DNA of 64,000 nt, from contig NZ_CP019893.1 of assembly GCF_002156705.1 (NCBI RefSeq), positions 3,844,001 to 3,908,000 of the forward strand, in the 5' to 3' direction. Made by a program: the position numbers and the translations under genes. The stretch comes from Natrarchaeobaculum aegyptiacum. GTDB taxonomy: Archaea > Halobacteriota > Halobacteria > Halobacteriales > Natrialbaceae. This document shows positions 1 through 64,000 of the stretch, in pieces; positions within the stretch are counted from its first letter, which is position 1, and the number at the start of each line of letters is the position of its first letter. The notes under the pieces were generated by a model. It saw nothing but the letters and a program-made list of their open reading frames with translations. It was not told the DNA's origin and searched no databases.

Positions 1-216
1 GGGACGCTGATCGGCTACGGGACCGTCACGATCGAGACCGCCTCCGGTACCGAACTCACGTTCCGGAACGTCGACGCGCCGAACGCGGTCCACGAACGAA
101 TCGACCGGCGACGCGACCGCAGAGCCTCGAGCGACGTTCCGGGCTCACGCGAGGACTGGCTGGCGGTTCGTGAAGAGGTCCGCGGCTGGCGACGCGCCCT
201 CGAGCGTCGGGGATAA
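1..216 (+). CDS. PH domain-containing protein, C-terminal fragment
   Basis: The frame is open from the left edge to a TAA and gives 71 residues, so the start lies outside the window. The text around GYGTVTIETASG and LTFRNVDAP is the end of a bacterial-type PH (bPH_2/YdbS-like) domain, in which a beta strand 'TVSIETASG' precedes 'V.NP..v.e.I...'. It is followed by a basic, Arg-rich tail. Such proteins are usually membrane anchored, but the membrane part is not visible here. Assignment is by motif only. Confidence 0.6.
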   Translation, partial: GTLIGYGTVTIETASGTELTFRNVDAPNAVHERIDRRRDRRASSDVPGSREDWLAVREEVRGWRRALERRG

Positions 217-260
217 TGCGACCGGGTGGCGGCCGATTTTCGTTCCGCGGCTGGCTCGTC

Positions 261-611
261 TCAGACCACCGTCGATATCGTGTAGACGTTGAGCACGACG
301 GCGATAGTCCACGGCGCGGCCAGTCCCGCCGGGATTATCGGCCGGTACGCGAGCGGTAACACGGGCCGACAGGCGAGACCGACGCCGACGGCGAACGCCT
401 TCAGCCCCAGCATACCGAGGAGGCCGTAGCCGTCGATGGCGGTCCGTGCGATCGGATTCGACTCGGCGAGCCCGAGATGCAGGCCCACGAACGTCGTCAC
501 GACGTCACCCACGAGCGAGAGCGCCACGAGTACCCAGAGGGCGCGCTCTAAGGCGACCGGAGAGACGTCGATCGGCAGTCGGTGGTGCGTGTACGCACCG
601 TCTGAACGCAT
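261..611 (-). CDS. Small membrane protein (DUF5658-like)
   Basis: About 116 residues with three to four hydrophobic stretches. A first helix runs into DVVTTFVGL, followed by a loop ESNPIAR and further helices near GLLGMLGLKAF and WTIAVVLNVYTI. The D-x-x-T then E-x-N-P pattern is typical of haloarchaeal DUF5658 family integral membrane proteins of unknown function. The frame extends upstream to 677, but I chose the ATG at 611 because the extra 22 residues are Gly/Arg-rich and unlike a signal or helix. It is monocistronic and convergent with the fragment at the left edge. Confidence 0.65.
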   Translation of the reverse strand: MRSDGAYTHHRLPIDVSPVALERALWVLVALSLVGDVVTTFVGLHLGLAESNPIARTAIDGYGLLGMLGLKAFAVGVGLACRPVLPLAYRPIIPAGLAAPWTIAVVLNVYTISTVV

Positions 612-973
612 AGGCCCCCGGCCGGAGTCGAACCGGCCGCCTGCGTGCGTGGCCCCAGGCATCGCCGACGGGAGCATCCGCGAGTTCCCCGCCGAGGGGT
701 TTCGTTATGGAACGCGTAGCGAATCGAACGCCGTCGATACCACCAACAGTGACCCTGCGAACGTCACACTCGAGCGGCCCGATCACCGGAAATTCACTGG
801 AAGTGGACGATTACCGGGTGATTTTCGCCGTTCGGTAGTCGGCACGCAGGCACAGGACCGACCGATACTCGTCAGTCGTCTGTCCTTTGTGCAAACTTCC
901 CGTGGCCGGGACGGCGGACGCGGTCATCGGGCACGCAAATGGTGCGCTGTACACCCCTGACGACGGCTCGGCG
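612..973. other. Intergenic region without a supported gene
   Basis: This stretch separates two minus-strand genes. Open frames on both strands look like composition-driven shadows. Near 613-640 the minus strand forms a GC-rich hairpin whose loop reads TTCGACT, like a tRNA T-arm, but no matching 5' acceptor half or anticodon arm was found. Confidence 0.5.
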
Positions 974-2770
974 TCAGATGACCGTCCCGTGTTTCTTGGC
1001 GGGGACCGACTTCTCGAGGTCGGCGTAGAAGTCGAACCGGCGCTCGAGTTGCGCACGGAGATCACTCGGCGGGACTATTTCGTCGATGACGACCTCGCTC
1101 GCCATCCGGTGGGCATCGATGTCTTCGCGGTAGGACTCCCGGAGGTCGTTCTCGGTGCGCTCGCGCTCTTCGGGGTCGTCGATCTCGGCCAGCTTTCGCG
1201 CGTAGACGGCGTTGATCGCCGCCTCGGGACCCATGATGGCGATTTCGCCCGAAGGGAGCGCGAGGACGCTCTCGGGATCGTAGGCCGGCCCGCCCATCGC
1301 GTAGATTCCCGCGCCGTAGGCCTTGCGGACGACGACGGTCTGCTGGGGGACCGTCGCAGACGATGTCGCGTAGATCATCCGCTTTCCCTGCTCTAAGATC
1401 CCGTCTTTCTCGACCTGCGAACCGGCCATGAAGCCGGGGGTATCACAGAGGTACAGCAACGGAACCCCGTAGGCGTCACAGGTCCAGATGAACTGGGCGG
1501 CCTTCTCGGCAGCGTCGGGGAAGATCGCGCCCGCGCGAGAGGCAGGCTGATTCGCCACGATCCCGATCGGTCGCCCGCCGATCCGGGCGAACGCCGTGAC
1601 GATTTCACCGCCGAAGTCGGGGCGCAACTCGAGCACCGAGTCTTCGTCGACGACGCGTTCGATCACGTCGTGCATGTCGTAGCCCCGATTCGGTTCCTGC
1701 GGGACGACCGCGTCGATGTCCTCGGGCGACTGTGCGGGCGGTCGCCCCTCTCGCCGAGGGGGCGACTCCTCGGCGTTGTCCGGCAGGTACGAGAGCAATT
1801 TCGCCGCGAGTTCGCGGGCGTGTTCTTCGTCCCGCGCGACGAGGTCCGCCGATCCCGACTCCCGGGCGTGGATCTGGGGTCCGCCGAGGTCCTCGAGGTC
1901 GATCTCCTCGCCGGTGACCATCTGGACCATCCGGGGAGAGGCGATGGCCATCGCGGACATGCCCTCGACCATGATCGTGAAGTCGGCGAAGACGGGCGTG
2001 TAGGCAGCACCGGCGATACAGGGGCCGTAGAGGACGCAGATCTGCGGAACGCGGCCCGAGAGCATCGAGTGGTTGTAGTAGTACTTCCCGATCCCCTCGC
2101 GGTTGGCGAAGAAGCCTGTCTGCTGGTCGATTCGGCCACCAGAAGAGTCCATCAGGTAGAGCACGGGCTTGCCGGTCTTCAGCGCGCGCTGTTGCATCCG
2201 GAGGAACTTCTCGACACCTTTCGCGGCCATGCTGCCGCGTTTGACCGTGTAATCGTTGGCCATGAAGTGGACGTCCCGGCCCTCGAACGTTGCGCCGCCC
2301 GTGAGGAGGCCGTCTGCTGGAAGCCGGTCGTCGGTGTCCTCACCGACGCCGTCGGGGTGCCAGTCGTCGAACGCAGCGAACGTTCCGTCTTCGAACAGGA
2401 AAGCATCCTCGTCCCCGCCGAACCACAGCTCGAGTCGGTCCCTGACGAACAGCTTTGCCGACTGCTCGAGTTGCTCGCGGTACTTCTCGGGACCGCCCTC
2501 GTGGACGTCCCGGATCTCCGCTCGAAGTCGTCGCTCCCGTTCGGTCGGTCTCCTGCCGTCCGAACGCTGTCGATCAGCGCCATCAGCGACCCCGGCGTCG
2601 TGATCGTCGCCATCATCGTCGCTACTCGAGCCGTCGTACTCGTGGACTGCCGCCGGCTCGGTGTCGTCGCCGACGACCACCTCGATCCGTTCCTCGAGGT
2701 GAGAAGACAGTGCGGCGGCGATCGCTGCGGCCTCGGCCTCGGTCGCCCCCTGTGAGATCCGAACGCGCAT
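974..2770 (-). CDS. Acyl-CoA carboxylase, carboxyltransferase (beta) subunit with N-terminal PccX-like extension
   Basis: A 598-residue carboxyltransferase that moves carboxyl from biotin to an acyl-CoA (propionyl-, methylcrotonyl- or similar). Both halves of the crotonase-like fold are visible. The N-half has MANDYTVKRGSMAAKG, DSSGGRIDQQTG and GPCIAGAAYTP. The C-half has ASRAGAIFPDAAEKAAQF, CDTPGFMAG and AYGAGIYAMGG. The two Gly-Gly/Ala-Gly sites form the oxyanion holes. Residues 1-70 (start RVRISQGATEAEAAAI) resemble the small accessory PccX/epsilon-type subunit, so two subunits may be fused. The start is the ATG at 2770. An in-frame extension to 2956 is low-complexity and rejected. The biotin carboxylase partner is not adjacent. 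Substrate specificity cannot be read from sequence. Confidence 0.9.
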   Translation of the reverse strand: MRVRISQGATEAEAAAIAAALSSHLEERIEVVVGDDTEPAAVHEYDGSSSDDDGDDHDAGVADGADRQRSDGRRPTERERRLRAEIRDVHEGGPEKYREQLEQSAKLFVRDRLELWFGGDEDAFLFEDGTFAAFDDWHPDGVGEDTDDRLPADGLLTGGATFEGRDVHFMANDYTVKRGSMAAKGVEKFLRMQQRALKTGKPVLYLMDSSGGRIDQQTGFFANREGIGKYYYNHSMLSGRVPQICVLYGPCIAGAAYTPVFADFTIMVEGMSAMAIASPRMVQMVTGEEIDLEDLGGPQIHARESGSADLVARDEEHARELAAKLLSYLPDNAEESPPRREGRPPAQSPEDIDAVVPQEPNRGYDMHDVIERVVDEDSVLELRPDFGGEIVTAFARIGGRPIGIVANQPASRAGAIFPDAAEKAAQFIWTCDAYGVPLLYLCDTPGFMAGSQVEKDGILEQGKRMIYATSSATVPQQTVVVRKAYGAGIYAMGGPAYDPESVLALPSGEIAIMGPEAAINAVYARKLAEIDDPEERERTENDLRESYREDIDAHRMASEVVIDEIVPPSDLRAQLERRFDFYADLEKSVPAKKHGTVI

Positions 2771-3246
2771 ACCACGAGATGTGTGCGGAGCGTCAAAATC
2801 GTGCCGGGCGTTCGCAGGCTCGGCGCTGTCTACGGATCGGGAAGACAGAAGAGCGACGAAACGGCGACGGGGGCCGAGAAGGCGATAGCCGAAAGGGGAG
2901 GAGTCGATCGGTCCGCAGGAGGGCGACGCCGAGTCCACGGTATTCGGTTCCAGCAATCCCTGCGGCTGGATCGGTGAATCGCAGGCCGAAGACGGACGAT
3001 CCGTCCGTCGGCGGGTGGACGAGAGCCGACGGAACGGTCGAGATCCGTTCGGGGTGGGTCAGGTCGGTCGAAAACGCCCCTCGCAGACGACGAGGAGCGG
3101 TCGAGGGGGGGTTGGGGCCAACCTGTCGAACGACGTGCCTCCGTGGTCACCAGCACGGAGACGGTTCGTACTCGTCGTCGGTCCCACAGATAGCCTCGCG
3201 TGTAGCCGTCCACACATTAAGTCGGGGCCGAGAAAACGAGAGTCGA
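2771..3246. other. Intergenic region without a supported gene
   Basis: This 476-bp gap lies between the carboxylase start and the end of tfb. A 127-residue minus-strand frame crosses it, but it is Arg/Ser/Pro-rich with no start context or recognisable domain. It probably holds the carboxylase promoter and the tfb 3' end; I see no RNA gene. Confidence 0.5.
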
Positions 3247-4272
3247 TCAGGCCACGGCGCCGCCTTCGGCCTCGAGCAGTTCGTGGTATCGATTGCGGAT
3301 GGTCACTTCCGAGATGCTCGCGACGTCGCTGACGTCGTTCTGGGTGACCTTCTCGTTGGTCAGCAACGCGCCGGCGTAGACCGCCGCTGCGGCGAGACCG
3401 ACGGGCGACTTCCCACTGTGGATGCCCGAATCCTTCGCGGTCTTGAGCAACTGGCGGGCTCGACGTTCGGTCTCGTCGGAGAGGTCGAGGTCGCTCGCAA
3501 AGCGCGGGACGTACTGCTCGGGGTCGGCGGGTTTGACCTCGAGCCCCAGTTCGCGCACCACGTAGCGGTACGTGCGAGCAACTTCGTCTTTCTCGACGCG
3601 GCTGACCGCCGAGATCTCGTCGAGGCTGCGCGGCGTGCCAGCCTGTCGAGCCGACGCGTACAGCGAGGCCGTCGCGACGCCCTCGATCGATCGCCCGGGG
3701 AGGAGGTCCTCCTCGAGTGCGCGCCGGTAGATGACCGACGCGGTTTCGCGGACGTTCTCGGGGAGGCCGAGTGCGCTGGCCATCCGGTCGATCTCACCGA
3801 GGGCCTGCTTTAAGTTACGCTCTTTGCTGTCCCGGGTGCGGAAGCGCTCGTTCCAGGTGCGCAGCCGCTGCATCTTCTGGCGCTGCCGACTCGAGAGCGC
3901 CCGACCGTAGGCGTCTTTGTCCTGCCAGCCGATGTTGGTCGACAGGCCCTGGTCGTGCATCATGTTCGTGGTGGGCGCACCGACGCGGCTCTTCTCGTCT
4001 TTCTCGGCGGCGTCGAACGCGCGCCACTCGGGACCGCGGTCGATCTCGCCCTCGTCGACGACGAGCCCACACTCCTCACAGACGGTCTCGGCGTGCTCGG
4101 CGTCGGAGAGGAGCCGACCGCCACACTCGGGGCACTCCTCGCGTTCGCGGTCGGTCTCCTCTCGCTCTCGCTCCCGCTCCCGCTGGCGACCGTCGGGAGC
4201 GTCCTCGAGCGTCGTCGTTTCGTCGTCGGCCAGTCGCTCGTCGCTGTGCGTTCGAATCGGGGTGTCAGTCAT
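3247..4272 (-). CDS. tfb: Transcription initiation factor IIB (TFB)
   Basis: A 341-residue archaeal TFIIB. TFB bridges TBP at the TATA/BRE promoter and RNA polymerase. Residues 47-68 form the zinc ribbon (CPEC...CEEC). The B-reader/linker region includes RVGAPTTNMMHDQGLSTN, and two cyclin-like repeats cover about residues 130-220 and 230-320, ending in a recognition-helix pattern VSEV-like (SISEVTIRNRYHELLE). Between residues 30 and 46 there is an Arg/Glu repeat tract (REREREREETDRERE) that is longer than usual and probably disordered. Haloarchaea carry several tfb paralogues for promoter choice. Which paralogue this is cannot be told here. It is divergent from gatC with a 264-bp shared upstream region. 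Confidence 0.97.
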   Translation of the reverse strand: MTDTPIRTHSDERLADDETTTLEDAPDGRQREREREREETDREREECPECGGRLLSDAEHAETVCEECGLVVDEGEIDRGPEWRAFDAAEKDEKSRVGAPTTNMMHDQGLSTNIGWQDKDAYGRALSSRQRQKMQRLRTWNERFRTRDSKERNLKQALGEIDRMASALGLPENVRETASVIYRRALEEDLLPGRSIEGVATASLYASARQAGTPRSLDEISAVSRVEKDEVARTYRYVVRELGLEVKPADPEQYVPRFASDLDLSDETERRARQLLKTAKDSGIHSGKSPVGLAAAAVYAGALLTNEKVTQNDVSDVASISEVTIRNRYHELLEAEGGAVA

Positions 4273-4499
4273 TGTATTGAACTGTTCGAAGGGGTGACTG
4301 AAAATCGTCTGACGTGGACCAGTCTAGGGTCGTTCACGCACTTAAAAACTGCGATAGTAAAGCTCTCGATTCCGGACCGTTCGCTATCGCAGCGACGGTC
4401 GACTCCGGCGCGGGCGAACGGAAACCAGACGTTACTGTCGCCAGCGAGCGTGGTGGACAGACGACGCCACCAGACCTTCGTTCGCCCACACGTACACAT

Positions 4500-4510
4500 C
4501 GAAACCCTTA
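4500..4510 (+). promoter_or_regulatory. Core promoter (BRE/TATA-like) for gatC
   Basis: CGAAACCCTTA lies 27-37 nt upstream of the gatC ATG. This matches the haloarchaeal BRE plus TATA-like element seen before leaderless genes, so transcription probably begins at or next to the start codon. Confidence 0.5.
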
Positions 4511-4536
4511 CTCCCCGGAGTCCGGTTTCCACAGGT

Positions 4537-4815
4537 ATGAGCGACGACGCCGTCAGCCCGGAGGAGGTCCGCCACGTCGCGGAGCTGGCACGGGTCGACC
4601 TCGCAGACGACGAGGTCGACCGGTTCACCCGGCAGTTCGCGGAGATCCTCGAGTACTTCGAGACCCTAGACGAGGTCCCGGAAGTCGATACCGAGGCCGA
4701 CCTGACGAACGTGATGCGACCCGACGAGGTGCGTGACTCACTCGAGACCACGGAGGCACTCGAGAACGCACCGGAGACCGAAGACGGCTACTTTAAGGGG
4801 CCGAACGTCTCGTAA
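4537..4815 (+). CDS. gatC: Aspartyl/glutamyl-tRNA amidotransferase subunit C
   Basis: A 92-residue GatC. This subunit wraps GatA and GatB in the GatCAB complex, which converts Asp-tRNA(Asn) to Asn-tRNA(Asn), and in some organisms Glu-tRNA(Gln). Typical features are the N-terminal helix VSPEEVRHVAELARVDL, the helix FAEILEYFETLDEV, the segment MRPDEVR and the C-terminal DGYFKGPNV. It is followed after 2 nt by gatA, so the two are one operon. gatB is not in the window. Confidence 0.95.
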   Translation: MSDDAVSPEEVRHVAELARVDLADDEVDRFTRQFAEILEYFETLDEVPEVDTEADLTNVMRPDEVRDSLETTEALENAPETEDGYFKGPNVS

Positions 4816-4817
4816 CC

Positions 4818-6137
4818 ATGTCGGAGAACGCGTTCATCACCGAAGAGAGGATCGAAGGGGCCGAGGAGGGGCCACTCGCCGGTCGAACCGTCGCCGTCAA
4901 GGACAACATCTCCACCGAGGGCGTCCGGACGACCTGCGGATCGGCGATGCTCGCCGAGTACGTCCCACCCTACGACGCGACCGTCGTCTCCCGGCTCAAG
5001 GAGGCCGGCGCGACCATCGTCGGCAAGACCAACATGGACGAGTTCGGGATGGGAACGACGACCGAGACCTCCCACTTCGGGGCGACGGACAATCCCGCCG
5101 CACCCGGTCACGTTCCCGGCGGTTCCTCCGGGGGCTCCGCGGCCGCGGTCGCCGCTGGCGACGCCGATCTCGCACTCGGTTCCGACACCGGCGGTTCGAT
5201 CCGCTGTCCGGCCGCCTTCTGTGGCGTCGTCGGGATCAAGCCCACCTACGGACTGGTCTCGCGATACGGCCTCGTCGCCTACGGTAACAGTCTCGAGCAG
5301 ATCGGCCCGTTCGCGAACACCGTCGAAGACGCCGCTGCACTGCTCGACGTGATCGCGGGTGCGGACGACCGGGACGCGACGACTCGCGAGCCGCCACGCG
5401 GCTCGGACGGTCGAGCGGGCGGCGCCCGAGAGGCGCAGGGCGAAGACGACGAACCGAACTACGCCGACGCCGCCACCGGCGACGTCGACGGCCTCGAGAT
5501 TGGTGTCCCCACCGAACTCCTCGATGGGGCCGACGAGGGCGTCGTCGAGACCTTCTGGGACGCCATCGCCGCTCTCGAGGACGAGGGCGCGAGCTACCAC
5601 GAGGTCTCGCTGCCGTCGGTCGAACACGCCGTCGAGGCCTACTACGTGATCGCGATGTCGGAAGCCTCCTCGAACCTCGCGCGATTCGACGGCGTGCGCT
5701 ACGGCCACTCCGGTGGTTTCGACGGCAACTGGAACGAGACCTTCGCACAGGCCCGCAAGGAGGGCTTCGGCGACGAGGTCAAACGCCGCATCCTGCTCGG
5801 CACCTACGCGCTCTCGGCCGGCTACCACGACAAGTACTACAAGAAGGCACAGGACGCCCGCGCCTGGGTCAAGCAGGACTTCGACGAGGCACTCACCGAG
5901 GCCGACGTCCTCGCGTCGCCGACGATGCCGATCCCGCCGTTCGAACTCGGCGAAAGCCTCGACGACCCGCTCCAGATGTATCTCGCAGACGCGAACACCG
6001 TGCCCGTGAACCTCGCGGACCTGCCGGCGATCTCCGTCCCGGCCGGCGAGACCGACGGCCTCCCCGTCGGCCTCCAGCTCGTCGGACCGGCGTTCGGCGA
6101 ACGCACGATCGTTCGTGCCGCCAGCGCGCTGGCCTGA
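4818..6137 (+). CDS. gatA: Aspartyl/glutamyl-tRNA amidotransferase subunit A
   Basis: A 439-residue amidase-signature enzyme. It releases ammonia from glutamine for transamidation of mischarged tRNA in GatCAB. The Lys-Ser-Ser triad is visible: Lys28 in VAVKDN, the cis-Ser in GGSSGGSAAA (about residues 103-104) and the nucleophile Ser127 in DTGGSIRCPA. A 30-residue hydrophilic insert near residues 190-215 (Arg/Gly/Glu-rich, before PNYADAATGDVDG) sits where bacterial enzymes have a short loop and looks like a halophilic lineage insertion. The start ATG follows the gatC stop by 2 nt. Confidence 0.96.
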   Translation: MSENAFITEERIEGAEEGPLAGRTVAVKDNISTEGVRTTCGSAMLAEYVPPYDATVVSRLKEAGATIVGKTNMDEFGMGTTTETSHFGATDNPAAPGHVPGGSSGGSAAAVAAGDADLALGSDTGGSIRCPAAFCGVVGIKPTYGLVSRYGLVAYGNSLEQIGPFANTVEDAAALLDVIAGADDRDATTREPPRGSDGRAGGAREAQGEDDEPNYADAATGDVDGLEIGVPTELLDGADEGVVETFWDAIAALEDEGASYHEVSLPSVEHAVEAYYVIAMSEASSNLARFDGVRYGHSGGFDGNWNETFAQARKEGFGDEVKRRILLGTYALSAGYHDKYYKKAQDARAWVKQDFDEALTEADVLASPTMPIPPFELGESLDDPLQMYLADANTVPVNLADLPAISVPAGETDGLPVGLQLVGPAFGERTIVRAASALA

Positions 6138-6230
6138 GCGGCCTACCGCTTTGTCCTCCGGTGGTTTCCCGAGCGATACTTACTTGCTACTGTAGCACAC
6201 ACGTAGCGTAACCCGCAATCCGGGGATTCG

Positions 6231-6701
6231 ATGATCCGAACTGGAGAGACAGAGATTCCGTTCGACGACTTCGCCAGCCAGTGTGACCTCGTCGAGTCGT
6301 ACTTCGGGGAGGCGATCGACGACGTCGCCCTCTACGCGCCCGTCTCGAAACCCCAGCTCGTCGCCGTCCTCGCCAGAGCACAGGTTACCGGCCGTGAGCG
6401 AACCCCGGAACGGCTGGCCGACCGCGGCGAGGTCGTCTACCGCTCGAGCCACGAGTCGATGTGGCTCCTCGAGCCCGGCTTCTGGGACGACGTTCGGGAC
6501 GAACACCACCTCCGCCTCGACGAACGACGGGCCGCTCGAGCCGTCCACCACCGCGTCCTCGAGGCCGTCGTCGACGCTGCGACGGTCCCCAGTTTTCGGT
6601 CGAGAGGAGCCGACTCGAAGTCTGTTCCCGGAACAGTCGCAGCTGCCGACCGCAACCACCGCCGGGACCCGTTCGTCCTCGTCACTGACGCCGACCCGTG
6701 A
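6231..6701 (+). CDS. Conserved hypothetical protein
   Basis: A 156-residue soluble acidic protein of unknown function. The first 110 residues look folded (IPFDDFASQCDLVESYFGEAIDDVALYAPVS, then VVYRSSHESMWLLEPGFWDDVRDEH), while the last 45 residues are Arg/Asp-rich and probably flexible. It lies 93 bp after gatA on the same strand, but its own start region suggests separate transcription. I recognise no domain. Confidence 0.55.
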   Translation: MIRTGETEIPFDDFASQCDLVESYFGEAIDDVALYAPVSKPQLVAVLARAQVTGRERTPERLADRGEVVYRSSHESMWLLEPGFWDDVRDEHHLRLDERRAARAVHHRVLEAVVDAATVPSFRSRGADSKSVPGTVAAADRNHRRDPFVLVTDADP

Positions 6702-6792
6702 TCGGTGAGCGGTGACCACAACGGTGCTCGCCGTCTCGCGTTCGGTACCGAAAAACAGTTTGCAGACCGCTCGAGTCGCTCTCGAGGTCGCC

Positions 6793-7152
6793 TTATTCCT
6801 CGTAGGCGAGGTTCATGATCCACTGTGAGAATGCGTCACTGTTCGGGTCGACTTCCTCTTCGCCGATAAATGGCGAGAGCATGTCGCCGGCCATCAACAG
6901 CGTGAAGTCCAGGTCGCGAGCCGTCGGCGTGATGTAGTAGGTGTTGTGTCCGTCGTAGACGGCCTCCTCGCGGTCGACGAGTTCCTTCTCGACGAGCGAT
7001 TCGACGATTCGGCTTCCCTTGCGCGAGGAGACGTCGAGTTCCTTCCAGAAGTCGCTCTGGTGGATACCACCGGACTCCCGGACCAGCTCGAGACCGGCGC
7101 GTTCGTCCTCCGAGAGTTCGGCTTCGAGCGTCGAGACGCTCACTGGGACCAC
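6793..7152 (-). CDS. Winged helix-turn-helix transcriptional regulator
   Basis: A 119-residue protein dominated by a wHTH domain. Helices are in LSEDERAGLELVRESGG and IHQSDFWKELDVSSRKGSRIVESLVEKELVDREE, and the wing is VYDGHNTYYITPT. The layout is MarR/Lrp-like (GGIHQSDFWKEL is the first HTH helix). The C-terminal 40 residues (LDFTLLMAGDMLSPFIGEEEVD) may bind a ligand or partner. A GTG at 7143 (reading SVSTLEAEL) is an equally good start. It is a conserved single-copy haloarchaeal regulator type; its targets are unknown. Confidence 0.75.
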   Translation of the reverse strand: MVPVSVSTLEAELSEDERAGLELVRESGGIHQSDFWKELDVSSRKGSRIVESLVEKELVDREEAVYDGHNTYYITPTARDLDFTLLMAGDMLSPFIGEEEVDPNSDAFSQWIMNLAYEE

Positions 7153-7257
7153 CCCACTGGTACGGTCTCAGCGACCGTCCCCGTTGCCGTCTCGAGGTCC
7201 AGGACCGACGCGGTAGACAGGCGTCCGTTCATACCTACACGACCGAGCGGAAGCCGC

Positions 7258-8061
7258 TTAAATGTGGCCTTCGCCCGCACGCTCGCCGCAACGTCCGTCT
7301 CCTCCGACACAACCGGCCCGACCGAGCGGACCGCAGTCGATCGGCTCGAACGTCGTCCGGCAGGGCGGCCCGGCCGCGAACCGGTACTCGAGGTCGTCGC
7401 CGACCGCGAGCAGAGATGACGATCGGGTGCCGAAGCCGTTCCGGTGGAGGCAGACGCCGTAGTCGTGGTCACCGAGGACTACCGCGGCCCGATCGAGCCA
7501 CTGCTCGTGGGACTCGCCGGGTTCAGGTTCGAGTTCGGCTCGTACCTGTCGACCGTTTTCGGCCTGTTCGCGAGCGGCCACAGAGCGTTCCGCCGGGGGA
7601 TCGACGTGGTCGTCGACGGCGGCGTTGACGACGACGTGAACCCCGGGGTCGAAGTCGATCCGCTCGAGGTCGCCGTTCCAGCAGTAACAGACGGCGCAGT
7701 CGGCGTCGGCCAGCACGAGATAGAAACCCTCGTACTCGATAGCTGCCGTCGATTCCTCGACGAGGCCGGCAGCGTCTTCGACCGACTCGGCCTCGAGGGT
7801 ATCGGCAACCAGCAGGCCACGGGATCGCTCGCCAGCGAGATCGGCGTCGTTCCACTTGTTCGTGATACCGGCGAAGAGGCCGTGTTCGTTGGCGCCGATC
7901 CAGGTTCCACCCGCCTCGCCGTCTCTGGGTGCGACGACCGTCGGATCGTCACCACGGACAGCCGGTGGGGCGGAGTCGCGCTCGAGTGACTCGTCACGGT
8001 TCGCGGCGACGACGACCGGTGCGTCCTCGAAGACTTGCCAGGCGAGCGTCAGGGTACACAC
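7258..8061 (-). CDS. NRDE family protein (TANGO2 homologue)
   Basis: A 267-residue protein starting at a GTG so that it reads (M)CTLTLAW. The family begins with Met-Cys and has the NRDE motif, seen here as VVVAANRDESLER. Other family segments are PRDGEAGGTWIGAN and GLFAGITN. The conserved Cys2 resembles the N-terminal nucleophile of Ntn-hydrolase-like folds, and eukaryotic TANGO2 is linked to haem and lipid handling, but the biochemical role is not settled. The frame continues to 8178, but only the GTG at 8061 gives the family N-terminus. Confidence 0.88.
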   Translation of the reverse strand: MCTLTLAWQVFEDAPVVVAANRDESLERDSAPPAVRGDDPTVVAPRDGEAGGTWIGANEHGLFAGITNKWNDADLAGERSRGLLVADTLEAESVEDAAGLVEESTAAIEYEGFYLVLADADCAVCYCWNGDLERIDFDPGVHVVVNAAVDDHVDPPAERSVAAREQAENGRQVRAELEPEPGESHEQWLDRAAVVLGDHDYGVCLHRNGFGTRSSSLLAVGDDLEYRFAAGPPCRTTFEPIDCGPLGRAGCVGGDGRCGERAGEGHI

Positions 8062-8255
8062 AGGCGAAGCCTCGCACGCGAGCGTCTTAAGAGTCTCCAC
8101 CGGTGACCGGTTCCGATACGGTTCGCCCGCGAGGATGCGGAGTCGAACGGACGACGATACCCGACGGGCTGGAATCACCGCCCGGCAGTAGTGACGTCAC
8201 CAGCAGATCGACCAGAAAGGGGATCGCGAATGAACGGTACGCGAGCGCCGACGTC

Positions 8256-9851
8256 TCACCGACGCGCCGTCACGTCGACTCCGTCCTCGAGCAGTCGGTC
8301 GCGGACGGCCTGTCGGTCGACCGTTCCCGAGGCCGTTCGCGGGAGCGCGTCGATGACAGCGATCGTCTTCGGACGTTTGAACCCGGCCAGTCGATCGTCG
8401 CAGTGCTCGAGTACGGAGCCGAAGTCGAGGTGGGCGTCCATCGAGAGGTCGCCGACGACGCCGGCCCTGTCACCGCGGGAGCGGCCCCGCATGGGGACGA
8501 GAAGCGAACCAACGCGCTCCCCCCACTCCTCGTCTGGAAGGCCGACGACGGCTGCGTCCTCGACGTCCGGGTGTGATCGAAGGACGTCGACGACTTCCCC
8601 GGGATCGACGTTCTCGCCACCGGTGAGGATGCGGTCACTCCGTCGATTGAGGACCCAGAGCCTGCCGTCGTCGTCCCGGCGGCCGACGTCGCCGGTCCGC
8701 AGTCCGTGTTCGGTGAACGCCGCGTCGGTGTGGTCTGGGTCGAGGTATCCGGGACTCACGGTCGGACCCGAGACGACGAACTCGCCGATTTCACCCGTCT
8801 CGACGGGGCCACCGTCGTCGTCGACGACCGTCACGTCGGTGACGACGAGTGGCTGGCCGACCGTGCCACCGTACTCGAGCGCCTCCGCGGGCGTCGCCGT
8901 CGCGATCTGTGAGGCGGTTTCGGTCATTCCGTAGGTCGGGTAGACCGGAACGTCGGCCGCGTGACAGCGCTCGAGTAACTCCGCGGACGCGGGTGCGCCC
9001 CCGAGGAGGACGAACCGTAGCGATTCGGGCGGTTGCCAGCCCGACTCGAGTAGCCGTTTGCACATCGTCGGGACGAGCGAGACGCCGGTGACGTCGTAGG
9101 CCTCGAAGACGCGAGCGGTCGCGTCGGGGTCGAACGTTCGCTGGATCACGACGGTCGTCCCGTACAGCGTCGAGCGGACGAGCGGTGCGAGCCCGCCCAT
9201 GTGGTACATCGGGAGACAGCAGAGCCAGCGATCCGCGTGATCGACACCCAGGCGAAACGCCGAGGCGGTCGCGCTCGCCAGCAGGTTGCCGACGGTCAAC
9301 CGAACGGCTTTCGGCTCGCCGGAAGTGCCCGACGTGAACAGGACGAGGTGAGTGGCGTCGGGATCGGCAGGGTTGGCGGGAACCTCCCCGGCCGCCGGTT
9401 CCACCGGCCTCTCGAGTGCCGGCACCTCGAGTTCGTGAACCTCCGCCCGGTCGGGATCGGCTACCGATAGCACGGGGCCGTCGACGATCTCGAGGGCTGT
9501 GGCCTCGGTCGCTTCCTCACAGACGAGCGCGTCGAGATCCGTTCGTTCGGCCTTCGAGGCGAGTTCTGGAGCGGTCTCTCGGACGTGCAACGGGACGAGT
9601 TCCACGCCGAGACGCGTCGCGGCGAAGTACACCTCGGCGAACGCGATGCCGGTATCGAGCAGGAGGCCGAGTCGGTCACCCGCCTCGACGTGGCTCGCGA
9701 GCGACGCGGCGACGACGTCGACCCGCCGATCGAATCCGGCGAAGGTCCACGAGCAGTCGTGATCGGCGTCGACGACCGCCGTCGCGTCCGGCGTCGTCTC
9801 CGCGCGGTGGGCGAGGACGTCACTCGAGGGCCACTCGCGAACGCCGGTCAT
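8256..9851 (-). CDS. menE: o-Succinylbenzoate-CoA ligase
   Basis: A 531-residue ANL-superfamily adenylate-forming enzyme that activates o-succinylbenzoate with ATP and CoA in menaquinone synthesis. Motifs are the P-loop LFTSGTSGEPKAVRLT, YPTYGMTETASQ, the hinge region TGDVGRRDDDGRLWVLNRRSD and the late lysine segment LPRTASGTVDR. Its ATG overlaps the menC stop (ATGA), so it is the last gene of menA-menC-menE. The large in-frame extension toward 10337 lies inside menC and is not used. Two internal inserts rich in Arg/Gly occur near residues 440-460. Confidence 0.93.
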   Translation of the reverse strand: MTGVREWPSSDVLAHRAETTPDATAVVDADHDCSWTFAGFDRRVDVVAASLASHVEAGDRLGLLLDTGIAFAEVYFAATRLGVELVPLHVRETAPELASKAERTDLDALVCEEATEATALEIVDGPVLSVADPDRAEVHELEVPALERPVEPAAGEVPANPADPDATHLVLFTSGTSGEPKAVRLTVGNLLASATASAFRLGVDHADRWLCCLPMYHMGGLAPLVRSTLYGTTVVIQRTFDPDATARVFEAYDVTGVSLVPTMCKRLLESGWQPPESLRFVLLGGAPASAELLERCHAADVPVYPTYGMTETASQIATATPAEALEYGGTVGQPLVVTDVTVVDDDGGPVETGEIGEFVVSGPTVSPGYLDPDHTDAAFTEHGLRTGDVGRRDDDGRLWVLNRRSDRILTGGENVDPGEVVDVLRSHPDVEDAAVVGLPDEEWGERVGSLLVPMRGRSRGDRAGVVGDLSMDAHLDFGSVLEHCDDRLAGFKRPKTIAVIDALPRTASGTVDRQAVRDRLLEDGVDVTARR

Positions 9852-10951
9852 GCGTCTTCCCACACCCCCGTGACGCCGAGTCCCTTGGTCTGCGGGACGA
9901 CTGCGGCCCCCTTCTCGAGCAAGACGGGATCGCGAGCGAGATCCGCCGCGAGTCGGTCGGCCGTCGCCAGCCCACTGGGCGCAACGTTCGGGATCGCAGC
10001 CGCGAGGTGGACGGCCCCCGTCCGGGCAACGACGCCGTCGATCGTCGTCGTCACGATCGCCTCGATCCCGAGTTCGCTCACCCAGGCGGCCATCCGGCGG
10101 GCGACGTCGATTCCGCCGAGGGCCATCGGCTTCAACACGATCGCGTCGGCTGCACCCGCGGTACAGACGTCGTCGAGATCGTGCTCGAGGAGCCCCTCGT
10201 CGAGGGCGATCCCGACCCCGTGGCCGCGCAAAGCCGCGTGACCCTCGAGTGCACCCGGGGGGAGGGGCTGTTCGACGAGTGCGACATCGAGATCGGCGAA
10301 CGCCTCGATCGCGCGCAGGGCCTCGTCGTAGGTCCACGCACCGTTTGCGTCGACCCGCAGTTCGACGTTCGGACCGACGGCGTCGCGAACCTGGCGCAAG
10401 CGTTCGACGTCGGCCTCGATCGATCGCGCACCGACTTTCACCTTGCAGGTCTCGAACCCGCGGTCGGCCGCGGTACGTGCGTCAGCAGCGGTCGTCGCCG
10501 GGTCCGCGTCACCGACCGTCGCGTTGACGGGAATCCGGGCCACCATCGGTCCCCGGCCGAGATAGCGATACAGCGGCGTCGCAGACGTGCTTGCGTGCCA
10601 GTCGGCGAGCGCGAGCGTCACCGCGTGTCTGGCGGCCGGCTGCTGGTCGACTTCCTCGAGTGCGGCCTCGGGCCCGCTGGGCGGAAGGGCATCGCTCGCC
10701 CGCTCGAGTGCGGCCTCACAGTCGGCACGCGATTCCGTGAAGCCGGCCAGCGGGGTCGCCTCGCCGTAGCCGATCACCCGCTCCGAATCAGCGGAAACCT
10801 CACCACGGTTGCTCTCGGCCGCGTTCTCGTCGAACACGCGTACGAGGAACCCGTCACGGTGCTCGATCGACCCACTCGCCGTCTCGAGCGGGCGCTCGAG
10901 CGGGAGCGAGAACGATCTGTGCTCGAGTCGAAGTCGGGTGTCGTCGCTCAT
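9848..10951 (-). CDS. menC: o-Succinylbenzoate synthase
   Basis: A 367-residue enolase-superfamily enzyme. It dehydrates SHCHC to o-succinylbenzoate. The catalytic set is readable: Lys in CKVKVGARS, metal ligands Asp in LRVDANGAW, Glu in LVEQPLPP and Asp in IALDEGLLE, and the second Lys in IVLKPMALGG. The start ATG at 10951 overlaps the menA stop by ATGA, and the stop overlaps the menE start the same way. Translational coupling of the three genes is likely. Confidence 0.94.
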   Translation of the reverse strand: MSDDTRLRLEHRSFSLPLERPLETASGSIEHRDGFLVRVFDENAAESNRGEVSADSERVIGYGEATPLAGFTESRADCEAALERASDALPPSGPEAALEEVDQQPAARHAVTLALADWHASTSATPLYRYLGRGPMVARIPVNATVGDADPATTAADARTAADRGFETCKVKVGARSIEADVERLRQVRDAVGPNVELRVDANGAWTYDEALRAIEAFADLDVALVEQPLPPGALEGHAALRGHGVGIALDEGLLEHDLDDVCTAGAADAIVLKPMALGGIDVARRMAAWVSELGIEAIVTTTIDGVVARTGAVHLAAAIPNVAPSGLATADRLAADLARDPVLLEKGAAVVPQTKGLGVTGVWEDA

Positions 10952-11895
10952 ACGATCACCAGGCCCCCGGCGAACAGGAGTGCGTACAGCGCGAGCAGTT
11001 TGCCGGTGCCCTCGAGTGCCGGATTGAGCGCCTCGCCGTCGGTTCGGGTACAGACGGTCCGGGCGACGACGGCCGCGTACGGTAGCGTCACGAGCGGAGC
11101 CAGAACGCCGGGTCCGAACCCTTCGACGAGCCAGAACCACAGGGGGATCACGTAGGCCAGCCCGACCATTGCGAGGTACTCGAGACGGCTCAGGCGGTAG
11201 CCGAGCCGAACTGCGAGCGTTCGTTTACCAGCGGCGGCGTCGGTCTCGCGGTCGCGGACGTTGTTGACGACGAGGATGGCCGTCGAGATGCCCGCGATGG
11301 GGAGGCTGGCGAGGAACGCCTCGCGCGTGACGGTTCCCTCGGGGATCGTCGTCGGCAGCGGGCCGACGGGGGCGACAGCCGCTGCCTGCACGTAGAAGGT
11401 GCCGACGACCGCGACGACGCCGAAGAAGACGAACACGAACAGATCGCCGAGGCCGTGGTAGCCGAGCGGGTACGGACCCCCGGTGTAGGCCCATCCACAG
11501 AGGACGCTGACGAGGCCGATTACGAGGATCGGAAGCCCGCCGACGTAGACGAGATAGGTGCCAGAGAGGATCGCCAGTGCGAACGTGACGATCGTCGCGA
11601 GTTTGACCTGTTCCGGCGGGATCAGCCCGGACTGGGTAACGCGCGTGAAGCCGTCCCGGTCGTCCGTATCCGCGCCCTTGACCGCGTCGTAGTAATCGTT
11701 CGCGAAGTTGGTGCCGATCTGGATCAGCGCCGCACCGACCAGCGCCATCAGCGCCGGCAGCGGCGCGAAGAGCCCCTCGTGGACCGCGAGTCCCGTCCCG
11801 ACGATGACCGGCGCTGCGGCCGCAGGCATCGTCTGGGGACGCGCGGCCATCACCCACGCCTTCGTCCGCGAGATCTCGTCCTCGGCCGTACTCAT
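10948..11895 (-). CDS. menA: 1,4-Dihydroxy-2-naphthoate polyprenyltransferase
   Basis: A 315-residue integral membrane prenyltransferase of the UbiA superfamily. It attaches the polyprenyl tail to DHNA to make demethylmenaquinone. The first Asp-rich motif is [18 protein letters not shown]. The second is [23 protein letters not shown]. Eight or so membrane helices follow the usual UbiA spacing. It is the first gene of the menA-C-E operon. MenA products are the main respiratory quinones of haloarchaea. Confidence 0.95.
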
Positions 11896-11975
11896 TGCCT
11901 ACTCTGTCACACTCGAGAGGGTGAAAACGTTGGCATTCTCACCAGCGGTCGCCGCATTCGCCCGTCCAGTACAGG

Positions 11976-12845
11976 CTACGGACGGCGGCCACGCAGCCAC
12001 ATCGCGAGTGCGCCGACGACACCGGTGGCGGCCCCGAACGCGGCGAATCCAGGCACCGCGTCGGTGGCCGACTCGTCGCTCGAGGCGGTCTCACCGTCAT
12101 CGTCAGACGCGGACTCGTCACCCGATCCGCCGTCCGCCGGTGGTGTGGCGTCGTCAGTATCGTCGTCGGTTACCTGGTCCGCTTCCGATCCAGATCCGGA
12201 CTCGTCGTCCCCCTCGAGGTCGTCCGCGAACGTCACGCCCTGGGGCCCTCCGTCGTCGTCCGCGTCGTCCAGTTCGTCCTCGGCGCCGCCGTCGACGTGG
12301 ATCGTCGCGTCACGGCTGATCGGATACACCGGCCAGTCGCTCGGCCGATACGCCTGTGCATTAGTGAGGTCGACCGTGGTCGAGGTCGAACCCACGTCGT
12401 CCGGTACGTCGAACGTGATCGTCGCGGCGGCCTCGTATCCGGTCCCGCCGTCGCCAACTGGGTCGCGCTCCTGTTCGACGGTCACCCGCCCCTCGTCCTC
12501 GTCGATCTCGGCGTCGGTCACGAGTTCGACGTCGTCATCATCCCCGAGCATCGACTCGTGTTCGACCTCTGACGCGATCAGGACGTCCGGGTCGTAGTCG
12601 ACGTCGAACGAGAGCGACGCCAGACCGTCACCGCTCGAGTCGCCGTGGTCGTAGGCGACGACCTCGAGCGTGATCGTCTCGCCCGAGTCGACCGCGTGTT
12701 CGGATTCCTCGAACTCGAGCAGGGACGTCCCGTCGCCGGCGATCACCGCTCCCGGAACGGCGACGAATACCGCGAGGGCACAGCCGAGAACGACGAGCGC
12801 TACGAGCAGGAGACGCGTTCGCCTCGAGTGGCTGTTCGCCTGCAT
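11976..12845 (-). CDS. Secreted cohesin-like protein with PGF-CTERM anchor
   Basis: A 289-residue surface protein. An N-terminal signal helix (LLLVALVVLGCALAVFVAVP) is followed by a beta-rich domain of about 140 residues, with text such as LSFDVDYDPDVLIASEVEH that resembles cohesin/carbohydrate-binding modules. A long Asp/Glu/Ser linker follows, then VPGFAAFGAATGVVGAL plus WLRGRRP. That tripartite end is the PGF-CTERM signal processed by archaeosortase A. The start codon overlaps the stop of the upstream lipoprotein gene by one base, so it is the last gene of a three-gene operon. A structural or docking role at the cell surface is inferred. Confidence 0.8.
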   Translation of the reverse strand: MQANSHSRRTRLLLVALVVLGCALAVFVAVPGAVIAGDGTSLLEFEESEHAVDSGETITLEVVAYDHGDSSGDGLASLSFDVDYDPDVLIASEVEHESMLGDDDDVELVTDAEIDEDEGRVTVEQERDPVGDGGTGYEAAATITFDVPDDVGSTSTTVDLTNAQAYRPSDWPVYPISRDATIHVDGGAEDELDDADDDGGPQGVTFADDLEGDDESGSGSEADQVTDDDTDDATPPADGGSGDESASDDDGETASSDESATDAVPGFAAFGAATGVVGALAMWLRGRRP

Positions 12846-14185
12846 CAGCCACCCTCCGGCACGACCAGTTCGACCGACGGCATCTCGAGGAACGCCGTCT
12901 CGTAGCCCTGGTGACGCGCCACCTGCGGCGGGGACCGAACGACGATCTCGACCGAGTCGCCCGCCTCGGTCGAGGGCACCGTCGCCCCGTAGTGGTGGTC
13001 GTACGTCCCGTCGAGCGTCTGCTCGAGCGCGGTTTCGGCTATCTCCTCGCCGTCTCGTTCGACGATCACGTCGAGGGACATGTCCGCGAGCGGGACCCGG
13101 TTGTACGGCGTCCGGGGCGACACCAGCAGGTACTCCTCGTCGTCACCGCCAGCCAGCCGGTGACCGGACTCGAGGACGGTCACGAGGAAGCGTGCGTCTC
13201 CGCTGCTCGGCAGGTCGTAGGTCGATTCCGGCACGCCCGAATCACCGTCGTCCGCCTCGAGCAGGAGGGTCCCGGGGTACTCGTCGACGTCCGGGAGCGC
13301 GGAGTAGGGGACGTCGTGGTGGCCCTCGTGATGATCGTCGTGGTGGCCCTCGTGATGATCGTCGTGGTGGCCCTCGTGATGATCGTCGTGGTGGCCCTCG
13401 TGATGATCGTCGTGGTGGCCCTCGTGATGATCGTCGTATCCACCGTGGTCCATCGGTGGCAACGCCCCCTGTCGACCCCAGTCTGCCTCGTCAAGCCACT
13501 CTACCCCGCCGACGACCTCGTGGCGGAACTCGTCGTCGTAGACGAACTCGAAGCTCGCTGTCTCGGGCTCCTGGAATCGATCCTCGAGGTCGCCGGTCGT
13601 CCGCGTCGACAGCGGCGGGAGCGTCACCTCGACAGTATACGTGCCGTCTTCGGGCAGTGCGACGTTATCGCCGAAGTGAAAGCCCATCTCCTGTGAGATC
13701 ATCGTCCACGGCGACAGCGGCGTCCCGACTGGGTCGCCGTCGCGCTCGAGGCGAATCTCTGCGCCGTCGTCGACCGGGAGGACGACGCCAGTTTCGCGAT
13801 CCCAGAGGGTGAACATGAGATGGACGCCGCGGCCCTCTTCCGGGTCTTCGCGCTGGACCGATTGCTCGTCGGTACCCGCGACGATCCAGAACGGATGCGG
13901 GTACGAGAGCATCGGCGCCAGTGCGACGTCGCCAGCCTCGATGGGCTCGAGCATCCGCATCGACTCCATGTGTGTCGGGACGTACACCGCGTCCGGTGGA
14001 TCCTCGACCTCGACGAAGTCCGGAACCGCCTCGATATCGTCTTCGGTCCCGGTGTCGGTGTCGCCGGGATCGGTTCCGTCGTCCGTCTCTCCCGAATCGG
14101 CACAGCCCGCGAGCGCGAGCATCGCCGCCGTTCCCGCCGCTGTTCGCCCGATGAACGTCCGTCGATCGATCGTATCGTCTTGCAT
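12845..14185 (-). CDS. Metal-binding Tat lipoprotein (DUF7350/P19-like) with His-rich repeat
   Basis: A 446-residue exported lipoprotein. It has a twin-arginine start (RRTFIG) and lipobox LALAGC. The middle region with LSYPHPFWIVAGTDEQ and MGFHFGDNVALPEDG resembles P19/Tp34-type periplasmic iron or copper-binding proteins, and a second beta domain follows near RFLVTVLESGHRL. Between them is a tandem repeat of DDHHEGHH (five copies), a strong candidate divalent metal sponge. It sits between the DyP-like gene and the PGF-CTERM gene, which resembles the layout of Efe/Fet iron uptake loci, but no permease is present here. Iron, copper or zinc cannot be told apart by sequence. Confidence 0.75.
   Translation of the reverse strand: MQDDTIDRRTFIGRTAAGTAAMLALAGCADSGETDDGTDPGDTDTGTEDDIEAVPDFVEVEDPPDAVYVPTHMESMRMLEPIEAGDVALAPMLSYPHPFWIVAGTDEQSVQREDPEEGRGVHLMFTLWDRETGVVLPVDDGAEIRLERDGDPVGTPLSPWTMISQEMGFHFGDNVALPEDGTYTVEVTLPPLSTRTTGDLEDRFQEPETASFEFVYDDEFRHEVVGGVEWLDEADWGRQGALPPMDHGGYDDHHEGHHDDHHEGHHDDHHEGHHDDHHEGHHDDHHEGHHDVPYSALPDVDEYPGTLLLEADDGDSGVPESTYDLPSSGDARFLVTVLESGHRLAGGDDEEYLLVSPRTPYNRVPLADMSLDVIVERDGEEIAETALEQTLDGTYDHHYGATVPSTEAGDSVEIVVRSPPQVARHQGYETAFLEMPSVELVVPEGG
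13321..13440 (-). repeat. 24-bp tandem repeat, five copies, coding
   Basis: Four identical 24-bp units and a fifth with a changed last few bases lie end to end inside the lipoprotein gene. Each unit encodes DDHHEGHH, so copy number can change in steps of eight residues without a frameshift. The near-perfect identity suggests recent expansion by slippage or recombination. Confidence 0.92.
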
Positions 14186-14269
14186 TGTCGTGCGTTGTCC
14201 GTCTTTGTGTCACTCTCACGTCGTTCGGTCCCCCGTTTGGCCACCGTTTCGGTGGGGTAGATCGTCCGC

Positions 14270-15535
14270 TTACCCCGGATCCGCCACCGGAAGTGCCCGC
14301 AACGAACGCGGCGGGACGAGGTAGTTCCCCCGGCGCTCGACGAAGATGTAGTGGCGAATCCCGTTGTTGGCCATCGAGACGTCGAGGTCCTCGCCGTTCA
14401 TCGCCTCACGAACGCGAACGAACTCGTCGACCGCTCGCTGCAGCGAGAGGAAGTGCAACCCGGGTCGATCGCCGTCGACCGTGTTGAAGTCCCGCCGCAA
14501 GAGCAACGGATCGCCGTCCTCGCGCGCTCGAGCGGCCTTCTGGGCGTGCCCGACGACGCCCCGGTCGCGCGCGTCGTCGGCCGTCGACGCGATCACCTCG
14601 TCGGTGACGAGACTCGAACCACCCAGTTCCTCGCCGACGCCACCGACCAGATCGTCAGCCGCGTGCGCTGGGCTGAACAGCTTCGAGACCCGCTGGTAGT
14701 GGTTCTCCTGGTCGAACCACTGGGTGAGGTTGATCGCCATCGACTCGACGTGCTGGGTCGTCCCCCCGGCGAAGGAGCCGTCCTCGATAGTCACCCGGTC
14801 CTCGGTCGCCTGACTGTCGGTAAACCCCGCTCGAAAGCCCATGAAAAACGGTGCCTCCTCGGGAACGCTGTCGGGAACGCCGTCGAGGTCGGCGTAGTCG
14901 GCGGGTAGTCCCGCACCGACGAATCCCGTCCGGCGCTGCTCGTCGACACGGGCGAAGACGTCGGTAAGGTCCACCTCGAGGTCGACGCCGTTCACCTGTT
15001 CGCGCTCGCCGAAGAGGGCCTCTTCGGCCTCGAGGACGACCGACGGCCGGTCGCTCGCGAGGTGGATCAGCGCGTCGTAGGCGTCGAAATCGGGCGACTC
15101 GCCGGATGTGAGCGCCTCGGGGGCCGGCAGGTCGACGGTGTCGGGAAGGGACTCGTCGAACCGGTCGAAGTACGATGGCGTGTAACCGACCGTGAACACG
15201 AGCCCCTCGTTGCTCCACTCGTAGGCCCGTTCGAGCGTTCGAAACGCCGTCTCGACCGTCTCGCGGGCGTCGTCGTCGACGACGGTCGTCAGCTCGATGG
15301 GGACCAGAACGTGGTGTTCCGGCAGCGCCACGTTCCCGTCGTCGTCGGTCGCGACCGTATCGTTCCAGGCGTGCTGGCGCTCCGGCAGGGCGTCTGGATC
15401 GTCGGTTCCCGACGGCACGTCCGGCTCGCCGTCGCTCGTCTCGAGACACGCTGCGAGGGCACTCAGGCCACCGGCAGCGACGAGTGCGCGTGCGTACTCA
15501 CGACGAGACAGGGACGAACGGTCGAAACGCGTCAC
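14270..15535 (-). CDS. Exported DyP-type peroxidase-like protein (DUF7405-like)
   Basis: A 421-residue lipoprotein-like protein with an N-terminal signal (SRREYARALVAAGGLSALAACLE). The body follows dye-decolorising peroxidase order: a ferredoxin-like N-half, the segment MGFRAGFTDSQATED where DyPs have GFKDGT, then AGGTTQHVESMAINLTQWFD, GVVGHAQKAARARE carrying the likely proximal haem His, LLRRDFN and GLHFLSLQRAVDEF. The catalytic Asp of the GxxDG motif appears to be Ala here. It is the first gene of an operon with the His-rich lipoprotein and the PGF-CTERM protein. EfeB-like haem or iron handling is an inference. Confidence 0.72.
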   Translation of the reverse strand: MTRFDRSSLSRREYARALVAAGGLSALAACLETSDGEPDVPSGTDDPDALPERQHAWNDTVATDDDGNVALPEHHVLVPIELTTVVDDDARETVETAFRTLERAYEWSNEGLVFTVGYTPSYFDRFDESLPDTVDLPAPEALTSGESPDFDAYDALIHLASDRPSVVLEAEEALFGEREQVNGVDLEVDLTDVFARVDEQRRTGFVGAGLPADYADLDGVPDSVPEEAPFFMGFRAGFTDSQATEDRVTIEDGSFAGGTTQHVESMAINLTQWFDQENHYQRVSKLFSPAHAADDLVGGVGEELGGSSLVTDEVIASTADDARDRGVVGHAQKAARAREDGDPLLLRRDFNTVDGDRPGLHFLSLQRAVDEFVRVREAMNGEDLDVSMANNGIRHYIFVERRGNYLVPPRSLRALPVADPG

Positions 15536-15677
15536 TGTCAGTAGCTGGGTCCGTGGCAGTCAAATGGTTTTCTTTGCCCGACAAATTCTACTGTCATCTC
15601 TGACGCCGGAGAGTGGGGTCTGTTCGGCCGAGACACAGGGGACCGAGAGACTCGAGTCGGTCGAATCCGCCAGATTG

Positions 15678-16214
15678 TCACTCGCCGGTGAGGTCCTCCA
15701 CGTGCTGTTCGGCCTGCTCTTCGTTCCCGAACGAGCTATTGAGCGTTCCCTCGAACTCGCCCTGTCGAACCTGTTCGGCGAGGTCCGAGCCGAGCGTCGA
15801 GGTGTGAAGCCGTTCGCCCTCGCGATATGTGTGCAATTCCGTCGCTGACGGTTTCGACGTCACCGGACGCGACGGCCTGTTTCTCCTCGTCGTCGAGTTC
15901 GACCGTCATCGAGATGGTGTCGTCGACATCGTAGGTGGTCGCCTCGTCGCCATCCAGACTTCCCTCATCGCCTTGACGTTCGGTGCCACCCGCATCGTCC
16001 CGGTTCCCATCCCGTCACCGAACCCGTCGCTTCCGTCGTCTCGAGCGTCGCCAGCAGTCGAACCGGAATCGTCCGAACCTCCCGTGGGCCACTCGTCGTC
16101 GGTACCGGCATCATCGTCCGCATTCTCGTTCTCGAGGCAACCAGCGACGGTCGCGATCCCACCACCGAAAACAGCGCCGAGGAACGACCGCCGCCGCGCC
16201 GAATTTGTCATCAA
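15678..16214 (-). pseudogene. Frameshifted lipoprotein gene
   Basis: The N-terminal part reads a Tat/lipobox signal (RRRSFLGAVFGGGIATVAGC) and an acidic linker. The continuation is found in another frame as DGDEATTYDVDDTISMTVELDD, and the end in a third frame as HTYREGERLHTSTLGSDLAE to the stop at 15678. Two shifts, one near 16000 and one near 15840, are needed to join them. The residual protein looks like a small haloarchaeal lipoprotein of about 175 residues. Either the gene is decayed or the assembly has two indels. I do not recognise its family. Confidence 0.6.
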
Positions 16215-16429
16215 AGTAATTATTCTATCTTTCTACGAGGAGAAAATCCCCGTCGGTTACGACGGACGTGAATCCGACAACGTCGACACACCCTCGTTCA
16301 GCAGCAATACGGATGTTTGAGTGGAATTGTATTTAGGTTGACATACACCGAGACGGTCACACCGCCCACTCAAATGCAGAATATCGGGACTCCGAGGCCC
16401 GGAACGTTCGAGATACCCTCTCGAACCCT

Positions 16430-16701
16430 GTGGGGTCTCGGTCAGAAGATAACTCCGAGTCCCCTGCCGGGATAGGAGCAACGGCGGTGTGGCCCCGTCC
16501 TCAGAAATCAAAGATTTCTGATGGGCTGTGCGAGACCTCCGTTCTCGTGAACGCCATCGGCCTGTCATCTCGATAGGACGTCAACCAGCAAATATCCCAA
16601 CTCAGCGGTGCGGTACCGTGGGATGCCTCGCCGTCGTCGGGCTATGCCCGACTGCCTGAGGGATCTTCGATCCCTCTCCGTTTACGGCGAGGAGGAGGTC
16701 A
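16430..16701 (+). mobile_element. IS200/IS605 (TnpB/IS1341-type) right-end relic, omega-RNA region
   Basis: The terminal part has the haloarchaeal IS1341-type end: CTCAGCGGTGCGGTACCGTG followed by a stem CCTCGCCG (16626-16633) pairing with CGGCGAGG (16685-16692). It matches, in opposite orientation, the relic at 35.7-36.1 kb (ACTCAACGGTTCGGTGCCGT, and shared AACTCCGAGTCC and GGATAGGAG). Two extra hairpins, GTCGGG/CCCGAC and GAGGGAT/ATCCCTC, sit inside the terminal stem. No intact transposase or TnpB frame remains. Confidence 0.55.
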
Positions 16702-16715
16702 CTTCCGACCTGGAT

Positions 16716-17609
16716 CTAGTAGTGCCAGGGGTAGTCGTCGAACTCGGGATCGCGGCCCTCGACGAAGGCGTCCCGGCCCTCCTTCGCCTCGTCGGTCATG
16801 TACCCCAGTCGAGTTGCCTCACCGGCGAACACCTGCTGGCCGATCATCCCGTCGTCGGTCATGTTGAACGCGTACTTGAGCATCCGCATCGCCGTCGGAC
16901 TCTTCTGGTTGATCCGTTCGCCCCACTCGAGGGCCGTCTCCTCGAGTTCCTCGTGGGGGACGACCTCGTTGACCATTCCCATCTCGGCAGCTTCCTCGGC
17001 CGAGTAGGTCTTCCCGAGGAAGAACACTTCGCGCGCCTTCTTCTGGCCGATCTGCTTCGCGAGGTACGCGGAACCGAAGCCAGCGTCGTAGCTCGCCACG
17101 TCGGGATCGGTCTGGAGGAACTTCGCGTGTTCCTCACTCGCCAGCGTCATGTCACAGACGACGTGCAGGGAGTGACCGCCGCCGGCGGCCCACCCCGGCA
17201 CGACGCAGACGACGACCTTCGGGATGTGGCGGATGAGACGCTGAACCTCGAGGATGTGCAGCCGACCCTGTTCGGACGCCCGGTCTTCGTCGCCTTCGTA
17301 TTGATACCCGTCGTCACCCCGGATGGTCTGGTCACCACCCGAACAGAACGCCCAGCCACCGTCCTTCGGCGACGGCCCGTTACCCGTCAGCAGGACGCAA
17401 CCGACGTCTGTCTGGCGCTTTGCGTGATCGAGCGCATCGTACAGTTCGTCGACGGTTCCCGGCCTGAACGCGTTGCGCACCGCGGGCCGATCGAACGCGA
17501 TTCGGACCGTCCCCGAGTCGATCGAACGGTGATACGTGAGGTCCTGAAATTCGTCGTGTAACGGTTCGACCGGTTCCCACTTCGCCTCGTCGAACAGTTC
17601 CGATACCAT
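16716..17609 (-). CDS. menB: 1,4-Dihydroxy-2-naphthoyl-CoA synthase
   Basis: A 297-residue crotonase-family enzyme. It closes the second ring by converting o-succinylbenzoyl-CoA to DHNA-CoA. Typical text is FDRPAVRNAFRPGTVDEL, GWAFCSGGDQTIRGDDGY, VVCVVPGWAAGGGHSLHVVCD, DPDVASYDAGFGSAYLA and the C-terminal KEGRDAFVEGRDPEF. The SGGDQ and YDAGFGSAYLA segments are MenB-specific within crotonases. The start is the ATG at 17609. An extension to 17795 runs through AT-rich promoter sequence and is rejected. It stands alone, separated from menA-C-E by about 4.8 kb of accessory genes. Confidence 0.95.
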   Translation of the reverse strand: MVSELFDEAKWEPVEPLHDEFQDLTYHRSIDSGTVRIAFDRPAVRNAFRPGTVDELYDALDHAKRQTDVGCVLLTGNGPSPKDGGWAFCSGGDQTIRGDDGYQYEGDEDRASEQGRLHILEVQRLIRHIPKVVVCVVPGWAAGGGHSLHVVCDMTLASEEHAKFLQTDPDVASYDAGFGSAYLAKQIGQKKAREVFFLGKTYSAEEAAEMGMVNEVVPHEELEETALEWGERINQKSPTAMRMLKYAFNMTDDGMIGQQVFAGEATRLGYMTDEAKEGRDAFVEGRDPEFDDYPWHY

Positions 17610-17799
17610 TGCTCGAGTGTGGCCGCCCGGTCGTGAAATAGGTTCTCGTCCCGGGGATCGCAATCGTTCCAGTTGCCGTTCACGGCCCGTATCCGAGTAG
17701 CACATCTGACACGACGATACTCGAGTTCTGTATAGCACGGTATAGTTTATCAGTTGTATATGGGCCGGACCCAACGTTCTCTCAGGACCAGTCAACCAG

Positions 17800-17808
17800 A
17801 TAAATTAT
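17800..17808 (+). promoter_or_regulatory. TATA-like box of the J-domain gene
   Basis: ATAAATTAT lies about 30-38 nt before the ATG at 17838 in an otherwise GC-rich setting. It fits a haloarchaeal TATA box with a very short leader. Confidence 0.4.
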
Positions 17809-17837
17809 CACGATCGCCGACGTAGCAGAGGCACCCG

Positions 17838-18779
17838 ATGGGTGAGACGTACTACGACGTACTCGAGATCGATCCGGAAGCCAGCCGGGACGAGATCGAG
17901 TCTGCCTACCGCGAACGGGTCCTCGAAACCCATCCAGACCACAACGACGCACCCGACGCCAGCGAGCAGTTCCAGCGCGTCTCACGTGCGAAAGACGTCC
18001 TGACCGATGGCGACGAACGCGCCCGCTACGACCGACTCGGCCACGACGCTTACGTCCGCCTCGCCGAACACGCCACGGGCGACGAACACGACGGAAATTC
18101 CCGGTCTGGAACCGACGCCCACACTACCTCCAGAGCATCCACGACCTCCCGGTCGACCGACGACTCGAGCGCCAGGACCAGCGCGTCCTGGAGTGGAGGG
18201 ACGACCAGTCGAACCACCAGTTCTGGACGCACGAACGCGACTGGCGGAACGTACCGCGGATCGAGCGCGAAACGTGCGCGGACTCGAGCGGCCACCGCAT
18301 CCGGTTCCACGGCCGATGGCTCGAGTGGTGGTATGGGACCGTCCGCGAGCGCCTCGAGTGGCGGCGCGGTCGACTCAACGCAGCAGACCACTTCCTCGAG
18401 CTTTCGGTACGCCGTCCACGACTGGGATGGCCAGATCGACTTCGAGTGGACCGGCCGGGAGGTTACCCACTCGACGGCGGTAACGGTCGGCTGTCTCTGG
18501 CTACTGTATCCGGCGTTCGTCGCCACGAGCGTGCTGCCGGCCGCGCCGCTGGCTGTCAACGTAATCCTTGCGGCCTGTACGATCGCAATCGTCGGCTACC
18601 TCCTCACCTGGCCGCGTCTCTCGGCCGTGCTCTTTGGCTCCTGGAGCCTCCTGTTCCCGATCGGCCTGGCTGTGATCGACGCCGTCTCGCTGTTCTCGAT
18701 CGTCGGTCTCACCGCGCTCGGGTTCGCGTGGGTACCCTTCGGCTACGCACTCGGGCTCTGGTGGGCGCTGCAACCCTGA
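17838..18779 (+). CDS. J-domain membrane protein
   Basis: A 313-residue protein. Residues 1-70 are a J domain (YYDVLEIDPEASRDEIESAY, HPDHND carrying the HPD motif, then DERARYDRLG) that would stimulate the ATPase of DnaK. A long Ser/Thr/Arg linker (about residues 80-190) follows, then a conserved patch FRYAVHDWDGQIDFEWTGREV and four hydrophobic segments from about residue 215. It is not canonical DnaJ: there is no zinc-finger region. The membrane location suggests recruiting DnaK to the membrane. It is divergent from menB and convergent with menD. Confidence 0.85.
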   Translation: MGETYYDVLEIDPEASRDEIESAYRERVLETHPDHNDAPDASEQFQRVSRAKDVLTDGDERARYDRLGHDAYVRLAEHATGDEHDGNSRSGTDAHTTSRASTTSRSTDDSSARTSASWSGGTTSRTTSSGRTNATGGTYRGSSAKRARTRAATASGSTADGSSGGMGPSASASSGGAVDSTQQTTSSSFRYAVHDWDGQIDFEWTGREVTHSTAVTVGCLWLLYPAFVATSVLPAAPLAVNVILAACTIAIVGYLLTWPRLSAVLFGSWSLLFPIGLAVIDAVSLFSIVGLTALGFAWVPFGYALGLWWALQP

Positions 18780-18846
18780 CCGCCACCGGCCACCAGTACC
18801 CGTCGGCCACGAGCCACCGACCGCCATCCGTCGACTCTCATCCGCC

Positions 18847-20649
18847 TCAGACGCCGTCGTCCTCGAGTGTGCCGTAAACCCGTTCGGCGAGGGCCTCTCG
18901 CCGTCGGTGACTCGGTTCCGAATCGAACGCGACGCGAAGGATCTCCGTGCCCGGACGTTCGAGCGAGCGTTCGTATGCGGATTCGAAGTCCTCGGGAGCC
19001 ACGGACTCGAACGCGAGGCCGTAACAGTCGGCGAGCGCCTCGAACTCGAGGCCGTGGGGTGTCTTGAACTGCTCGGTGAAGGGTGGATCGAACGACTCGA
19101 TAGGAAGCCTGTGAAAGATCCCGCCGCCGTCGTTGTCGAGGAGGACGATCGTCGCATCGACGTCACAGCGGTCGATCGCGAGCAGGCCGTTCGAATCGTG
19201 GTAGAACGCGAGGTCGCCGGTGACGAGGACCACCGAATCGTCGGCCGCGCTGCCCGCGCCCAGTGCCGTACTCGTGATACCGTCGATGCCACTCACGCCG
19301 CGGTTCGCAAGGACGGTCAGGTCGGCCACTCGAGGAGCGCCAAAGCGGTCTGCGTCGCGGATCGGCATGCTGTTCGAGACGAAGACGGTCGCCGGATCGG
19401 GCGCGGATTCGAGAGCAGTGGCGACGATCGCGCCCTCGAACGGCTGATCGGCGAGCGCCGACGCCTCGCACGCGCGGTCACGAATCGACCAGTGAGTTCG
19501 CTCTGCCCGGTCGACAGCGGCGAGCCAGTCGTTCGAGCGACCGTCTTCGGTCGCCGAAGGCTGGCTATCCAGTCGGTCGGCCAACGCGGCAAACGTCGGG
19601 CCCGGAGCGGCGGCGAGCAAGTCGGTCGCGGTGAACGTCGCCTCTCGCCACGTACCGGCCCGATCGATCAGGAACTGGTGAGCGTCTGCGTCCCGAAGGG
19701 CGTGTCGCAACGGTTTCGAGGTCGGCGACGCGCCGAACCGGAGGACGACGTCGGGATCGGGAATCGCGTCGACGTAGCCGTCGTAACCACCGCAGACGAG
19801 CGAACCGCCGCTCCCCTCGATGTGTGGGCCAAATCGCAGCCCCGAGAGCGGATCGGCGAAGACGGGCGCACCGACGTGATCGGCGACGGTCAGAACGTCC
19901 GCCGGTTCGAGTGCCTGCAACTGGGCGGGGTCTGCGGGCCCGGCGACGATCAGCGGGCGGTCCCCAGACTCGAGGCCTTGGAGGAGACCCTCGAGTTGCT
20001 CGTCTCGTGGAACCGTCGCTCCCGACTCGATTTCGACGAACGGCCCGTCCCGGCCTCGACCGGCGAGCGTCTCGCCGAACGACTCGGGCACCGCACCCGG
20101 CGTCTCGGTCGGCTCGAGGGGCTTGCGAAACGGGCAGTTGAGGTGGACCGGCCCCGGTTCGATACCGGTGGTTTCAGCGAGGGCACGGGCGGCCGTCGTT
20201 CGCAAACTTCGAACCTTCCGCTCGTCGGCTTCCGGATCGGGAAGTTCCGCGTACCAGCGGACGGCGTCGCCGTAGAGTTTGACCTGGTCTGCGGTCTGGT
20301 TCGCGCCGCTGTCGCGAAGTTCGTGCGGCCGATCGGCCGTCAGCACGAGCAGCGGGATGCGAGCGCGGTCGGCCTCCATGACGGCCGGGTGAAAGTTCGC
20401 TGCAGCGGTCCCGGAGGTACAGACGAGTGCCGTCGGCTCGCCGGTCCGGCGGGCACGTCCCAGTGCGAAAAATGCCGCCGAGCGCTCGTCGAGGTGCGAA
20501 AAGATCCGAACGGCTGGATGCTCCGCGAAAGCGACCGTCAACGGCGTCGACCGGCTCCCCGGCGCGAGACAGACGGCCTCGAGACCGCCTTCCGCCAGTT
20601 CGTCGACGAGCGTCCGCCCCCAGAGGGTCGCGCGATTCGGTGCCGTCAT
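18847..20649 (-). CDS. menD: 2-Succinyl-5-enolpyruvyl-6-hydroxy-3-cyclohexene-1-carboxylate synthase
   Basis: A 600-residue thiamine-diphosphate enzyme that joins 2-oxoglutarate-derived succinic semialdehyde to isochorismate. The N-terminal segment VCLAPGSRSTPLTVAFAEHP is the MenD signature. The ThDP/Mg site is GDLAFYHDSNGLLAIDR with DNDGGGIFHRLP downstream. The start ATG at 20649 overlaps the menF stop (ATGA). The frame continues upstream to 20697 inside menF and is not used. menF-menD form one operon. Confidence 0.96.
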   Translation of the reverse strand: MTAPNRATLWGRTLVDELAEGGLEAVCLAPGSRSTPLTVAFAEHPAVRIFSHLDERSAAFFALGRARRTGEPTALVCTSGTAAANFHPAVMEADRARIPLLVLTADRPHELRDSGANQTADQVKLYGDAVRWYAELPDPEADERKVRSLRTTAARALAETTGIEPGPVHLNCPFRKPLEPTETPGAVPESFGETLAGRGRDGPFVEIESGATVPRDEQLEGLLQGLESGDRPLIVAGPADPAQLQALEPADVLTVADHVGAPVFADPLSGLRFGPHIEGSGGSLVCGGYDGYVDAIPDPDVVLRFGASPTSKPLRHALRDADAHQFLIDRAGTWREATFTATDLLAAAPGPTFAALADRLDSQPSATEDGRSNDWLAAVDRAERTHWSIRDRACEASALADQPFEGAIVATALESAPDPATVFVSNSMPIRDADRFGAPRVADLTVLANRGVSGIDGITSTALGAGSAADDSVVLVTGDLAFYHDSNGLLAIDRCDVDATIVLLDNDGGGIFHRLPIESFDPPFTEQFKTPHGLEFEALADCYGLAFESVAPEDFESAYERSLERPGTEILRVAFDSEPSHRRREALAERVYGTLEDDGV

Positions 20650-22079
20650 CGTAGTGCCTCGAGAATCGGTCGGAACTTCAGCTGGACTTCCTCCCACTCC
20701 GCTTCGGGGTCGCTGTCGGCGACGATTCCGTTGCCGGCGAACAGCGTCACCTGATCGTCCGAGGCGACGCCGGATCGCAGTCCGACCGCGAACTCGCCGT
20801 CACCGTCTCCGTCGAACCAGCCGACGGGGCCGGCGTACCAGCCGCGGTCGAACGACTCGGTATCCCGAATCGTCTCCCAGGCGAGGTCCGGCGGGACGCC
20901 GCCGACGGCGGGTGTGGGGTGTAACGCTTCGGCGAGTTCGAGGACGTGTCGATCCTCGGTGAGCGTTCCCGAAATCGGCGTCCGGAGGTGCTGGATGTTC
21001 GCCAGCCTTCGCACCCGTCGGTCGTCGATCGACAGCGAGTCGACGAACGGCTCGAGCTGGCCGCAGATCGCCTCGACCACGAGGTCGTGTTCGCGGCGGA
21101 GTTTGTCGTCGGCGAGCATCCGGTCGGCGTGCCGTTCGTCTTCGGCGGGCGTCTCGCCACGCGGGCCAGAGCCCGCGAGTGCTTCCGTTTCGACGGTCTC
21201 GCCGCGCTTGAAGACGAGCCGTTCCGGTGGTGCGCCGAAGAACGTTCCCGACTCTCTCTCGCCACCGATCGCGAAGCGATAACAGGTCGGGTACGCGCTG
21301 CGGAGTCGCTCGAGGGTCTGACCGAGGTCGAGTGACTGCTCGAGCGTCGCGGTCAACGCCTGGGCGAGGACGACCTTTCGGAGGTCGCCGTCGTCGATGC
21401 GCTCGAGTGCTGCCTCGAGCTGGGCGGTCCATTCCGCCGGGGTCGTCGTCCGCGACGTGTCCTCGACGCCGGGGCCGTGATCTGCCGACGACGTCGGTGC
21501 GTCCTCGGGAGCCGTCTGTAACCACTCGGCCCATCGCTCGAGCCGGTCGACTGCGGCTTCATCGTCGGATGCGAGCACGGTCACCCAGTTCTCGTCCTCA
21601 CCGGTTCGGACGACCTGTACCGCAGGGAGAACGAACGCGGCCGAGTCGAACCCCTCCCAGGTCGGGTCCGACGTGCGGTCGTCGTGAAACGCGAAGCCGC
21701 CGAACACCCGGGGACGAGCGGTCGCCGGCCCGTCGTACTCGAGGCGGTCGAACAACTCACCCGCCTGGTGTCGGACCCGATCGAATCGGTCGGGCCCGTC
21801 GGCGGTGATCCGGGCAGCGACACCGTAGCCAGCGATCTCGAGCCCGGTCGAGTCGGCCCACTGGATCGGGAACGATCGCACGCGCCGCTCGCACGAGTCG
21901 GCGGGGTCACGTGAGGAGTCAGTGCCGGTAGGGGCGGTCACGGGTACGGAAACGGAAATTGAGACGGGGACGCGATCGTCCAGTTCGAACCGCTGGCTGC
22001 GGCCGACGAGTGCCTTCCCCGTGTCGGTGACCGGGGACGAATCGCCTGTAACGACCCGCTCACCTGGCGTCCGGTCCAT
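20646..22079 (-). CDS. menF: Isochorismate synthase
   Basis: A 477-residue chorismate-utilising enzyme of the MenF/EntC/TrpE fold. It isomerises chorismate to isochorismate, the first committed step to menaquinone. The C-terminal domain carries LRKVVLAQALT, FFGAPPERLVFKRG, EALAGSGPRGETPAEDERHA, QHLRTPISGTL and LHPTPAVGG, followed by the Mg-binding WEEVQLKFRPILEAL. The N-terminal third is acidic and variable. It starts the menF-menD operon. The 204 bp upstream hold its promoter. Confidence 0.95.
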   Translation of the reverse strand: MDRTPGERVVTGDSSPVTDTGKALVGRSQRFELDDRVPVSISVSVPVTAPTGTDSSRDPADSCERRVRSFPIQWADSTGLEIAGYGVAARITADGPDRFDRVRHQAGELFDRLEYDGPATARPRVFGGFAFHDDRTSDPTWEGFDSAAFVLPAVQVVRTGEDENWVTVLASDDEAAVDRLERWAEWLQTAPEDAPTSSADHGPGVEDTSRTTTPAEWTAQLEAALERIDDGDLRKVVLAQALTATLEQSLDLGQTLERLRSAYPTCYRFAIGGERESGTFFGAPPERLVFKRGETVETEALAGSGPRGETPAEDERHADRMLADDKLRREHDLVVEAICGQLEPFVDSLSIDDRRVRRLANIQHLRTPISGTLTEDRHVLELAEALHPTPAVGGVPPDLAWETIRDTESFDRGWYAGPVGWFDGDGDGEFAVGLRSGVASDDQVTLFAGNGIVADSDPEAEWEEVQLKFRPILEALR

Positions 22080-22283
22080 CGTGAAACGGTCAGGACCGGG
22101 TCGCCTTCAGCCTAACTATCCGATCGACGACCGGACGTGGCTCGAAGCCGATCGTAACGATCGACTTCGCCCGCAATGGGGTGTTCGAAGCGGCGTGAAC
22201 GATTCGAAACAGTGGTACAAGCGCCGACTACCGGCTGAAACCCTCGCCACGACTTTGGTCTGGCTGGGCCAGGCTGTGGGTGT

Positions 22284-22583
22284 ATGGCGTCCAAACAGCA
22301 ACTCGCAGAACAGGAGGTATCCGGACAGGCAGCCGAAGATGTTACCCAACAGGCGATGGGGCCGGCGTTTCTCGCGGCGGCCGCCTCGGTCGGACTCGCC
22401 TGGTACTACTTCTTCCTCCGGGGAGACCGTGAGCGGGGACTCTTCGTCGGCCTCTGGCCACCGACCATCCTCGCGTTCGCCAGCTACTTCAACCAGCGAA
22501 AGATGCGCCAGCAACTCGAGTCGATCACCCAGCCCGGCACCACGCTGAAAAACGCGATCGACTCGATGATGGGCAACCGATAA
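22284..22583 (+). CDS. Small conserved membrane protein
   Basis: A 99-residue protein with two predicted helices (AFLAAAASVGLAWYYFFLRG and GLFVGLWPPTILAFASYF), separated by a short RGDRERG turn. The N-terminus is hydrophilic (ASKQQLAEQEVSGQAAEDV) and the tail is amphipathic. I recognise it only as a conserved haloarchaeal type; function unknown. It is divergent from menF. Confidence 0.7.
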   Translation: MASKQQLAEQEVSGQAAEDVTQQAMGPAFLAAAASVGLAWYYFFLRGDRERGLFVGLWPPTILAFASYFNQRKMRQQLESITQPGTTLKNAIDSMMGNR

Positions 22584-22756
22584 TCGGAACGGTTCGACGC
22601 GATCGACGAACGGTCGACCCCATCACCGGGTCGTCGGTCGACGGCAGGCCTCGAGTGAGATCGAACGACCTTGAGCGACCGGTAACACACGATCTCGAGA
22701 GGGTCAGAAATCACCCGCTGGGACCGGATTCGACTCGAATATAGTCCCCGTCAGAC

Positions 22757-22764
22757 CTAAATAC
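22757..22764 (+). promoter_or_regulatory. TATA-like box of the RHH gene
   Basis: CTAAATAC is 24-31 nt before the ATG at 22788, as expected for a leaderless haloarchaeal promoter. Confidence 0.45.
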
Positions 22765-22787
22765 CCCCTTACCGAAACCCGAATCAG

Positions 22788-23012
22788 ATGCCGAAAATAG
22801 AGATCACCATTCCGGAGCATCTCGAGATGCAGATCGCCCAGATGGTCGAGCGTGGGGAGTTCGTCAACCGAGAGGAGGCGATCGAGGACCTGCTGTCGAC
22901 CGGGATCAAAGCCTACAAAACCAGCGGCCCGATGGAAGACGAAGACCCTGCCGGTGCCGGCGGCTTCGAAGACGACGGCATGATGGGCCACGACGACGAA
23001 TACGTCTTCTAA
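22788..23012 (+). CDS. Ribbon-helix-helix (CopG-type) protein
   Basis: A 74-residue protein. Residues 1-42 form a ribbon-helix-helix: the strand PKIEITIPEHL, then helices EMQIAQMVERGEFVNREEAIEDLLSTGI in part. The last 30 residues are acidic and end in GHDDEYVF, conserved in haloarchaeal DUF7120-type proteins. It probably binds DNA as a dimer. The absence of an adjacent toxin gene argues against a toxin-antitoxin role. Confidence 0.8.
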   Translation: MPKIEITIPEHLEMQIAQMVERGEFVNREEAIEDLLSTGIKAYKTSGPMEDEDPAGAGGFEDDGMMGHDDEYVF

Positions 23013-23050
23013 TCCGTCTCAGTTCAGTTACGAGTCGACCACTCCCGTGT

Positions 23051-23239
23051 TCAGAGACCGACCGCAAGCAGCGGGACGCCGAACGTAACCGCAACGCCGA
23101 CGACAAGCACGAAAAAGCCGATCACGACCGATCGAAAGCTGTACTCGCTCATCGGCGCCGTCACACGCGGGGCGTCGAGGTCGTGCCCCACGTCGGCTGC
23201 CGTATCGTCGCCCGTCTCTTCTTCCGTCTCCGTTGTCAT
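23051..23239 (-). CDS. Small single-pass membrane protein (DUF7550-like)
   Basis: A 62-residue protein: an acidic N-terminus, the motif DAPRVTAPMSEYSF, and one helix VVIGFFVLVVGVAVTFGVPLL at the C-terminus. The motif TAPMQ/S-x-Y preceding a tail helix is typical of small haloarchaeal membrane proteins near the energy machinery, but its role is unknown. A TATA-like TTTAAG lies about 26 nt upstream on the minus strand. Confidence 0.7.
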   Translation of the reverse strand: MTTETEEETGDDTAADVGHDLDAPRVTAPMSEYSFRSVVIGFFVLVVGVAVTFGVPLLAVGL

Positions 23240-23357
23240 ACTCGCTCGTTCTCGGCTCGAGCCCTTAAACGCACCTCTCGCGTGCGAGCGGTAGCGACGT
23301 GTGCGACCCGGCCCGGAACCCGGAAACTTATGTTACGAGGGTGGAATTTCGCAGTGA

Positions 23358-24107
23358 ATGCCCTCCACAGACCGCTCGAGACGTGAGGTGCTCTCACTGA
23401 CGGGGAGCAGCCTCGCCGTCGCCGCTGGAACGGCTCTCGCCGGCTGTACCGGGACCGATGGGACTGCGCCGGACGACGAGCCTGACGACGAATCGGTTCA
23501 CGACGCCGCAGAAAGGCCGCCCGGTCACACCGAACTCGAGGACGACGAAGACGTCCTCTCGCTGAGGGCCGACGACGCCGATCCCGTCGTCTTCGAATCC
23601 GAAGCCGACGTTCCGGAAGACGACCGCGAGTATTTACGCGGGTCGTTCCACGTCATCGACGACGACGGTGCCGCGGCACTGTACGTCGACGGGAACGCCG
23701 AACAACGGGAGACTATCGAGCAGTTCGTCGACGAAACCGACTTCGAGACCCAGTCGATTTTCGTCGACCAGCGAACGATCGGCGACTGTTACGATCTGGT
23801 CTTCCTCGGTGCGGAGGCGAGTGAGGACTCGGTCAGGACCGCCTACTGCCGGTCACTCAAATCACCGACGACGCCGTGTGAAACCGACCACGAGGTCGTC
23901 GAAGCCGTGGTCGTTCGGCTCGGCCGACCGTACGACGATCCGCCCTCGGGTCGCCAGTCCAGCATGTCCGGCTCGTGCCCGCCGTCAGCCGACGTTGACG
24001 ACACCGTGGGTGCCGACACAGGTGCTGCATCCGGGGACGGTACGAACGAGAGCGCTGCAGCCGACGAGACGGCCACGCCCACTCGATTCGAGGAGGTGAA
24101 CCGATGA
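23358..24107 (+). CDS. Tat lipoprotein, function unknown
   Basis: A 249-residue lipoprotein with a short Tat region (RSRREVLSLTG) and lipobox ALAGC. The core, about residues 55-165, has alternating strands (DPVVFESEADVP, AAALYVDGNAEQRETIEQFV, QSIFVDQRTIGDCYDLVFL), and three of its Cys could pair. The C-terminal 55 residues are low complexity. It overlaps the next lipoprotein gene by ATGA, so the two are co-expressed. No family recognised. Confidence 0.7.
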   Translation: MPSTDRSRREVLSLTGSSLAVAAGTALAGCTGTDGTAPDDEPDDESVHDAAERPPGHTELEDDEDVLSLRADDADPVVFESEADVPEDDREYLRGSFHVIDDDGAAALYVDGNAEQRETIEQFVDETDFETQSIFVDQRTIGDCYDLVFLGAEASEDSVRTAYCRSLKSPTTPCETDHEVVEAVVVRLGRPYDDPPSGRQSSMSGSCPPSADVDDTVGADTGAASGDGTNESAAADETATPTRFEEVNR

Positions 24108-25477
24108 CCGACGGATGTAGACGGCGGGGGTTCCTCGCCGGGATCACGGCCGTTTCGAGCGTCGCCGTCGCCGGCTGTAACGGGCTGCCGTGGGAAGACG
24201 AATCGACGTCGACGGCCTTCCCCGCCGAGGAGGCGGCGACGATCCTCACCGCCGACGCGCCGGCCCCCGACCCGCCCGCGCCGATCGATCCCTCGCCGGA
24301 AGCACTCGAGTCGGCCCTCGAGCGAACCGTCGACCTGCTCGCGGCGGTTCCCGACCCGCTCGAGGCCGAGCACGTCCCGAACGGCGAGATTCGCGAAGAG
24401 ATCGACCGGGCGCGAGAAGACGCCACCGACGCGCTCACAGACTACACCGACGACGGAACGGTTGCGGCGATCGATCCGACCGACCTGTCCGCCGACGACC
24501 GGTACCACGCGTTCCGGGCAACGGTCGACGCCCGGGAGTCGGCTCGGGAGGCTGCGGTCGCGTACGCGGCGATCGACGACGAGTCGATCGCAGACGAGCT
24601 TCGAACGGAGCACGGCGACGTCGCCGATTTCGAAGGGGGGCTCACAGCCCTCGAGTATCTGGGCGAAGACACCGACGTGGGACGGTTGCGTGGCGCACTG
24701 GTCGCAACCACCGCCGAATCGGACCTCGAGCGTGCAGCCCGGCGCGTCGAGCACGTCTCGATCGCCGACGCGACCACGGTACTCGACCTCGGCGAGGCCG
24801 CCGGAGGTCTCGAACACGCCGCCGCGACCGACGACGTGCACACGCACCTCGACGAGCGGTACGAGGACTCACTCGAATCGCCGACCGATCTATCGGACGT
24901 CTTCGAACGCGTCGTCACCGACGCCCTCGACTACGCCGACGAACTCGACCTTCCGGACAGCTACGACGACAGCTGGGTCGACGACCTCGTCGACGCCGAC
25001 CTCGAGGACGATCACCTGCTCGAGCGACTCGTCTACGACTCGTTCTGGCCGCTCTATCAGGCCCGGGACGACCTCGCGGAGGCCGCCGACGAGGATCGAC
25101 CGGGAGACGGCCTGGATGCCGCGCTCAGACTCGAGACCCACCGGCGAGCGTTCGAACGGGTTCGCGAGCGGATCGACGACGGAGAACTCGGTCACCCACT
25201 TTCGGCCGAGGACATTCGGGCCGAACGCGAGTCGGCGATCGAGGCTGCCGAGGATGCTCTCGAGTCGATTACAGGCCCATCACCGGGTTCCGAACTGCTC
25301 GCGAGCACGCTCGAGGAACTGGAATGGCTCGACGACCGAATCGATCGTCGAATCGAGCGCAGCCCCGATACGAACCACTCCCTTGGATCGGAGTACCGCG
25401 ACTACGTCAGCCTCGACGCGCGGCTCTCGGTGCTCTCCGACGCCGTGAGGTCCTATCGCGGATCATTGCTCGCGTAA
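24104..25477 (+). CDS. Tat lipoprotein, mostly helical, function unknown
   Basis: A 457-residue lipoprotein: signal RRRGFLAGITAVSSVAVAGC, a Pro-rich linker (PAPDPPAPIDPSP), then an almost wholly alpha-helical acidic body (for example ALESALERTVDLLAAV, RATVDARESAREAAVAYAAI and ALESITGPSPGSELLASTL). The helical layout suggests a scaffold or solute-binding role outside the cell, but I recognise no domain. It is translationally coupled to the lipoprotein gene before it. Confidence 0.7.
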   Translation: MTDGCRRRGFLAGITAVSSVAVAGCNGLPWEDESTSTAFPAEEAATILTADAPAPDPPAPIDPSPEALESALERTVDLLAAVPDPLEAEHVPNGEIREEIDRAREDATDALTDYTDDGTVAAIDPTDLSADDRYHAFRATVDARESAREAAVAYAAIDDESIADELRTEHGDVADFEGGLTALEYLGEDTDVGRLRGALVATTAESDLERAARRVEHVSIADATTVLDLGEAAGGLEHAAATDDVHTHLDERYEDSLESPTDLSDVFERVVTDALDYADELDLPDSYDDSWVDDLVDADLEDDHLLERLVYDSFWPLYQARDDLAEAADEDRPGDGLDAALRLETHRRAFERVRERIDDGELGHPLSAEDIRAERESAIEAAEDALESITGPSPGSELLASTLEELEWLDDRIDRRIERSPDTNHSLGSEYRDYVSLDARLSVLSDAVRSYRGSLLA

Positions 25478-25535
25478 GCGAAGCTGCCCGATCCAGACGG
25501 CTTTACTACCCGGGGTGCGAACGGTCGTGCAAGAA

Positions 25536-26351
25536 ATGGCACTGACGAAGCGAATCATCCCCTGTATCGACGTCGACGTCGACGACGACGGGAACCCGGC
25601 GGTCTACACCGGCGTCCACTTCGAGGACCTCGAATACACCGGCGACCCGGTCGAGATGGCCCGCGCGTACAACGAAGCCGGGGCAGACGAGTTCGTCTTC
25701 CTCGACATCACCGCCTCGGCCCACGGGCGCGAAACCATGCTCGACGTCGTCGAACGCGTCGCCGACGAGGTCTTCATCCCCCTGACCGTCGGCGGCGGCA
25801 TCCGCACGACAGACGACATCAAGGAGACCCTCCGCGCGGGCGCGGACAAGGTCTCGATCACCACCGGCGCGCTCGAGCGGCCGGAACTGGTCAACGAGGG
25901 CGCAGCGGCCTTCGGTAGCCAGTGCATCGTCATCAGCGTCGACGCCCGACGCCGGTTCGACGAGGACGGTGAACACTACGTCGAGGTCGACGGCGAGTCC
26001 TGCTGGTTCGAGTGCACGAAGAAAGGCGGCCGGGAGGGAACCGGGATCGACGTCCTCGAGTGGGCTGCAGAAGCCGAGTCCCGCGGTGCAGGCGAGCTGT
26101 TCGTCAACTCGATCGACAAAGACGGTACCAAAGACGGCTACGACGTCCCGCTGACGAAGGCCGTCTGTGAGACCGTCGACACGCCCGTCATCGCTTCCTC
26201 GGGTGCCGGCAGCCCCGAGCACATGTACGAGGTGTTCACCGAGGCCGGTGCCGACGCCGGACTCGCCGCTTCCATCTTCCACTTCGACGAGTATTCGATC
26301 GAGGAGGTAAAGGAGTACCTCGACGAGCGCGACGTCCCGGTTCGGATTTGA
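25536..26351 (+). CDS. hisF: Imidazole glycerol phosphate synthase cyclase subunit
   Basis: A 271-residue TIM-barrel cyclase. With HisH ammonia it turns PRFAR into IGP and AICAR (histidine synthesis). The N-terminus [11 protein letters not shown] has the first catalytic Asp, and [11 protein letters not shown] the second. Phosphate-binding loops are [12 protein letters not shown] and [13 protein letters not shown]. The start is the ATG at 25536, not the upstream GTG. The last codons (VPVRI) and the stop lie in the first unit of a 133-bp tandem duplication. Two further copies of the final 34 bp follow downstream, and the last one reads VPVRL then stop. Confidence 0.96.
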
Positions 26352-26611
26352 ACCGCGAACGAACGGAGTGAGCGAGCGGCATTTTGGTCCAGATTTTTGC
26401 GCGAGTGGTGAACATCGTGAACCCGAGTGCAAAAAGGTGGAAACGGAGTACCTCGACGAGCGCGACGTCCCGGTTCGGATTTGAACCGCGAACGAACGGA
26501 GTGAGCGAGCGGCATTTTGGTCCAGATTTTTGCGCGAGTGGTGAACATCGTGAACCCGAGTGCAAAAAGGTGGAAACGGAGTACCTCGACGAGCGCGACG
26601 TCCCGGTTCGG
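26312..26611 (+). repeat. 133-bp tandem duplication of the hisF 3' end plus a 99-bp spacer
   Basis: Units start at 26312, 26445 and 26578. The first two are 133 bp each and the third is cut after 34 bp. Each unit has a 34-bp hisF-derived part (beginning GGAGTACCTCGACGAG) and a 99-bp non-coding part. The non-coding part contains GAACGGAGTGAGCGAGCGG and TTTTTGCGCGAGTGGTGAAC, a motif style seen as a dispersed repeat in haloarchaea. The first unit supplies the present hisF stop. Confidence 0.95.
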
Positions 26612-26683
26612 CTCTGACGACGTCGGCGTTTTCGGGGCAGGGTTTCAGTACGCTTATAGCCACGCAGTCGTGCCCTACTACCA

Positions 26684-27499
26684 GTGAAGTGGCGGTGTAC
26701 GTGGTGTGGCAAACCACACGAGTCGAACGATCCGCCCTGTGACGAGTGCGGCCACAACGTCTTCGAAGAGGCGGTCGTCCGTGCCGATCCCGACGAAGAC
26801 GACGGTACCGTCGACACTGGCATCACCTACGTCTGGCGGTGCCAGAACTGCGGGCGTGACCACGTGCGAAACAATCCGCCCTGTTCTCGCTGTGGCAACC
26901 ACGACCTCGAGAAACGGGAACAGACATACGACGAGGTCGACAGCGAACTCGAGACCCCGAGCTGGCTCGAGGTCGCCCGGCCCTACTTGCCCGTTTTCGC
27001 CGTCGTGGCCATCGTCCTCGCGCTGTTCGTGACGGGCATTATCCCGCCGTCTATCCTGCCGGGGATCGGCCAGCCGTCGCCACCCGACGCTCCGGGCGAT
27101 GCGAACGCAGCGGCCGGTCTCGAGTTCGAAACCACGGAAGCAGAGATTTACGCCCAGCTCGAGGCCGACCGCGAGGTCGAACGGACGGCAGACGACGGGC
27201 TCGCCGGCTTCGCCGAGTTCTACAACCGGAACGTCGTCCGCGAACAGACCGGCACCGACGCCGAGGGAGTCGACCCGCGTGAATTCGGCCTGGACCCCAA
27301 CGAGCCGTTCGCACTCGAGGTCGTCGGACTCGAGACCGACCTCGGTGGCTACGAGGGCGAAACCGAACTCGCCGGCGTGGTCGCCGACGCGCTGGTGGAT
27401 GCTGGCGGTGACGATGTGCTCGGCGAGGAGTACGACGCCGAGGGCGTGGACCTGCACTATCACGACGGGACGCTGTTCGTCGTCTACGTCGCGCAGTGA
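26684..27499 (+). CDS. Double zinc-ribbon membrane protein
   Basis: A 271-residue protein starting at a GTG. Two zinc ribbons occupy residues 1-75: CTWCGKP...CDECGHN and CQNCGRD...CSRCGNH. A single helix near residues 100-120 (FAVVAIVLALFVTGII) follows, then an exported or cytoplasmic C-terminal domain of 150 residues ending in LHYHDGTLFVVYVAQ. The ribbons suggest nucleic-acid or protein binding next to the membrane. The C-terminal domain is unassigned. It is common among haloarchaeal genomes, to my knowledge without a defined role. Confidence 0.75.
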   Translation: MKWRCTWCGKPHESNDPPCDECGHNVFEEAVVRADPDEDDGTVDTGITYVWRCQNCGRDHVRNNPPCSRCGNHDLEKREQTYDEVDSELETPSWLEVARPYLPVFAVVAIVLALFVTGIIPPSILPGIGQPSPPDAPGDANAAAGLEFETTEAEIYAQLEADREVERTADDGLAGFAEFYNRNVVREQTGTDAEGVDPREFGLDPNEPFALEVVGLETDLGGYEGETELAGVVADALVDAGGDDVLGEEYDAEGVDLHYHDGTLFVVYVAQ

Positions 27500-27618
27500 G
27501 TTCGGCGGCCGGCGTACGGGTCCGATCGGCCACTGCTGGCAGGAGCTCCCACCTGACAGAGTGAAATCGCTCCTTCACCTAGCTGAAAGCATATGCCCCC
27601 ACGGAAGAACGAACGAAT

Positions 27619-28521
27619 ATGGACACCCCCACTCGCCGCACGCTCCTGACCGGTTCTGCAGGAACGCTTGCCCTCCTCGCTGCAGGCTGTCTCGACGACG
27701 GCGCAACCAGCGGGAACGACGCCGGACCCAACGGCGAAGACGACTCGAGCAACGAAGACGGCGCTGGCGACGGTGAAGAGCCACGCGACGACCGGCTCAC
27801 CGAAGAGCCGCGCGTCGACGAGCCACCCCACGAGATCGATTCACCGGAGCCACCCGAGGACGACCCCGACGAGTGGAACGACCACTACCTCGGCGAGCAC
27901 ATCGAAACCGAGCCGACCCTCGAGTTCGAGGCCATCCACGGCGTCTCCCTCGAGGAGCCGACCCTGGCCGGTGGCTTCGAGGTCGAACCGTCGTCCGAGG
28001 ACGCCGCGGGCAACGATTCCGCTAGCGACGGTGACGAACAGGGTGCCGACGATTCGGTGACCGACCCCGCCGAGGAACCGCCGACCAACGCTCCCTCGGA
28101 ATCCGAGCCCGAACCTGCGCCGGTCGACGGCGAGTTCGCCGTCCACCTCCTCGAGGACGACGACGACCTGACGGACGTCTCGTTCGACCGAGCCGACGAG
28201 GACGGTCGAACCGTACTCGAGGCCGTCGACTTCGACGAGCAGGTCGTCGTGGTCGTCGAATCTGGCTGGGGCTCGAGTTCGGTTCGTCACCAGTGGGTTC
28301 GCGTCGAGGAACCCGACGACGACGGCGCGATCGACCTCCACGGTTACTACACCGACCCGCAGGTCCAGACCCACGATTACACGACGCGTCACTCGGCAGT
28401 CGTCGTCGACCGCCCCGACGAGGACGTCGCGTTCGCCCGCATCCGCCTCACCGTGAGCGAAGACCACCGCGTGAACGTCAACTCCACGGAAGGCCTCGTC
28501 TCGCTCGAGCGAGAGGAGTAA
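27619..28521 (+). CDS. Lipoprotein, function unknown
   Basis: A 300-residue lipoprotein: TRRTLLTGSAGTLALLAAGC signal and lipobox, about 150 residues of Asp/Glu/Pro linker, then a beta-sandwich-like C-terminal domain (residues 170-300: FAVHLLEDDDDLTDVSF, VVVVVESGWGSSSVRHQWV, VAFARIRLTVSEDHRVNVN). No catalytic motif is visible. It is 30 bp upstream of the cupin gene on the same strand and could be cotranscribed. Confidence 0.7.
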   Translation: MDTPTRRTLLTGSAGTLALLAAGCLDDGATSGNDAGPNGEDDSSNEDGAGDGEEPRDDRLTEEPRVDEPPHEIDSPEPPEDDPDEWNDHYLGEHIETEPTLEFEAIHGVSLEEPTLAGGFEVEPSSEDAAGNDSASDGDEQGADDSVTDPAEEPPTNAPSESEPEPAPVDGEFAVHLLEDDDDLTDVSFDRADEDGRTVLEAVDFDEQVVVVVESGWGSSSVRHQWVRVEEPDDDGAIDLHGYYTDPQVQTHDYTTRHSAVVVDRPDEDVAFARIRLTVSEDHRVNVNSTEGLVSLEREE

Positions 28522-28551
28522 GGCATTCGTTTCCCGGCGTCCCGCCTGAAG

Positions 28552-29082
28552 ATGGCGACGGAAAACTACCACGCTCGCCATCCTGCCTTCGGTATGGGCC
28601 AGGTCAACGAAACCGACCTCGAGTGGGCCGAATACGACGAGGACGACGCGACGTTCAGGCGGAAACGACTCGGCGAGGCAGCCGATTCGGAACGACTCGG
28701 CTGTAGCCTCTACGAACTCCCGCCGGAATCGCGCGCGTGGCCGTACCACTACCACACCGCGAACGAAGAGGCGTTGTACGTCCTCGCGGGCAGCGGAACG
28801 CTCAGACTCGACGGCGAGACGCACGCACTCGAGGCCGGGGATTTCGTCGCGTGTCCAGCCGACGAATCCGGCGGTCACCGGGTGTGCAACGATTCCAACG
28901 ACCCCCTGCGATACCTTGCGATATCGACGATGGTGGAGCCGGACGTAACTGTCTACCCGGAGCGAGAGAAACTCGGCGTCTTCGTCGGTTCACCGCCAGG
29001 CGGCCGGGGCGAACGATCCCTGCACGGGTACTATCCGCTCGACGCCGACGTCGACTACTGGGAGAGCGATGACGAACGATGA
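28552..29082 (+). CDS. Cupin-domain protein
   Basis: A 176-residue protein with one cupin barrel. Motif 1 is PYHYHTANEEALYVLAGSG (His-His and Glu as metal ligands) and motif 2 is FVACPADESGGHRVCN with the last His. The N-terminal 45 residues include a Trp/Glu-rich stretch (DLEWAEYDEDDATFRRKRLG). The C-terminal LGVFVGSPPGG plus YYPLDADVDYW is conserved in this haloarchaeal family. Sugar or small-molecule binding is likely; the substrate is unknown. Confidence 0.85.
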   Translation: MATENYHARHPAFGMGQVNETDLEWAEYDEDDATFRRKRLGEAADSERLGCSLYELPPESRAWPYHYHTANEEALYVLAGSGTLRLDGETHALEAGDFVACPADESGGHRVCNDSNDPLRYLAISTMVEPDVTVYPEREKLGVFVGSPPGGRGERSLHGYYPLDADVDYWESDDER

Positions 29083-29147
29083 ACCGTGAGAGCACCGGCA
29101 GAATCGAGAGCGATCGAGAATGATCGAGTGCGGTAAGAACGAGCCGG

Positions 29148-29432
29148 TCAGGCTGCCGCTTCGAACGCCTCACGGAAGGTAACTGCCTTCTCGCGGACGT
29201 CCGCTGCAGCCTCCTCGAGCGCGTCGAGTGGGTCGACGCCGCCTTCGGTCTTGATCGTCAGGATCGGCTCGGTCTGGCCACCGGACTGCTCGGGGTTGAC
29301 GTCGTACGTCGCCGCACGAACGTCGTCGTGCTCGAGTAGGGTGCCCTTGAGTACGTTCATGAACGTGTGGTCCTCGCCCGCGATCTCGATCGAGAGTTCT
29401 TCCTCGCTGCTCTCGGTGACCCGCAGTTCCAT
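29148..29432 (-). CDS. rpoL: DNA-directed RNA polymerase subunit L
   Basis: A 94-residue Rpo11 homologue. It pairs with subunit D in the assembly platform of archaeal RNA polymerase. Signature is [24 protein letters not shown] in part, then [23 protein letters not shown]. The full length is as expected. It is divergent from the rhomboid gene with a 137-bp shared upstream region. Confidence 0.95.
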
Positions 29433-29569
29433 ACTGACGTACTGCGTTCGTCATCCGCTTGTACCTTTCGAAGCCCGTCGTGGCCGGCCGAACGCAGCCT
29501 GCGAGCCGAGACGGGACGCCGATTCGTTCGAAAGTAACCACTATACCCCCTCCGTCGAACCACTGGAAC

Positions 29570-31453
29570 ATGCTCTCGTTCGTCGGCCCCGTTCTCGCCG
29601 CGGTCGTGGTACTCTCGGTAGTGGGGTCGATCGCCGTCGTCCGCTGGCTGCAGGAGCCGCCTCGAGGCTGGTACGAGGTTGCCTCCGCTCGGCTGGTCTA
29701 CGGCGTCCCGTGGGGGACGCTGATCGTGCTGTCGATCGTCCTCGCTGTCTACCTGTTCGTCCAGGACGGGGTCACCGATCCGTCGAACCCGGTGTCGCTC
29801 CCGTTCCGTTCCTGGTCGTACTTCTCGCCGCTCGGGATGGCGCTGGGATCGTTCGCACACGCCAGCTTCGGCCACCTGCTCGGGAACGTCGCCGGTGCGC
29901 TCGTCGTCGCACCGATCGCCGAGTACGCGTGGGGACACTACCCGCAGACGCGCAGTGGCGACGACTCGAGCACCCGATCGGGGCTCGGAGGGGCTCTCGA
30001 GACGGCCTGGGTCACCCCCTGGGTTCGCGCAGCGGTGATCTTTCCGCTCGCTGTCGTCGTGATCGGGCTGGTGACCAGCCTGTTCTCGCTCGGCCCGGTC
30101 ATCGGCTTCTCCGGACTCGTCTACGCCTTCGCCGGATTCGCGATCGTCCGTTACCCGATTACCACGCTCCTCGCGACGACGCTCCTGCAAAGTGCCGTCC
30201 TCACCACCTACCGGGCCCTCCAGACGCCAGTGCTCGTCTACGTCGCCGAAGCCAGCCCGCCGTCGCCACCGTCGTGGGCGACGATCGCGATCCAGGGTCA
30301 CGCTCTGGGCTTCTTCCTCGGACTGGTCTGTGGGTTGCTCGTACTCGAGCGGCGGTCCGTTAGACCCGATCCACTGCACGTCTGGCTCGCGATCTTGCTC
30401 TTTGCGATCTCGAAAGGGCTGTGGCAGATCTACTGGTTCGGCGAGGGTAACACCTTCCTGCGATTCCAGGGTCCCGGACTCGCGATCGTCGCAATCCTCG
30501 CACTCGTCATCACGCTCGCCATCGTCGCCTCGAGTCGGCCCCTGTTGCCGCCGGGGCTCGACGGCCGACTGCGACGGACGCTCGAACGACTCCCGGGGAA
30601 CGAAGCGGGCCGGACGACGGACCCACCGTCGCCGCTCGAGCGCCCGCTGGAACTGGCACAAAGCGCGGACCTCGGGTCGGCTCGCTCGGCAGTCCGTCTC
30701 GATCGGGTGACCAGCCTCGCTGCCGGCGGTCGAACGGACGACCGACCGCCGCTCTCGCCGAGTACGCGCCGTGGAGCGGCGTTCTTCGTCGTCCTGTTCG
30801 TCGTGGCGATTCTCGCCGGGATGGCCGTGCCGACGAACCTGTTCGTCCTCGCAGAGCCGACCCACGATCCGGAAACCGCGATCGAAATCGAGGGCTACGC
30901 CGTCGAGTACGCCGAATCGACGGACAACCAGCTCGTCTCCGGAATCGGTATCGAGGCGATCGAGAGCGACGAGGGGCTCGAGGCCAGCGGCGTGATCGTC
31001 TCGAGTGCGGATCGAAACCTCTGGCTCGAGGAGGTCTCGAGCGATCAGCTCGCTTTTAGCGGGAACGAATCGATTACCGTGGGTGGCCCCGGCTGGCGCG
31101 AAACGGTCTACGCCGAACGGACCGGCTGGGACGTCGTCGGCAACGAGACGGTGTACAACGTCCACCTGTCCGGCCCCGACGACGAGCGCCTCGCGTTCGA
31201 GTCCGGCGGTGCCGTCGCGGATCCGCAGGTCGCAGGCCAGCGGCTGGCCGTCGTCCCGCAGGACGGCGACTTCTACGTCGGCGCTGGCGACTCGGTCGAA
31301 GAGGGGCTCGAGGGTGCACCCGTCCCGGCCGCAAACGAGTCGGTCGACGTCGGCAACGTCACCGTCGAGCGCGATGCCGACGGCGAAACGCTGTACGCAG
31401 TCGCCGACGGGACGAGGGTCGCCATCGCGAACGAGGAGACGTACCGGGGCTGA
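29570..31453 (+). CDS. Rhomboid family intramembrane serine protease with exported C-terminal domain
   Basis: A 627-residue protein. The rhomboid core covers about residues 60-290. It has SFAHASFGHLLGNVAGA, the nucleophile in VIGFSGLVYAFAG and the base His in IQGHALGFFLGLVCG. Two more helices follow, then a cytoplasmic linker (residues 330-400), another helix AAFFVVLFVVAILAGMAVP and about 210 residues of predicted extracellular beta-rich domain. Rhomboids cut single-pass membrane proteins within the bilayer. In Haloferax one rhomboid affects S-layer glycoprotein modification. The large C-terminal domain may select substrates. The ATG at 29570 puts the start directly at the first helix. Confidence 0.9.
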   Translation: MLSFVGPVLAAVVVLSVVGSIAVVRWLQEPPRGWYEVASARLVYGVPWGTLIVLSIVLAVYLFVQDGVTDPSNPVSLPFRSWSYFSPLGMALGSFAHASFGHLLGNVAGALVVAPIAEYAWGHYPQTRSGDDSSTRSGLGGALETAWVTPWVRAAVIFPLAVVVIGLVTSLFSLGPVIGFSGLVYAFAGFAIVRYPITTLLATTLLQSAVLTTYRALQTPVLVYVAEASPPSPPSWATIAIQGHALGFFLGLVCGLLVLERRSVRPDPLHVWLAILLFAISKGLWQIYWFGEGNTFLRFQGPGLAIVAILALVITLAIVASSRPLLPPGLDGRLRRTLERLPGNEAGRTTDPPSPLERPLELAQSADLGSARSAVRLDRVTSLAAGGRTDDRPPLSPSTRRGAAFFVVLFVVAILAGMAVPTNLFVLAEPTHDPETAIEIEGYAVEYAESTDNQLVSGIGIEAIESDEGLEASGVIVSSADRNLWLEEVSSDQLAFSGNESITVGGPGWRETVYAERTGWDVVGNETVYNVHLSGPDDERLAFESGGAVADPQVAGQRLAVVPQDGDFYVGAGDSVEEGLEGAPVPAANESVDVGNVTVERDADGETLYAVADGTRVAIANEETYRG

Positions 31454-31794
31454 CGACACCGCTGGACCCCGTGGACGATCACGGGACAGCTGTACGCTCT
31501 CCGGACAGGGAGTCCAGCCGACCCAGAGACCAGCGTCCGTGGTATCCGGGGTGCAAACCGGCCCGTCGTAGCGATTTCGATCGACCCGTTCGCCGACGAC
31601 GTCCCTCGAGTGGTCGCCCAGAATCGCGGTACGCAATCCGTATCGTCACTCACGACCGTCGAACACTCTCCTGTACGGGGACGTTTCTTCGCTGCCGCGT
31701 GAGGCAATCGCGTTAACCGTGACGTGGCACCCGGAAGCCTGTGGGAAACAATGTCCGGTCTCGTGGCGGGTTCGACCGAGTTGACTGGCCGACA
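31454..31794. other. Intergenic region before the ABC operon
   Basis: No convincing gene. Short frames are Arg/Ser-rich. A TTAACCGTGACG segment near 31711 could be part of the promoter for the ABC operon. A GTG at 31741 gives an alternative, longer start for the ATPase gene. Confidence 0.4.
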
Positions 31795-32562
31795 ATGATC
31801 AACCGAATACTGCGGGTTTCGGGCACTGCCACGACGAGCCAGAGCGAGCGAGCGCCGGCCAGTCGGGCACCCGTCTCGCTCGAGCGCGTCACACACGAGT
31901 ACGGCACCGGAGGCGGGCGGTTCGGTCGCGGGCCCGAACGAACCGTGACGGCCCTCGACGGCGTCTCCCTCTCGGTCGATCCCGGCGAAATCGTCGGCCT
32001 CGAGGGTCCAAGCGGCAGCGGAAAGTCGACGATCATCCACGCCGTCGCCGGCTTGCTCGTTCCGACGACGGGGTCGGTTCGCCTCCTCGAGACCGATCTC
32101 ACGGCGCTCACCGATCGCGAGCGCACGCGGGTGCGTCGTCGACACGTCGGGATCGTCTTCCAGCGGTTTCACCTCCTGCCGTCGCTGTCGGCGCGAGCCA
32201 ACGTCGCGCTCCCACTGGTGCAGGCCGGGGTCCCGAGACGCCGACGACGCGAGCGCGCAAGCGAATTGCTCGCGACCGTCGGCCTGGCGGATCGCACGAC
32301 GCACCTCCCGAGCGAACTCAGTGGCGGTGAACGACAGCGCGTCGCCATTGCAAGAGCCCTCGCGACGGATCCCGACGTGCTCGTCGCCGACGAACCCACC
32401 GGAGAACTCGACACCGAGACCGGCCGCGACGTCCTCGAGTTGCTGACGGCGCTCGGAGAAGAACGTGCCGTGCTGGTTGCCTCTCACGACGCCGACACGC
32501 TGGCCGTCGCCGACCGGGTGGTCACGCTTCGGGACGGACGGGTGGTCGACGATGGCCGATGA
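31795..32562 (+). CDS. ABC transporter ATP-binding protein (MacB/LolD type)
   Basis: A 255-residue ATPase (273 if it starts at the GTG at 31741). Walker A is GPSGSGKST, the Q-loop is VGIVFQRFHLLPSLS, the signature is LSGGERQRVAIARAL and Walker B is VLVADEPTGELD, followed by the switch His in VASHDADT. The spacing and text are LolD/MacB-like, a class that drives mechanotransmission through FtsX-like permeases instead of a solute channel. It overlaps the next permease gene by 11 nt. Confidence 0.92.
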   Translation: MINRILRVSGTATTSQSERAPASRAPVSLERVTHEYGTGGGRFGRGPERTVTALDGVSLSVDPGEIVGLEGPSGSGKSTIIHAVAGLLVPTTGSVRLLETDLTALTDRERTRVRRRHVGIVFQRFHLLPSLSARANVALPLVQAGVPRRRRRERASELLATVGLADRTTHLPSELSGGERQRVAIARALATDPDVLVADEPTGELDTETGRDVLELLTALGEERAVLVASHDADTLAVADRVVTLRDGRVVDDGR

Positions 32563-33823
32563 CCCGGATCTGGATGGCACGCGGCGGGTGCGCTGGCGCG
32601 GGCTGCTCTCGCTGTCGGTCGCACGACTCTGGCGACGTGCCACGAGCACCAGACGCCGGCGCGTCGCGACGACCCTGCTCACCGTCGCGACGACGATCGC
32701 GCTCCTGTTGACTGTCACCGGCGTTGCGCTCGCACTGGCCGACGGAGGTGCGGCGGCCGATTCCGACGCCGAGGTACAGATCGTCCCCGACGACAGTGCG
32801 ACTCTCTCGACCGTCGACGGCGTCGAACGGCCGCGACTCGGCGAGGCCAACCAGCGAGCCGCGACTATCGCAGACGACGAGGCGGTCGACCACGCCTCGC
32901 CAGTACTGGCCGAACCGGGCTCACTCGAGTCGGTCGACGACGGCGAGCGACAGCGCGTCCTCCTCGTCGGAGTCGTCGCCGACGATCAGTCCCGGACCGT
33001 CGGTGGGCTCCCGACCGACGACCTCGAGCCCGGTGACCCCCACTACGCCGACGGCGACTACGATGGCCCGCCGCAGGGCGAGATCGTCCTCTCACAGGCC
33101 GCAGCCGAGCGACTCGGGGCGAGCGAAGGCGACGAACTCGGCGTTCCCGCACCCGAAGCGGCCAGTGAGACGATGACGCTCAGTCTCGAGGTCGTCGCCG
33201 TCGAGGAAGCCGAAAGCGACGGCGACACGGACGTCCCGATCGCGCTGGTCCAGGCGAGCGAACTCCAGTCGTTCACCGGCGCGAGTGAGGGGGAACTCGC
33301 CGACCGCGTCGTCGTCTGGGGCGACGCTGATGGGGCCGCGAGTGCCGCGAAATCGACCTATCCAGACGCCAGCGTGGAATCGACCGGGAGCGTCGACCCG
33401 AGTGCACTCTTCGACGACGCGCTAGCGCTCGCTGCCAGCCTGCTGGCTGCCCTCGTTGGGATCGTCCTCTGTGCATCGTTCGTCGCCACCACCGCCGGGA
33501 TGACCGTCGACGACGACCGCCGGTCGCTCGCGGTCCTCGAGTCCATCGGCATCCCTCAGCGAGGCCGGTTGACCGTCGTCGCCGTCTCGACGCTGCTCAC
33601 CACGGTCTGTGGGGCGCTGATCGGGGCCGGGATCGGGTACGTCGGCATCTACGCCGTCAACGCCGTCGCGAGCGCGACGATCGCCCCCGGGACGATCGCC
33701 CTCGCGCACCCGGTGTTCGTTCCCTACGCCGTCGGCGTCGCACTCGTCGCCGGACTGGTCGCGATCCCCTATCCGCTCGTGATCGCCGCCCGCACGAACG
33801 TCCTCGAGGAGGTGGGTCGATGA
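32552..33823 (+). CDS. FtsX-like ABC permease
   Basis: A 423-residue permease. One helix lies near residues 38-58 (TLLTVATTIALLLTVTGVAL), followed by a large extracellular domain of about 230 residues (EVQIVPDDSATLSTVDGVER onward, with GEIVLSQAAAERLGASEGDEL typical of MacB periplasmic domains). Three C-terminal helices form the FtsX core (LAASLLAALVGIVLCASFVA, DDRRSLAVLESIGI and two more). It overlaps the second permease by ATGA. The pair with one ATPase could extrude lipoproteins or peptides or act in envelope signalling. Confidence 0.88.
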   Translation: MADDPDLDGTRRVRWRGLLSLSVARLWRRATSTRRRRVATTLLTVATTIALLLTVTGVALALADGGAAADSDAEVQIVPDDSATLSTVDGVERPRLGEANQRAATIADDEAVDHASPVLAEPGSLESVDDGERQRVLLVGVVADDQSRTVGGLPTDDLEPGDPHYADGDYDGPPQGEIVLSQAAAERLGASEGDELGVPAPEAASETMTLSLEVVAVEEAESDGDTDVPIALVQASELQSFTGASEGELADRVVVWGDADGAASAAKSTYPDASVESTGSVDPSALFDDALALAASLLAALVGIVLCASFVATTAGMTVDDDRRSLAVLESIGIPQRGRLTVVAVSTLLTTVCGALIGAGIGYVGIYAVNAVASATIAPGTIALAHPVFVPYAVGVALVAGLVAIPYPLVIAARTNVLEEVGR

Positions 33824-35055
33824 GCCCACGCAGCACCGTCAGGTGGCGCGCGGCCGTCGGCATCGCGCTGGCATCCCTTCGGCGATCACCGGCACGAACG
33901 ACCCTCGCGGTCCTCGCCGTCGCGCTCGCCGTCCTCTCGGTGACCGTCCTCGCCAGCCTCGGCGTCGGCGTCGTCGCCATGGGCGAAGACGGCCTCGAGA
34001 ACGCAGACCGGGACGTCTGGGTCTCGAGCGATCCGGTCGATCCCGCGACCAGCGGCGCGGAGAACCCGATCGTTGGCTCCCACGAGCTGTCGGTCGAACT
34101 CGCCGAACGCGACGACGTCCGCGCGGCCGCGCCCATCGCCATGCACGACGTCTACGTCGGCACCGACCCGGACGACCTCGAGCGCGAATCCGCCGTCGGC
34201 GTCCAGGCGACCCACGACGGATTCGACTTCGAGGAGGGGGGCGGCTTCGACACCTTCGACGACGTCTACGAGAACGGCCGATCGAACGAACCGACGACCG
34301 AGGAAATCGTGCTCGACCCCGCGGTCGCAGACGAACTCGGCGTGGAGGTCGGCGATACCATCTACGTCGGCACCAGCCGAGAGACCGCACCCGACCACGA
34401 GTTTACCGTCGTCGGTACCTCTGACTACTACTCGCAGTTCCTCGGGTCGGAAACCGTGACCGTCCCGCTGGGCGACCTGCAGGCCCTCGCTGGCACCACT
34501 GGCACCGACCGCGCGACGTTCGTCACCGCCGCACTCGAGGACGACGCCGACGCCGACGCCGACGAGGTCGCGGCCGAACTCGACGAGGAGTACCCCGAGT
34601 ACGACGTCCGATCGAGCGACGACCAGATGGGCGCGTTCCTCGAGGAACGCCCGCTCGTCCTCGCGAGCGGCGTCACGCTCGTCGGCCTCGCCGTCGTCGG
34701 CGGCCTCGTCCTCACGACCAACCTGTTCGCGCTCGTCACCGCCCAGCAGCGCGAAGAGCTGGCGGCGCTGCGGGCCGTCGGCCTCTCGAAAGGGCTGCTC
34801 GCGGGGACGGTCGGTACCCAGGGCGTCGTCGTCGGTCTCCTCGGCGGTCTCGTCGGCCTCGCGGCGACCCCGATTGCCGTCGGCGGACTCAACCGCTTCT
34901 CGCGGTCGGTCATCGGCTTCGAAGACGTCCTCTCTACCCCGCTCGAGGTCTACGTCATCGGACTCGGACTGGCGCTCTTCGTCGGTACCGTCGTCGCCGT
35001 CGTCACCGGCTTCCGGGCTGGCAGGTTCGCCCGCGTCGAACATCTCGAGGAGTGA
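33820..35055 (+). CDS. FtsX-like ABC permease
   Basis: A 411-residue partner of the preceding permease with the same layout. It has a helix TTLAVLAVALAVLSVTVLAS, an acidic extracellular domain (residues 55-275) with VLDPAVADELGVEVGDTIYVG, then three helices around LVGLAVVGGLVLTTNLFALV, REELAALRAVGLSKGLLAG and VYVIGLGLALFVGTVVAVV. The REELAALRAVG segment contacts the ATPase in MacB-like systems. It is the last gene of the operon. Confidence 0.9.
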   Translation: MSPRSTVRWRAAVGIALASLRRSPARTTLAVLAVALAVLSVTVLASLGVGVVAMGEDGLENADRDVWVSSDPVDPATSGAENPIVGSHELSVELAERDDVRAAAPIAMHDVYVGTDPDDLERESAVGVQATHDGFDFEEGGGFDTFDDVYENGRSNEPTTEEIVLDPAVADELGVEVGDTIYVGTSRETAPDHEFTVVGTSDYYSQFLGSETVTVPLGDLQALAGTTGTDRATFVTAALEDDADADADEVAAELDEEYPEYDVRSSDDQMGAFLEERPLVLASGVTLVGLAVVGGLVLTTNLFALVTAQQREELAALRAVGLSKGLLAGTVGTQGVVVGLLGGLVGLAATPIAVGGLNRFSRSVIGFEDVLSTPLEVYVIGLGLALFVGTVVAVVTGFRAGRFARVEHLEE

Positions 35056-35140
35056 GAGTCGTACCGTCGGCGATACGTTCAGTTTCACTTTCAGTCCGCG
35101 TTCGGCAAACGCTCAATTACCCAACCAGTGTACCACAGGC

Positions 35141-35686
35141 ATGGTCCTCGATCACCGGCAGGTCGATACGGGAGACGACGACCGGTACTGGCTCTCCGCC
35201 CGCCGCGTCACCGGCTACCCGCGTATCGCCCGCGATGGCTACTTCCCGACCCACGGAGTCACCCGCCCCGCCGCGGTAACAGTCGCCGACCTCCCGCCCG
35301 CAGACTCCGACGCGGTGCGCGCACTCGACGAGTGTGCCCTCGAGTCCCGGCTCACGAGTGGTACGTGGGAAGTCCCAGTAACCGACGACGTGCTCTCGCG
35401 CTGGCGGGCCATCCTCGCCGACGTCAGCGCCGAACAGTTCTGGGACGCAAAATTGACGACCGCCGCCGGCCGCGACGCACTGGGCTACGACGAGTACGTC
35501 GTCGCCGTCTACACGCCCACCTACTTCGACACCGCAGATGTCTTCCGCGTTCGCGACCGCCTCCGAACCCACCACGACGTCACCGCGGAGATCAGGTACC
35601 GCCCCGACGTCTACGTCCGAAACGGGATCGACGACGAGACGGCCCCCGAGTGGGGACTCGATGACGCAGCCCGGTTCCGGGATTGA
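35141..35686 (+). CDS. Bles03-like protein (putative phosphothreonine lyase domain family)
   Basis: A 181-residue soluble protein. The text RYWLSARRVTGYPRI, GTWEVPVTDDVLSRWRAI, YVVAVYTPTYFDTADVFRVR and IRYRPDVYVRNGI follows the Bles03/UPF0696 fold (eIF4E-like alpha/beta), which haloarchaeal annotation often names putative phosphothreonine lyase domain. No catalytic function is established. The TGA stop is formed by the first bases of the IS200/IS605 right end that abuts the gene, so the natural C-terminus may have been altered by insertion. I chose the ATG at 35141; upstream in-frame text belongs to the permease region. Confidence 0.7.
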   Translation: MVLDHRQVDTGDDDRYWLSARRVTGYPRIARDGYFPTHGVTRPAAVTVADLPPADSDAVRALDECALESRLTSGTWEVPVTDDVLSRWRAILADVSAEQFWDAKLTTAAGRDALGYDEYVVAVYTPTYFDTADVFRVRDRLRTHHDVTAEIRYRPDVYVRNGIDDETAPEWGLDDAARFRD

Positions 35687-36062
35687 CATCCTCCTCCGCG
35701 TGAACGCGGGAGGAATCCCACGGCACCGAACCGTTGAGTTGGGAATTTCAGGTTCGCAGATCACCAAGCCAACGCACCGTCAGAATCGGTGAGTGGCCGG
35801 TCTGTGGGCAGTCTCCTGGGAGTGCCAAGCCCCCGGTACTCCTATCCTCGGTTGGGTTCGACCCTCGTGGTTGTTTGTGCCCGGCGGGGGTCGAATCAAC
35901 GGTAACGGACTCGGAGTTACTTCTTCGGTCGGGTCGCCCGGTGCTTGTTATTTGATTCCCACGTGGGCACACCCTGTTTCCAGCGTGGGCGGACACTCGA
36001 ACCGCCAGTTTCGGGCGCTCGGCTACATTGGGGTCATAGCCAATGTGCCGACACGCATACAT
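35683..36062 (-). mobile_element. IS200/IS605 (TnpB/IS1341-type) 3'-end relic, omega-RNA region
   Basis: Read on the minus strand, a degenerate TnpB-like C-terminal frame is followed by ACTCAACGGTTCGGTGCCGT. The terminal hairpin comes next (on the plus strand CTCCTCCGCG, loop TGAA, CGCGGGAGG) and then the end GGATGTCAAT. TTGACATCCTCC at the plus-strand edge is the usual terminus of these elements. It is the inverted counterpart of the 16.4-16.7 kb relic. No complete TnpB remains upstream, so the element is dead in place. Confidence 0.6.
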
Positions 36063-36175
36063 ACGTCAGTGTGAAACAAAAACGTACGGGAATTCCCGCT
36101 GTGACGGCGCGTATCCACGCCGTGAACGACGTGGTATTGCGCCTGCTCCGGGTATAACTGCCACGATCGGGTCGT

Positions 36176-36838
36176 CTACCCGGACCACTCGATCCGAAAC
36201 ACTTCCACCTCGAGTTCCGCCTGCGCTGCGGTGTGAAAGTCGAACCGGTGTTCGACCGGGAACGGAGCGCGAAACGCGTGGGTGACCTCTCCACCAGCGT
36301 CGGCCACAAAGGACTCCACGAACGACTGACTCCCCGTATTGTGGATCGTATAGGAGACGGCAGCGATCTCACGCGCCGTCTCGAGAAACGCCCGGTCGGC
36401 GTGTCGATTGCCGTGCTGGGCACCAAAGGGCGGATTCGACACCACCGTCGCGCGTGAACAGTCGAACGGATGGCGGGTGACGTCGCCCTGAACCCACTCG
36501 AGGCGTGAGGCAATCGTCGTCTCGGTGCCGACTCGGCGTACGTTCTCGCGGGCCACGGCGAGCGCGGAGCGATCCACGTCGATGCCGACCACCGACGGCG
36601 CGCCGGCGAGTGCGGCCCCGATCCCGAGAACACCCGTGCCGGTGCCGAGGTCTACGATCGGCTGTGACCCACTACCAGTCTCACCGCCCTCGAGATCGCC
36701 CTGCACGCGGGCGAGATGAATGACGTGTGCCGCGAGTTCAGCCGGCGTCAGGTACTGCTCGAGGTCCGCCGTCGGATCGGTGAAGTCGGCGAGCGCCTCG
36801 AGCCTGCGGGCGAGTTCGCGTCGGTCGGGACCTCTCAT
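36176..36838 (-). CDS. METTL5-type SAM-dependent methyltransferase
   Basis: A 220-residue Rossmann methyltransferase. Text: LEQYLTPAELAAHVIHLA, the SAM loop VDLGTGTGVLGIGAALAG, the acidic VVGIDVDRSAL and the catalytic VVSNPPFGAQHGNRHADRAFL. The NPPF motif and overall length match METTL5, the eukaryotic 18S rRNA m6A enzyme; an rRNA adenine target is therefore likely. The start overlaps a TGA by ATGA, hinting at an upstream short coding region. Confidence 0.88.
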   Translation of the reverse strand: MRGPDRRELARRLEALADFTDPTADLEQYLTPAELAAHVIHLARVQGDLEGGETGSGSQPIVDLGTGTGVLGIGAALAGAPSVVGIDVDRSALAVARENVRRVGTETTIASRLEWVQGDVTRHPFDCSRATVVSNPPFGAQHGNRHADRAFLETAREIAAVSYTIHNTGSQSFVESFVADAGGEVTHAFRAPFPVEHRFDFHTAAQAELEVEVFRIEWSG

Positions 36839-37140
36839 GCCAGCGTGATCACCTCTCTACGGCCCCCCGGGTGTACGTCACTCGGGATCGCGATACCAGC
36901 CCGGAACCCTCGCTGGCGCTCTCGTTCCGTAACCGACCCCGGTCTCCGGGCCCGCGACTGATTCATACCGAACGAGAGGAGACCCGCGACAAAAACCGTG
37001 GTGATGGCGCGACTCGAGACGTGGGTAGCGACCAGAGCCCCACAACGGCAAGTGCGAGTATCGCCAGCCGTGGACACCTCGCGACACGGTGACGAAACAG
37101 GTGACCTAGAGTTAAGACCTGTCCGAGAAAATACCCTCTC
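36839..37140. other. Intergenic region with one doubtful 43-codon frame
   Basis: A minus-strand ATG at 36966 opens 43 codons whose TGA (36835-36837) overlaps the METTL5-like start as ATGA. The product is basic and has no recognisable domain. The plus-strand part ends in the promoter of the zinc-ribbon gene, with GTTAAGAC about 28 nt before its ATG. Confidence 0.3.
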
Positions 37141-37341
37141 ATGGACGAGTGTCCCCGGTGTCAGCGCTCGCTCGAGACGCTGTCCCTCGGCGACGCCTCG
37201 ACCGTCACCTGTCCACACTGTGGGTACGCAGACGTCCCCGTCGAGCACGACAGCGAGGTCGACGATCCGGAATCCTGGCAGGACGCGTTCAACAGATTCT
37301 ACGATCATCAGCGCCGCCGGGTCGAGCGCGAGGATCGATAG
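37141..37341 (+). CDS. Small zinc-ribbon protein
   Basis: A 66-residue protein. One zinc ribbon is formed by CPRCQRS (residues 4-7) and CPHCGYA (about residues 28-31). The C-terminus is a charged helix, DPESWQDAFNRFYDHQRRRVERE. Small CPxC proteins like this are common in haloarchaea, and several affect growth or biofilm, but this one has no assigned role. It appears monocistronic with a leaderless promoter. Confidence 0.8.
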   Translation: MDECPRCQRSLETLSLGDASTVTCPHCGYADVPVEHDSEVDDPESWQDAFNRFYDHQRRRVEREDR

Positions 37342-37448
37342 CGCGTCAGCTCCAGCTGGTGGCACACAGTCGCGCAGTCACACGCTCTGTCGGAACTGTG
37401 ATCGAACACTCGAGAAGAAGAACGTCAACCGACAGGGGTACCGAGCAG

Positions 37449-38480
37449 TTATTCGGCGGCTGCTTCCGCTTCCGCGTCCTCGACTTCCTCTTCGTGTTCG
37501 ACGTCCTCGTCGGAGCGCGCAGCGACCAGTCCACCGCGAGCGACGCTGTAGAGTGGTTCGTTGGCGTGGCTGACGCCGCTGATCGAGAACGGGATGTTCG
37601 CGTCTTCGAGGTGGTCACGGAACAGCGCCTCGAAGCCGCTGGGACTCGAGGTGCCGCCGGTGACGACGACTGGCACGTCGAGGCCCTCTTCGACGTCCTC
37701 GTCGTCGACTTCCGTCACGATGTTCTCGACGACGTAGTCGAGCAGGTTCTCGTAGTAGATCGACAGCGCGCCTTCGACGCCGCCGACGTCCGTGGTGAAG
37801 TCGAGTTCGAAGTCGTCTTCCTTGATGGAGGTGACCTTGTCGACGGGAGTGCCGGTCGCGCGAGCGGCCTGTTCGTCGACCCAGTCGCCACCGCGGGCGA
37901 CGGAGAACTTCATGACGGGGACTGCGTAGTAGGCCAGACAGACGTTCGTCATCCCGGCACCGAAGGAGATACCGAGGCCGGTGAAGTTGTTGTCCGCGAG
38001 TTCGCTATAGATGACCGACATTCCCTCGTTGATGGGTTCTGCGTCGTAACCCATGTCGTTTAGGAAGGATTCGATCGTCTTCTGGTGGTACAGCGTCGAG
38101 AGGTCCGAGTCGATCGGGTCGGCCGGCGTCGAGAAGTACAGTTTCTCGTCCGGATAGGCGGGCTCGCCGACGACCTGCTCGATGATCAGTTTCATCATCG
38201 GGATCGCGCTCTGCTCGTCGTTCGAGAGGATCCCGTGTTTCATCGGGCGGCGAGTCTCCTTGTTGAAGATATTCGCGAAGTTCAACGCGTCGTCGCCGAC
38301 GACGTACACCTTGTCGTCCTTGCGGATGTGGAGGACTTCGCTTCGCGAGAGCATCTGCTCGGCCATGTCCGAGTACTCGATCTCGACGAAGGAGTTGCGC
38401 TGTTGCACGAATACCGTATCGGTGCCATCCTGCTGTGCAGACAGGATGTTCATCGTACCGACGTCTAGGCCTTTGGCCAT
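37449..38480 (-). CDS. Actin/MreB-superfamily ATPase (volactin/salactin-like)
   Basis: A 343-residue protein of the actin-Hsp70-MreB superfamily. Phosphate-1 region [14 protein letters not shown], a connect region [12 protein letters not shown], phosphate-2 [20 protein letters not shown], and the adenosine loop [19 protein letters not shown] are in the proper order. The C-terminus is an acidic tail. This matches haloarchaeal actin homologues studied as cytoskeletal filaments (salactin in Halobacterium, volactin in Haloferax), though which lineage it belongs to needs a tree. The upstream gene on the same strand encodes a DUF7139-like membrane protein that could be a partner. Confidence 0.85.
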
Positions 38481-38502
38481 AGTTGGCCAAGGTTACCGAC
38501 GG

Positions 38503-38510
38503 ATTATAAA
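38503..38510 (-). promoter_or_regulatory. TATA box of the actin-like gene
   Basis: TTTATAAT on the minus strand, 23-30 nt upstream of the ATG at 38480, indicates an independent leaderless promoter for the actin homologue. Confidence 0.55.
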
Positions 38511-38578
38511 TCTATGTGCCTTAATACCATCGGCCGTTTACACCAGTCGAAGCGACAGATTCGACCCACTGTCAGCGG

Positions 38579-39511
38579 TTAATTACGTCCGAGAAGTGAC
38601 CGAACGCGGTTTCGAAGCGTTTCCAGAAGGCCCTCCTCGGTCTCGGCACCGCTCTCGAGTTCGGCGCCGTCTGGTCCCTCCTCGGCCATCCGCTGAGTGC
38701 GCAACTCGCGCAACTTGGCGGTCTGGTCCTCGACGGACTCACTCGAGGTCGTCTTCTTCTTCTCGCCGCCTTTCAGTCCCTTGAGGCCGGCGACCTGTTC
38801 GTCCACGCCCGACGACCGGGTCGTCTTCGCGGTGACGTCGACGTTCACGTCGTCGAACTCGTGGGTCTCGAACTGCAACTGCGTGTTGTCGGACTTCTCG
38901 ACGCCACCCCAGGAGAGTTCGACGCCGTCCATCGCCGCGTCGATGTCGCGGCGAATCTCCTCGTCGGTGTAGGATTCTGCCTCCTCCTCGGCGTCGGCGT
39001 CTGATTCGTCCGCCGACTCGATTACGTCCACAGACCGGGCCAGCTCGAGGTAGTGAGCGATGAGCGCAGCCCCTGTCGAGGCCGTGACGCCGGCGACGCC
39101 GACCGCGTAGGTGACGACGACCTCGAGCGTGTAGTCCTGGCCGTGGAAGTACCAGTCCTCGGGATAGGCGTAGACGAACCCGGCAGCGGCAACGATCGTG
39201 AGCACGACCCCAGCCATCGACGTGTACCGAACCTTCCGGTCGGCTGGCAACAGAACGACGATGCCGAGCATGGTGATGGGAAGCGCCGCCATCACGAGCG
39301 CGTACGCGGGCCGAACGCTCGCGTAGTACGCGTCGGTGTGGGTCTCGAGCGTCGCGCTCCAGAGGAACAGCGCCAGGGCGACGACTGCGAGTCCGATGCC
39401 CCCGAGGAAGAGACTGAATCCGAGGTAGACGTCGGTTCGATCCTCCGGTTCGCCGATATACCGGCGGTAGAGGGCAAAGAGACGTCCGTTTTCGAGCGAA
39501 TCCGCTGCCAT
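38579..39511 (-). CDS. DUF7139-like membrane protein
   Basis: A 310-residue protein. Four helices lie in the N-terminal half (VYLGFSLFLGGIGLAVVALA, AYALVMAALPITMLGIVVLL, SMAGVVLTIVAAAGFVYAY, VVVTYAVGVAGVTASTGAAL). The cytoplasmic half is charged: DEEIRRDIDAAMDGVELSWGG, VEKSDNTQLQFETHEFDDV, then a Lys-rich KGGEKKKT and an acidic end. The ATG at 39511 is preferred over a TTG 15 nt upstream. It neighbours the actin-like gene, and a membrane tether for the filament is a reasonable guess but not shown. Confidence 0.75.
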   Translation of the reverse strand: MAADSLENGRLFALYRRYIGEPEDRTDVYLGFSLFLGGIGLAVVALALFLWSATLETHTDAYYASVRPAYALVMAALPITMLGIVVLLPADRKVRYTSMAGVVLTIVAAAGFVYAYPEDWYFHGQDYTLEVVVTYAVGVAGVTASTGAALIAHYLELARSVDVIESADESDADAEEEAESYTDEEIRRDIDAAMDGVELSWGGVEKSDNTQLQFETHEFDDVNVDVTAKTTRSSGVDEQVAGLKGLKGGEKKKTTSSESVEDQTAKLRELRTQRMAEEGPDGAELESGAETEEGLLETLRNRVRSLLGRN

Positions 39512-39646
39512 TACACCCTGCTTCAAACTCCAGTACCATGACTGTTGGGTCAGCGCTGACGGTCACGGTGAGCGACTGGTCGAGTCCTCGCGCGTGACTA
39601 TTCGAAAAGCGCCGCCGTTATACCGCCCCAGCCGTTAGGACGTCCA

Positions 39647-40696
39647 ATGAGTCAGGAGTCGGCGCAGACGGACGGGGACCTCAGGAATACCGGGATGGCC
39701 CTCAAACACGATCGGGAGTGGGACTACGAACTCGAGCGAATCGTCGACGCCATCGAAGAGCGAGACGCCAGCAAGGTAGGCCTGCAGTTTCCCGAAGGGC
39801 TGAAACGCCGCGGCCCCGCCGTGGCCGACGACCTCCGGGAACTCGCCGACGACGACGTCACCTTCATGCTCTCGGGCCAGCCCTGTTACGGTGCCTGTGA
39901 CCTCGACACCTATCTGATGAAGCGTACGGACGTCTTCGTTCACTTCGGCCACTCGCCGATGAAGGACACGGACAAGGTGATCTACGTGCCGCTGTTCTCG
40001 AACGTCGAGGTCACACCGATCATGGAAGAAGCACTCGAGACGCTCGAGTCTCCCGACGAGACTGGGGAGGTCGGTCTCGTCACGACCGCCCAGCACATGA
40101 ATCGCTACGAGGAGATGACCGAGTTCCTCGAAGAGCGAGGGTACGAAGTCCACAGCCGACGCGGCGACGAACGTCTGACACACGAGGGACAGGTTCTCGG
40201 CTGCAACTACGCGAGCGCGGACGTGCCCGCAGATCAGGTCCTCTACGTCGGCGGCGGCAAGTTCCACCCGCTCGGGCTGGCGATGGAACACCCCGACAAG
40301 CACGTCGTCATCGCCGATCCCGTCAACAACGTCGTCACCGTCGCGGACACGGAGAAGTTCATGAAACAGCGCTTCGGTGCCGTCCACCGCGCGATGGACG
40401 CCGAGAAGTGGGGCGTCATCTTCTGTACCAAGATCGGACAGGGCCGCTGGGAAACGGCTCAGGAGATCCTCGCCGACAACGACGACGCCTACCTCATCAC
40501 GATGGACGAGGTCACTCCCGACCGCCTCCGCAACTTCGACATGGACGCGTTCGTCAACACCGGCTGTCCCCGGATCACGACTGACGACGGCCCGCAGTTC
40601 CACAAACCGATGCTCACTCCCGGCGAGTACGAGATCGCGGTGGGGAACAAGCCACTTGAGGAGCTCTCATTCGACACGTTCCACGGAACCTGGTAG
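39647..40696 (+). CDS. dph2: Diphthamide biosynthesis enzyme Dph2
   Basis: A 349-residue radical-SAM-like [4Fe-4S] enzyme. It transfers the 3-amino-3-carboxypropyl group from SAM to a His of translation factor aEF2. The three cluster cysteines sit in GQPCYGACDLDTYL, VLGCNYASAD and FVNTGCPRITTDDG. Text such as LQFPEGLKRRGPAVADDL and HFGHSPMKDTDKVIYVPLFS matches the archaeal homodimer type. It is the first step of diphthamide synthesis; dph5 and dph6 are not here. Confidence 0.96.
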   Translation: MSQESAQTDGDLRNTGMALKHDREWDYELERIVDAIEERDASKVGLQFPEGLKRRGPAVADDLRELADDDVTFMLSGQPCYGACDLDTYLMKRTDVFVHFGHSPMKDTDKVIYVPLFSNVEVTPIMEEALETLESPDETGEVGLVTTAQHMNRYEEMTEFLEERGYEVHSRRGDERLTHEGQVLGCNYASADVPADQVLYVGGGKFHPLGLAMEHPDKHVVIADPVNNVVTVADTEKFMKQRFGAVHRAMDAEKWGVIFCTKIGQGRWETAQEILADNDDAYLITMDEVTPDRLRNFDMDAFVNTGCPRITTDDGPQFHKPMLTPGEYEIAVGNKPLEELSFDTFHGTW

Positions 40697-40824
40697 GCCG
40701 GACTGATCGGGTCTCTCCTCGACGGTTCTGGTCCGGTCTCCAGCTAGTTCGCTCGGTCAATTCGATTCGCTACTGTCCCGCAGAGACGACAACACTTACC
40801 CGTTCAGTCCGCACACTCACCCAC

Positions 40825-41664
40825 ATGACACAGATCCAGAGCGACTGGGACGACTGGCTCGTCCGCGACGTCGAAGACGCCAGCCCCGACGGCGTCGCCG
40901 TCTGGTACCTCGGTTGCAACGGCTTCGTGATCAAGGGGTCCGACGGAACGACGATCTACGTCGACCCGTATCTCGGACTCGGCGACCCGCCACGGACCGT
41001 CCGGATGATCCCCGTCCCGTTCGATCCGACCGACGTCACGGAGGCAGACGCCGTCTTCGCGACCCACGAACACACCGATCACGTCCACGGCCCCAGCCAG
41101 GCACCCATCCTCGGGGCCACCGGCGGGACCTTCTACGGCCCAGACGATAGCGTCGCAGTCGCGCGCGAAGACGAATCGTGGACCGACCAGTGGGATCTCG
41201 AGTCAGACCAGTTCGCCGAAGTCACGGAAGGTGACACCCTCGAGGTTGGCGAGTTCACGGTCCACGTCGAGTCGGCGAACGACCCCGACGCGACCCACCC
41301 GGTGAGCTACGTTTTCGAACACGACGCGGGCACCATATTCCACGGCGGCGACACCAGGCCGAGCGACGAGTTCGATCGCATCGGCGAGGAATACGACCTC
41401 GACCTCGGCATCCTCGCGTTCGGAACCGTGGGACAGATCCCCGACAAACAGACGCGCGAACCCAAACGCACCCGCTGGTACAACGACGAGAACCAGATCG
41501 TCGAGGCCGCAGCCGCACTCGAACTCGAGGCGCTCCTGCCGAGCCACTGGGACATGTGGCGCGGACTCACCTCCGACCCGAAAGTGCTCCACCACCACGC
41601 GAAGAGTTTCGCCTACCCCCGACGACTCGAGCTGGTCGAAATTGGCGACCGCGTCGACCTCTGA
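40825..41664 (+). CDS. MBL-fold metallo-hydrolase (UlaG-like)
   Basis: A 279-residue metallo-beta-lactamase-fold protein. Metal ligands are visible: the HxHxDH motif in FATHEHTDHVHG, a later Asp in FHGGDTRPSDEF and the final His in LLPSHWDMWRGL. The opening VWYLGCNGFVIKGSDGTTIYVDPYL resembles UlaG/L-ascorbate-6-phosphate lactonase-type members. The natural substrate is unknown, and ascorbate use is unlikely in haloarchaea. Confidence 0.88.
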   Translation: MTQIQSDWDDWLVRDVEDASPDGVAVWYLGCNGFVIKGSDGTTIYVDPYLGLGDPPRTVRMIPVPFDPTDVTEADAVFATHEHTDHVHGPSQAPILGATGGTFYGPDDSVAVAREDESWTDQWDLESDQFAEVTEGDTLEVGEFTVHVESANDPDATHPVSYVFEHDAGTIFHGGDTRPSDEFDRIGEEYDLDLGILAFGTVGQIPDKQTREPKRTRWYNDENQIVEAAAALELEALLPSHWDMWRGLTSDPKVLHHHAKSFAYPRRLELVEIGDRVDL

Positions 41665-41819
41665 TACAGTCGCCCGTCCGTCAGTTCCAGTGGGGCCGCC
41701 GCTCGAATCGCGGTCCCATCGGGACATCGATACAGCAGTCCGGATGAGTTGACGACCGAGACGGGGAGATCGGAACCTGCCTCCGGACAAATGATTTTTG
41801 TGTGATACTGTCCGCACCA

Positions 41820-41827
41820 TTTATAGT
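41820..41827 (+). promoter_or_regulatory. TATA box of the coiled-coil acidic protein gene
   Basis: TTTATAGT centred about 28 nt before the ATG at 41851, in a short AT-rich patch, is a good haloarchaeal TATA box. Confidence 0.5.
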
Positions 41828-41850
41828 AATGGTATGGTAACGTTGTCCGC

Positions 41851-43626
41851 ATGAGTAACACCGCCGACGCGGACGGCGTGATCGAGGTCAGTGCTGACGG
41901 GTTGACCGTCAGGAAATCGTTCACGGCGGAGGAGTTTCCCGTTCCTGCGATCCAGTTCGAAATCACCTCAGAGCGCGACGAGCAGGTGGCCTTTCGGCTC
42001 TCCGAGGACATCCCGGAAGGGTTCCCAATGGACAAGGTCGGCTTCCACCCGGATTACCACAGCGACGACTGGACGGCCTATCAGGACAACCACGTCGAGT
42101 TCACCGGCACGATCGATCCCGGCAGCACGCTCGTGACGGTCTACGGTATCCGGATCGACGACGAGAGCGAGGCCGCGGCGTTCATGACCGAACCCGACGT
42201 CGTCGAGAGCGGCCCCGGAGATGCCTCGAGCGTCGATGCCGCGGAAGTCGACGAGGGGGTCATCGAGAGCATCGTCTCCGACGACCGCAACCAGCCGGTC
42301 AAAGACATGCTCTCGGGAGCCTCCGCGGCCGTCCCCGGACTCGACGCAGAAGACGAAGACGACGAGAACGAACCAGTCTCACTCGGCGACGAGGCAGAGG
42401 ACCTCGACCTCGACCTCGGTGACGTCGACGTCGAACCGGATCCGGACCCGCTCGGAGAACCGGGAGACGATACCGAAGACGACGCCCCCGACATCGACCT
42501 CGGGTTCACCGAAGACGAGATCCCAGCGCCCACCGATCCCGGAGCCGAGGAGGAGACGATCGAACTGGCCGATCCGACCGACGCCGATTCGCAAGTCGAG
42601 GAACCAGAGATCGAACTCGACCTCGAGTCGGCGATCGACGACGCCGACACCGGAGACGCCCTCGAAACGGCAGAAGCCGAATCCGACGCCGACACCGGAG
42701 ACGCCGACGCCGGGGCGGTGGCCGACGAAGCCGAAGCTGAAACCGAAACCGAAGCGGTGGAACTGGCGGAGGCAGACTCGCCGACCGCCGCGCCGGACGA
42801 GCCAGCCTCGAGTTCGGACGACCTCGAGGAGACGGTGGACGACGCGCCTGTCGACGTCGAAGCAGACGCAGTCGAAGACGATGCAGGCGAGGCCGACGAG
42901 CCCGTGGCCGCAGACGAGCCCACAGCGGAATCGGCCGCCGAGCCGACGATCGACCTCGAGCCCGGTGCGGTCGCTGCCCATCTCGCAGCCGAACTCCGCG
43001 ACGGTGCGGTCGACGACGGCGACCTCGAGGTGCTCAAAGCCGAACTCGACCTCGGGGATGCCGACGAAGAGGAGTCCAACCTCGAGCAGGTCAAACTCGA
43101 CCACCTCCAGTCGCGCGTCGAGGAGGTCGCCGCCTACACGAGCGCCCTCGAGGAGTTCATCGGCGACCACGGTACCGGGAAACAGCTCATCGAGGACCTG
43201 ACCGAGCAAATCGATCGCGTCAAAGCAGAGTTCGATGCGTTCGACGACAGACTCGAGACGACAGAATCACAGGTCGAGTCCAATACGGACGGACTCGAGG
43301 CCGTCGAGACCGAAATCGAGACGCTCACCGGATGGTCGACCGACCTCGAGGATACTATCGAAGCGGTCGACTCCGACGTAACCGAGGTTCGAGACGACGT
43401 GTCGGGCCTCGAGGGGACGGTCGACGACATCGAGACGGCCGTGTCGGATCTCGAGGGCGACCTCGCAGCCGTCGACGACGACGTCGACGAACTCGCAGAC
43501 GACGTCGAGGATCTGGAAGACGACCTCGCGGACGTCGAATCCGAACTGGAAGACGTGGAGGCCGCCGTGACGGACATCCAGGACTGGCGCGACCAGCTCG
43601 GTTCGATGTTCGCAAGCGACGACTGA
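41851..43626 (+). CDS. Large acidic protein with C-terminal coiled coil
   Basis: A 591-residue cytoplasmic protein in three parts. Residues 1-100 are a compact beta-rich domain (IEVSADGLTVRKSFTAEEFP, FEITSERDEQVAFRLSEDIP, WTAYQDNHVEFTGTIDPGST). Residues 100-375 are an extremely acidic Asp/Glu/Ala/Pro linker. Residues 395-585 are heptad-rich coiled coil (VESNTDGLEAVETEIETL, VDELADDVEDLEDDLADVES). No membrane segment or signal is present. This architecture suits a structural scaffold, for example for chromosomes, the division site or motility, but there is no direct evidence. The following HisG-like gene is 204 bp away. Confidence 0.75.
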   Translation: MSNTADADGVIEVSADGLTVRKSFTAEEFPVPAIQFEITSERDEQVAFRLSEDIPEGFPMDKVGFHPDYHSDDWTAYQDNHVEFTGTIDPGSTLVTVYGIRIDDESEAAAFMTEPDVVESGPGDASSVDAAEVDEGVIESIVSDDRNQPVKDMLSGASAAVPGLDAEDEDDENEPVSLGDEAEDLDLDLGDVDVEPDPDPLGEPGDDTEDDAPDIDLGFTEDEIPAPTDPGAEEETIELADPTDADSQVEEPEIELDLESAIDDADTGDALETAEAESDADTGDADAGAVADEAEAETETEAVELAEADSPTAAPDEPASSSDDLEETVDDAPVDVEADAVEDDAGEADEPVAADEPTAESAAEPTIDLEPGAVAAHLAAELRDGAVDDGDLEVLKAELDLGDADEEESNLEQVKLDHLQSRVEEVAAYTSALEEFIGDHGTGKQLIEDLTEQIDRVKAEFDAFDDRLETTESQVESNTDGLEAVETEIETLTGWSTDLEDTIEAVDSDVTEVRDDVSGLEGTVDDIETAVSDLEGDLAAVDDDVDELADDVEDLEDDLADVESELEDVEAAVTDIQDWRDQLGSMFASDD

Positions 43627-43830
43627 TCCGGATCGCTTCGATCCCTCGATCGTCGTTCGGCTACTCGTTTTCGACCGGTTTCGCGATTGTATCCAGTGTG
43701 GGACTCGAGTCGGACAGCAACTGGGCGATGGCGTCAGTGCCTCCGTCGGCGACCGACGTCGAGACGACATCGGTCGTGCCCGTCCCGGAAAACGCAACTC
43801 GTTTATCCGTCGCCACTCGAGACGAGGTCG

Positions 43831-44775
43831 ATGGGCGAGACTATCCCGATCGCCGTCCCTCGCAAGGGACGCCCGCTCGAGTCGGTGCTCGATCGCATCG
43901 CTCGACGGCTCGACGTGGCCGATCTCGCTGACGAGATCACGTCGACGCTCCGCCACGAGAAAGCCCTCACCAAGGGGACGATCGAACCCGACGAGCGGTC
44001 AGTGTACCATCGTCTCGCCGACTACAGTTCCGTCGACCGGCCGACAGCTCCCGAGTACACCCTCTTGCGGGACGACCGGGCGGGCAAACCACGCCGAATC
44101 GTCTTCGACAGTGTGACCATCCCGCTCGAGGGTGCGACGGCCGTCGACGGCATCGAGGACGTTCCCGACGACGCGGCGATCCAGCTCGTCGGTCGCGAAG
44201 AACCGTTCCGCGCGCTTCGAACCCACGAGTTCGCGCTGGGATTCGACAGCGCCGACCTCGTGTTGGAGGAAGTCGTCGAACTGCGACCAGAGCCGCTCGA
44301 GCGGATCGCCGACGTGAACGCCCGGATCGATCCCGTCGATACGGACGTCCGCGTCGTGACGGGGCTCGGCGACACCGTCTACCACACGCTAATGGCGACA
44401 CCGGAAGTCGCCCCCGGCACCGAACCGCTCGACCGTCGGTTCCTCGAGGCCTACGAGGGCCCGCTGTGTATCGAACCCCGGTACGAACGGCTGGTCCGGG
44501 CCGTCCTCGGCACTCGAACGCTCGAGGGCGTCGACTTCCGGTACCCCGAAGAAGGGAGAGAGGAAGAAGCCGCAATCGCCGATACCGGTCTGGGCGTCTA
44601 CCTCACCGTCACCGGTTCGACCGCCAGAGACCACGGCCTCCTGCTTGGCGAACAGCTCTTCCCGAGCGAGACCGTCCTGCTCGAGAACGCTTCTGAACGC
44701 TCACCCACTGTCGACGCTGTTCGCGCACTCTTCGACGGTGCAGACCTCGAGACGGAACTCGCACTCGAGCACTGA
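43831..44775 (+). CDS. Divergent HisG-like protein
   Basis: A 314-residue protein related to ATP phosphoribosyltransferase. The start GETIPIAVPRKGRPLESVLD matches the HisG opening IAVP-KGRL. The later part CIEPRYERLVRAVLG and IADTGLGVYLTVTGSTARDHGLLLGEQLF parallels the HisG pattern VATKYP... and VDIVETGTTLRANGL. The acidic residue of the PRPP loop is changed (LTVTGSTARDHG), so the standard activity is doubtful. A periplasmic-binding-like fold with another ligand is possible. The ATG at 43831 is used; the upstream extension is Arg-rich shadow. Confidence 0.6.
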   Translation: MGETIPIAVPRKGRPLESVLDRIARRLDVADLADEITSTLRHEKALTKGTIEPDERSVYHRLADYSSVDRPTAPEYTLLRDDRAGKPRRIVFDSVTIPLEGATAVDGIEDVPDDAAIQLVGREEPFRALRTHEFALGFDSADLVLEEVVELRPEPLERIADVNARIDPVDTDVRVVTGLGDTVYHTLMATPEVAPGTEPLDRRFLEAYEGPLCIEPRYERLVRAVLGTRTLEGVDFRYPEEGREEEAAIADTGLGVYLTVTGSTARDHGLLLGEQLFPSETVLLENASERSPTVDAVRALFDGADLETELALEH

Positions 44776-44895
44776 TTTTCCCCGCTTCCCGCCACGAGCG
44801 TGAATTCGGGCACGAAGTCGTTTGATCAGCTGTTTTGACACCGCCGTTCGTGTCACCAGTCCAACCACCGACCGTGTAGCGCCCACACTAATCTT

Positions 44896-44920
44896 GGTAT
44901 AGCGAAATAAGGTTTATCAG
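44896..44920 (+). repeat. Left 25-bp inverted repeat
   Basis: Begins GGTATAGCGAAATAAGG and ends TTTATCAG. It pairs with the right copy with two mismatches. A small palindrome ACACAA-ATA-TTGTGT follows at 44932-44946. Confidence 0.8.
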
Positions 44921-44989
44921 ATCAGTATGCGACACAAATATTGTGTATAACCATCGTAAATTGTGTTTCCCGAGGGTGGAAGTGGCCAC

Positions 44990-45680
44990 TCAGAGGCACA
45001 GCGAGTAGATGTGCTCGAGGTACGTCTCCCGAACCCGATCGCCCCAGTCGTGGGTGTAGGTGTCGATGACGTCGCTCGCGACGTCGCCACGGAGGTACTG
45101 GACGATCCCCCGATCACCCGTTCGGTCCCGCAGGTGCGTCGTGAAGAAGTGCCGGAAGTAGTGTGGCGTCACGTTCTCGGTCGTCCCGCCGCCCGTGCGG
45201 TACCACCCGGGCTCTCGAGCGTGTTTCTCGACGACGTAGCGGATATCCGCCGGCGTCAGGCGTTCTCCCCATGAATCACGGGTGTCGAGAAAGAGCGGGT
45301 CCGCCGGCGACACCGGGTCGGGCGGATCGCGAGCCACTCGAGCAGTGCGCGACGAAGCTCATCGTCCAGCGGAATCACCGTCTCCCGCTTCCGCTTGTTC
45401 GAAGCAGTCCGCCGTTCGCCGTTGACCACCGCCCCACGAGCTGGTTCCGACGAAACGTACAGTGAGGACGGCCGTCGATCTAGCTGGACGCGATGGGTCC
45501 ACCCGAGGTCGAGTTCGGGTGTCTCGAGGTGCAGATCCCGAAGATCCAGGTTGCAGCACTCCCCGCCTCGAGCGTCCGTTCGCTCTTGCCGTGGTACTGC
45601 TGGTCCTCGAGGAAGTACCCGATCGGATCGTCGACCTCCGCGGGGGCGTCGAGTCCGGACTCAGTCGCCACGCTCACCAC
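44990..45680 (-). pseudogene. Decayed tyrosine recombinase
   Basis: Minus-strand fragments match the intact recombinase at 46.5-47.6 kb. The N-terminus (DDPIGYFLEDQQYHGKSERTLEA) opens at a GTG at 45680. It then jumps, with loss of about 110 codons, to LDLRDLHLETPELDLGW in another frame, continues with ASNKRKRETVIPLDDELRRALLEW, and ends in a third frame with VTPHYFRHFFTTHLRDRTGD and DTYTHDWGDRVRETYLEHIY. One deletion and at least two frameshifts make it inactive, although the catalytic HxxR and Tyr text survives. Confidence 0.82.
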
Positions 45681-45905
45681 CCGTGCCCTCGACGATCGTG
45701 TAGCCGCCGTGGCGACCGCTGTAGCGAATCCGATTGTCGGCCTGCAACTCGCCGAGGGTCTCGTCGAGTCGCGACTCGATGTCTTCGCTCACCGCCTCGA
45801 GCAACCCCTCCCACGAATACGTGTCAGTCGAGAGTAACTCGAGGACCCGGTTCTCGAGGGCGTTACCCCCAGGGTTTGGGTAGGGAAGAACCCATGTGAA
45901 TTCGC
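45661..45905 (-). pseudogene. Truncated DUF5805-like protein
   Basis: The minus-strand frame reads RHLTDGEFTWVLPYPNPGGN, then ALENRVLELLSTDTYSW, then LDETLGELQADNRIRYSGRHGGYTIVEG to a TGA at 45661. It corresponds to the C-terminal half of the intact protein at 46.1-46.5 kb (LQDENRIRYSGRDGGYMLID). The N-terminal DNA-binding half is missing. As in the intact copy, its end overlaps the start of the recombinase frame. Confidence 0.72.
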
Positions 45906-45982
45906 CGTCAGTTAGGTGCCGAGTTGGTGGTCGACTCGAGCTGGGCGGCCGCCGCCTCGAGGAACGATCTCCAGCTGAGATA

Positions 45983-46100
45983 TTATTTGTGGCCGTAGTT
46001 CCACCAGTACTGGTTTTGAAGCAATAGATTCACAAATAAGGGCTCAGATCACCGAGAAATACGACCCGACAATCACAAATAAATACCCTTATTTGTGAAT
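45983..46100. promoter_or_regulatory. Cluster of CACAAATAA motifs, putative operators
   Basis: Four copies of CACAAATAA or its complement TTATTTGTG occur at 45983-45991, 46031-46039, 46074-46082 and 46089-46097. The second and fourth extend to a perfect 15-bp inverted repeat (46028-46042 and 46086-46100). The cluster lies directly upstream of the intact DUF5805 gene, whose N-terminus looks like a ribbon-helix-helix DNA binder. Autoregulation is a natural hypothesis. Confidence 0.6.
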
Positions 46101-46140
46101 GTGGGGCAGATTGAAGTGGCGGGGGTGAGATCACGAACTC

Positions 46141-46542
46141 ATGGCGACCGACGATCCGTCGATGGAACGAACGAGCGTGAAGACCTACGTTCCAGCGTAC
46201 CAGAAAGAAGAGTGGGCCCGCCACGCAGAAGCCCTCGGGATGAGCCAGAGTGAGTTCATCCGCACGATGGTGCAGGCAGGACGAGCCGACTTCGAAATTC
46301 CATCGATGGTCGAACCGACCGCGACCACCGACCGGGCAGAATCGACGGATACTGGGGACTTCGAAGACCGGATCGTCACCGTCCTCAAGCAGGAAAACGT
46401 ACTCGACTGGGACGAACTCGTCGATCAGCTAATCGACGATGTCGAAGACGATCTCGATGCTGCGCTGGGACAGTTGCAAGACGAGAACCGAATCAGGTAC
46501 AGCGGGCGTGATGGAGGCTATATGCTGATCGACGATGAGTAA
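46141..46542 (+). CDS. DUF5805-like putative DNA-binding protein
   Basis: A 133-residue protein. Residues 9-45 resemble a ribbon-helix-helix (TSVKTYVPAYQKEEWARHAE then LGMSQSEFIRTMVQAG). Residues 75-133 look like a winged helix: DRIVTVLKQENVLDWDELVD, LDAALGQLQDENRIRYSGRD, GGYMLIDDE. It ends inside the recombinase gene (8-nt overlap), so the two are co-translated. By position it may be an excisionase, a repressor or a recombination accessory factor. The same pair is found in other haloarchaeal genomes as far as I recall. Confidence 0.8.
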   Translation: MATDDPSMERTSVKTYVPAYQKEEWARHAEALGMSQSEFIRTMVQAGRADFEIPSMVEPTATTDRAESTDTGDFEDRIVTVLKQENVLDWDELVDQLIDDVEDDLDAALGQLQDENRIRYSGRDGGYMLIDDE

Positions 46543-47584
46543 CTCCAAATCCCAATCCGAATCCGAATCCGAATCCGACTCGATCGGCTACTTCCTCGAG
46601 GACATCGAGTACCACGGCCGAAACGAGCGGACGGTCGCCGCGTATCGACGAGTGCTTCGGTCGTTCGAATCGTTCCTCGAGGAACGGTTCGGCAAAACGC
46701 CCGTGGAAGCAGAGTACAGGGATTGTATGGCGTTCGTACACGATCTTCGGTCGAACTATACCGACAGCACCGTCGCGAGCTACGCGTCCTATCTCAACCG
46801 CTATTACGGATATCTCGTTCGGGTCGGTCAACACGACGAGAATCCGATGGAACTCGTCCTAGAGGAAATGAACGAATCTATCGAGTCGAATCCGTCGAGG
46901 CGCGATATTTCACTCGCAGAGATGCGCACTTTCGTGGAAACGATCAGACATCCCCTGCACAAGGCGATCGTGATGACCTTCCTCAAAACGGGAATCCGAT
47001 CCGGTGAACTTTGCAACCTCGATCTGATCGACCTGAACCTGGGTCACGACGGTCAGTCGTGGCATCCACGGGCGCAAATCGCCGAGAAGCCCGATACGCT
47101 GTACATCTCGGCGGAGCACAGCTATGGGGCCGAATCGGGCGGAACGGTCCGTCGGGCATCGAATAAACGAAAGCGAGAGACGACGATTCCCGTCGACGAC
47201 GAGCTCAGGCGCGTCCTGCTTCGGTGGTTAGCAATTCGACCGAACGTTCGATCCCCAAGTGAACCGCTGTTTACGAGTACTGCTGACGCCTGGGGACGTC
47301 GCATTACGATCGATACAATACACCACATCGTCGAGCAGTACGCCAGGGAGTATGGATGGCTTCGTACCGGGGGTGGCGCTGCCGAAAACGTGACGCCGCA
47401 CTACTTCCGGCACTTCTTCACCACGCATCTCAGGGACCGGACGGGTGATCGCGGCGTCGTCAAGTACCTCCGCGGCGACGTCGCGAGCGACATCATCGAC
47501 ACCTACACCCACAACTGGAACGACCGCGTCCGGGAGACCTACCTCGAGCACATCTACTCGATTACGGACGTCGAGAGTAACTGA
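46535..47584 (+). CDS. Tyrosine recombinase/integrase
   Basis: A 349-residue recombinase. The N-terminal SAM-like core-binding domain covers about residues 16-100 (DSIGYFLEDIEYHGRNERTV, then YASYLNRYYGYLV). Catalytic residues are Arg155 (KTGIRSGELCNL), a Lys in the NKRKRET strand, His289 and Arg292 (VTPHYFRHFFTTHLRDR), and the nucleophile Tyr324 (IIDTYTHNW). All are present, so it should be active. An N-terminal Ser/Glu repeat (SESESESDS) is a slippage-prone tract. It overlaps the HNH fusion gene at the 3' end by 23 bp, convergently. Confidence 0.93.
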   Translation: MSNSKSQSESESESDSIGYFLEDIEYHGRNERTVAAYRRVLRSFESFLEERFGKTPVEAEYRDCMAFVHDLRSNYTDSTVASYASYLNRYYGYLVRVGQHDENPMELVLEEMNESIESNPSRRDISLAEMRTFVETIRHPLHKAIVMTFLKTGIRSGELCNLDLIDLNLGHDGQSWHPRAQIAEKPDTLYISAEHSYGAESGGTVRRASNKRKRETTIPVDDELRRVLLRWLAIRPNVRSPSEPLFTSTADAWGRRITIDTIHHIVEQYAREYGWLRTGGGAAENVTPHYFRHFFTTHLRDRTGDRGVVKYLRGDVASDIIDTYTHNWNDRVRETYLEHIYSITDVESN

Positions 47585-48425
47585 CGAGGTCGAAAATCGC
47601 TTCCCGGTAATTCTCCTCGAAGGTCGAAAAATCGATCGCTGACGCGTCTATTCTGCCGAGGATGTTCCCTCTGTATTTCGGCTGGCCTCGAAAGCGTTCC
47701 TCGAAGAAGTACCGGAGCGCGACCGGCGTAAGGCCCTCTACTGCCATCTCAGTGGGGCGTTCGTCGTCCGCCAGAGCCATCTTCGCGAGGCGGTGGCGAA
47801 CAGTCGATGGCTCGAGACGCGTTCCCCACCCGGCTCGCGTTTTCGTAAATAGGGCCTGGGTTTCGGGATGATCGGGTCGAATCGCTAACCACCGTTTGAG
47901 TGCACGTTCGAGTTCGGTATCGACTGGAATGTAGGTGGTTTCGTTCCGTTCACGACGGTTATTGTACGGAATATCACCGCCGTATCGAATTCGGATTCCG
48001 GGACCATCGAACGAAACGGGAAGGGGAGTACACTCTTCGTTAGAACCGAAATCATCCAGATTCAGGTTACAAAGCTCCCCAACACCGATCCCCGTTTTCG
48101 CCAGTGTCAACAGTATCGCGCGAGAGAGTGGATGGGTGGTCAAGCGAAGAATAGTCGCTACGTGATCAGTCGATAGGACATCCCGTTCGCGAGATCGTGA
48201 TGTTCTCCCACCACTCCCCGACCGATGGTTGTGAGCCGATCGATGACAGTCTCGACAGAGTGTAGCCAGGTTGCTCGTTCGATTCGTCCCTCGGTTGCAC
48301 ACGGGAACGATGTGATGGACGACGAGATTACTCGTCGCCCGACAGTTTAAACACCGTCTCTCATCACGATTCAGGACCGCCTCTCTGACAGTGAACCACT
48401 CGTTCCCCCGGATGCGTTCACCCAT
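47562..48425 (-). CDS. HNH endonuclease fused to a catalytically reduced tyrosine-recombinase domain
   Basis: A 287-residue protein. Residues 20-66 are a canonical HNH: CLNC (25-28), HHIVP (37-41), TSNLATLCRDCHRSAH with Cys57, Cys60, His61 and His65. From about residue 85 it aligns to the neighbouring recombinase: TKTGIGVGELCNLNLDDF-like text (Arg replaced by Gly114), IPVDTELERALKRWLAIRP, then LTPVALRYFFEERFR, where HxxRH has become VxxRY (Arg238 kept). The ending FSTFEENYREAIFDLV has no Tyr at the nucleophile position. It lacks the N-terminal core-binding domain. The recombinase part may only bind DNA, guiding the nuclease. A TATA-like TTTATTCATA lies upstream. Confidence 0.85.
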   Translation of the reverse strand: MGERIRGNEWFTVREAVLNRDERRCLNCRATSNLVVHHIVPVCNRGTNRTSNLATLCRDCHRSAHNHRSGSGGRTSRSRERDVLSTDHVATILRLTTHPLSRAILLTLAKTGIGVGELCNLNLDDFGSNEECTPLPVSFDGPGIRIRYGGDIPYNNRRERNETTYIPVDTELERALKRWLAIRPDHPETQALFTKTRAGWGTRLEPSTVRHRLAKMALADDERPTEMAVEGLTPVALRYFFEERFRGQPKYRGNILGRIDASAIDFSTFEENYREAIFDLVSYSRRP

Positions 48426-48741
48426 TGCTGACGTTCACTACTATTATTTTCTTATTTTTCGCTATGAATAAATCCATCTGTTACGTCGCCACTCACGGGG
48501 ATTCGTCGATGGTGCCAAACCTGATGAACCCTATTTCGCTATACCCAATCCACGAGACCCCAGCAGTTCCGAGCACGGTCTACCGTCGTCTCGTCAGAGG
48601 CGGGGAGAAAGCGCGTCGTAACGTGATTCGAGCGGTTTCGGGAACGATGCGGACGGGTTACCACTAGTTGCTCGAGCGCCCAGTCTGAACACAATCGCGA
48701 TTTCGCGCGGCGATGTCGTGCTCTCGAGTCGATGCCGACCA
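48426..48741. other. Element end and intergenic region
   Basis: Holds the AT-rich promoter of the HNH fusion gene (48430-48480), the right inverted repeat, and about 195 bp of ordinary GC-rich sequence up to the cruF stop. No gene is supported. Confidence 0.5.
48521..48545 (-). repeat. Right 25-bp inverted repeat
   Basis: On the minus strand it begins GGTATAGCGAAATAGGG and ends TTCATCAG, matching the left copy at 23 of 25 positions. It lies 96 bp upstream of the HNH fusion start. Confidence 0.8.
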
Positions 48742-49608
48742 CTATCCCTCCCTCGAGTGTCTACCCGGCCCACCGGTCCCCAGCCCGGCAAAGTCGAACC
48801 AGTCGACTCGAAAGAGCGTCGCTAGCAGAACGACTGCGATTGCAAACGGGACGAGATTGAGGAAGTAGGCGTTGACGAGCCCCCAGAAGATGCCGAAGCT
48901 GATCAGGTCGTCGAGGAAGTAGTCACACTCCTCGAGTCGATCGACGACGGCATCGTGGTCGAGGGAGACGGTCAGGACGAAGACGGCCGCCGAGCCAGAG
49001 AGGAGCCAGCCAACGTAGTTCTGCACGGGAACGTCGTAGTAGCTCCCGCCATCGGTCCAGCCCCAGAACTCGAGAGCGACGGCACCCGGGTCGAGCACGA
49101 GGTCCATGGTGATGACGATGGTGAGGGTGAGGAGATACTGGTGCCAGAGTGACGAGCGCCGGCCGAGGAACAACGTCGCGAGCAGGTAGCTGTTGAGGAG
49201 GATGGGGAAGTAAAAGACCGGCAAGAAAAGCGGAATCGAATCGAGGAGCATCGGTCCCAGCGGCCGCTCGTACTGGAATTCACCGTACGGATAGCCGGTG
49301 TGGACACCCGTGAGTTCGATCGCCCAGGTAAAGACGACGAGGACGACGAGTCCAGCGGCCACCCGCCGGTCGACGAGGGGTACGAGCCCGCCGATCAGTG
49401 GCAGGGCCATCACCGTCACCGCGGCGACCATCAGGTACGGGTTGAACGCAAGCCACTCGGGCAGGAGCCCGACCTGTCCGCTCACGAGCAAGAGGACACC
49501 GACGAGCGGGAACGTGATCGCGATCGTGATCCGATTGTCGAAGATCAGTCGGTCGAGACGAGCCTCGAGTCGTCGACGATCGATCCGATTTCGCGGCCGC
49601 GGTGTCAT
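48742..49608 (-). CDS. cruF: Bisanhydrobacterioruberin hydratase (CruF)
   Basis: A 288-residue polytopic membrane protein with seven to eight helices. It hydrates the ends of bisanhydrobacterioruberin, the last step to the red C50 pigment bacterioruberin. Family text includes ELTGVHTGYPYGEFQYERPL, ITMDLVLDPGAVALEFWGW, GGSYYDVPVQNYVGWLLSGS. The ATG at 49608 is chosen over a GTG 39 nt upstream. The usual partners lyeJ and crtD are not adjacent. The inverted-repeat element lies directly downstream. Confidence 0.9.
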   Translation of the reverse strand: MTPRPRNRIDRRRLEARLDRLIFDNRITIAITFPLVGVLLLVSGQVGLLPEWLAFNPYLMVAAVTVMALPLIGGLVPLVDRRVAAGLVVLVVFTWAIELTGVHTGYPYGEFQYERPLGPMLLDSIPLFLPVFYFPILLNSYLLATLFLGRRSSLWHQYLLTLTIVITMDLVLDPGAVALEFWGWTDGGSYYDVPVQNYVGWLLSGSAAVFVLTVSLDHDAVVDRLEECDYFLDDLISFGIFWGLVNAYFLNLVPFAIAVVLLATLFRVDWFDFAGLGTGGPGRHSREG

Positions 49609-49716
49609 CGAATCACGATTGAAAGCCAGTTCCCATGAATCGTTCACCTTCCCTGTTGGGTTTCACACCGGTGGGGTGATACCGGGAGCAAGAGCGCGTA
49701 ATCAGTACAGAGCGAG

Positions 49717-49950
49717 TCAGTGGGTCGTCGTTCGGAGGTCTTCGATCAGATAGAGGTCTTCTTTCAGTCCACTCCCCTCGCAGTCGTCGTTCGGGCAGGC
49801 GTAGTGCCAGCCGTCCTCGGTCGCGGCGGCTTCCGAGAACCGGTCGCCACAGACCTGGCAAAAGAGTTGACCAGCCGAACAGGTGTCGCGGTGTAATTCG
49901 AGTGCCAGCTCCGTCTGAAACGACTGGTTGCAGTTGCGACAGGTGTGCAT
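49717..49950 (-). CDS. C2H2-type zinc finger protein
   Basis: A 77-residue protein. Residues 4-24 are a C2H2 finger (CRNCNQSFQTELALELHRDTC). A second zinc site is formed by CQVCGDRF and CPNDDCEG. The C-terminus LKEDLYLIEDLRTT is conserved in haloarchaeal small zinc proteins. DNA or protein binding is likely; no target is known. The ATG at 49950 gives the family-like start MHTCRNC. Confidence 0.82.
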   Translation of the reverse strand: MHTCRNCNQSFQTELALELHRDTCSAGQLFCQVCGDRFSEAAATEDGWHYACPNDDCEGSGLKEDLYLIEDLRTTTH

Positions 49951-50152
49951 ATTTCGTCTGACGATACCCCTCGTCAAAACTGCTTGGGTTCTTTTATTCC
50001 GTCCTAGACTGCCGTGATTCGGGCCGTATCTGTCGTTTACGACTTCAATGACGGCTAGAAAAGAGCGTTCAGCGACAGAGAGTACTCGACCCCGAGTACA
50101 TCGGTTCCTGTCAGGTCAATTCGTCGGAGGGTTCGATACCCCACGTGCCCGA

Positions 50153-51565
50153 TCAGTGGTCCTGACCGAGAATCCCGCGTTCGGTCATCGCACGTGGGTC
50201 GAGCACCTCGTCGGCCTCCTCTTCGTCGACGTAGCCCTTCTCGAGGGCGACCTCGCGGACGGTCTTGTCCTCTTTGAGCGCCGTCTTGGCGACCTCGCTG
50301 GCCTTGTCGTAGCCGATGTGGACGTTGAGCGACGTCGCGAGCGCCATCGACTGTTCGACCTGCTGTTCACAGAACTCCTCGTTGGCCTCGAGCGGGTCGA
50401 CGAATCGCTCGGCGAAGACCTGGCTCGAGTTCGAGATGAGTTCCGCCGACTCGAGGAAGTTGTGCGCGAGAACGGGCTTGTAGAGGTTGAGGTCGATCTG
50501 GCCCTCGGCGGCACCGGCGGAGACGGCCGCGTCGTTGCCGATGACCTGCTTGTGGACCTGATTGACCGCTTCTGCGATCACGGGGTTGATCTTGCCGGGC
50601 ATGATCGAGGAGCCGGGCTGATTCTCGGGTTGCTCGAGTTCGCCGAGACCATTACGAGGTCCGGAAGCGAGCAGTCTGAGATCGTTTGCGATCTTGTTTA
50701 GCGAGCCGGCGACGACGCGGAGCGCACCGTGGGCCTCGGACATGGCGTCGTGGGCGGCCTGGGCCTCGAAGTGGTCGTCGGCCTCGCGGAACTGGACGCC
50801 GGTCTCTTTGGTGATGTACTCGGCGGCACGGCCGGGGAACTCGGGGTGGGTGTTCAGGCCGGTCCCAGTTGCGGTGCCGCCAAGAGCGAGTTCGCCGAGG
50901 TGCTCGCGAACGTTGTCGACGCGGGCCAGCCCCTTCTCGACCTGTGTCCGGTAGCCGCCGAACTCCTGGCCCAGCGTGACGGGCGTCGCGTCCTGCAGGT
51001 GCGTGCGGCCGGTCTTGATGACGTCGTCGAACTCCGCTTCTTTGCGCTCGAGGGCTTCACGGAGCGTATCGAGAGCGGGAATGACGTCTTTCTCGACGGC
51101 TTCGAGGGCGGCGACGTGCATCGCGGTCGGAATGACGTCGTTGCTCGACTGGCCGTAGTTGACGTGATCGTTGGGGTGGACGACGCGGTCGCCGACCTCG
51201 GCGCCCATGATCTCGGCGGCACGGTTGGCGATGACCTCGTTGGCGTTCATGTTCGAGGAGGTTCCGGACCCGGTCTGGAAGACGTCGACCGGGAAGTGCT
51301 CGTCGTGGTCACCGGCGATGACCTCGTCTGCGGCCTCGACGATGGCGTCGGCGACGTCCTCGTCGACGAGTTCGAGGTCGCGGTTGGCCTGTGCGGCCCC
51401 CTTCTTGACGACGCCGAGTGCACGGACGAACCGGCGACCGAAGGTGATCCCCGAGATCGGGAAGTTCTGGATGGCGCGCTGGGTCTGTGCGCCCCAGTAG
51501 GCGTCTTCGGGCACCTGCATCTCGCCTAAGCTGTCCTCTTCGATTCGGTAGTTGTCGTCTCCCAT
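50153..51565 (-). CDS. fumC: Class II fumarate hydratase
   Basis: A 470-residue fumarase of the aspartase/fumarase superfamily. It hydrates fumarate to malate in the citric acid cycle and needs no iron-sulfur cluster. Motifs are the N-terminal YWGAQTQRAIQNFPISG, TGSGTSSNMNANEV, HPNDHVNYGQSSNDVIPTA, TGRTHLQDATPVTLG and the signature GSSIMPGKINPV. The ATG at 51565 is used. In-frame sequence upstream to 51658 is not homologous to the family. Confidence 0.96.
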   Translation of the reverse strand: MGDDNYRIEEDSLGEMQVPEDAYWGAQTQRAIQNFPISGITFGRRFVRALGVVKKGAAQANRDLELVDEDVADAIVEAADEVIAGDHDEHFPVDVFQTGSGTSSNMNANEVIANRAAEIMGAEVGDRVVHPNDHVNYGQSSNDVIPTAMHVAALEAVEKDVIPALDTLREALERKEAEFDDVIKTGRTHLQDATPVTLGQEFGGYRTQVEKGLARVDNVREHLGELALGGTATGTGLNTHPEFPGRAAEYITKETGVQFREADDHFEAQAAHDAMSEAHGALRVVAGSLNKIANDLRLLASGPRNGLGELEQPENQPGSSIMPGKINPVIAEAVNQVHKQVIGNDAAVSAGAAEGQIDLNLYKPVLAHNFLESAELISNSSQVFAERFVDPLEANEEFCEQQVEQSMALATSLNVHIGYDKASEVAKTALKEDKTVREVALEKGYVDEEEADEVLDPRAMTERGILGQDH

Positions 51566-51694
51566 ACCCGGGCGGTCGGGGCCGCCGAGGTAAAATCCAC
51601 CGAAACGGCCGGGCGTTGCAGGTCGAAAACCCACCGTTAGTCGGGTTACTCGAGCCAAGCGGATTCGAGCCCACGGGAGAAAACCGCGTTCGGA

Positions 51695-53575
51695 TCAGGT
51701 GAAGTCGACCTCGAGTCCGAGGTCGTCTGACCCAGCGCGTTCACGGAGTGCCGACTGGAGCCGCTTGCGGCAGGTCGTCTGAACGTCGCGGCCGTTCGCA
51801 AGGTCGACGTCGTAGATCGTCGGCGAGTTCCAGAAGAACGTCTGGGAACTGGCGGTATCGACGACGACCGAGCAGATTCCGAGTCGGCGCTGGAAGATCG
51901 ACCGACGGACGGAGATGGTCTGGATGCGGTAGTAGGGAATCACGGTCGTCCGGCGCCGCCAGAAGCCACGCCTGACGACGAGGTGGTCCTCACCGACGTA
52001 GTACTGGAGGTGGGTGTACCGGAGGTGAGCCGCAACCGGGACGGCGGCGAAGACGACGGCCGCGAGGTACCAGCGCTCGAGAACGGTCACCTGCGTGATG
52101 CCGAACGCGATGGCCACGACGACAGCGGCGACGAGCGAGTACCGCACGAGGTATCGTCGGCGGGCGATCGTCGGCGGTCGCTCGAATTTCGGCGTTTCGA
52201 CGCCGGTGAGGTTCTCGGTGAAGTCGTAGACGCGGTCACGTCGAGCGAGGGGGACCGCAGACTGGCTCCCGCCGTTGCTTTCGGGTCCGTACCCTGCGGT
52301 CTCGACCCAGAGACCGGCGTAGTCGATCAGTCGCTGGGCGGGGTTGTCGGTCACGGTCACCGACTGGACCTTCTCGGAAGGAATCGAGCCGCTGTAGCGC
52401 TGGAGGAGGCCGCGTTCGTAGACGAAGTCGTCTTCGACCCTGCCCAGGCGGAACCCGTAGTAGGTCGCGAACGTGTAAGCGACGCTGAGCAGGTAGGTGA
52501 TCACGACCGCGTTCACGAGCGACACGACGGTGAGAACCCCGATGTCCTGTGGCGAGCCAGTCGCGAGGTCCTCGGGACCACCGACCGGCTGTGCAATGGC
52601 GATCAGCAGGTCGACGATGGTGTCGGTCATCAGGAAGAAAACGAACATGACGGCGGCGGCGGCGGCCGGCCGAAGCGTCGTGAACGAATACAGGAGGAGT
52701 TCCTTCGAAGAAAGGTCGAACAGCGATCGTCGTTGCGGCTGGACAAATTCGTCCGCGAACTCGTCGTCTGTGTAGTCGGGAACGGATTCACCCGCACCGG
52801 GACCAGGACCGAATCGTGGTCGCTCTCCTCTCGAATCCTCTGCCTCGAGCCCCTGCTCCTCGGCTGGCTCCGATTCCGGCCCTGTCGATACGGGTTCGGC
52901 CGCAGGGTCCGGTTCGCGGTCGTCGGTGGGTGATGGCCCCGGCTCGTCGGGCTCAACGCCCGGGTCGTGATCGGACGCGGGTTCCGGGCCGACGACGTCA
53001 TCACGGATGGCTCGTTCGTCCGCGACGGTTCCAGCGGTGTCGGCGGTATCGCTGGTGTCGGCGGTGTCGGTGGTGTCAGATACGTCGGAACCCTCTGCGG
53101 GCTGCCGTCGCCGTCTGCGGCGACGACCTTTCGCCATGGCAGTCCGACGCCGGATTTCGTTCTGGAGGCGGGTTGCCTCCTCCTCGCTAACGTACGGGAG
53201 GGCTGCCTCGGTGTCGCCGCCGCCTGCAGTTTCGATCGAGACCGTCGCGAGCCCGACGAGACGCTGGAAGACGCCCTGTCGGATGTCGACGTTCTGGATG
53301 CGGCCGTACGGAATCTCGCGAGAACGCCGGGCGATCACGCCGGAGGCCACGTCGAACGTATCGTCGGTGATCCGGTAGCCGAAGCGATAGTAGTAGCCGA
53401 CGCCGTAGCTCGCGCCAGCGACGAATCCGAGGACGGCCGCCACCGGCATCCAGAACGGACGCACCGTACCGAGGGCACCGCCGACGAAAACCAGCAGGAA
53501 CATCGGAATCCACAGCCAGAGAAAGCCGTACTGGAGGGCGAAGAGCACGGCCGAGATCGGGTGGAGTCGATTCAT
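51695..53575 (-). CDS. Membrane protein with multiple PH domains (YdbT-like)
   Basis: A 626-residue protein. An opening helix pair (VLFALQYGFLWLWIPMFLLV, MPVAAVLGFVAGASYGVGYY) leads to a first bPH_2 domain (YRITDDTFDVASGVIARRSR, IPYGRIQNVDIRQG). A Ser/Thr/Asp-rich linker of about 115 residues contains SDTTDTADTSDTADTAGT repeats. Further helices and two more PH segments follow (RLGRVEDDFVYERGLLQRYS; LVVRRGFWRRRTTVIPYYRI). It begins 8 bp after its YdbS-like partner's stop. The family's function is unclear; a role in envelope homeostasis is suspected. Confidence 0.88.
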   Translation of the reverse strand: MNRLHPISAVLFALQYGFLWLWIPMFLLVFVGGALGTVRPFWMPVAAVLGFVAGASYGVGYYYRFGYRITDDTFDVASGVIARRSREIPYGRIQNVDIRQGVFQRLVGLATVSIETAGGGDTEAALPYVSEEEATRLQNEIRRRTAMAKGRRRRRRRQPAEGSDVSDTTDTADTSDTADTAGTVADERAIRDDVVGPEPASDHDPGVEPDEPGPSPTDDREPDPAAEPVSTGPESEPAEEQGLEAEDSRGERPRFGPGPGAGESVPDYTDDEFADEFVQPQRRSLFDLSSKELLLYSFTTLRPAAAAAVMFVFFLMTDTIVDLLIAIAQPVGGPEDLATGSPQDIGVLTVVSLVNAVVITYLLSVAYTFATYYGFRLGRVEDDFVYERGLLQRYSGSIPSEKVQSVTVTDNPAQRLIDYAGLWVETAGYGPESNGGSQSAVPLARRDRVYDFTENLTGVETPKFERPPTIARRRYLVRYSLVAAVVVAIAFGITQVTVLERWYLAAVVFAAVPVAAHLRYTHLQYYVGEDHLVVRRGFWRRRTTVIPYYRIQTISVRRSIFQRRLGICSVVVDTASSQTFFWNSPTIYDVDLANGRDVQTTCRKRLQSALRERAGSDDLGLEVDFT

Positions 53576-53582
53576 ATGAGTA

Positions 53583-54044
53583 TCAGACCGCGTCGTCGGC
53601 CTCGCTCTCGACGGCGAGTTCTCGCAGGGCGTCCTGGAGCTCTCGAGCCCGCTCGGGCGGCAGCCCCGGAATCCGGACGTCGGCGTTGCGCGAGCCCGCC
53701 GTGTAAACCACCACGCTCGAGAGGCCGAGTGCTCGTTCGATCGGCCCGAACTGCGTGTCGACGTGCTGGACGCGGACGAACGGGACTGCGGTCTCGACGA
53801 ACGTGATTACGCCGCGTTCTAGGTAGAGGGCGTCGCCCTGCAGTTCGAACCGCCAGATCTGGTAGAGGCGCACCGAGTAGGCGATACCGAGTATCGCGAC
53901 GACGGCGACGACGCCGCCGTGGAGCGCCGTCGGGATCTCCCAGATCCAGTTATCGATGCCAAAGAGAATGGCACCGATGACCGCCGCCGCGATCACCCCC
54001 TGGCCGATCCAGAGGAGTCGGACCCGCGGGTGAAGTGATTCCAT
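53583..54044 (-). CDS. PH domain-containing protein (YdbS-like)
   Basis: A 153-residue partner of the preceding large PH protein. Two helices (LLWIGQGVIAAAVIGAILFG and GGVVAVVAILGIAYSV) precede one bPH_2 domain: LQGDALYLERGVITFVETAV, PFVRVQHVDTQFGPIERALG, VVVYTAGSRNADVRIPGL. The ATG at 54044 starts ESLHPRVRLLW, the family N-terminus. YdbS-YdbT pairs are widespread and likely form one membrane complex. Confidence 0.88.
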   Translation of the reverse strand: MESLHPRVRLLWIGQGVIAAAVIGAILFGIDNWIWEIPTALHGGVVAVVAILGIAYSVRLYQIWRFELQGDALYLERGVITFVETAVPFVRVQHVDTQFGPIERALGLSSVVVYTAGSRNADVRIPGLPPERARELQDALRELAVESEADDAV

Positions 54045-54159
54045 ACGAGAATGCTCCGACCACGGCAGGTTAAAGGTGCGGTTCCCTCCCTCTACGCGCA
54101 AATAACGTGCACCGAGACGGTTCGCATCGAATCCGATAGCCGAGCCGTGGTTGCCGGCT

Positions 54160-54411
54160 CTACTCGAGGTCGTCGTACTCGTCGGGCGTGTACGTCGAAA
54201 GCTCGAGGGCGTGGATGTCGGTCGTCATGTGGTCGCCGAGGGCGTCGTAGACCAGCTGGTGTTGCTGGACCAGCGGCAGGCCCTCGAATTCCGGTGAGAC
54301 GACCGTCGCTGCGAGGTGGTCGTCGTCGTGTTTCCCGCGGGCGCGCGTGACCGTCGCCTCGGCGTCCTCGAGTTCCGATTCGATGAGCGTCGCGACCTCG
54401 TCGGGGTTCAT
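54160..54411 (-). CDS. BolA family protein
   Basis: An 83-residue class II KH-like BolA protein. Core text is LIESELEDAEATVTRARGKHDDDHLAATVV, then SPEFEGLPLVQQHQLVYDAL, then IHALELSTYTPDEY, with the conserved His near KHDDDH and LVQQHQ. BolA partners with monothiol glutaredoxins in Fe-S delivery in other domains. It lies next to a NifU-type scaffold gene on the same strand, which fits an Fe-S role. Confidence 0.92.
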   Translation of the reverse strand: MNPDEVATLIESELEDAEATVTRARGKHDDDHLAATVVSPEFEGLPLVQQHQLVYDALGDHMTTDIHALELSTYTPDEYDDLE

Positions 54412-54485
54412 ATCCCACCGAAAGGAGGCTTGGGCCAAAAGCACCGCGGTATCCGACCCGTCGCGAGTCGGCTCCGGTCTGCCAG

Positions 54486-54815
54486 TCAAAACGGCACGTC
54501 CGGTGGGACGTCGGGTCCCGACCCAGAGCCGGTGTCGGCCAGCCCGTCGAAGCCAGTGGTGACGGTCACGTGGTCGATCTGGTCGATCTCCGCCGGGAGC
54601 CGCCGCTGGATCGCCTGCGTCGTCATTGGACTGACACCGCAACCACTGCAGGCCCCGGTGAGGGCGATCGAGACGCGGCGCTCCTCGAGGTCGACCTCGG
54701 TGACCGTCGAGTCACCCCCGTGGAGTTCGATCTGGGGGAAGTTCCGCTGGAGGAACAGGCTGACCGCCGAGCGGACGTCGTCCTCGGGATCGGGAGTCGA
54801 ATCGGAGTCGCTCAT
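54486..54815 (-). CDS. NifU-like Fe-S scaffold protein
   Basis: A 109-residue protein with a NifU C-terminal domain: VSLFLQRNFPQIELHGGDST, then VSIALTGACSGCGVSPMTTQ with the cluster-binding CxxC, then IQRRLPAEI. It lacks the N-terminal IscU domain, as in Nfu carriers. The C-terminal tail is Gly/Pro/Asp-rich. It is 74 bp upstream of the BolA gene, likely one transcript. The ATG at 54815 starts SDSDSTPDPED. Confidence 0.9.
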   Translation of the reverse strand: MSDSDSTPDPEDDVRSAVSLFLQRNFPQIELHGGDSTVTEVDLEERRVSIALTGACSGCGVSPMTTQAIQRRLPAEIDQIDHVTVTTGFDGLADTGSGSGPDVPPDVPF

Positions 54816-54977
54816 ACCGGTTCCCAGTCGCTCGAGGAGTATAGCCCTGTCCACAGCGGCGGTCTGGCGTGAAGATTCGATCAGACGGCCCTCACGGCCG
54901 CGCTCGATACCGGTGATCGCAAGCGAGCGGCGGGCTTCGGACGGCGACTTTATGCTCGCTCGGAACACGATCCCGGT

Positions 54978-55478
54978 ATGTCACTGGCAGCCGAGACGCG
55001 CCGCGCGGTCGAGGTACACCCTTTCCTGCGTCAGGCATTGCGCGCCGGCGTCGTCAACTACACCGCCGCGGCCCGGTTTCTCGAGGTCGACGGCGAGACC
55101 GACGCGATCGCGACCGCCCTGCGGCGCTACACCGACGAGTTGCCCGACTACGAGAGTGCGTCCCGTGACGTTCGCGTGCGCATGGAAAGCGGCTACGGTC
55201 GACTCGAGGACCCGACTGACGATCACGCGATGGTGACCGTCGGGACGACGGCCTTCGGACCGATCGACGGCGACCTGACGGGGATCGTCGCCACCGGCGA
55301 AGTCGACGGCCGCGCGCTCGCGACCGTCCTCGAGCGCCTCTCGATCGACGGGATCGACCCCGAAGCAACGGCAGTCGCCGACGACGCGCTGTTCGTCGTC
55401 GTCGACCGACTCGACGGTGCAACCGCTGTCAGAACGATCGAAGGGGCGCTCGAGGGGGTTCCGTCTGCGTCGTCGTAA
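54978..55478 (+). CDS. DUF7523 family protein
   Basis: A 166-residue protein. The N-terminus is helical and resembles a winged-helix segment (RRAVEVHPFLRQALRAGVVN, YTAAARFLEVDGETDAIATA LRRY in part). The C-terminus is ACT-like: VTVGTTAFGPIDGDLTGIVA, then TAVADDALFVVVDRLDGATA. This N-helical plus ACT-like layout is conserved in haloarchaea and suggests an amino-acid-sensing regulator, but this is inference. It is divergent from the NifU gene. Confidence 0.75.
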   Translation: MSLAAETRRAVEVHPFLRQALRAGVVNYTAAARFLEVDGETDAIATALRRYTDELPDYESASRDVRVRMESGYGRLEDPTDDHAMVTVGTTAFGPIDGDLTGIVATGEVDGRALATVLERLSIDGIDPEATAVADDALFVVVDRLDGATAVRTIEGALEGVPSASS

Positions 55479-55508
55479 CGGTGGACTGATACAGTTTACT
55501 GTAAGTCG

Positions 55509-55549
55509 TTGCCGACGCAACCGCCCCAGGGTCGCGGTTGCGTCGGTAA
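55509..55549. terminator. 15-bp stem-loop after the DUF7523 gene
   Basis: TTGCCGACGCAACCG and CGGTTGCGTCGGTAA pair with one mismatch around an 11-nt loop, 30 bp after the stop codon. It is not followed by a long T run. A terminator or 3'-protecting hairpin is plausible. Confidence 0.5.
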
Positions 55550-55587
55550 ACCGTTCCAGTGATCCGTATGACAGCACGATTGGGAAC

Positions 55588-55671
55588 TATAGTAGCCACT
55601 GCACGTCAGTGCACACCTGAACGCCAGACTGATCGGCGATCAGTGTGTGAATCGTTGCAGTTGTTACTATA
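55588..55671 (+). repeat. 84-bp palindromic MITE-like repeat, copy 1
   Basis: The ends read TATAGTAGCCACTG and CAGTTGTTACTATA, imperfect inverted repeats, with inner arms TCAGTGCACAC and the related GATCAGTGTGTGA. The same 84-bp unit occurs inverted at 61446-61529. It has no coding capacity and probably moves with an IS transposase elsewhere. Confidence 0.8.
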
Positions 55672-55790
55672 GCGACCTGACTCAAGTTGGGCTCGAGGCC
55701 CACTTCCCACCGTTGTCGGAACCGGGCGATTCGCACCTCGAGAGGCGATAGTGGCAGCGTTTAACTACGGGCCGGCGGTAGACACCGGTA

Positions 55791-57284
55791 ATGACCCTAT
55801 ACGTGACGAACACGTTGACGGGGGAAACGGAGCCGTTCGAGCCACAGGATCCCGAGAACGTCTTGCTCTACTACTGTGGCCTGACAGTCTCTGACCCCCC
55901 ACACCTCGGCCACGCGCGGTCGTGGGTCCACGTCGACGTCATGCACCGCTGGCTCGAGTACCTCGGGTACGACGTCCGTCACGTCGAGAACTTCACCGAC
56001 GTCAACGAGAAGATCGTCGCCCGCGTAGGCGAAGCCGATCTGGGCGAGGACGAAAGCGAGGTCGCCGAGAGCTACGTCGAGCGCACGCTCGCGGACATGC
56101 GGTCGCTCAACCTCCTGCGTGCGGAGGTCTACCCCCGCGTCTCCGAGCACGTCCCGGAGATCATCGACCTGATCGAGACGCTCGTCGAGGAAGGCTACGC
56201 CTACGAGTCGAACGGGTCGATTTACTTCGACGTCACCCGCTTCGACGACTACGGCAAACTCTCGAATCAGGAACTCGAGGAGATCGAATCTCAGGGCGAC
56301 CCCGACGAGCGCTCGGAGAAGCGCCACCCCGCGGACTTCGCGCTCTGGAAGGCCGGCGGCGTCGATCGCGACGCGATCGAGGAACACCGCCACGAGGGTG
56401 CAGCACCTGCCCACGAGGCCTGTGAGACCGCCCAGACGTGGGACTCGCCGTGGGGTGAGGGACGTCCGGGCTGGCACATCGAGTGCTCGGCGATGAGTAT
56501 GACCCACCTCGGGGAGACCCTCGACATCCACGTCGGCGGCCGGGACCTCGTCTTTCCCCACCACGAAAACGAGATCGCCCAGTCCGAGGCCGCGACGGGT
56601 CAGGCGTTCGCCCAGTACTGGCTGCACTGTGAACTCTTCCAGATGGACGATGAGAAGATGTCCTCGAGTCTGGGCAACTTCGTCACCGTCGATGAGGCCG
56701 TCGACCGGTGGGGGACGAACGTCCTGCGGACGTTCCTCACCGCGGGGTCGTACAACAGCCAGCAACTCTACTCCGACGAGACGATCGCCGAGGCCGAAGA
56801 ACGGTGGGACCGACTCGAGCGTGCCCACGAGGCGGCCGTCGACGCCGTCGATTCGACCGACGCCCGGACGAAAGTGGTGGACGACGAACTTCGAGAGGCA
56901 GTCGAGACCGCGAGCGAGGAATTCGTCGACGCGATGAACGACGACTTCAACACGCGCGAGGCGCAGTCTGCCCTGCTGCAGGTCGCGTCGGCGATCAACG
57001 CCCACCTTGACGATCGCGCGGAGTACGACTACCGCGGTCTCCGCGAGGCCGTCGCGACGCTCGAGGAACTGGGTGAGGTTCTCGGGCTGTCGTTCGCGGG
57101 CGAGACGACCGGTAGCGCCGAACTCGCGGGCGACGTCGTCGACCTCGTCCTCGAGGTGCGCGAGGCCGAACGGGAGGCAGGCAATTACGAGCGTGCCGAC
57201 GACCTGCGCGACGAACTCGAGGCTCTCGGCGTCGAGGTACAGGACACCGACGAGGGGCCGACCTACCGGTTGCCCTCGGAGTGA
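55791..57284 (+). CDS. cysS: Cysteinyl-tRNA synthetase
   Basis: A 497-residue class I synthetase. Zinc and HIGH regions are [20 protein letters not shown]. The zinc ligands continue in [11 protein letters not shown] and [13 protein letters not shown]. The KMSKS loop is [12 protein letters not shown]. The DALR-type anticodon-binding domain follows, ending [20 protein letters not shown]. It charges Cys-tRNA in translation. The MITE copy lies 120 bp upstream and may affect its promoter. Confidence 0.96.
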
Positions 57285-57528
57285 CTGCGGTTTCGTAACT
57301 CGCAATTTTCGGACAGCGTGGGTATCCGCGCCCGCTCGAGTGCGGTGGGCTGTACTGAAAGAAAGTAATCAAAAATTACAATGTATTCAGTTTGACAGCA
57401 GGAAGAGGAGTTGAAACCAGCAAGCAAGACCCAACGTTTCAAAATCGGTTATTTGAGAGGTTCGCTTGCTGGGTACGCCGCTGATATTTTCGCCAGTCTG
57501 CGTACGGATGCATGACTTTTTTCGTTCG

Positions 57529-58440
57529 TCAATTGACGGTGTGATCACGGCGATTGTATCGCCAACTTCCGACAGTCAGTACCATCACCGGAACGAGTAC
57601 TAGCGTCAGGACTACACCGATGTCGGTGAGGTATAACGGAACGTCAGCAGATGATTCAAGCGTCACGATGTCCGTGCCGTTCAGTTCGTCGAGGTATGGC
57701 TCGATGTGGGGTCTGGCAATCAACCGCTCGTGTGCTCCGGAAACGAGAATCTGATATGGCTGAACGAGCAACGCGGAACGGAACGGTCGTGAAGCCACGA
57801 TATCACCACCAAAATAGATCGCCAGCACCATCGGTCCCAGCGTCAAAAAGAGTGCTCGGAGACGCGTTCGGACGAGCGCGGAGACGCCAACTGCCAGCAC
57901 GGTCAACAACATCGCATATCCGATCGTCACAGCACTGAAGTGCAGATACGTGGCGAGATCGATAGTATCGAACCGAATCCAGATCGTCGCTCCACCAGCG
58001 GAAAGTCCGATCGCAGTGATTATACCGGCGGTCACCGCCCTCGTGCACGCGATCCCAAACACGACCGTCCGACGAGAACACGGCAACGTCTGGAGCGTTC
58101 GGCTGTATCCTGACTGCACCTGTCCAGCAATTGCGCCGCTCCCTACCAACGCCGCCAGCACGCTCAAAAAGAGGAGCAACCAGCGTGCAAAAAAATGAAC
58201 GACCAACGGCGTCGGCTCGGCGTTGAGATCACCGGATAGATCGTAGGCGAGATTCAAGTTGTGATGGACCTGCTGCCCAGGAACGGATGGATACCAGGCA
58301 CCGAACATACAGAGGCCAGCAAAAAGCACCCCACCGAAGACGAGCGCCCGCGATCGGCGTATACGCAAACAGTCGACGGAAACGACTGTCTTCATCGATC
58401 GAAGCTGACGAGTAGCTACCGTGGGTGCGTCCTCACTCAT
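57529..58440 (-). CDS. ABC-2 type permease
   Basis: A 303-residue permease with six predicted helices (ALVFGGVLFAGLCMFGAWYP, LLLFLSVLAALVGSGAIAGQ, AVTAGIITAIGLSAGGATIW, ISAVTIGYAMLL-like, ALFLTLGPMVLAIYFGG, LYLTDIGVVLTLVLVPVMVL). The motif SRTLQTLPCSRRTVVFG after the second helix is the coupling-helix region of antibiotic/peptide exporters. The ATG at 58440 overlaps the ATPase stop by 8 nt. Base composition is AT-richer than core genes. It pairs with the second permease as a heterodimer. Confidence 0.85.
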   Translation of the reverse strand: MSEDAPTVATRQLRSMKTVVSVDCLRIRRSRALVFGGVLFAGLCMFGAWYPSVPGQQVHHNLNLAYDLSGDLNAEPTPLVVHFFARWLLLFLSVLAALVGSGAIAGQVQSGYSRTLQTLPCSRRTVVFGIACTRAVTAGIITAIGLSAGGATIWIRFDTIDLATYLHFSAVTIGYAMLLTVLAVGVSALVRTRLRALFLTLGPMVLAIYFGGDIVASRPFRSALLVQPYQILVSGAHERLIARPHIEPYLDELNGTDIVTLESSADVPLYLTDIGVVLTLVLVPVMVLTVGSWRYNRRDHTVN

Positions 58441-59359
58441 CGCCGTCGGTGTGTGTCTTGAAAATATCTTCGAGGGACGGTTGTTCGACTTCGTACGTAT
58501 CGATAGTTGCCTGTGACTCTTCAACAGCTGACACCACTGTCGCCGTTGCCGCCTGGGATCGACAGCGAGCGATCAGCGTTCGTCCGTCGATCCGCACGCT
58601 GTTGACCGTCTCGAGTGAGTCTGTATTTGTTTGCAACTCGCGAAGCTGCTCCGACGCTGGATCCTCAATCCTGATCTTGACCGTTGTTTCATCTTCGAGC
58701 CCGGATTTCAGCGATTCGACACTGTCCTCGACGAGCAAGGACCCGTCGTTGATAATCGCGACGCGATCGGCGACGGCCTCGACTTGATCGAGCAGATGCG
58801 AGGAAAAAAAGACCGTTGCGCCGCGGTCGACCTCGGTACGAATGATCTCACGCATCATCACGATACCGTGTGGGTCTAGCCCCGTCGATGGCTCGTCGAG
58901 AATCAACAGGTCGGGACCACCGACAAGCGCCATCGCCAGTCCAAGTCGTTTCGTCATCCCTTTCGAGTATTCGCCTGCGAGTTGATCTGCTGCGTCCTCG
59001 AGTCCGACGCGAGCGAGGACGGTGGCGGGATCGGTCGAGACCCCCCTCGCGGTCGCTGCCAGTTCGACGTGCTCGCGACCAGTAACGGCTGGATACGGCT
59101 TGAACCCATCGAGCAACACACCAATATGCTCTCGAGCGGCGATCGGAGACGCCTGTGTGTCGTAGCCGAACACACGCGCAGTTCCCTCACTCGGGCGGAC
59201 GAGATCCAGCAGTATATCGATCGTTGTCGATTTGCCCGCCCCGTTCGGTCCGAGGTAGCCGTAAACCGTCCCGCTCGGGACAGAAAGCGAGAGATCGTTT
59301 ATTGCGGTAACCGATCCGAAGCGTTTTGTCAACTGCTCTGTTTCGATAGCGAGTGTCAT
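58433..59359 (-). CDS. ABC transporter ATP-binding protein (ABC-2/BcrA type)
   Basis: A 308-residue ATPase. Walker A is GPNGAGKST, the region around the Q-loop is HIGVLLDGFKPYPAVTGREH (a Gln is not evident at the expected site), the signature is YSKGMTKRLGLAMALVG and Walker B is LLILDEPSTGLDP, with the switch His in FFSSHLLDQV. The C-terminal 90 residues are an accessory domain. The YSKGM signature and DEPSTGLDPHG text are typical of drug, bacteriocin and gliding-type exporters. It sits 2 bp after the upstream permease stop and overlaps the downstream permease start. Confidence 0.92.
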   Translation of the reverse strand: MTLAIETEQLTKRFGSVTAINDLSLSVPSGTVYGYLGPNGAGKSTTIDILLDLVRPSEGTARVFGYDTQASPIAAREHIGVLLDGFKPYPAVTGREHVELAATARGVSTDPATVLARVGLEDAADQLAGEYSKGMTKRLGLAMALVGGPDLLILDEPSTGLDPHGIVMMREIIRTEVDRGATVFFSSHLLDQVEAVADRVAIINDGSLLVEDSVESLKSGLEDETTVKIRIEDPASEQLRELQTNTDSLETVNSVRIDGRTLIARCRSQAATATVVSAVEESQATIDTYEVEQPSLEDIFKTHTDGDE

Positions 59360-59361
59360 GG

Positions 59362-60201
59362 TTATGATATCGTAATATCTATGTTCCGGTACGAATAGAG
59401 CCCGGCGATCGCTGCACAGAACAACCAGGCACAAAGCGATAGCACAGCAGCTTCAGTATAGTGATATATCGAATCCAAACGGTACTGACTCGGCCTTGCC
59501 TGAAAGGTCGTTGCCCACTTAATATCGATGCCTGCGACCAGCGCGTAGTAGACTGCTCTGGGAGTGAGCAGTATCACCTCCGGACGCAGGGCCTGGAGTG
59601 GGCTATACACGAAGATAATTAGAAATCCGAACAGAAGAGACGACGTGTATGCGCGTCGCCGACTGGTCGCCCGTGCCGAGATGGCCGCCCCAACAACCAC
59701 CAGTGTGGCCGTGATGGCGAGGAGGACTGCGGTATAGCCAGCGAAATGAACCGGTGAGAAGGGAACTCCCTGACGCCATGTCTCCAGAAGCGCACCCATC
59801 ATGAGCAGACAGATGATGCCACTCATCATCGCGACTCGAGCAGCCACGAGTCCGACGAAGACCGTCCATCGGCTGTACGGAAGCGACTGTAGCAGCCGCA
59901 ATGTGCCAGTATCTCGGTGACCCGCAACTGTCGTCGCTCCGAAAAGGAGTGGGGTACAAATGACGAATAACAACAACAATGGATCCCGTGCAAGGGTGAG
60001 GATTACCCGGCCCTCATAAAGCGAACGAGCTTGGAAATGGAGCATAGTAATCATAGTGGTCTCTTCAAACGTCGTAATGCGCAACGAGTGGCTTATCCAC
60101 AACAAGTAACACATAACGAGCACGCACGCACTGGCAACTGTTCGCTTGGCGCGCAGGTGTCGGCGGATCTCGAACAAGAGAATGTATAACATACCCCACA
60201 T
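59362..60201 (-). CDS. ABC-2 type permease
   Basis: A 279-residue permease. The N-terminal amphipathic segment LLFEIRRHLRAKRTVASA is followed by six helices. HRDTGTLRLLQSLPYSRWTV is the same coupling-region motif found in the partner (STLQTLPCSRRTV-like). The start is at 60201, or at an ATG three codons later. The operon order is secreted protein, permease, ATPase, permease, all on the minus strand with minimal gaps. Confidence 0.85.
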   Translation of the reverse strand: MWGMLYILLFEIRRHLRAKRTVASACVLVMCYLLWISHSLRITTFEETTMITMLHFQARSLYEGRVILTLARDPLLLLFVICTPLLFGATTVAGHRDTGTLRLLQSLPYSRWTVFVGLVAARVAMMSGIICLLMMGALLETWRQGVPFSPVHFAGYTAVLLAITATLVVVGAAISARATSRRRAYTSSLLFGFLIIFVYSPLQALRPEVILLTPRAVYYALVAGIDIKWATTFQARPSQYRLDSIYHYTEAAVLSLCAWLFCAAIAGLYSYRNIDITIS

Positions 60202-60236
60202 TTCATGCCAAATAAAACTAGAGTCGTAGTATAATA

Positions 60237-61058
60237 TTATCGGTCAGTACCAGCATCACTTCTTAATTCAAGCAGGATATCAGAGGGAACGTAACCACTC
60301 GCCTCAGTTTCGATGTCGATCTCCCACTGGCTACTGGTCGTACTCCCGAGGTCGAATGTGTGGGTTGCCGATACAGTGCCGCCAACAGGAAATTCGTCAG
60401 TTTCGTATTCGGCTTCAGCTTCGACCGCGTCGCTGTCCCAGTCCAGATCGTCAGAGTTCTCTTCCCACGACGTTTCGTAGATGGGATGAATCGGGTCCGG
60501 GCAGTCAACATCATCATCTGCCCACGTTTCGATATCAGCTCCCTCAAAACGTCCGCCAAAGTGGTCCACCTCAACTGGTACGTCAGTTGTTGCTAGGTCA
60601 CCACATAGAGGTGACGTCGTATCGGCGAACGGTGTCATCGAAGTCGATTGATGAGTTTCTAATTCAGAGGAAACTTCGTCGGATGGCGAGTGGCGTGTCT
60701 GCTCCGTCGCAACCGCCTCAAGAGTTCCCGCGTCGAGACCATCGGAGTGCGTCTCCACGAGCTCGGACCCATTACTGGTTTGTAACTCGAGAGTGGCACC
60801 TGTTGGCTGTTCCGACGCTCCGAATGACGACATATCGTACTCGTAATGGTGGACAACGCGCGTTTCGTCTGGAGTGACATCAAACTCGATATGCGCCTGC
60901 TGGAGACCACTGATATCTGAAACGTCGGCTTCGAGAACCTGGCTCCACTCCTCGTTGGCACTGGCGGTACTAGTGCCAGCAACTACAAACCCAACACTCA
61001 ATGCAGTCGTTTTCAGTACGCTTCTGCGGGCCAGTCTATCCGTGATGTCTGGAGGCAT
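60237..61058 (-). CDS. Tat-secreted protein, function unknown
   Basis: A 273-residue exported protein. A Tat signal (ARRSVLKTTALSVGFVVAGTSTASA) with cleavage after ASA is followed by an acidic Ser/Thr-rich body with two Cys (SPLCGDLA and DVDCPDPIHP) and a beta-rich C-terminus (VGGTVSATHTFDLGSTTSSQ, EIDIETEASGYVPSDILLEL). It begins the ABC cassette, with 35 bp to the first permease. A toxin, cargo or surface factor for the exporter is a speculation; it does not match halocin C8. Confidence 0.75.
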   Translation of the reverse strand: MPPDITDRLARRSVLKTTALSVGFVVAGTSTASANEEWSQVLEADVSDISGLQQAHIEFDVTPDETRVVHHYEYDMSSFGASEQPTGATLELQTSNGSELVETHSDGLDAGTLEAVATEQTRHSPSDEVSSELETHQSTSMTPFADTTSPLCGDLATTDVPVEVDHFGGRFEGADIETWADDDVDCPDPIHPIYETSWEENSDDLDWDSDAVEAEAEYETDEFPVGGTVSATHTFDLGSTTSSQWEIDIETEASGYVPSDILLELRSDAGTDR

Positions 61059-61239
61059 AAAAATTAACTAATGTGAGAACAGATATAATATTAGAAGACA
61101 ATTTTCAGGAATAGAATATAGTAATGTATGCTATTAATGGCCATCGGAAATTATCACGATTGGTTTGTAGTGAGTATCCGATTACTGTACGATTCGTTGC
61201 CGCAGGTTCGAGTGCGGATTGATATCCGATGTCGCAATC
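61059..61239. other. AT-rich intergenic region
   Basis: A run of AT-rich sequence (61075-61180, with several TATAAT/ATATAG-like words) upstream of the secreted-protein gene. It probably holds the promoter of the ABC cassette. No gene is seen. Confidence 0.5.
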
Positions 61240-61485
61240 AACGCTAGCGTTAAGAACGAACTGGAATCTCTCGAGTTGTTGCGCGCGGCCGCCGAGCAGT
61301 TGGGCAAATAGCCGACGAAAGCGGAGTACGAGGGCCTCGGATTGACGACCACGTTGGCAACGATCATTAGAGCGGTCGGCGAGTGGAACGAGGAGAAGGC
61401 ACGCTTGGTGCTGACGTCGAACCCAGATGGCCGGCAGGAACCCATTATAGTAACAACTGAAACGGGTTACACACCGATCGCATAG
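61240..61485 (+). pseudogene. Homing-endonuclease-associated repeat (HNH_repeat) relic
   Basis: The plus frame through 61252 reads KNELESLELLRAAAEQLGK, a TAG at 61309-61311, then PTKAEYEGLGLTTTLATIIR and AVGEWNEEKARLVLTSNPDG. The pattern LREAADRLG-SPTKAEYE-LGL-P--TIIR--GGWN-AK is the haloarchaeal homing-endonuclease-associated repeat (PF18780 type). One nonsense codon and the absence of a start show decay. The tail runs into the MITE copy. Confidence 0.7.
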
Positions 61486-61529
61486 CTGTCGGGCGATCGG
61501 GTGTGCACTGACTTTCAGTGGCTACTATA
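61446..61529 (-). repeat. 84-bp palindromic MITE-like repeat, copy 2 (inverted)
   Basis: Read on the minus strand it starts TATAGTAGCCACTGAAAGTC and ends CAGTTGTTACTATA, the same length and ends as the copy at 55588-55671. It is inserted in the 3' part of the homing-endonuclease-repeat relic. Confidence 0.8.
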
Positions 61530-61883
61530 ACTGGAACGGAAGCCCCGACGGAATGGTCGGTCGCCATCGCCTCGATGGCGCTTGCTTTCGGGACCCAGCG
61601 GTCACTGTTCCTGCGAGAGGAAGACGACGTCGAGGTACAGAGTTCGAGCGCGGTCGCCTCGAGTGACTCCGATTCCGATCCAAAGATCGGTGACGACTGA
61701 TCGTCGAGTGCTCGCGATCCCCGACTGAACGATCCGTCCCGGTGGGATCGATCGGTAGTACAGGGTGACCACGGCTGTTCGAGGCAGCGAAGCAGGTAAT
61801 TAGCGCTCTGGAAGGGGGACCGTACCAACTGCTTGCGTATGTAGGCCGAGCCTAGCTAAACGCGTCGCGGTCCAGGTACGGGT
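61530..61883. other. Intergenic region with a short orphan reading frame
   Basis: A plus-strand frame ending at 61700 (TEAPTEWSVAIASMALAFGT and an Asp/Ser-rich tail) begins at a GTG (61518) inside the MITE and may be the tail of a destroyed gene. The rest up to 61883 holds no supported feature besides the promoter of the next gene. Confidence 0.35.
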
Positions 61884-62762
61884 ATGGACAGGCAGCGACG
61901 TGAGGGGCTGGGGCGACGCCGCGCCCTCGCGACGCTCGGTGCGGTGGGAGTCGGGCTGACTGCGGGGTGTCTCGAGAGGGTTACAGAGCGCGTTGGCGAG
62001 ATGACGTCGTTTGCAGCGTCACCAGCGGTCGTCGATCCAGCCGTCGCCGACGACGCCGATTTCGAGTACCGCGCCACCCAGGCCCGCGTCGAGACGGCGT
62101 CGGTCGCAGGACAGACCCTCGAGTTGACGAGTTACCTCAGCCGCTACGTCCGGTCCCGGTCGATCCCGTTCGAGGCCTTCGGTGACGGCGACCTCGAGGT
62201 CGCGGCCGTTCTCGTGGCGACGACGCCGAACGTCGGGGTCGCGGGTGAGACGGTCAATCCCGTCGCGGAGATGGGGCACTCGGACGTCGCGGGGATGCTC
62301 GACGACCGGTTCGACGTGATCAGCGGCGACCTCGAGTTCGATCCGGACGTCGACCTCGACGTCGACGAGGACGCTGGCCCGCAGGACGAGCGGTCGGTAT
62401 CCGTTTCTGCATTCGATGGTGAAATCGAGTTCGCGACGTTCGACGGCGTCGCCACCGTCGAGGACGTCGGTGAGGTCGACGTAAACGTAGACGTGAGTCG
62501 GCCCGACGCCGGTGGGGATCACGTCGTCGTGGCCGGTGTCTATCCCGCGGAGGGGCTGGTGGAGGCCGTGTTCGGGGACGAGACGGACCTGGGCATGGGT
62601 GGCCTGCTCGGAGGTGACGAGGGTGGCGACGCACTCGCGGGAGAGGAGACGGACGCCTCGAGCATCGACGAAATGACCGGGGCCATCAACCACGGTGACG
62701 ACGTTGCAATCGACCTCGAGGAGAAATCGGAGGAGGGCGGAGGACTGTGGGGTGGCGGGTGA
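61884..62762 (+). CDS. DUF6517 family lipoprotein
   Basis: A 292-residue lipoprotein: RRRALATLGAVGVGLTAGC signal and lipobox, then the family core (SFAASPAVVDPAVADDADF, YRATQARVETASVAGQTLEL, TSYLSRYVR, FVLVATTPNVGVAGETVNPV-like text, SVSVSAFDGEIEFATFDG). The C-terminus is Gly-rich (GLLGGDEGG, EEGGGLWGGG). Haloarchaeal DUF6517 proteins are surface lipoproteins of unknown function, often in several copies. Confidence 0.85.
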   Translation: MDRQRREGLGRRRALATLGAVGVGLTAGCLERVTERVGEMTSFAASPAVVDPAVADDADFEYRATQARVETASVAGQTLELTSYLSRYVRSRSIPFEAFGDGDLEVAAVLVATTPNVGVAGETVNPVAEMGHSDVAGMLDDRFDVISGDLEFDPDVDLDVDEDAGPQDERSVSVSAFDGEIEFATFDGVATVEDVGEVDVNVDVSRPDAGGDHVVVAGVYPAEGLVEAVFGDETDLGMGGLLGGDEGGDALAGEETDASSIDEMTGAINHGDDVAIDLEEKSEEGGGLWGGG

Positions 62763-62804
62763 TCGTAGTCGAATCCGGATGTCGAACGTCGAGTAGAGAC
62801 CGAC

Positions 62805-63830
62805 TTACAGGCCGAGGGCGGTGAGAATCGAGACGCCGCTGGCGAGTGCGCCAAGCAGGTAGCCGCCGATCGCACCGCCGTTGAGCAGCGGGAGTCCCGC
62901 GTGTGCGCGCCCCTTCAGGACCATGTACATGAGCACGAGGAGGCCGGCGATGGTCCCGACGATAGCACCGAGTGCGGGAAGGTTGACGACCAGTCCGGGG
63001 ACGTCGAGCGGCTCGACCTCGAGGAAGAAGGCCGCGCTCACGACGAGGATCGTCGGGATGACGGCGTCGCCGAGGCCGATGTAGAGGGCGTCGCGCTCGA
63101 GGAGGTCCTCCTCGTCCGTTTCGTCGCCAGTAGCTGGTTCGGTGTTTCCGTCGTCGCCGTCGTGGTGGCCAGTCTCGGAATCCTGATCAGCCGAGTCCTC
63201 GTCCCCCACGGCCTCCTCACCGCCGAGCGCGAGGTAGGAGTACGACAGCGAGGTGGGGACGATGAGGATCACGGGGATCTTGAGGTCCATGACCCCCTCG
63301 GCGAGGTCGAGCATGTGTTCGGTGCCGTAGACGCTGACGGCGTCGTAGACCGCGAGTACCGAGAGGAGGAGGATCGCCGGCAAGAGCCCGAAGCTGATCC
63401 CGAAGAGTGCCGCCGCGCCCGCCCCCATCACGATCCCCGTGAGGTCGATGACGTACCACTCGGGGTAGACCAGCAGGGCGATTCCGACGACGAGGGCAGC
63501 GAGCCAGGCGAGGACGTTCACCGGTCCGACGGTGACCGCCGACGGGACGAACTCCGTGAAGACGAACCCGGCGAGCATGACGCTCACGGCGACGATCGTC
63601 GCCCGGATGAGCCACTCGAGGTCGTACCTGAACGTCGCGAGCATGAAGCCCGTCGCGACGAGGATGATCCCGAAGTAAAGGATGCTGTTGGTCGGATTCT
63701 GGGGGTCGTCGACGGCCTGACGGTCGGACTCGTAGAACGGCTCGATCAGCGCCAGTGCGCCGAGCTGGACGGCGAGAAAGAGCGCGACAGTCACGCCCAC
63801 CGCAGCGAGGACCCGAAACCGATGGTTCAT
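62805..63830 (-). CDS. Presenilin family intramembrane aspartyl protease (PSH)
   Basis: A 341-residue protein with nine predicted helices. The two catalytic aspartates are in SVLAVYDAVSVYGTEHM (YD motif) and LYIGLGDAVIPTILV (GLGD motif). The PAL-like region is AGLPLLNGGAIGGYLLG. Between the catalytic helices is an acidic loop of about 45 residues (DSADQDSETGHHDGDDGNTE). It is expected to cleave membrane peptides such as signal-peptide remnants. It is convergent with the DUF6517 gene. Confidence 0.93.
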   Translation of the reverse strand: MNHRFRVLAAVGVTVALFLAVQLGALALIEPFYESDRQAVDDPQNPTNSILYFGIILVATGFMLATFRYDLEWLIRATIVAVSVMLAGFVFTEFVPSAVTVGPVNVLAWLAALVVGIALLVYPEWYVIDLTGIVMGAGAAALFGISFGLLPAILLLSVLAVYDAVSVYGTEHMLDLAEGVMDLKIPVILIVPTSLSYSYLALGGEEAVGDEDSADQDSETGHHDGDDGNTEPATGDETDEEDLLERDALYIGLGDAVIPTILVVSAAFFLEVEPLDVPGLVVNLPALGAIVGTIAGLLVLMYMVLKGRAHAGLPLLNGGAIGGYLLGALASGVSILTALGL

Positions 63831-64000
63831 AGCCCGCGGTTTGGCCCCCCACGCTATGGGTGTTTTCCTCTCGACTCGCCGCTAGTTGTACGGTAGGCTG
63901 AACCGTCATCTACTGTCGGTTCTCAGTCGACAACTCCCAGTTCGTCGTCTGTCATCGACAGACGGGTTCCGAAGATGAGTTATAATGCATAGGTTGAACG
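63831..64000. other. Window end, no gene supported
   Basis: Upstream region of the presenilin-like gene. Ends in AT-rich GAGTTATAATGCATAGG, possibly a promoter for a gene beyond the edge. Confidence 0.3.

Follow-up and report, generated by a model that had tools for sequence, protein, structure and literature searches.

An HNH nuclease domain joined to a catalytically dead tyrosine recombinase beside candidate dif-like sites at a resident locus of Halobacteriales

Introduction

A 64,000-nucleotide stretch of the Natrarchaeobaculum aegyptiacum genome, referred to here as the window, contains a gene whose product combines an HNH nuclease domain with the remains of a tyrosine recombinase, and which lies tail-to-tail with an intact recombinase gene. 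What might such a protein do, and does it belong to a mobile element or to the locus in which it sits? Searches of the open-access literature, which lacks most subscription papers and whose silence counts for little, yielded no description of an HNH–tyrosine recombinase fusion, of DUF5805, or of an inverted pair of dif-like sites, and the word HNH is absent from a review of archaeal recombinases. For Haloferax volcanii a review reports 12 xerC/D-like genes, four of which were deleted without loss of viability, with a role in termination not settled (PMC7776575); the available text of two reviews describes no haloarchaeal dif site.

Organization of the locus

The features of the window discussed below are as follows.

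44894–44920, minus strand: 27-bp dif-like site downstream of RecB (37.2 bits)
44999–45629, minus strand: decayed second recombinase, RecB copy, found as tblastn pieces; residues ~37–150 missing, frame broken
45688–45858, minus strand: remnant (C-terminal part) of a second DUF5805 gene, found by similarity search
46065–46106, no strand: inverted repeat TTATTTGTGA/TCACAAATAA upstream of the ribbon-helix-helix gene; presumed operator
46141–46542, plus strand: partner gene with a ribbon-helix-helix-like part and DUF5805 (PF19121, E 7e-27)
46535–47584, plus strand: intact Xer-like tyrosine recombinase (RecA copy, P0002); its end overlaps that of the fusion gene by 23 bp, tail-to-tail
47562–48425, minus strand: HNH–dead-recombinase fusion gene, a single open frame of 287 aa
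47577–48176, minus strand: catalytically dead tyrosine-recombinase domain, aa ~84–283 (alignment, and Foldseek match to XerA)
48228–48404, minus strand: HNH nuclease domain, aa ~8–66, replacing the N-terminal core-binding domain of the recombinase (PF01844, NF040563, invariant zinc/HNH residues)
48521–48547, plus strand: second 27-bp dif-like site (31.2 bits), inverted relative to the first and 95 bp upstream of the fusion gene

The DUF5805/recombinase pair (46141–47584) is near-universal in Halobacteriales. Members of the recombinase family (E ≤ 1e-60) are present in 99 of 99 good genomes, almost always as a single copy, and a DUF5805 gene adjoins the recombinase at the inspected loci. The ribbon-helix-helix part of the DUF5805 protein is recognised by NikA-like (E 0.005) and RHH_1 (E 0.03) matches, both under the cut-off, and the words of the TTATTTGTGA/TCACAAATAA repeat recur upstream of ribbon-helix-helix genes at other loci. 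Judged from sequence comparison, the locus is resident in essentially all Halobacteriales and has conserved flanking genes. The initial annotation spoke of an element that carries the fusion, and a mobile element does not fit the window: the same flanking genes surround at least seven HNH-carrying and many HNH-less loci, with L039, L040 and L042 as exceptions that are located elsewhere or only partly syntenic.

The window and the loci L035, L038, L041 and L074 each have an inserted second DUF5805/recombinase pair, arranged tail-to-tail with the fusion. In the window it is the older recombinase that has decayed, and this one clusters with the RecB lineage. An association between the fusion and recombinase duplication (Fisher p 0.0004, from hand-entered counts) is not relied on because several copies apparently derive from one ancestral event; the genomes are related, and p-values here and below are indicative only. 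The spacer of HNH-less cassettes contains no recognised conserved gene, and cargo other than the fusion was accordingly dismissed.

Domains and residues of the fusion protein

The HNH half is intact, as first annotated. Residues 25–66 match the Pfam HNH family over its cut-off (PF01844, E 5e-8), and C25, C28, H37, H38, N52, C57, C60, H61 and H65 are unchanged in all ten open copies, placing the domain in the HNH nuclease superfamily. The remainder aligns with the neighbouring recombinase (aa 84–280, 33% identity, E 3e-24) and residues 101–220 match Phage_integrase (PF00589, E 1.3e-5) slightly under the cut-off.

The catalytic losses proposed from the window alone recur across the family in a 37-row alignment of 10 fusion proteins and 27 recombinases. 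At the Arg-I position the window protein has Gly114, with glycine in 10/10 fusions and arginine in 27/27 recombinases; the HxxR histidine is Val235 here and is replaced in every fusion; and the tyrosine-bearing segment (TYTHNW) falls in a gap in all ten, while Arg-II (Arg238) is retained in nine. With Arg-I, His, Lys and Tyr all absent, the protein lacks the R-K-H-R-(H/W)-Y set of an active tyrosine recombinase. More recombinase sequence is kept in two helical segments (aa 161–185 and 204–221) than in the catalytic boxes.

A predicted structure (pLDDT 75), built from fusion proteins alone, nevertheless has the fold of a tyrosine-recombinase catalytic domain. Its best PDB matches are archaeal XerA (4a8e and 5hxy; Foldseek E 2.8e-7), and it superposes on the lambda Int core with a TM score of 0.70 (normalised by target). 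The initial annotation was right to expect a structural match, and needs amending as to which part of the recombinase was kept: rather than the usual DNA-binding module, it is the dead catalytic domain, since the HNH domain stands where the N-terminal core-binding domain would be and no SAM-like core-binding domain is matched by Pfam in the fusion.

The fusion protein family

The same two-domain order is present in other haloarchaea. Counted from the places listed by a whole-genome search, 15 of 392 sampled Halobacteriales genomes (about 4%) carry the fusion; beyond that search, G015 came from a search of relatives and the Natrinema hispanicum copy from its genome contigs. The 17 Halobacteriales copies comprise ten that are open (G000, G088, G103, G360, G122, G363, G239, G192, G015 and N. 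hispanicum) and seven that are broken (G204, G146, G179, G189, G075, G032 and G207), whereas the partner recombinase is nearly always open. Searches of viral contigs and plasmids returned no full-length fusion, only HNH-only or recombinase-only matches.

The ten aligned fusions form one clade with support 1.0 against 80 recombinase sequences (arbitrary rooting). In the closest pair (L035 and L074) dN/dS is 0.14 at dS ~1, a figure that applies to this pair only, the remaining pairs being saturated or close to it; this indicates that the fusion is a genuine protein family under selection.

Dif-like sites

The 25-bp repeats on which the initial annotation proposed to assay nicking exist (44896–44920 and 48521–48545, inverted, 92% identical), and they form part of the pair of 27-bp dif-like sites of the window. 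The motif (consensus CtcATAAAtcgTATaTcGCTATATcgA) lies downstream of the recombinase and consists of two inverted ~10-bp arms around a 7-bp spacer. Scored with a matrix seeded on the window's site and trained on recombinase-side sites, it exceeds 23 bits in 68 of 79 scanned recombinase copies; no score over 13 bits occurs in 787 kb of mononucleotide-shuffled sequence. An exact form of it has matches in 51 of 61 whole genomes, with one match for the reversed control.

A second, inverted site is situated upstream of the DUF5805 gene, and both are present in 69 of 72 loci. All 69 pairs share the same inverted, outward orientation, with a median distance of 2.9 kb, an arrangement that could suggest an invertible switch. 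However, the two spacers of a genome are identical in only 2/69 pairs, and their mean mismatch (3.07) is that of shuffled partners (3.11), so that spacers are no more alike within than between genomes, which argues against routine inversion; inspected sister pairs also have a common cassette orientation, as assessed by eye. The pair of genes and its inverted sites form a candidate haloarchaeal Xer/dif-like system. Sites adjoining intact fusions score lower on average than those of HNH-less cassettes (26.9 vs 31.7 bits; Mann-Whitney p 0.049, n=6), and at this p-value and sample size self-protection of carrier sites through their sequence is not relied on.

Position of the fusion gene

Most fusion copies are enclosed by the inverted sites, with the DUF5805 gene on one side and the distal site on the other, the latter often 40–170 bp away. 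The initial annotation asked whether the fusion always accompanies a DUF5805/recombinase pair. Most copies do, and these also adjoin a dif-like site; at L076, L077 and L078 the fusion is away from the resident recombinase; the L075 copy is outside the site pair. Copies away from the recombinase adjoin a dif-like site (L042, L076 and L077) or a DUF5805 gene (L078). At L076 (4726–6938), on a 56-kb contig, a ParA gene is followed by a 17-bit site, upstream of the fusion, and then by the fusion itself. At L077 a tail-spike-like gene lies close to the fusion, which has a 21.5-bit site on its downstream side. At L078 (7280–8570), which contains neither dif-like site nor recombinase, it follows the DUF5805 gene immediately and occupies the position normally taken by the recombinase; the two genes are flanked by an iron-sulphur (sdhB-like) gene and a flavoprotein gene.

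Filled and empty cassettes can be compared within one genus, where L038 (with the fusion) and L101 (without it) have flanks and recombinase that are ~95% identical. The replaced segment starts immediately beyond the distal site and ends midway through the DUF5805 gene; past the recombinase, the spacer likewise differs. Such a replacement fits gene transfer by break repair, without proving it; since the segment also bears a second recombinase/DUF5805 pair, ordinary recombination accounts for it as well.

Proposed function

The best reading of the patchy spread, the decay and the location beside a site of a near-universal gene is that the fusion is a homing-type nuclease that lives as a parasite of the resident Xer-like locus and binds DNA through a domain derived from a recombinase; we hold this tentatively, at a little short of an even chance. 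The fusion would have begun as a duplicate of the Xer-like recombinase resident in haloarchaea, from which the catalytic residues and the N-terminal domain were lost and to which an HNH domain was added. The recombinase part would settle on the 27-bp sites on either side of the DUF5805/recombinase locus, the HNH part would cleave or nick the DNA at that point, and repair of the break from a gene-bearing chromosome would copy the fusion and the cassette end into lineages without it. In phages, homing nucleases are known to occur close to essential genes (PMC10448857). Presence in few genomes together with decayed copies is what homing-type genes display, and seven broken fusions of 17 beside recombinases that are mostly open would correspond to the expected pattern of invasion and decay. 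On the other side, the missing N-terminal domain is the source of much of a recombinase's grip on DNA, and the sites are still present in carriers, which leaves their escape from self-cutting unexplained.

The usual place of the fusion beside a site of the near-universal recombinase means that it may be either a selfish or a regulatory cutter of that site. In the main rival explanation the fusion would be the recombinase's working partner, its dead domain filling one half-site or joining the tetramer; at the dif-like sites its HNH domain would nick DNA and so guide recombination, resolution or expression. The one-strand order fusion–DUF5805–recombinase at L039, L040, L043 and L044 favours this, as do the position of the L078 copy and the better conservation of the two helical segments than of the catalytic boxes relative to the recombinase. 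Yet the recombinase occurs on its own, with no fusion, in about 96% of sampled genomes and 7/17 copies are broken, so there is no general need for it, and we regard a working partnership as rather unlikely. Equally doubtful in our estimation is the broader proposal of a resident Xer-like system common to Halobacteriales (one DUF5805/recombinase pair and two inverted dif-like sites, whose unlike 7-bp spacers preclude a simple invertible switch) for which the HNH fusion would be a dedicated second enzyme cutting those sites.

The nuclease might instead act in exclusion or defence, cutting incoming plasmids or viruses that bear dif-like sites. Its HNH domain resembles those of defence nucleases (weak PADLOC matches), many genomes have dif-like sites outside the cassette, and two copies lie behind a ParA gene (L076) and close to a tail-spike gene (L077). 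However, no defence-system model covers the fusion and no defence genes adjoin it in the window, and copies on plasmid-like or virus-like contigs suit invaders more than defence; this role seems improbable. That the fusion is an old, functionless by-product retained by chance in a neutral spacer agrees with the broken copies and with the absence of a conserved gene from the spacer of HNH-less genomes, and is very hard to reconcile with the dN/dS of the closest pair and with ten open copies whose HNH residues are invariant across deep branches.

Comparison with known systems

The C-terminal half of the fusion shares its fold with archaeal XerA but differs in its catalytic losses and in the replacement of the N-terminal domain by HNH. 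Even the intact neighbour, Xer-like and with sites built of two inverted arms, reaches 115.5 bits against a cut-off of 220 for the XerA equivalog (NF040815), and 41 haloarchaeal genomes encode no protein over that cut-off. The fusion resembles free-standing HNH homing endonucleases as a small HNH gene that is patchy, often decayed and beside a conserved locus; its putative DNA-binding part, unlike theirs, appears to derive from a tyrosine recombinase. IscB, an RNA-guided HNH nuclease, is the best NCBIfam match of the HNH domain (NF040563), but the 59.8 bits are far from the cut-off of 175 and cover only positions 181–243 of 314, and the fusion has no RuvC part and no sign of RNA guiding, which separates it from IscB. 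Recombinase-in-trio elements likewise have three recombinase-derived genes with inverted repeats on both sides; in the window one of the three is decayed and one is the HNH fusion, and the locus is resident rather than mobile.

Should the homing-type reading be true, a dead tyrosine recombinase would be directing a nuclease to its target. The surroundings of the fusion are a larger finding than the fusion itself, and the candidate Xer/dif-like system may outweigh it in importance: the site pair offers a specific candidate for the Xer target that is still missing in haloarchaea, and the sites and partner genes are directly testable in H. volcanii.

Additional sites and insertions

Single dif-like sites also occur outside the cassette, in the genome of the window (17727–17753 of the window, and G000:C1 12259 and 1730030) and in other genomes. 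In G016 an inverted pair 4.2 kb apart (C1 2418530, minus strand, and 2422738, plus strand) is distant from the recombinase locus. In L038 the proximal site is separated from the C10 gene by ~2.9 kb (9354–12333) that is absent from L101, and the edge of the dif-like site may be a hot spot for insertion.
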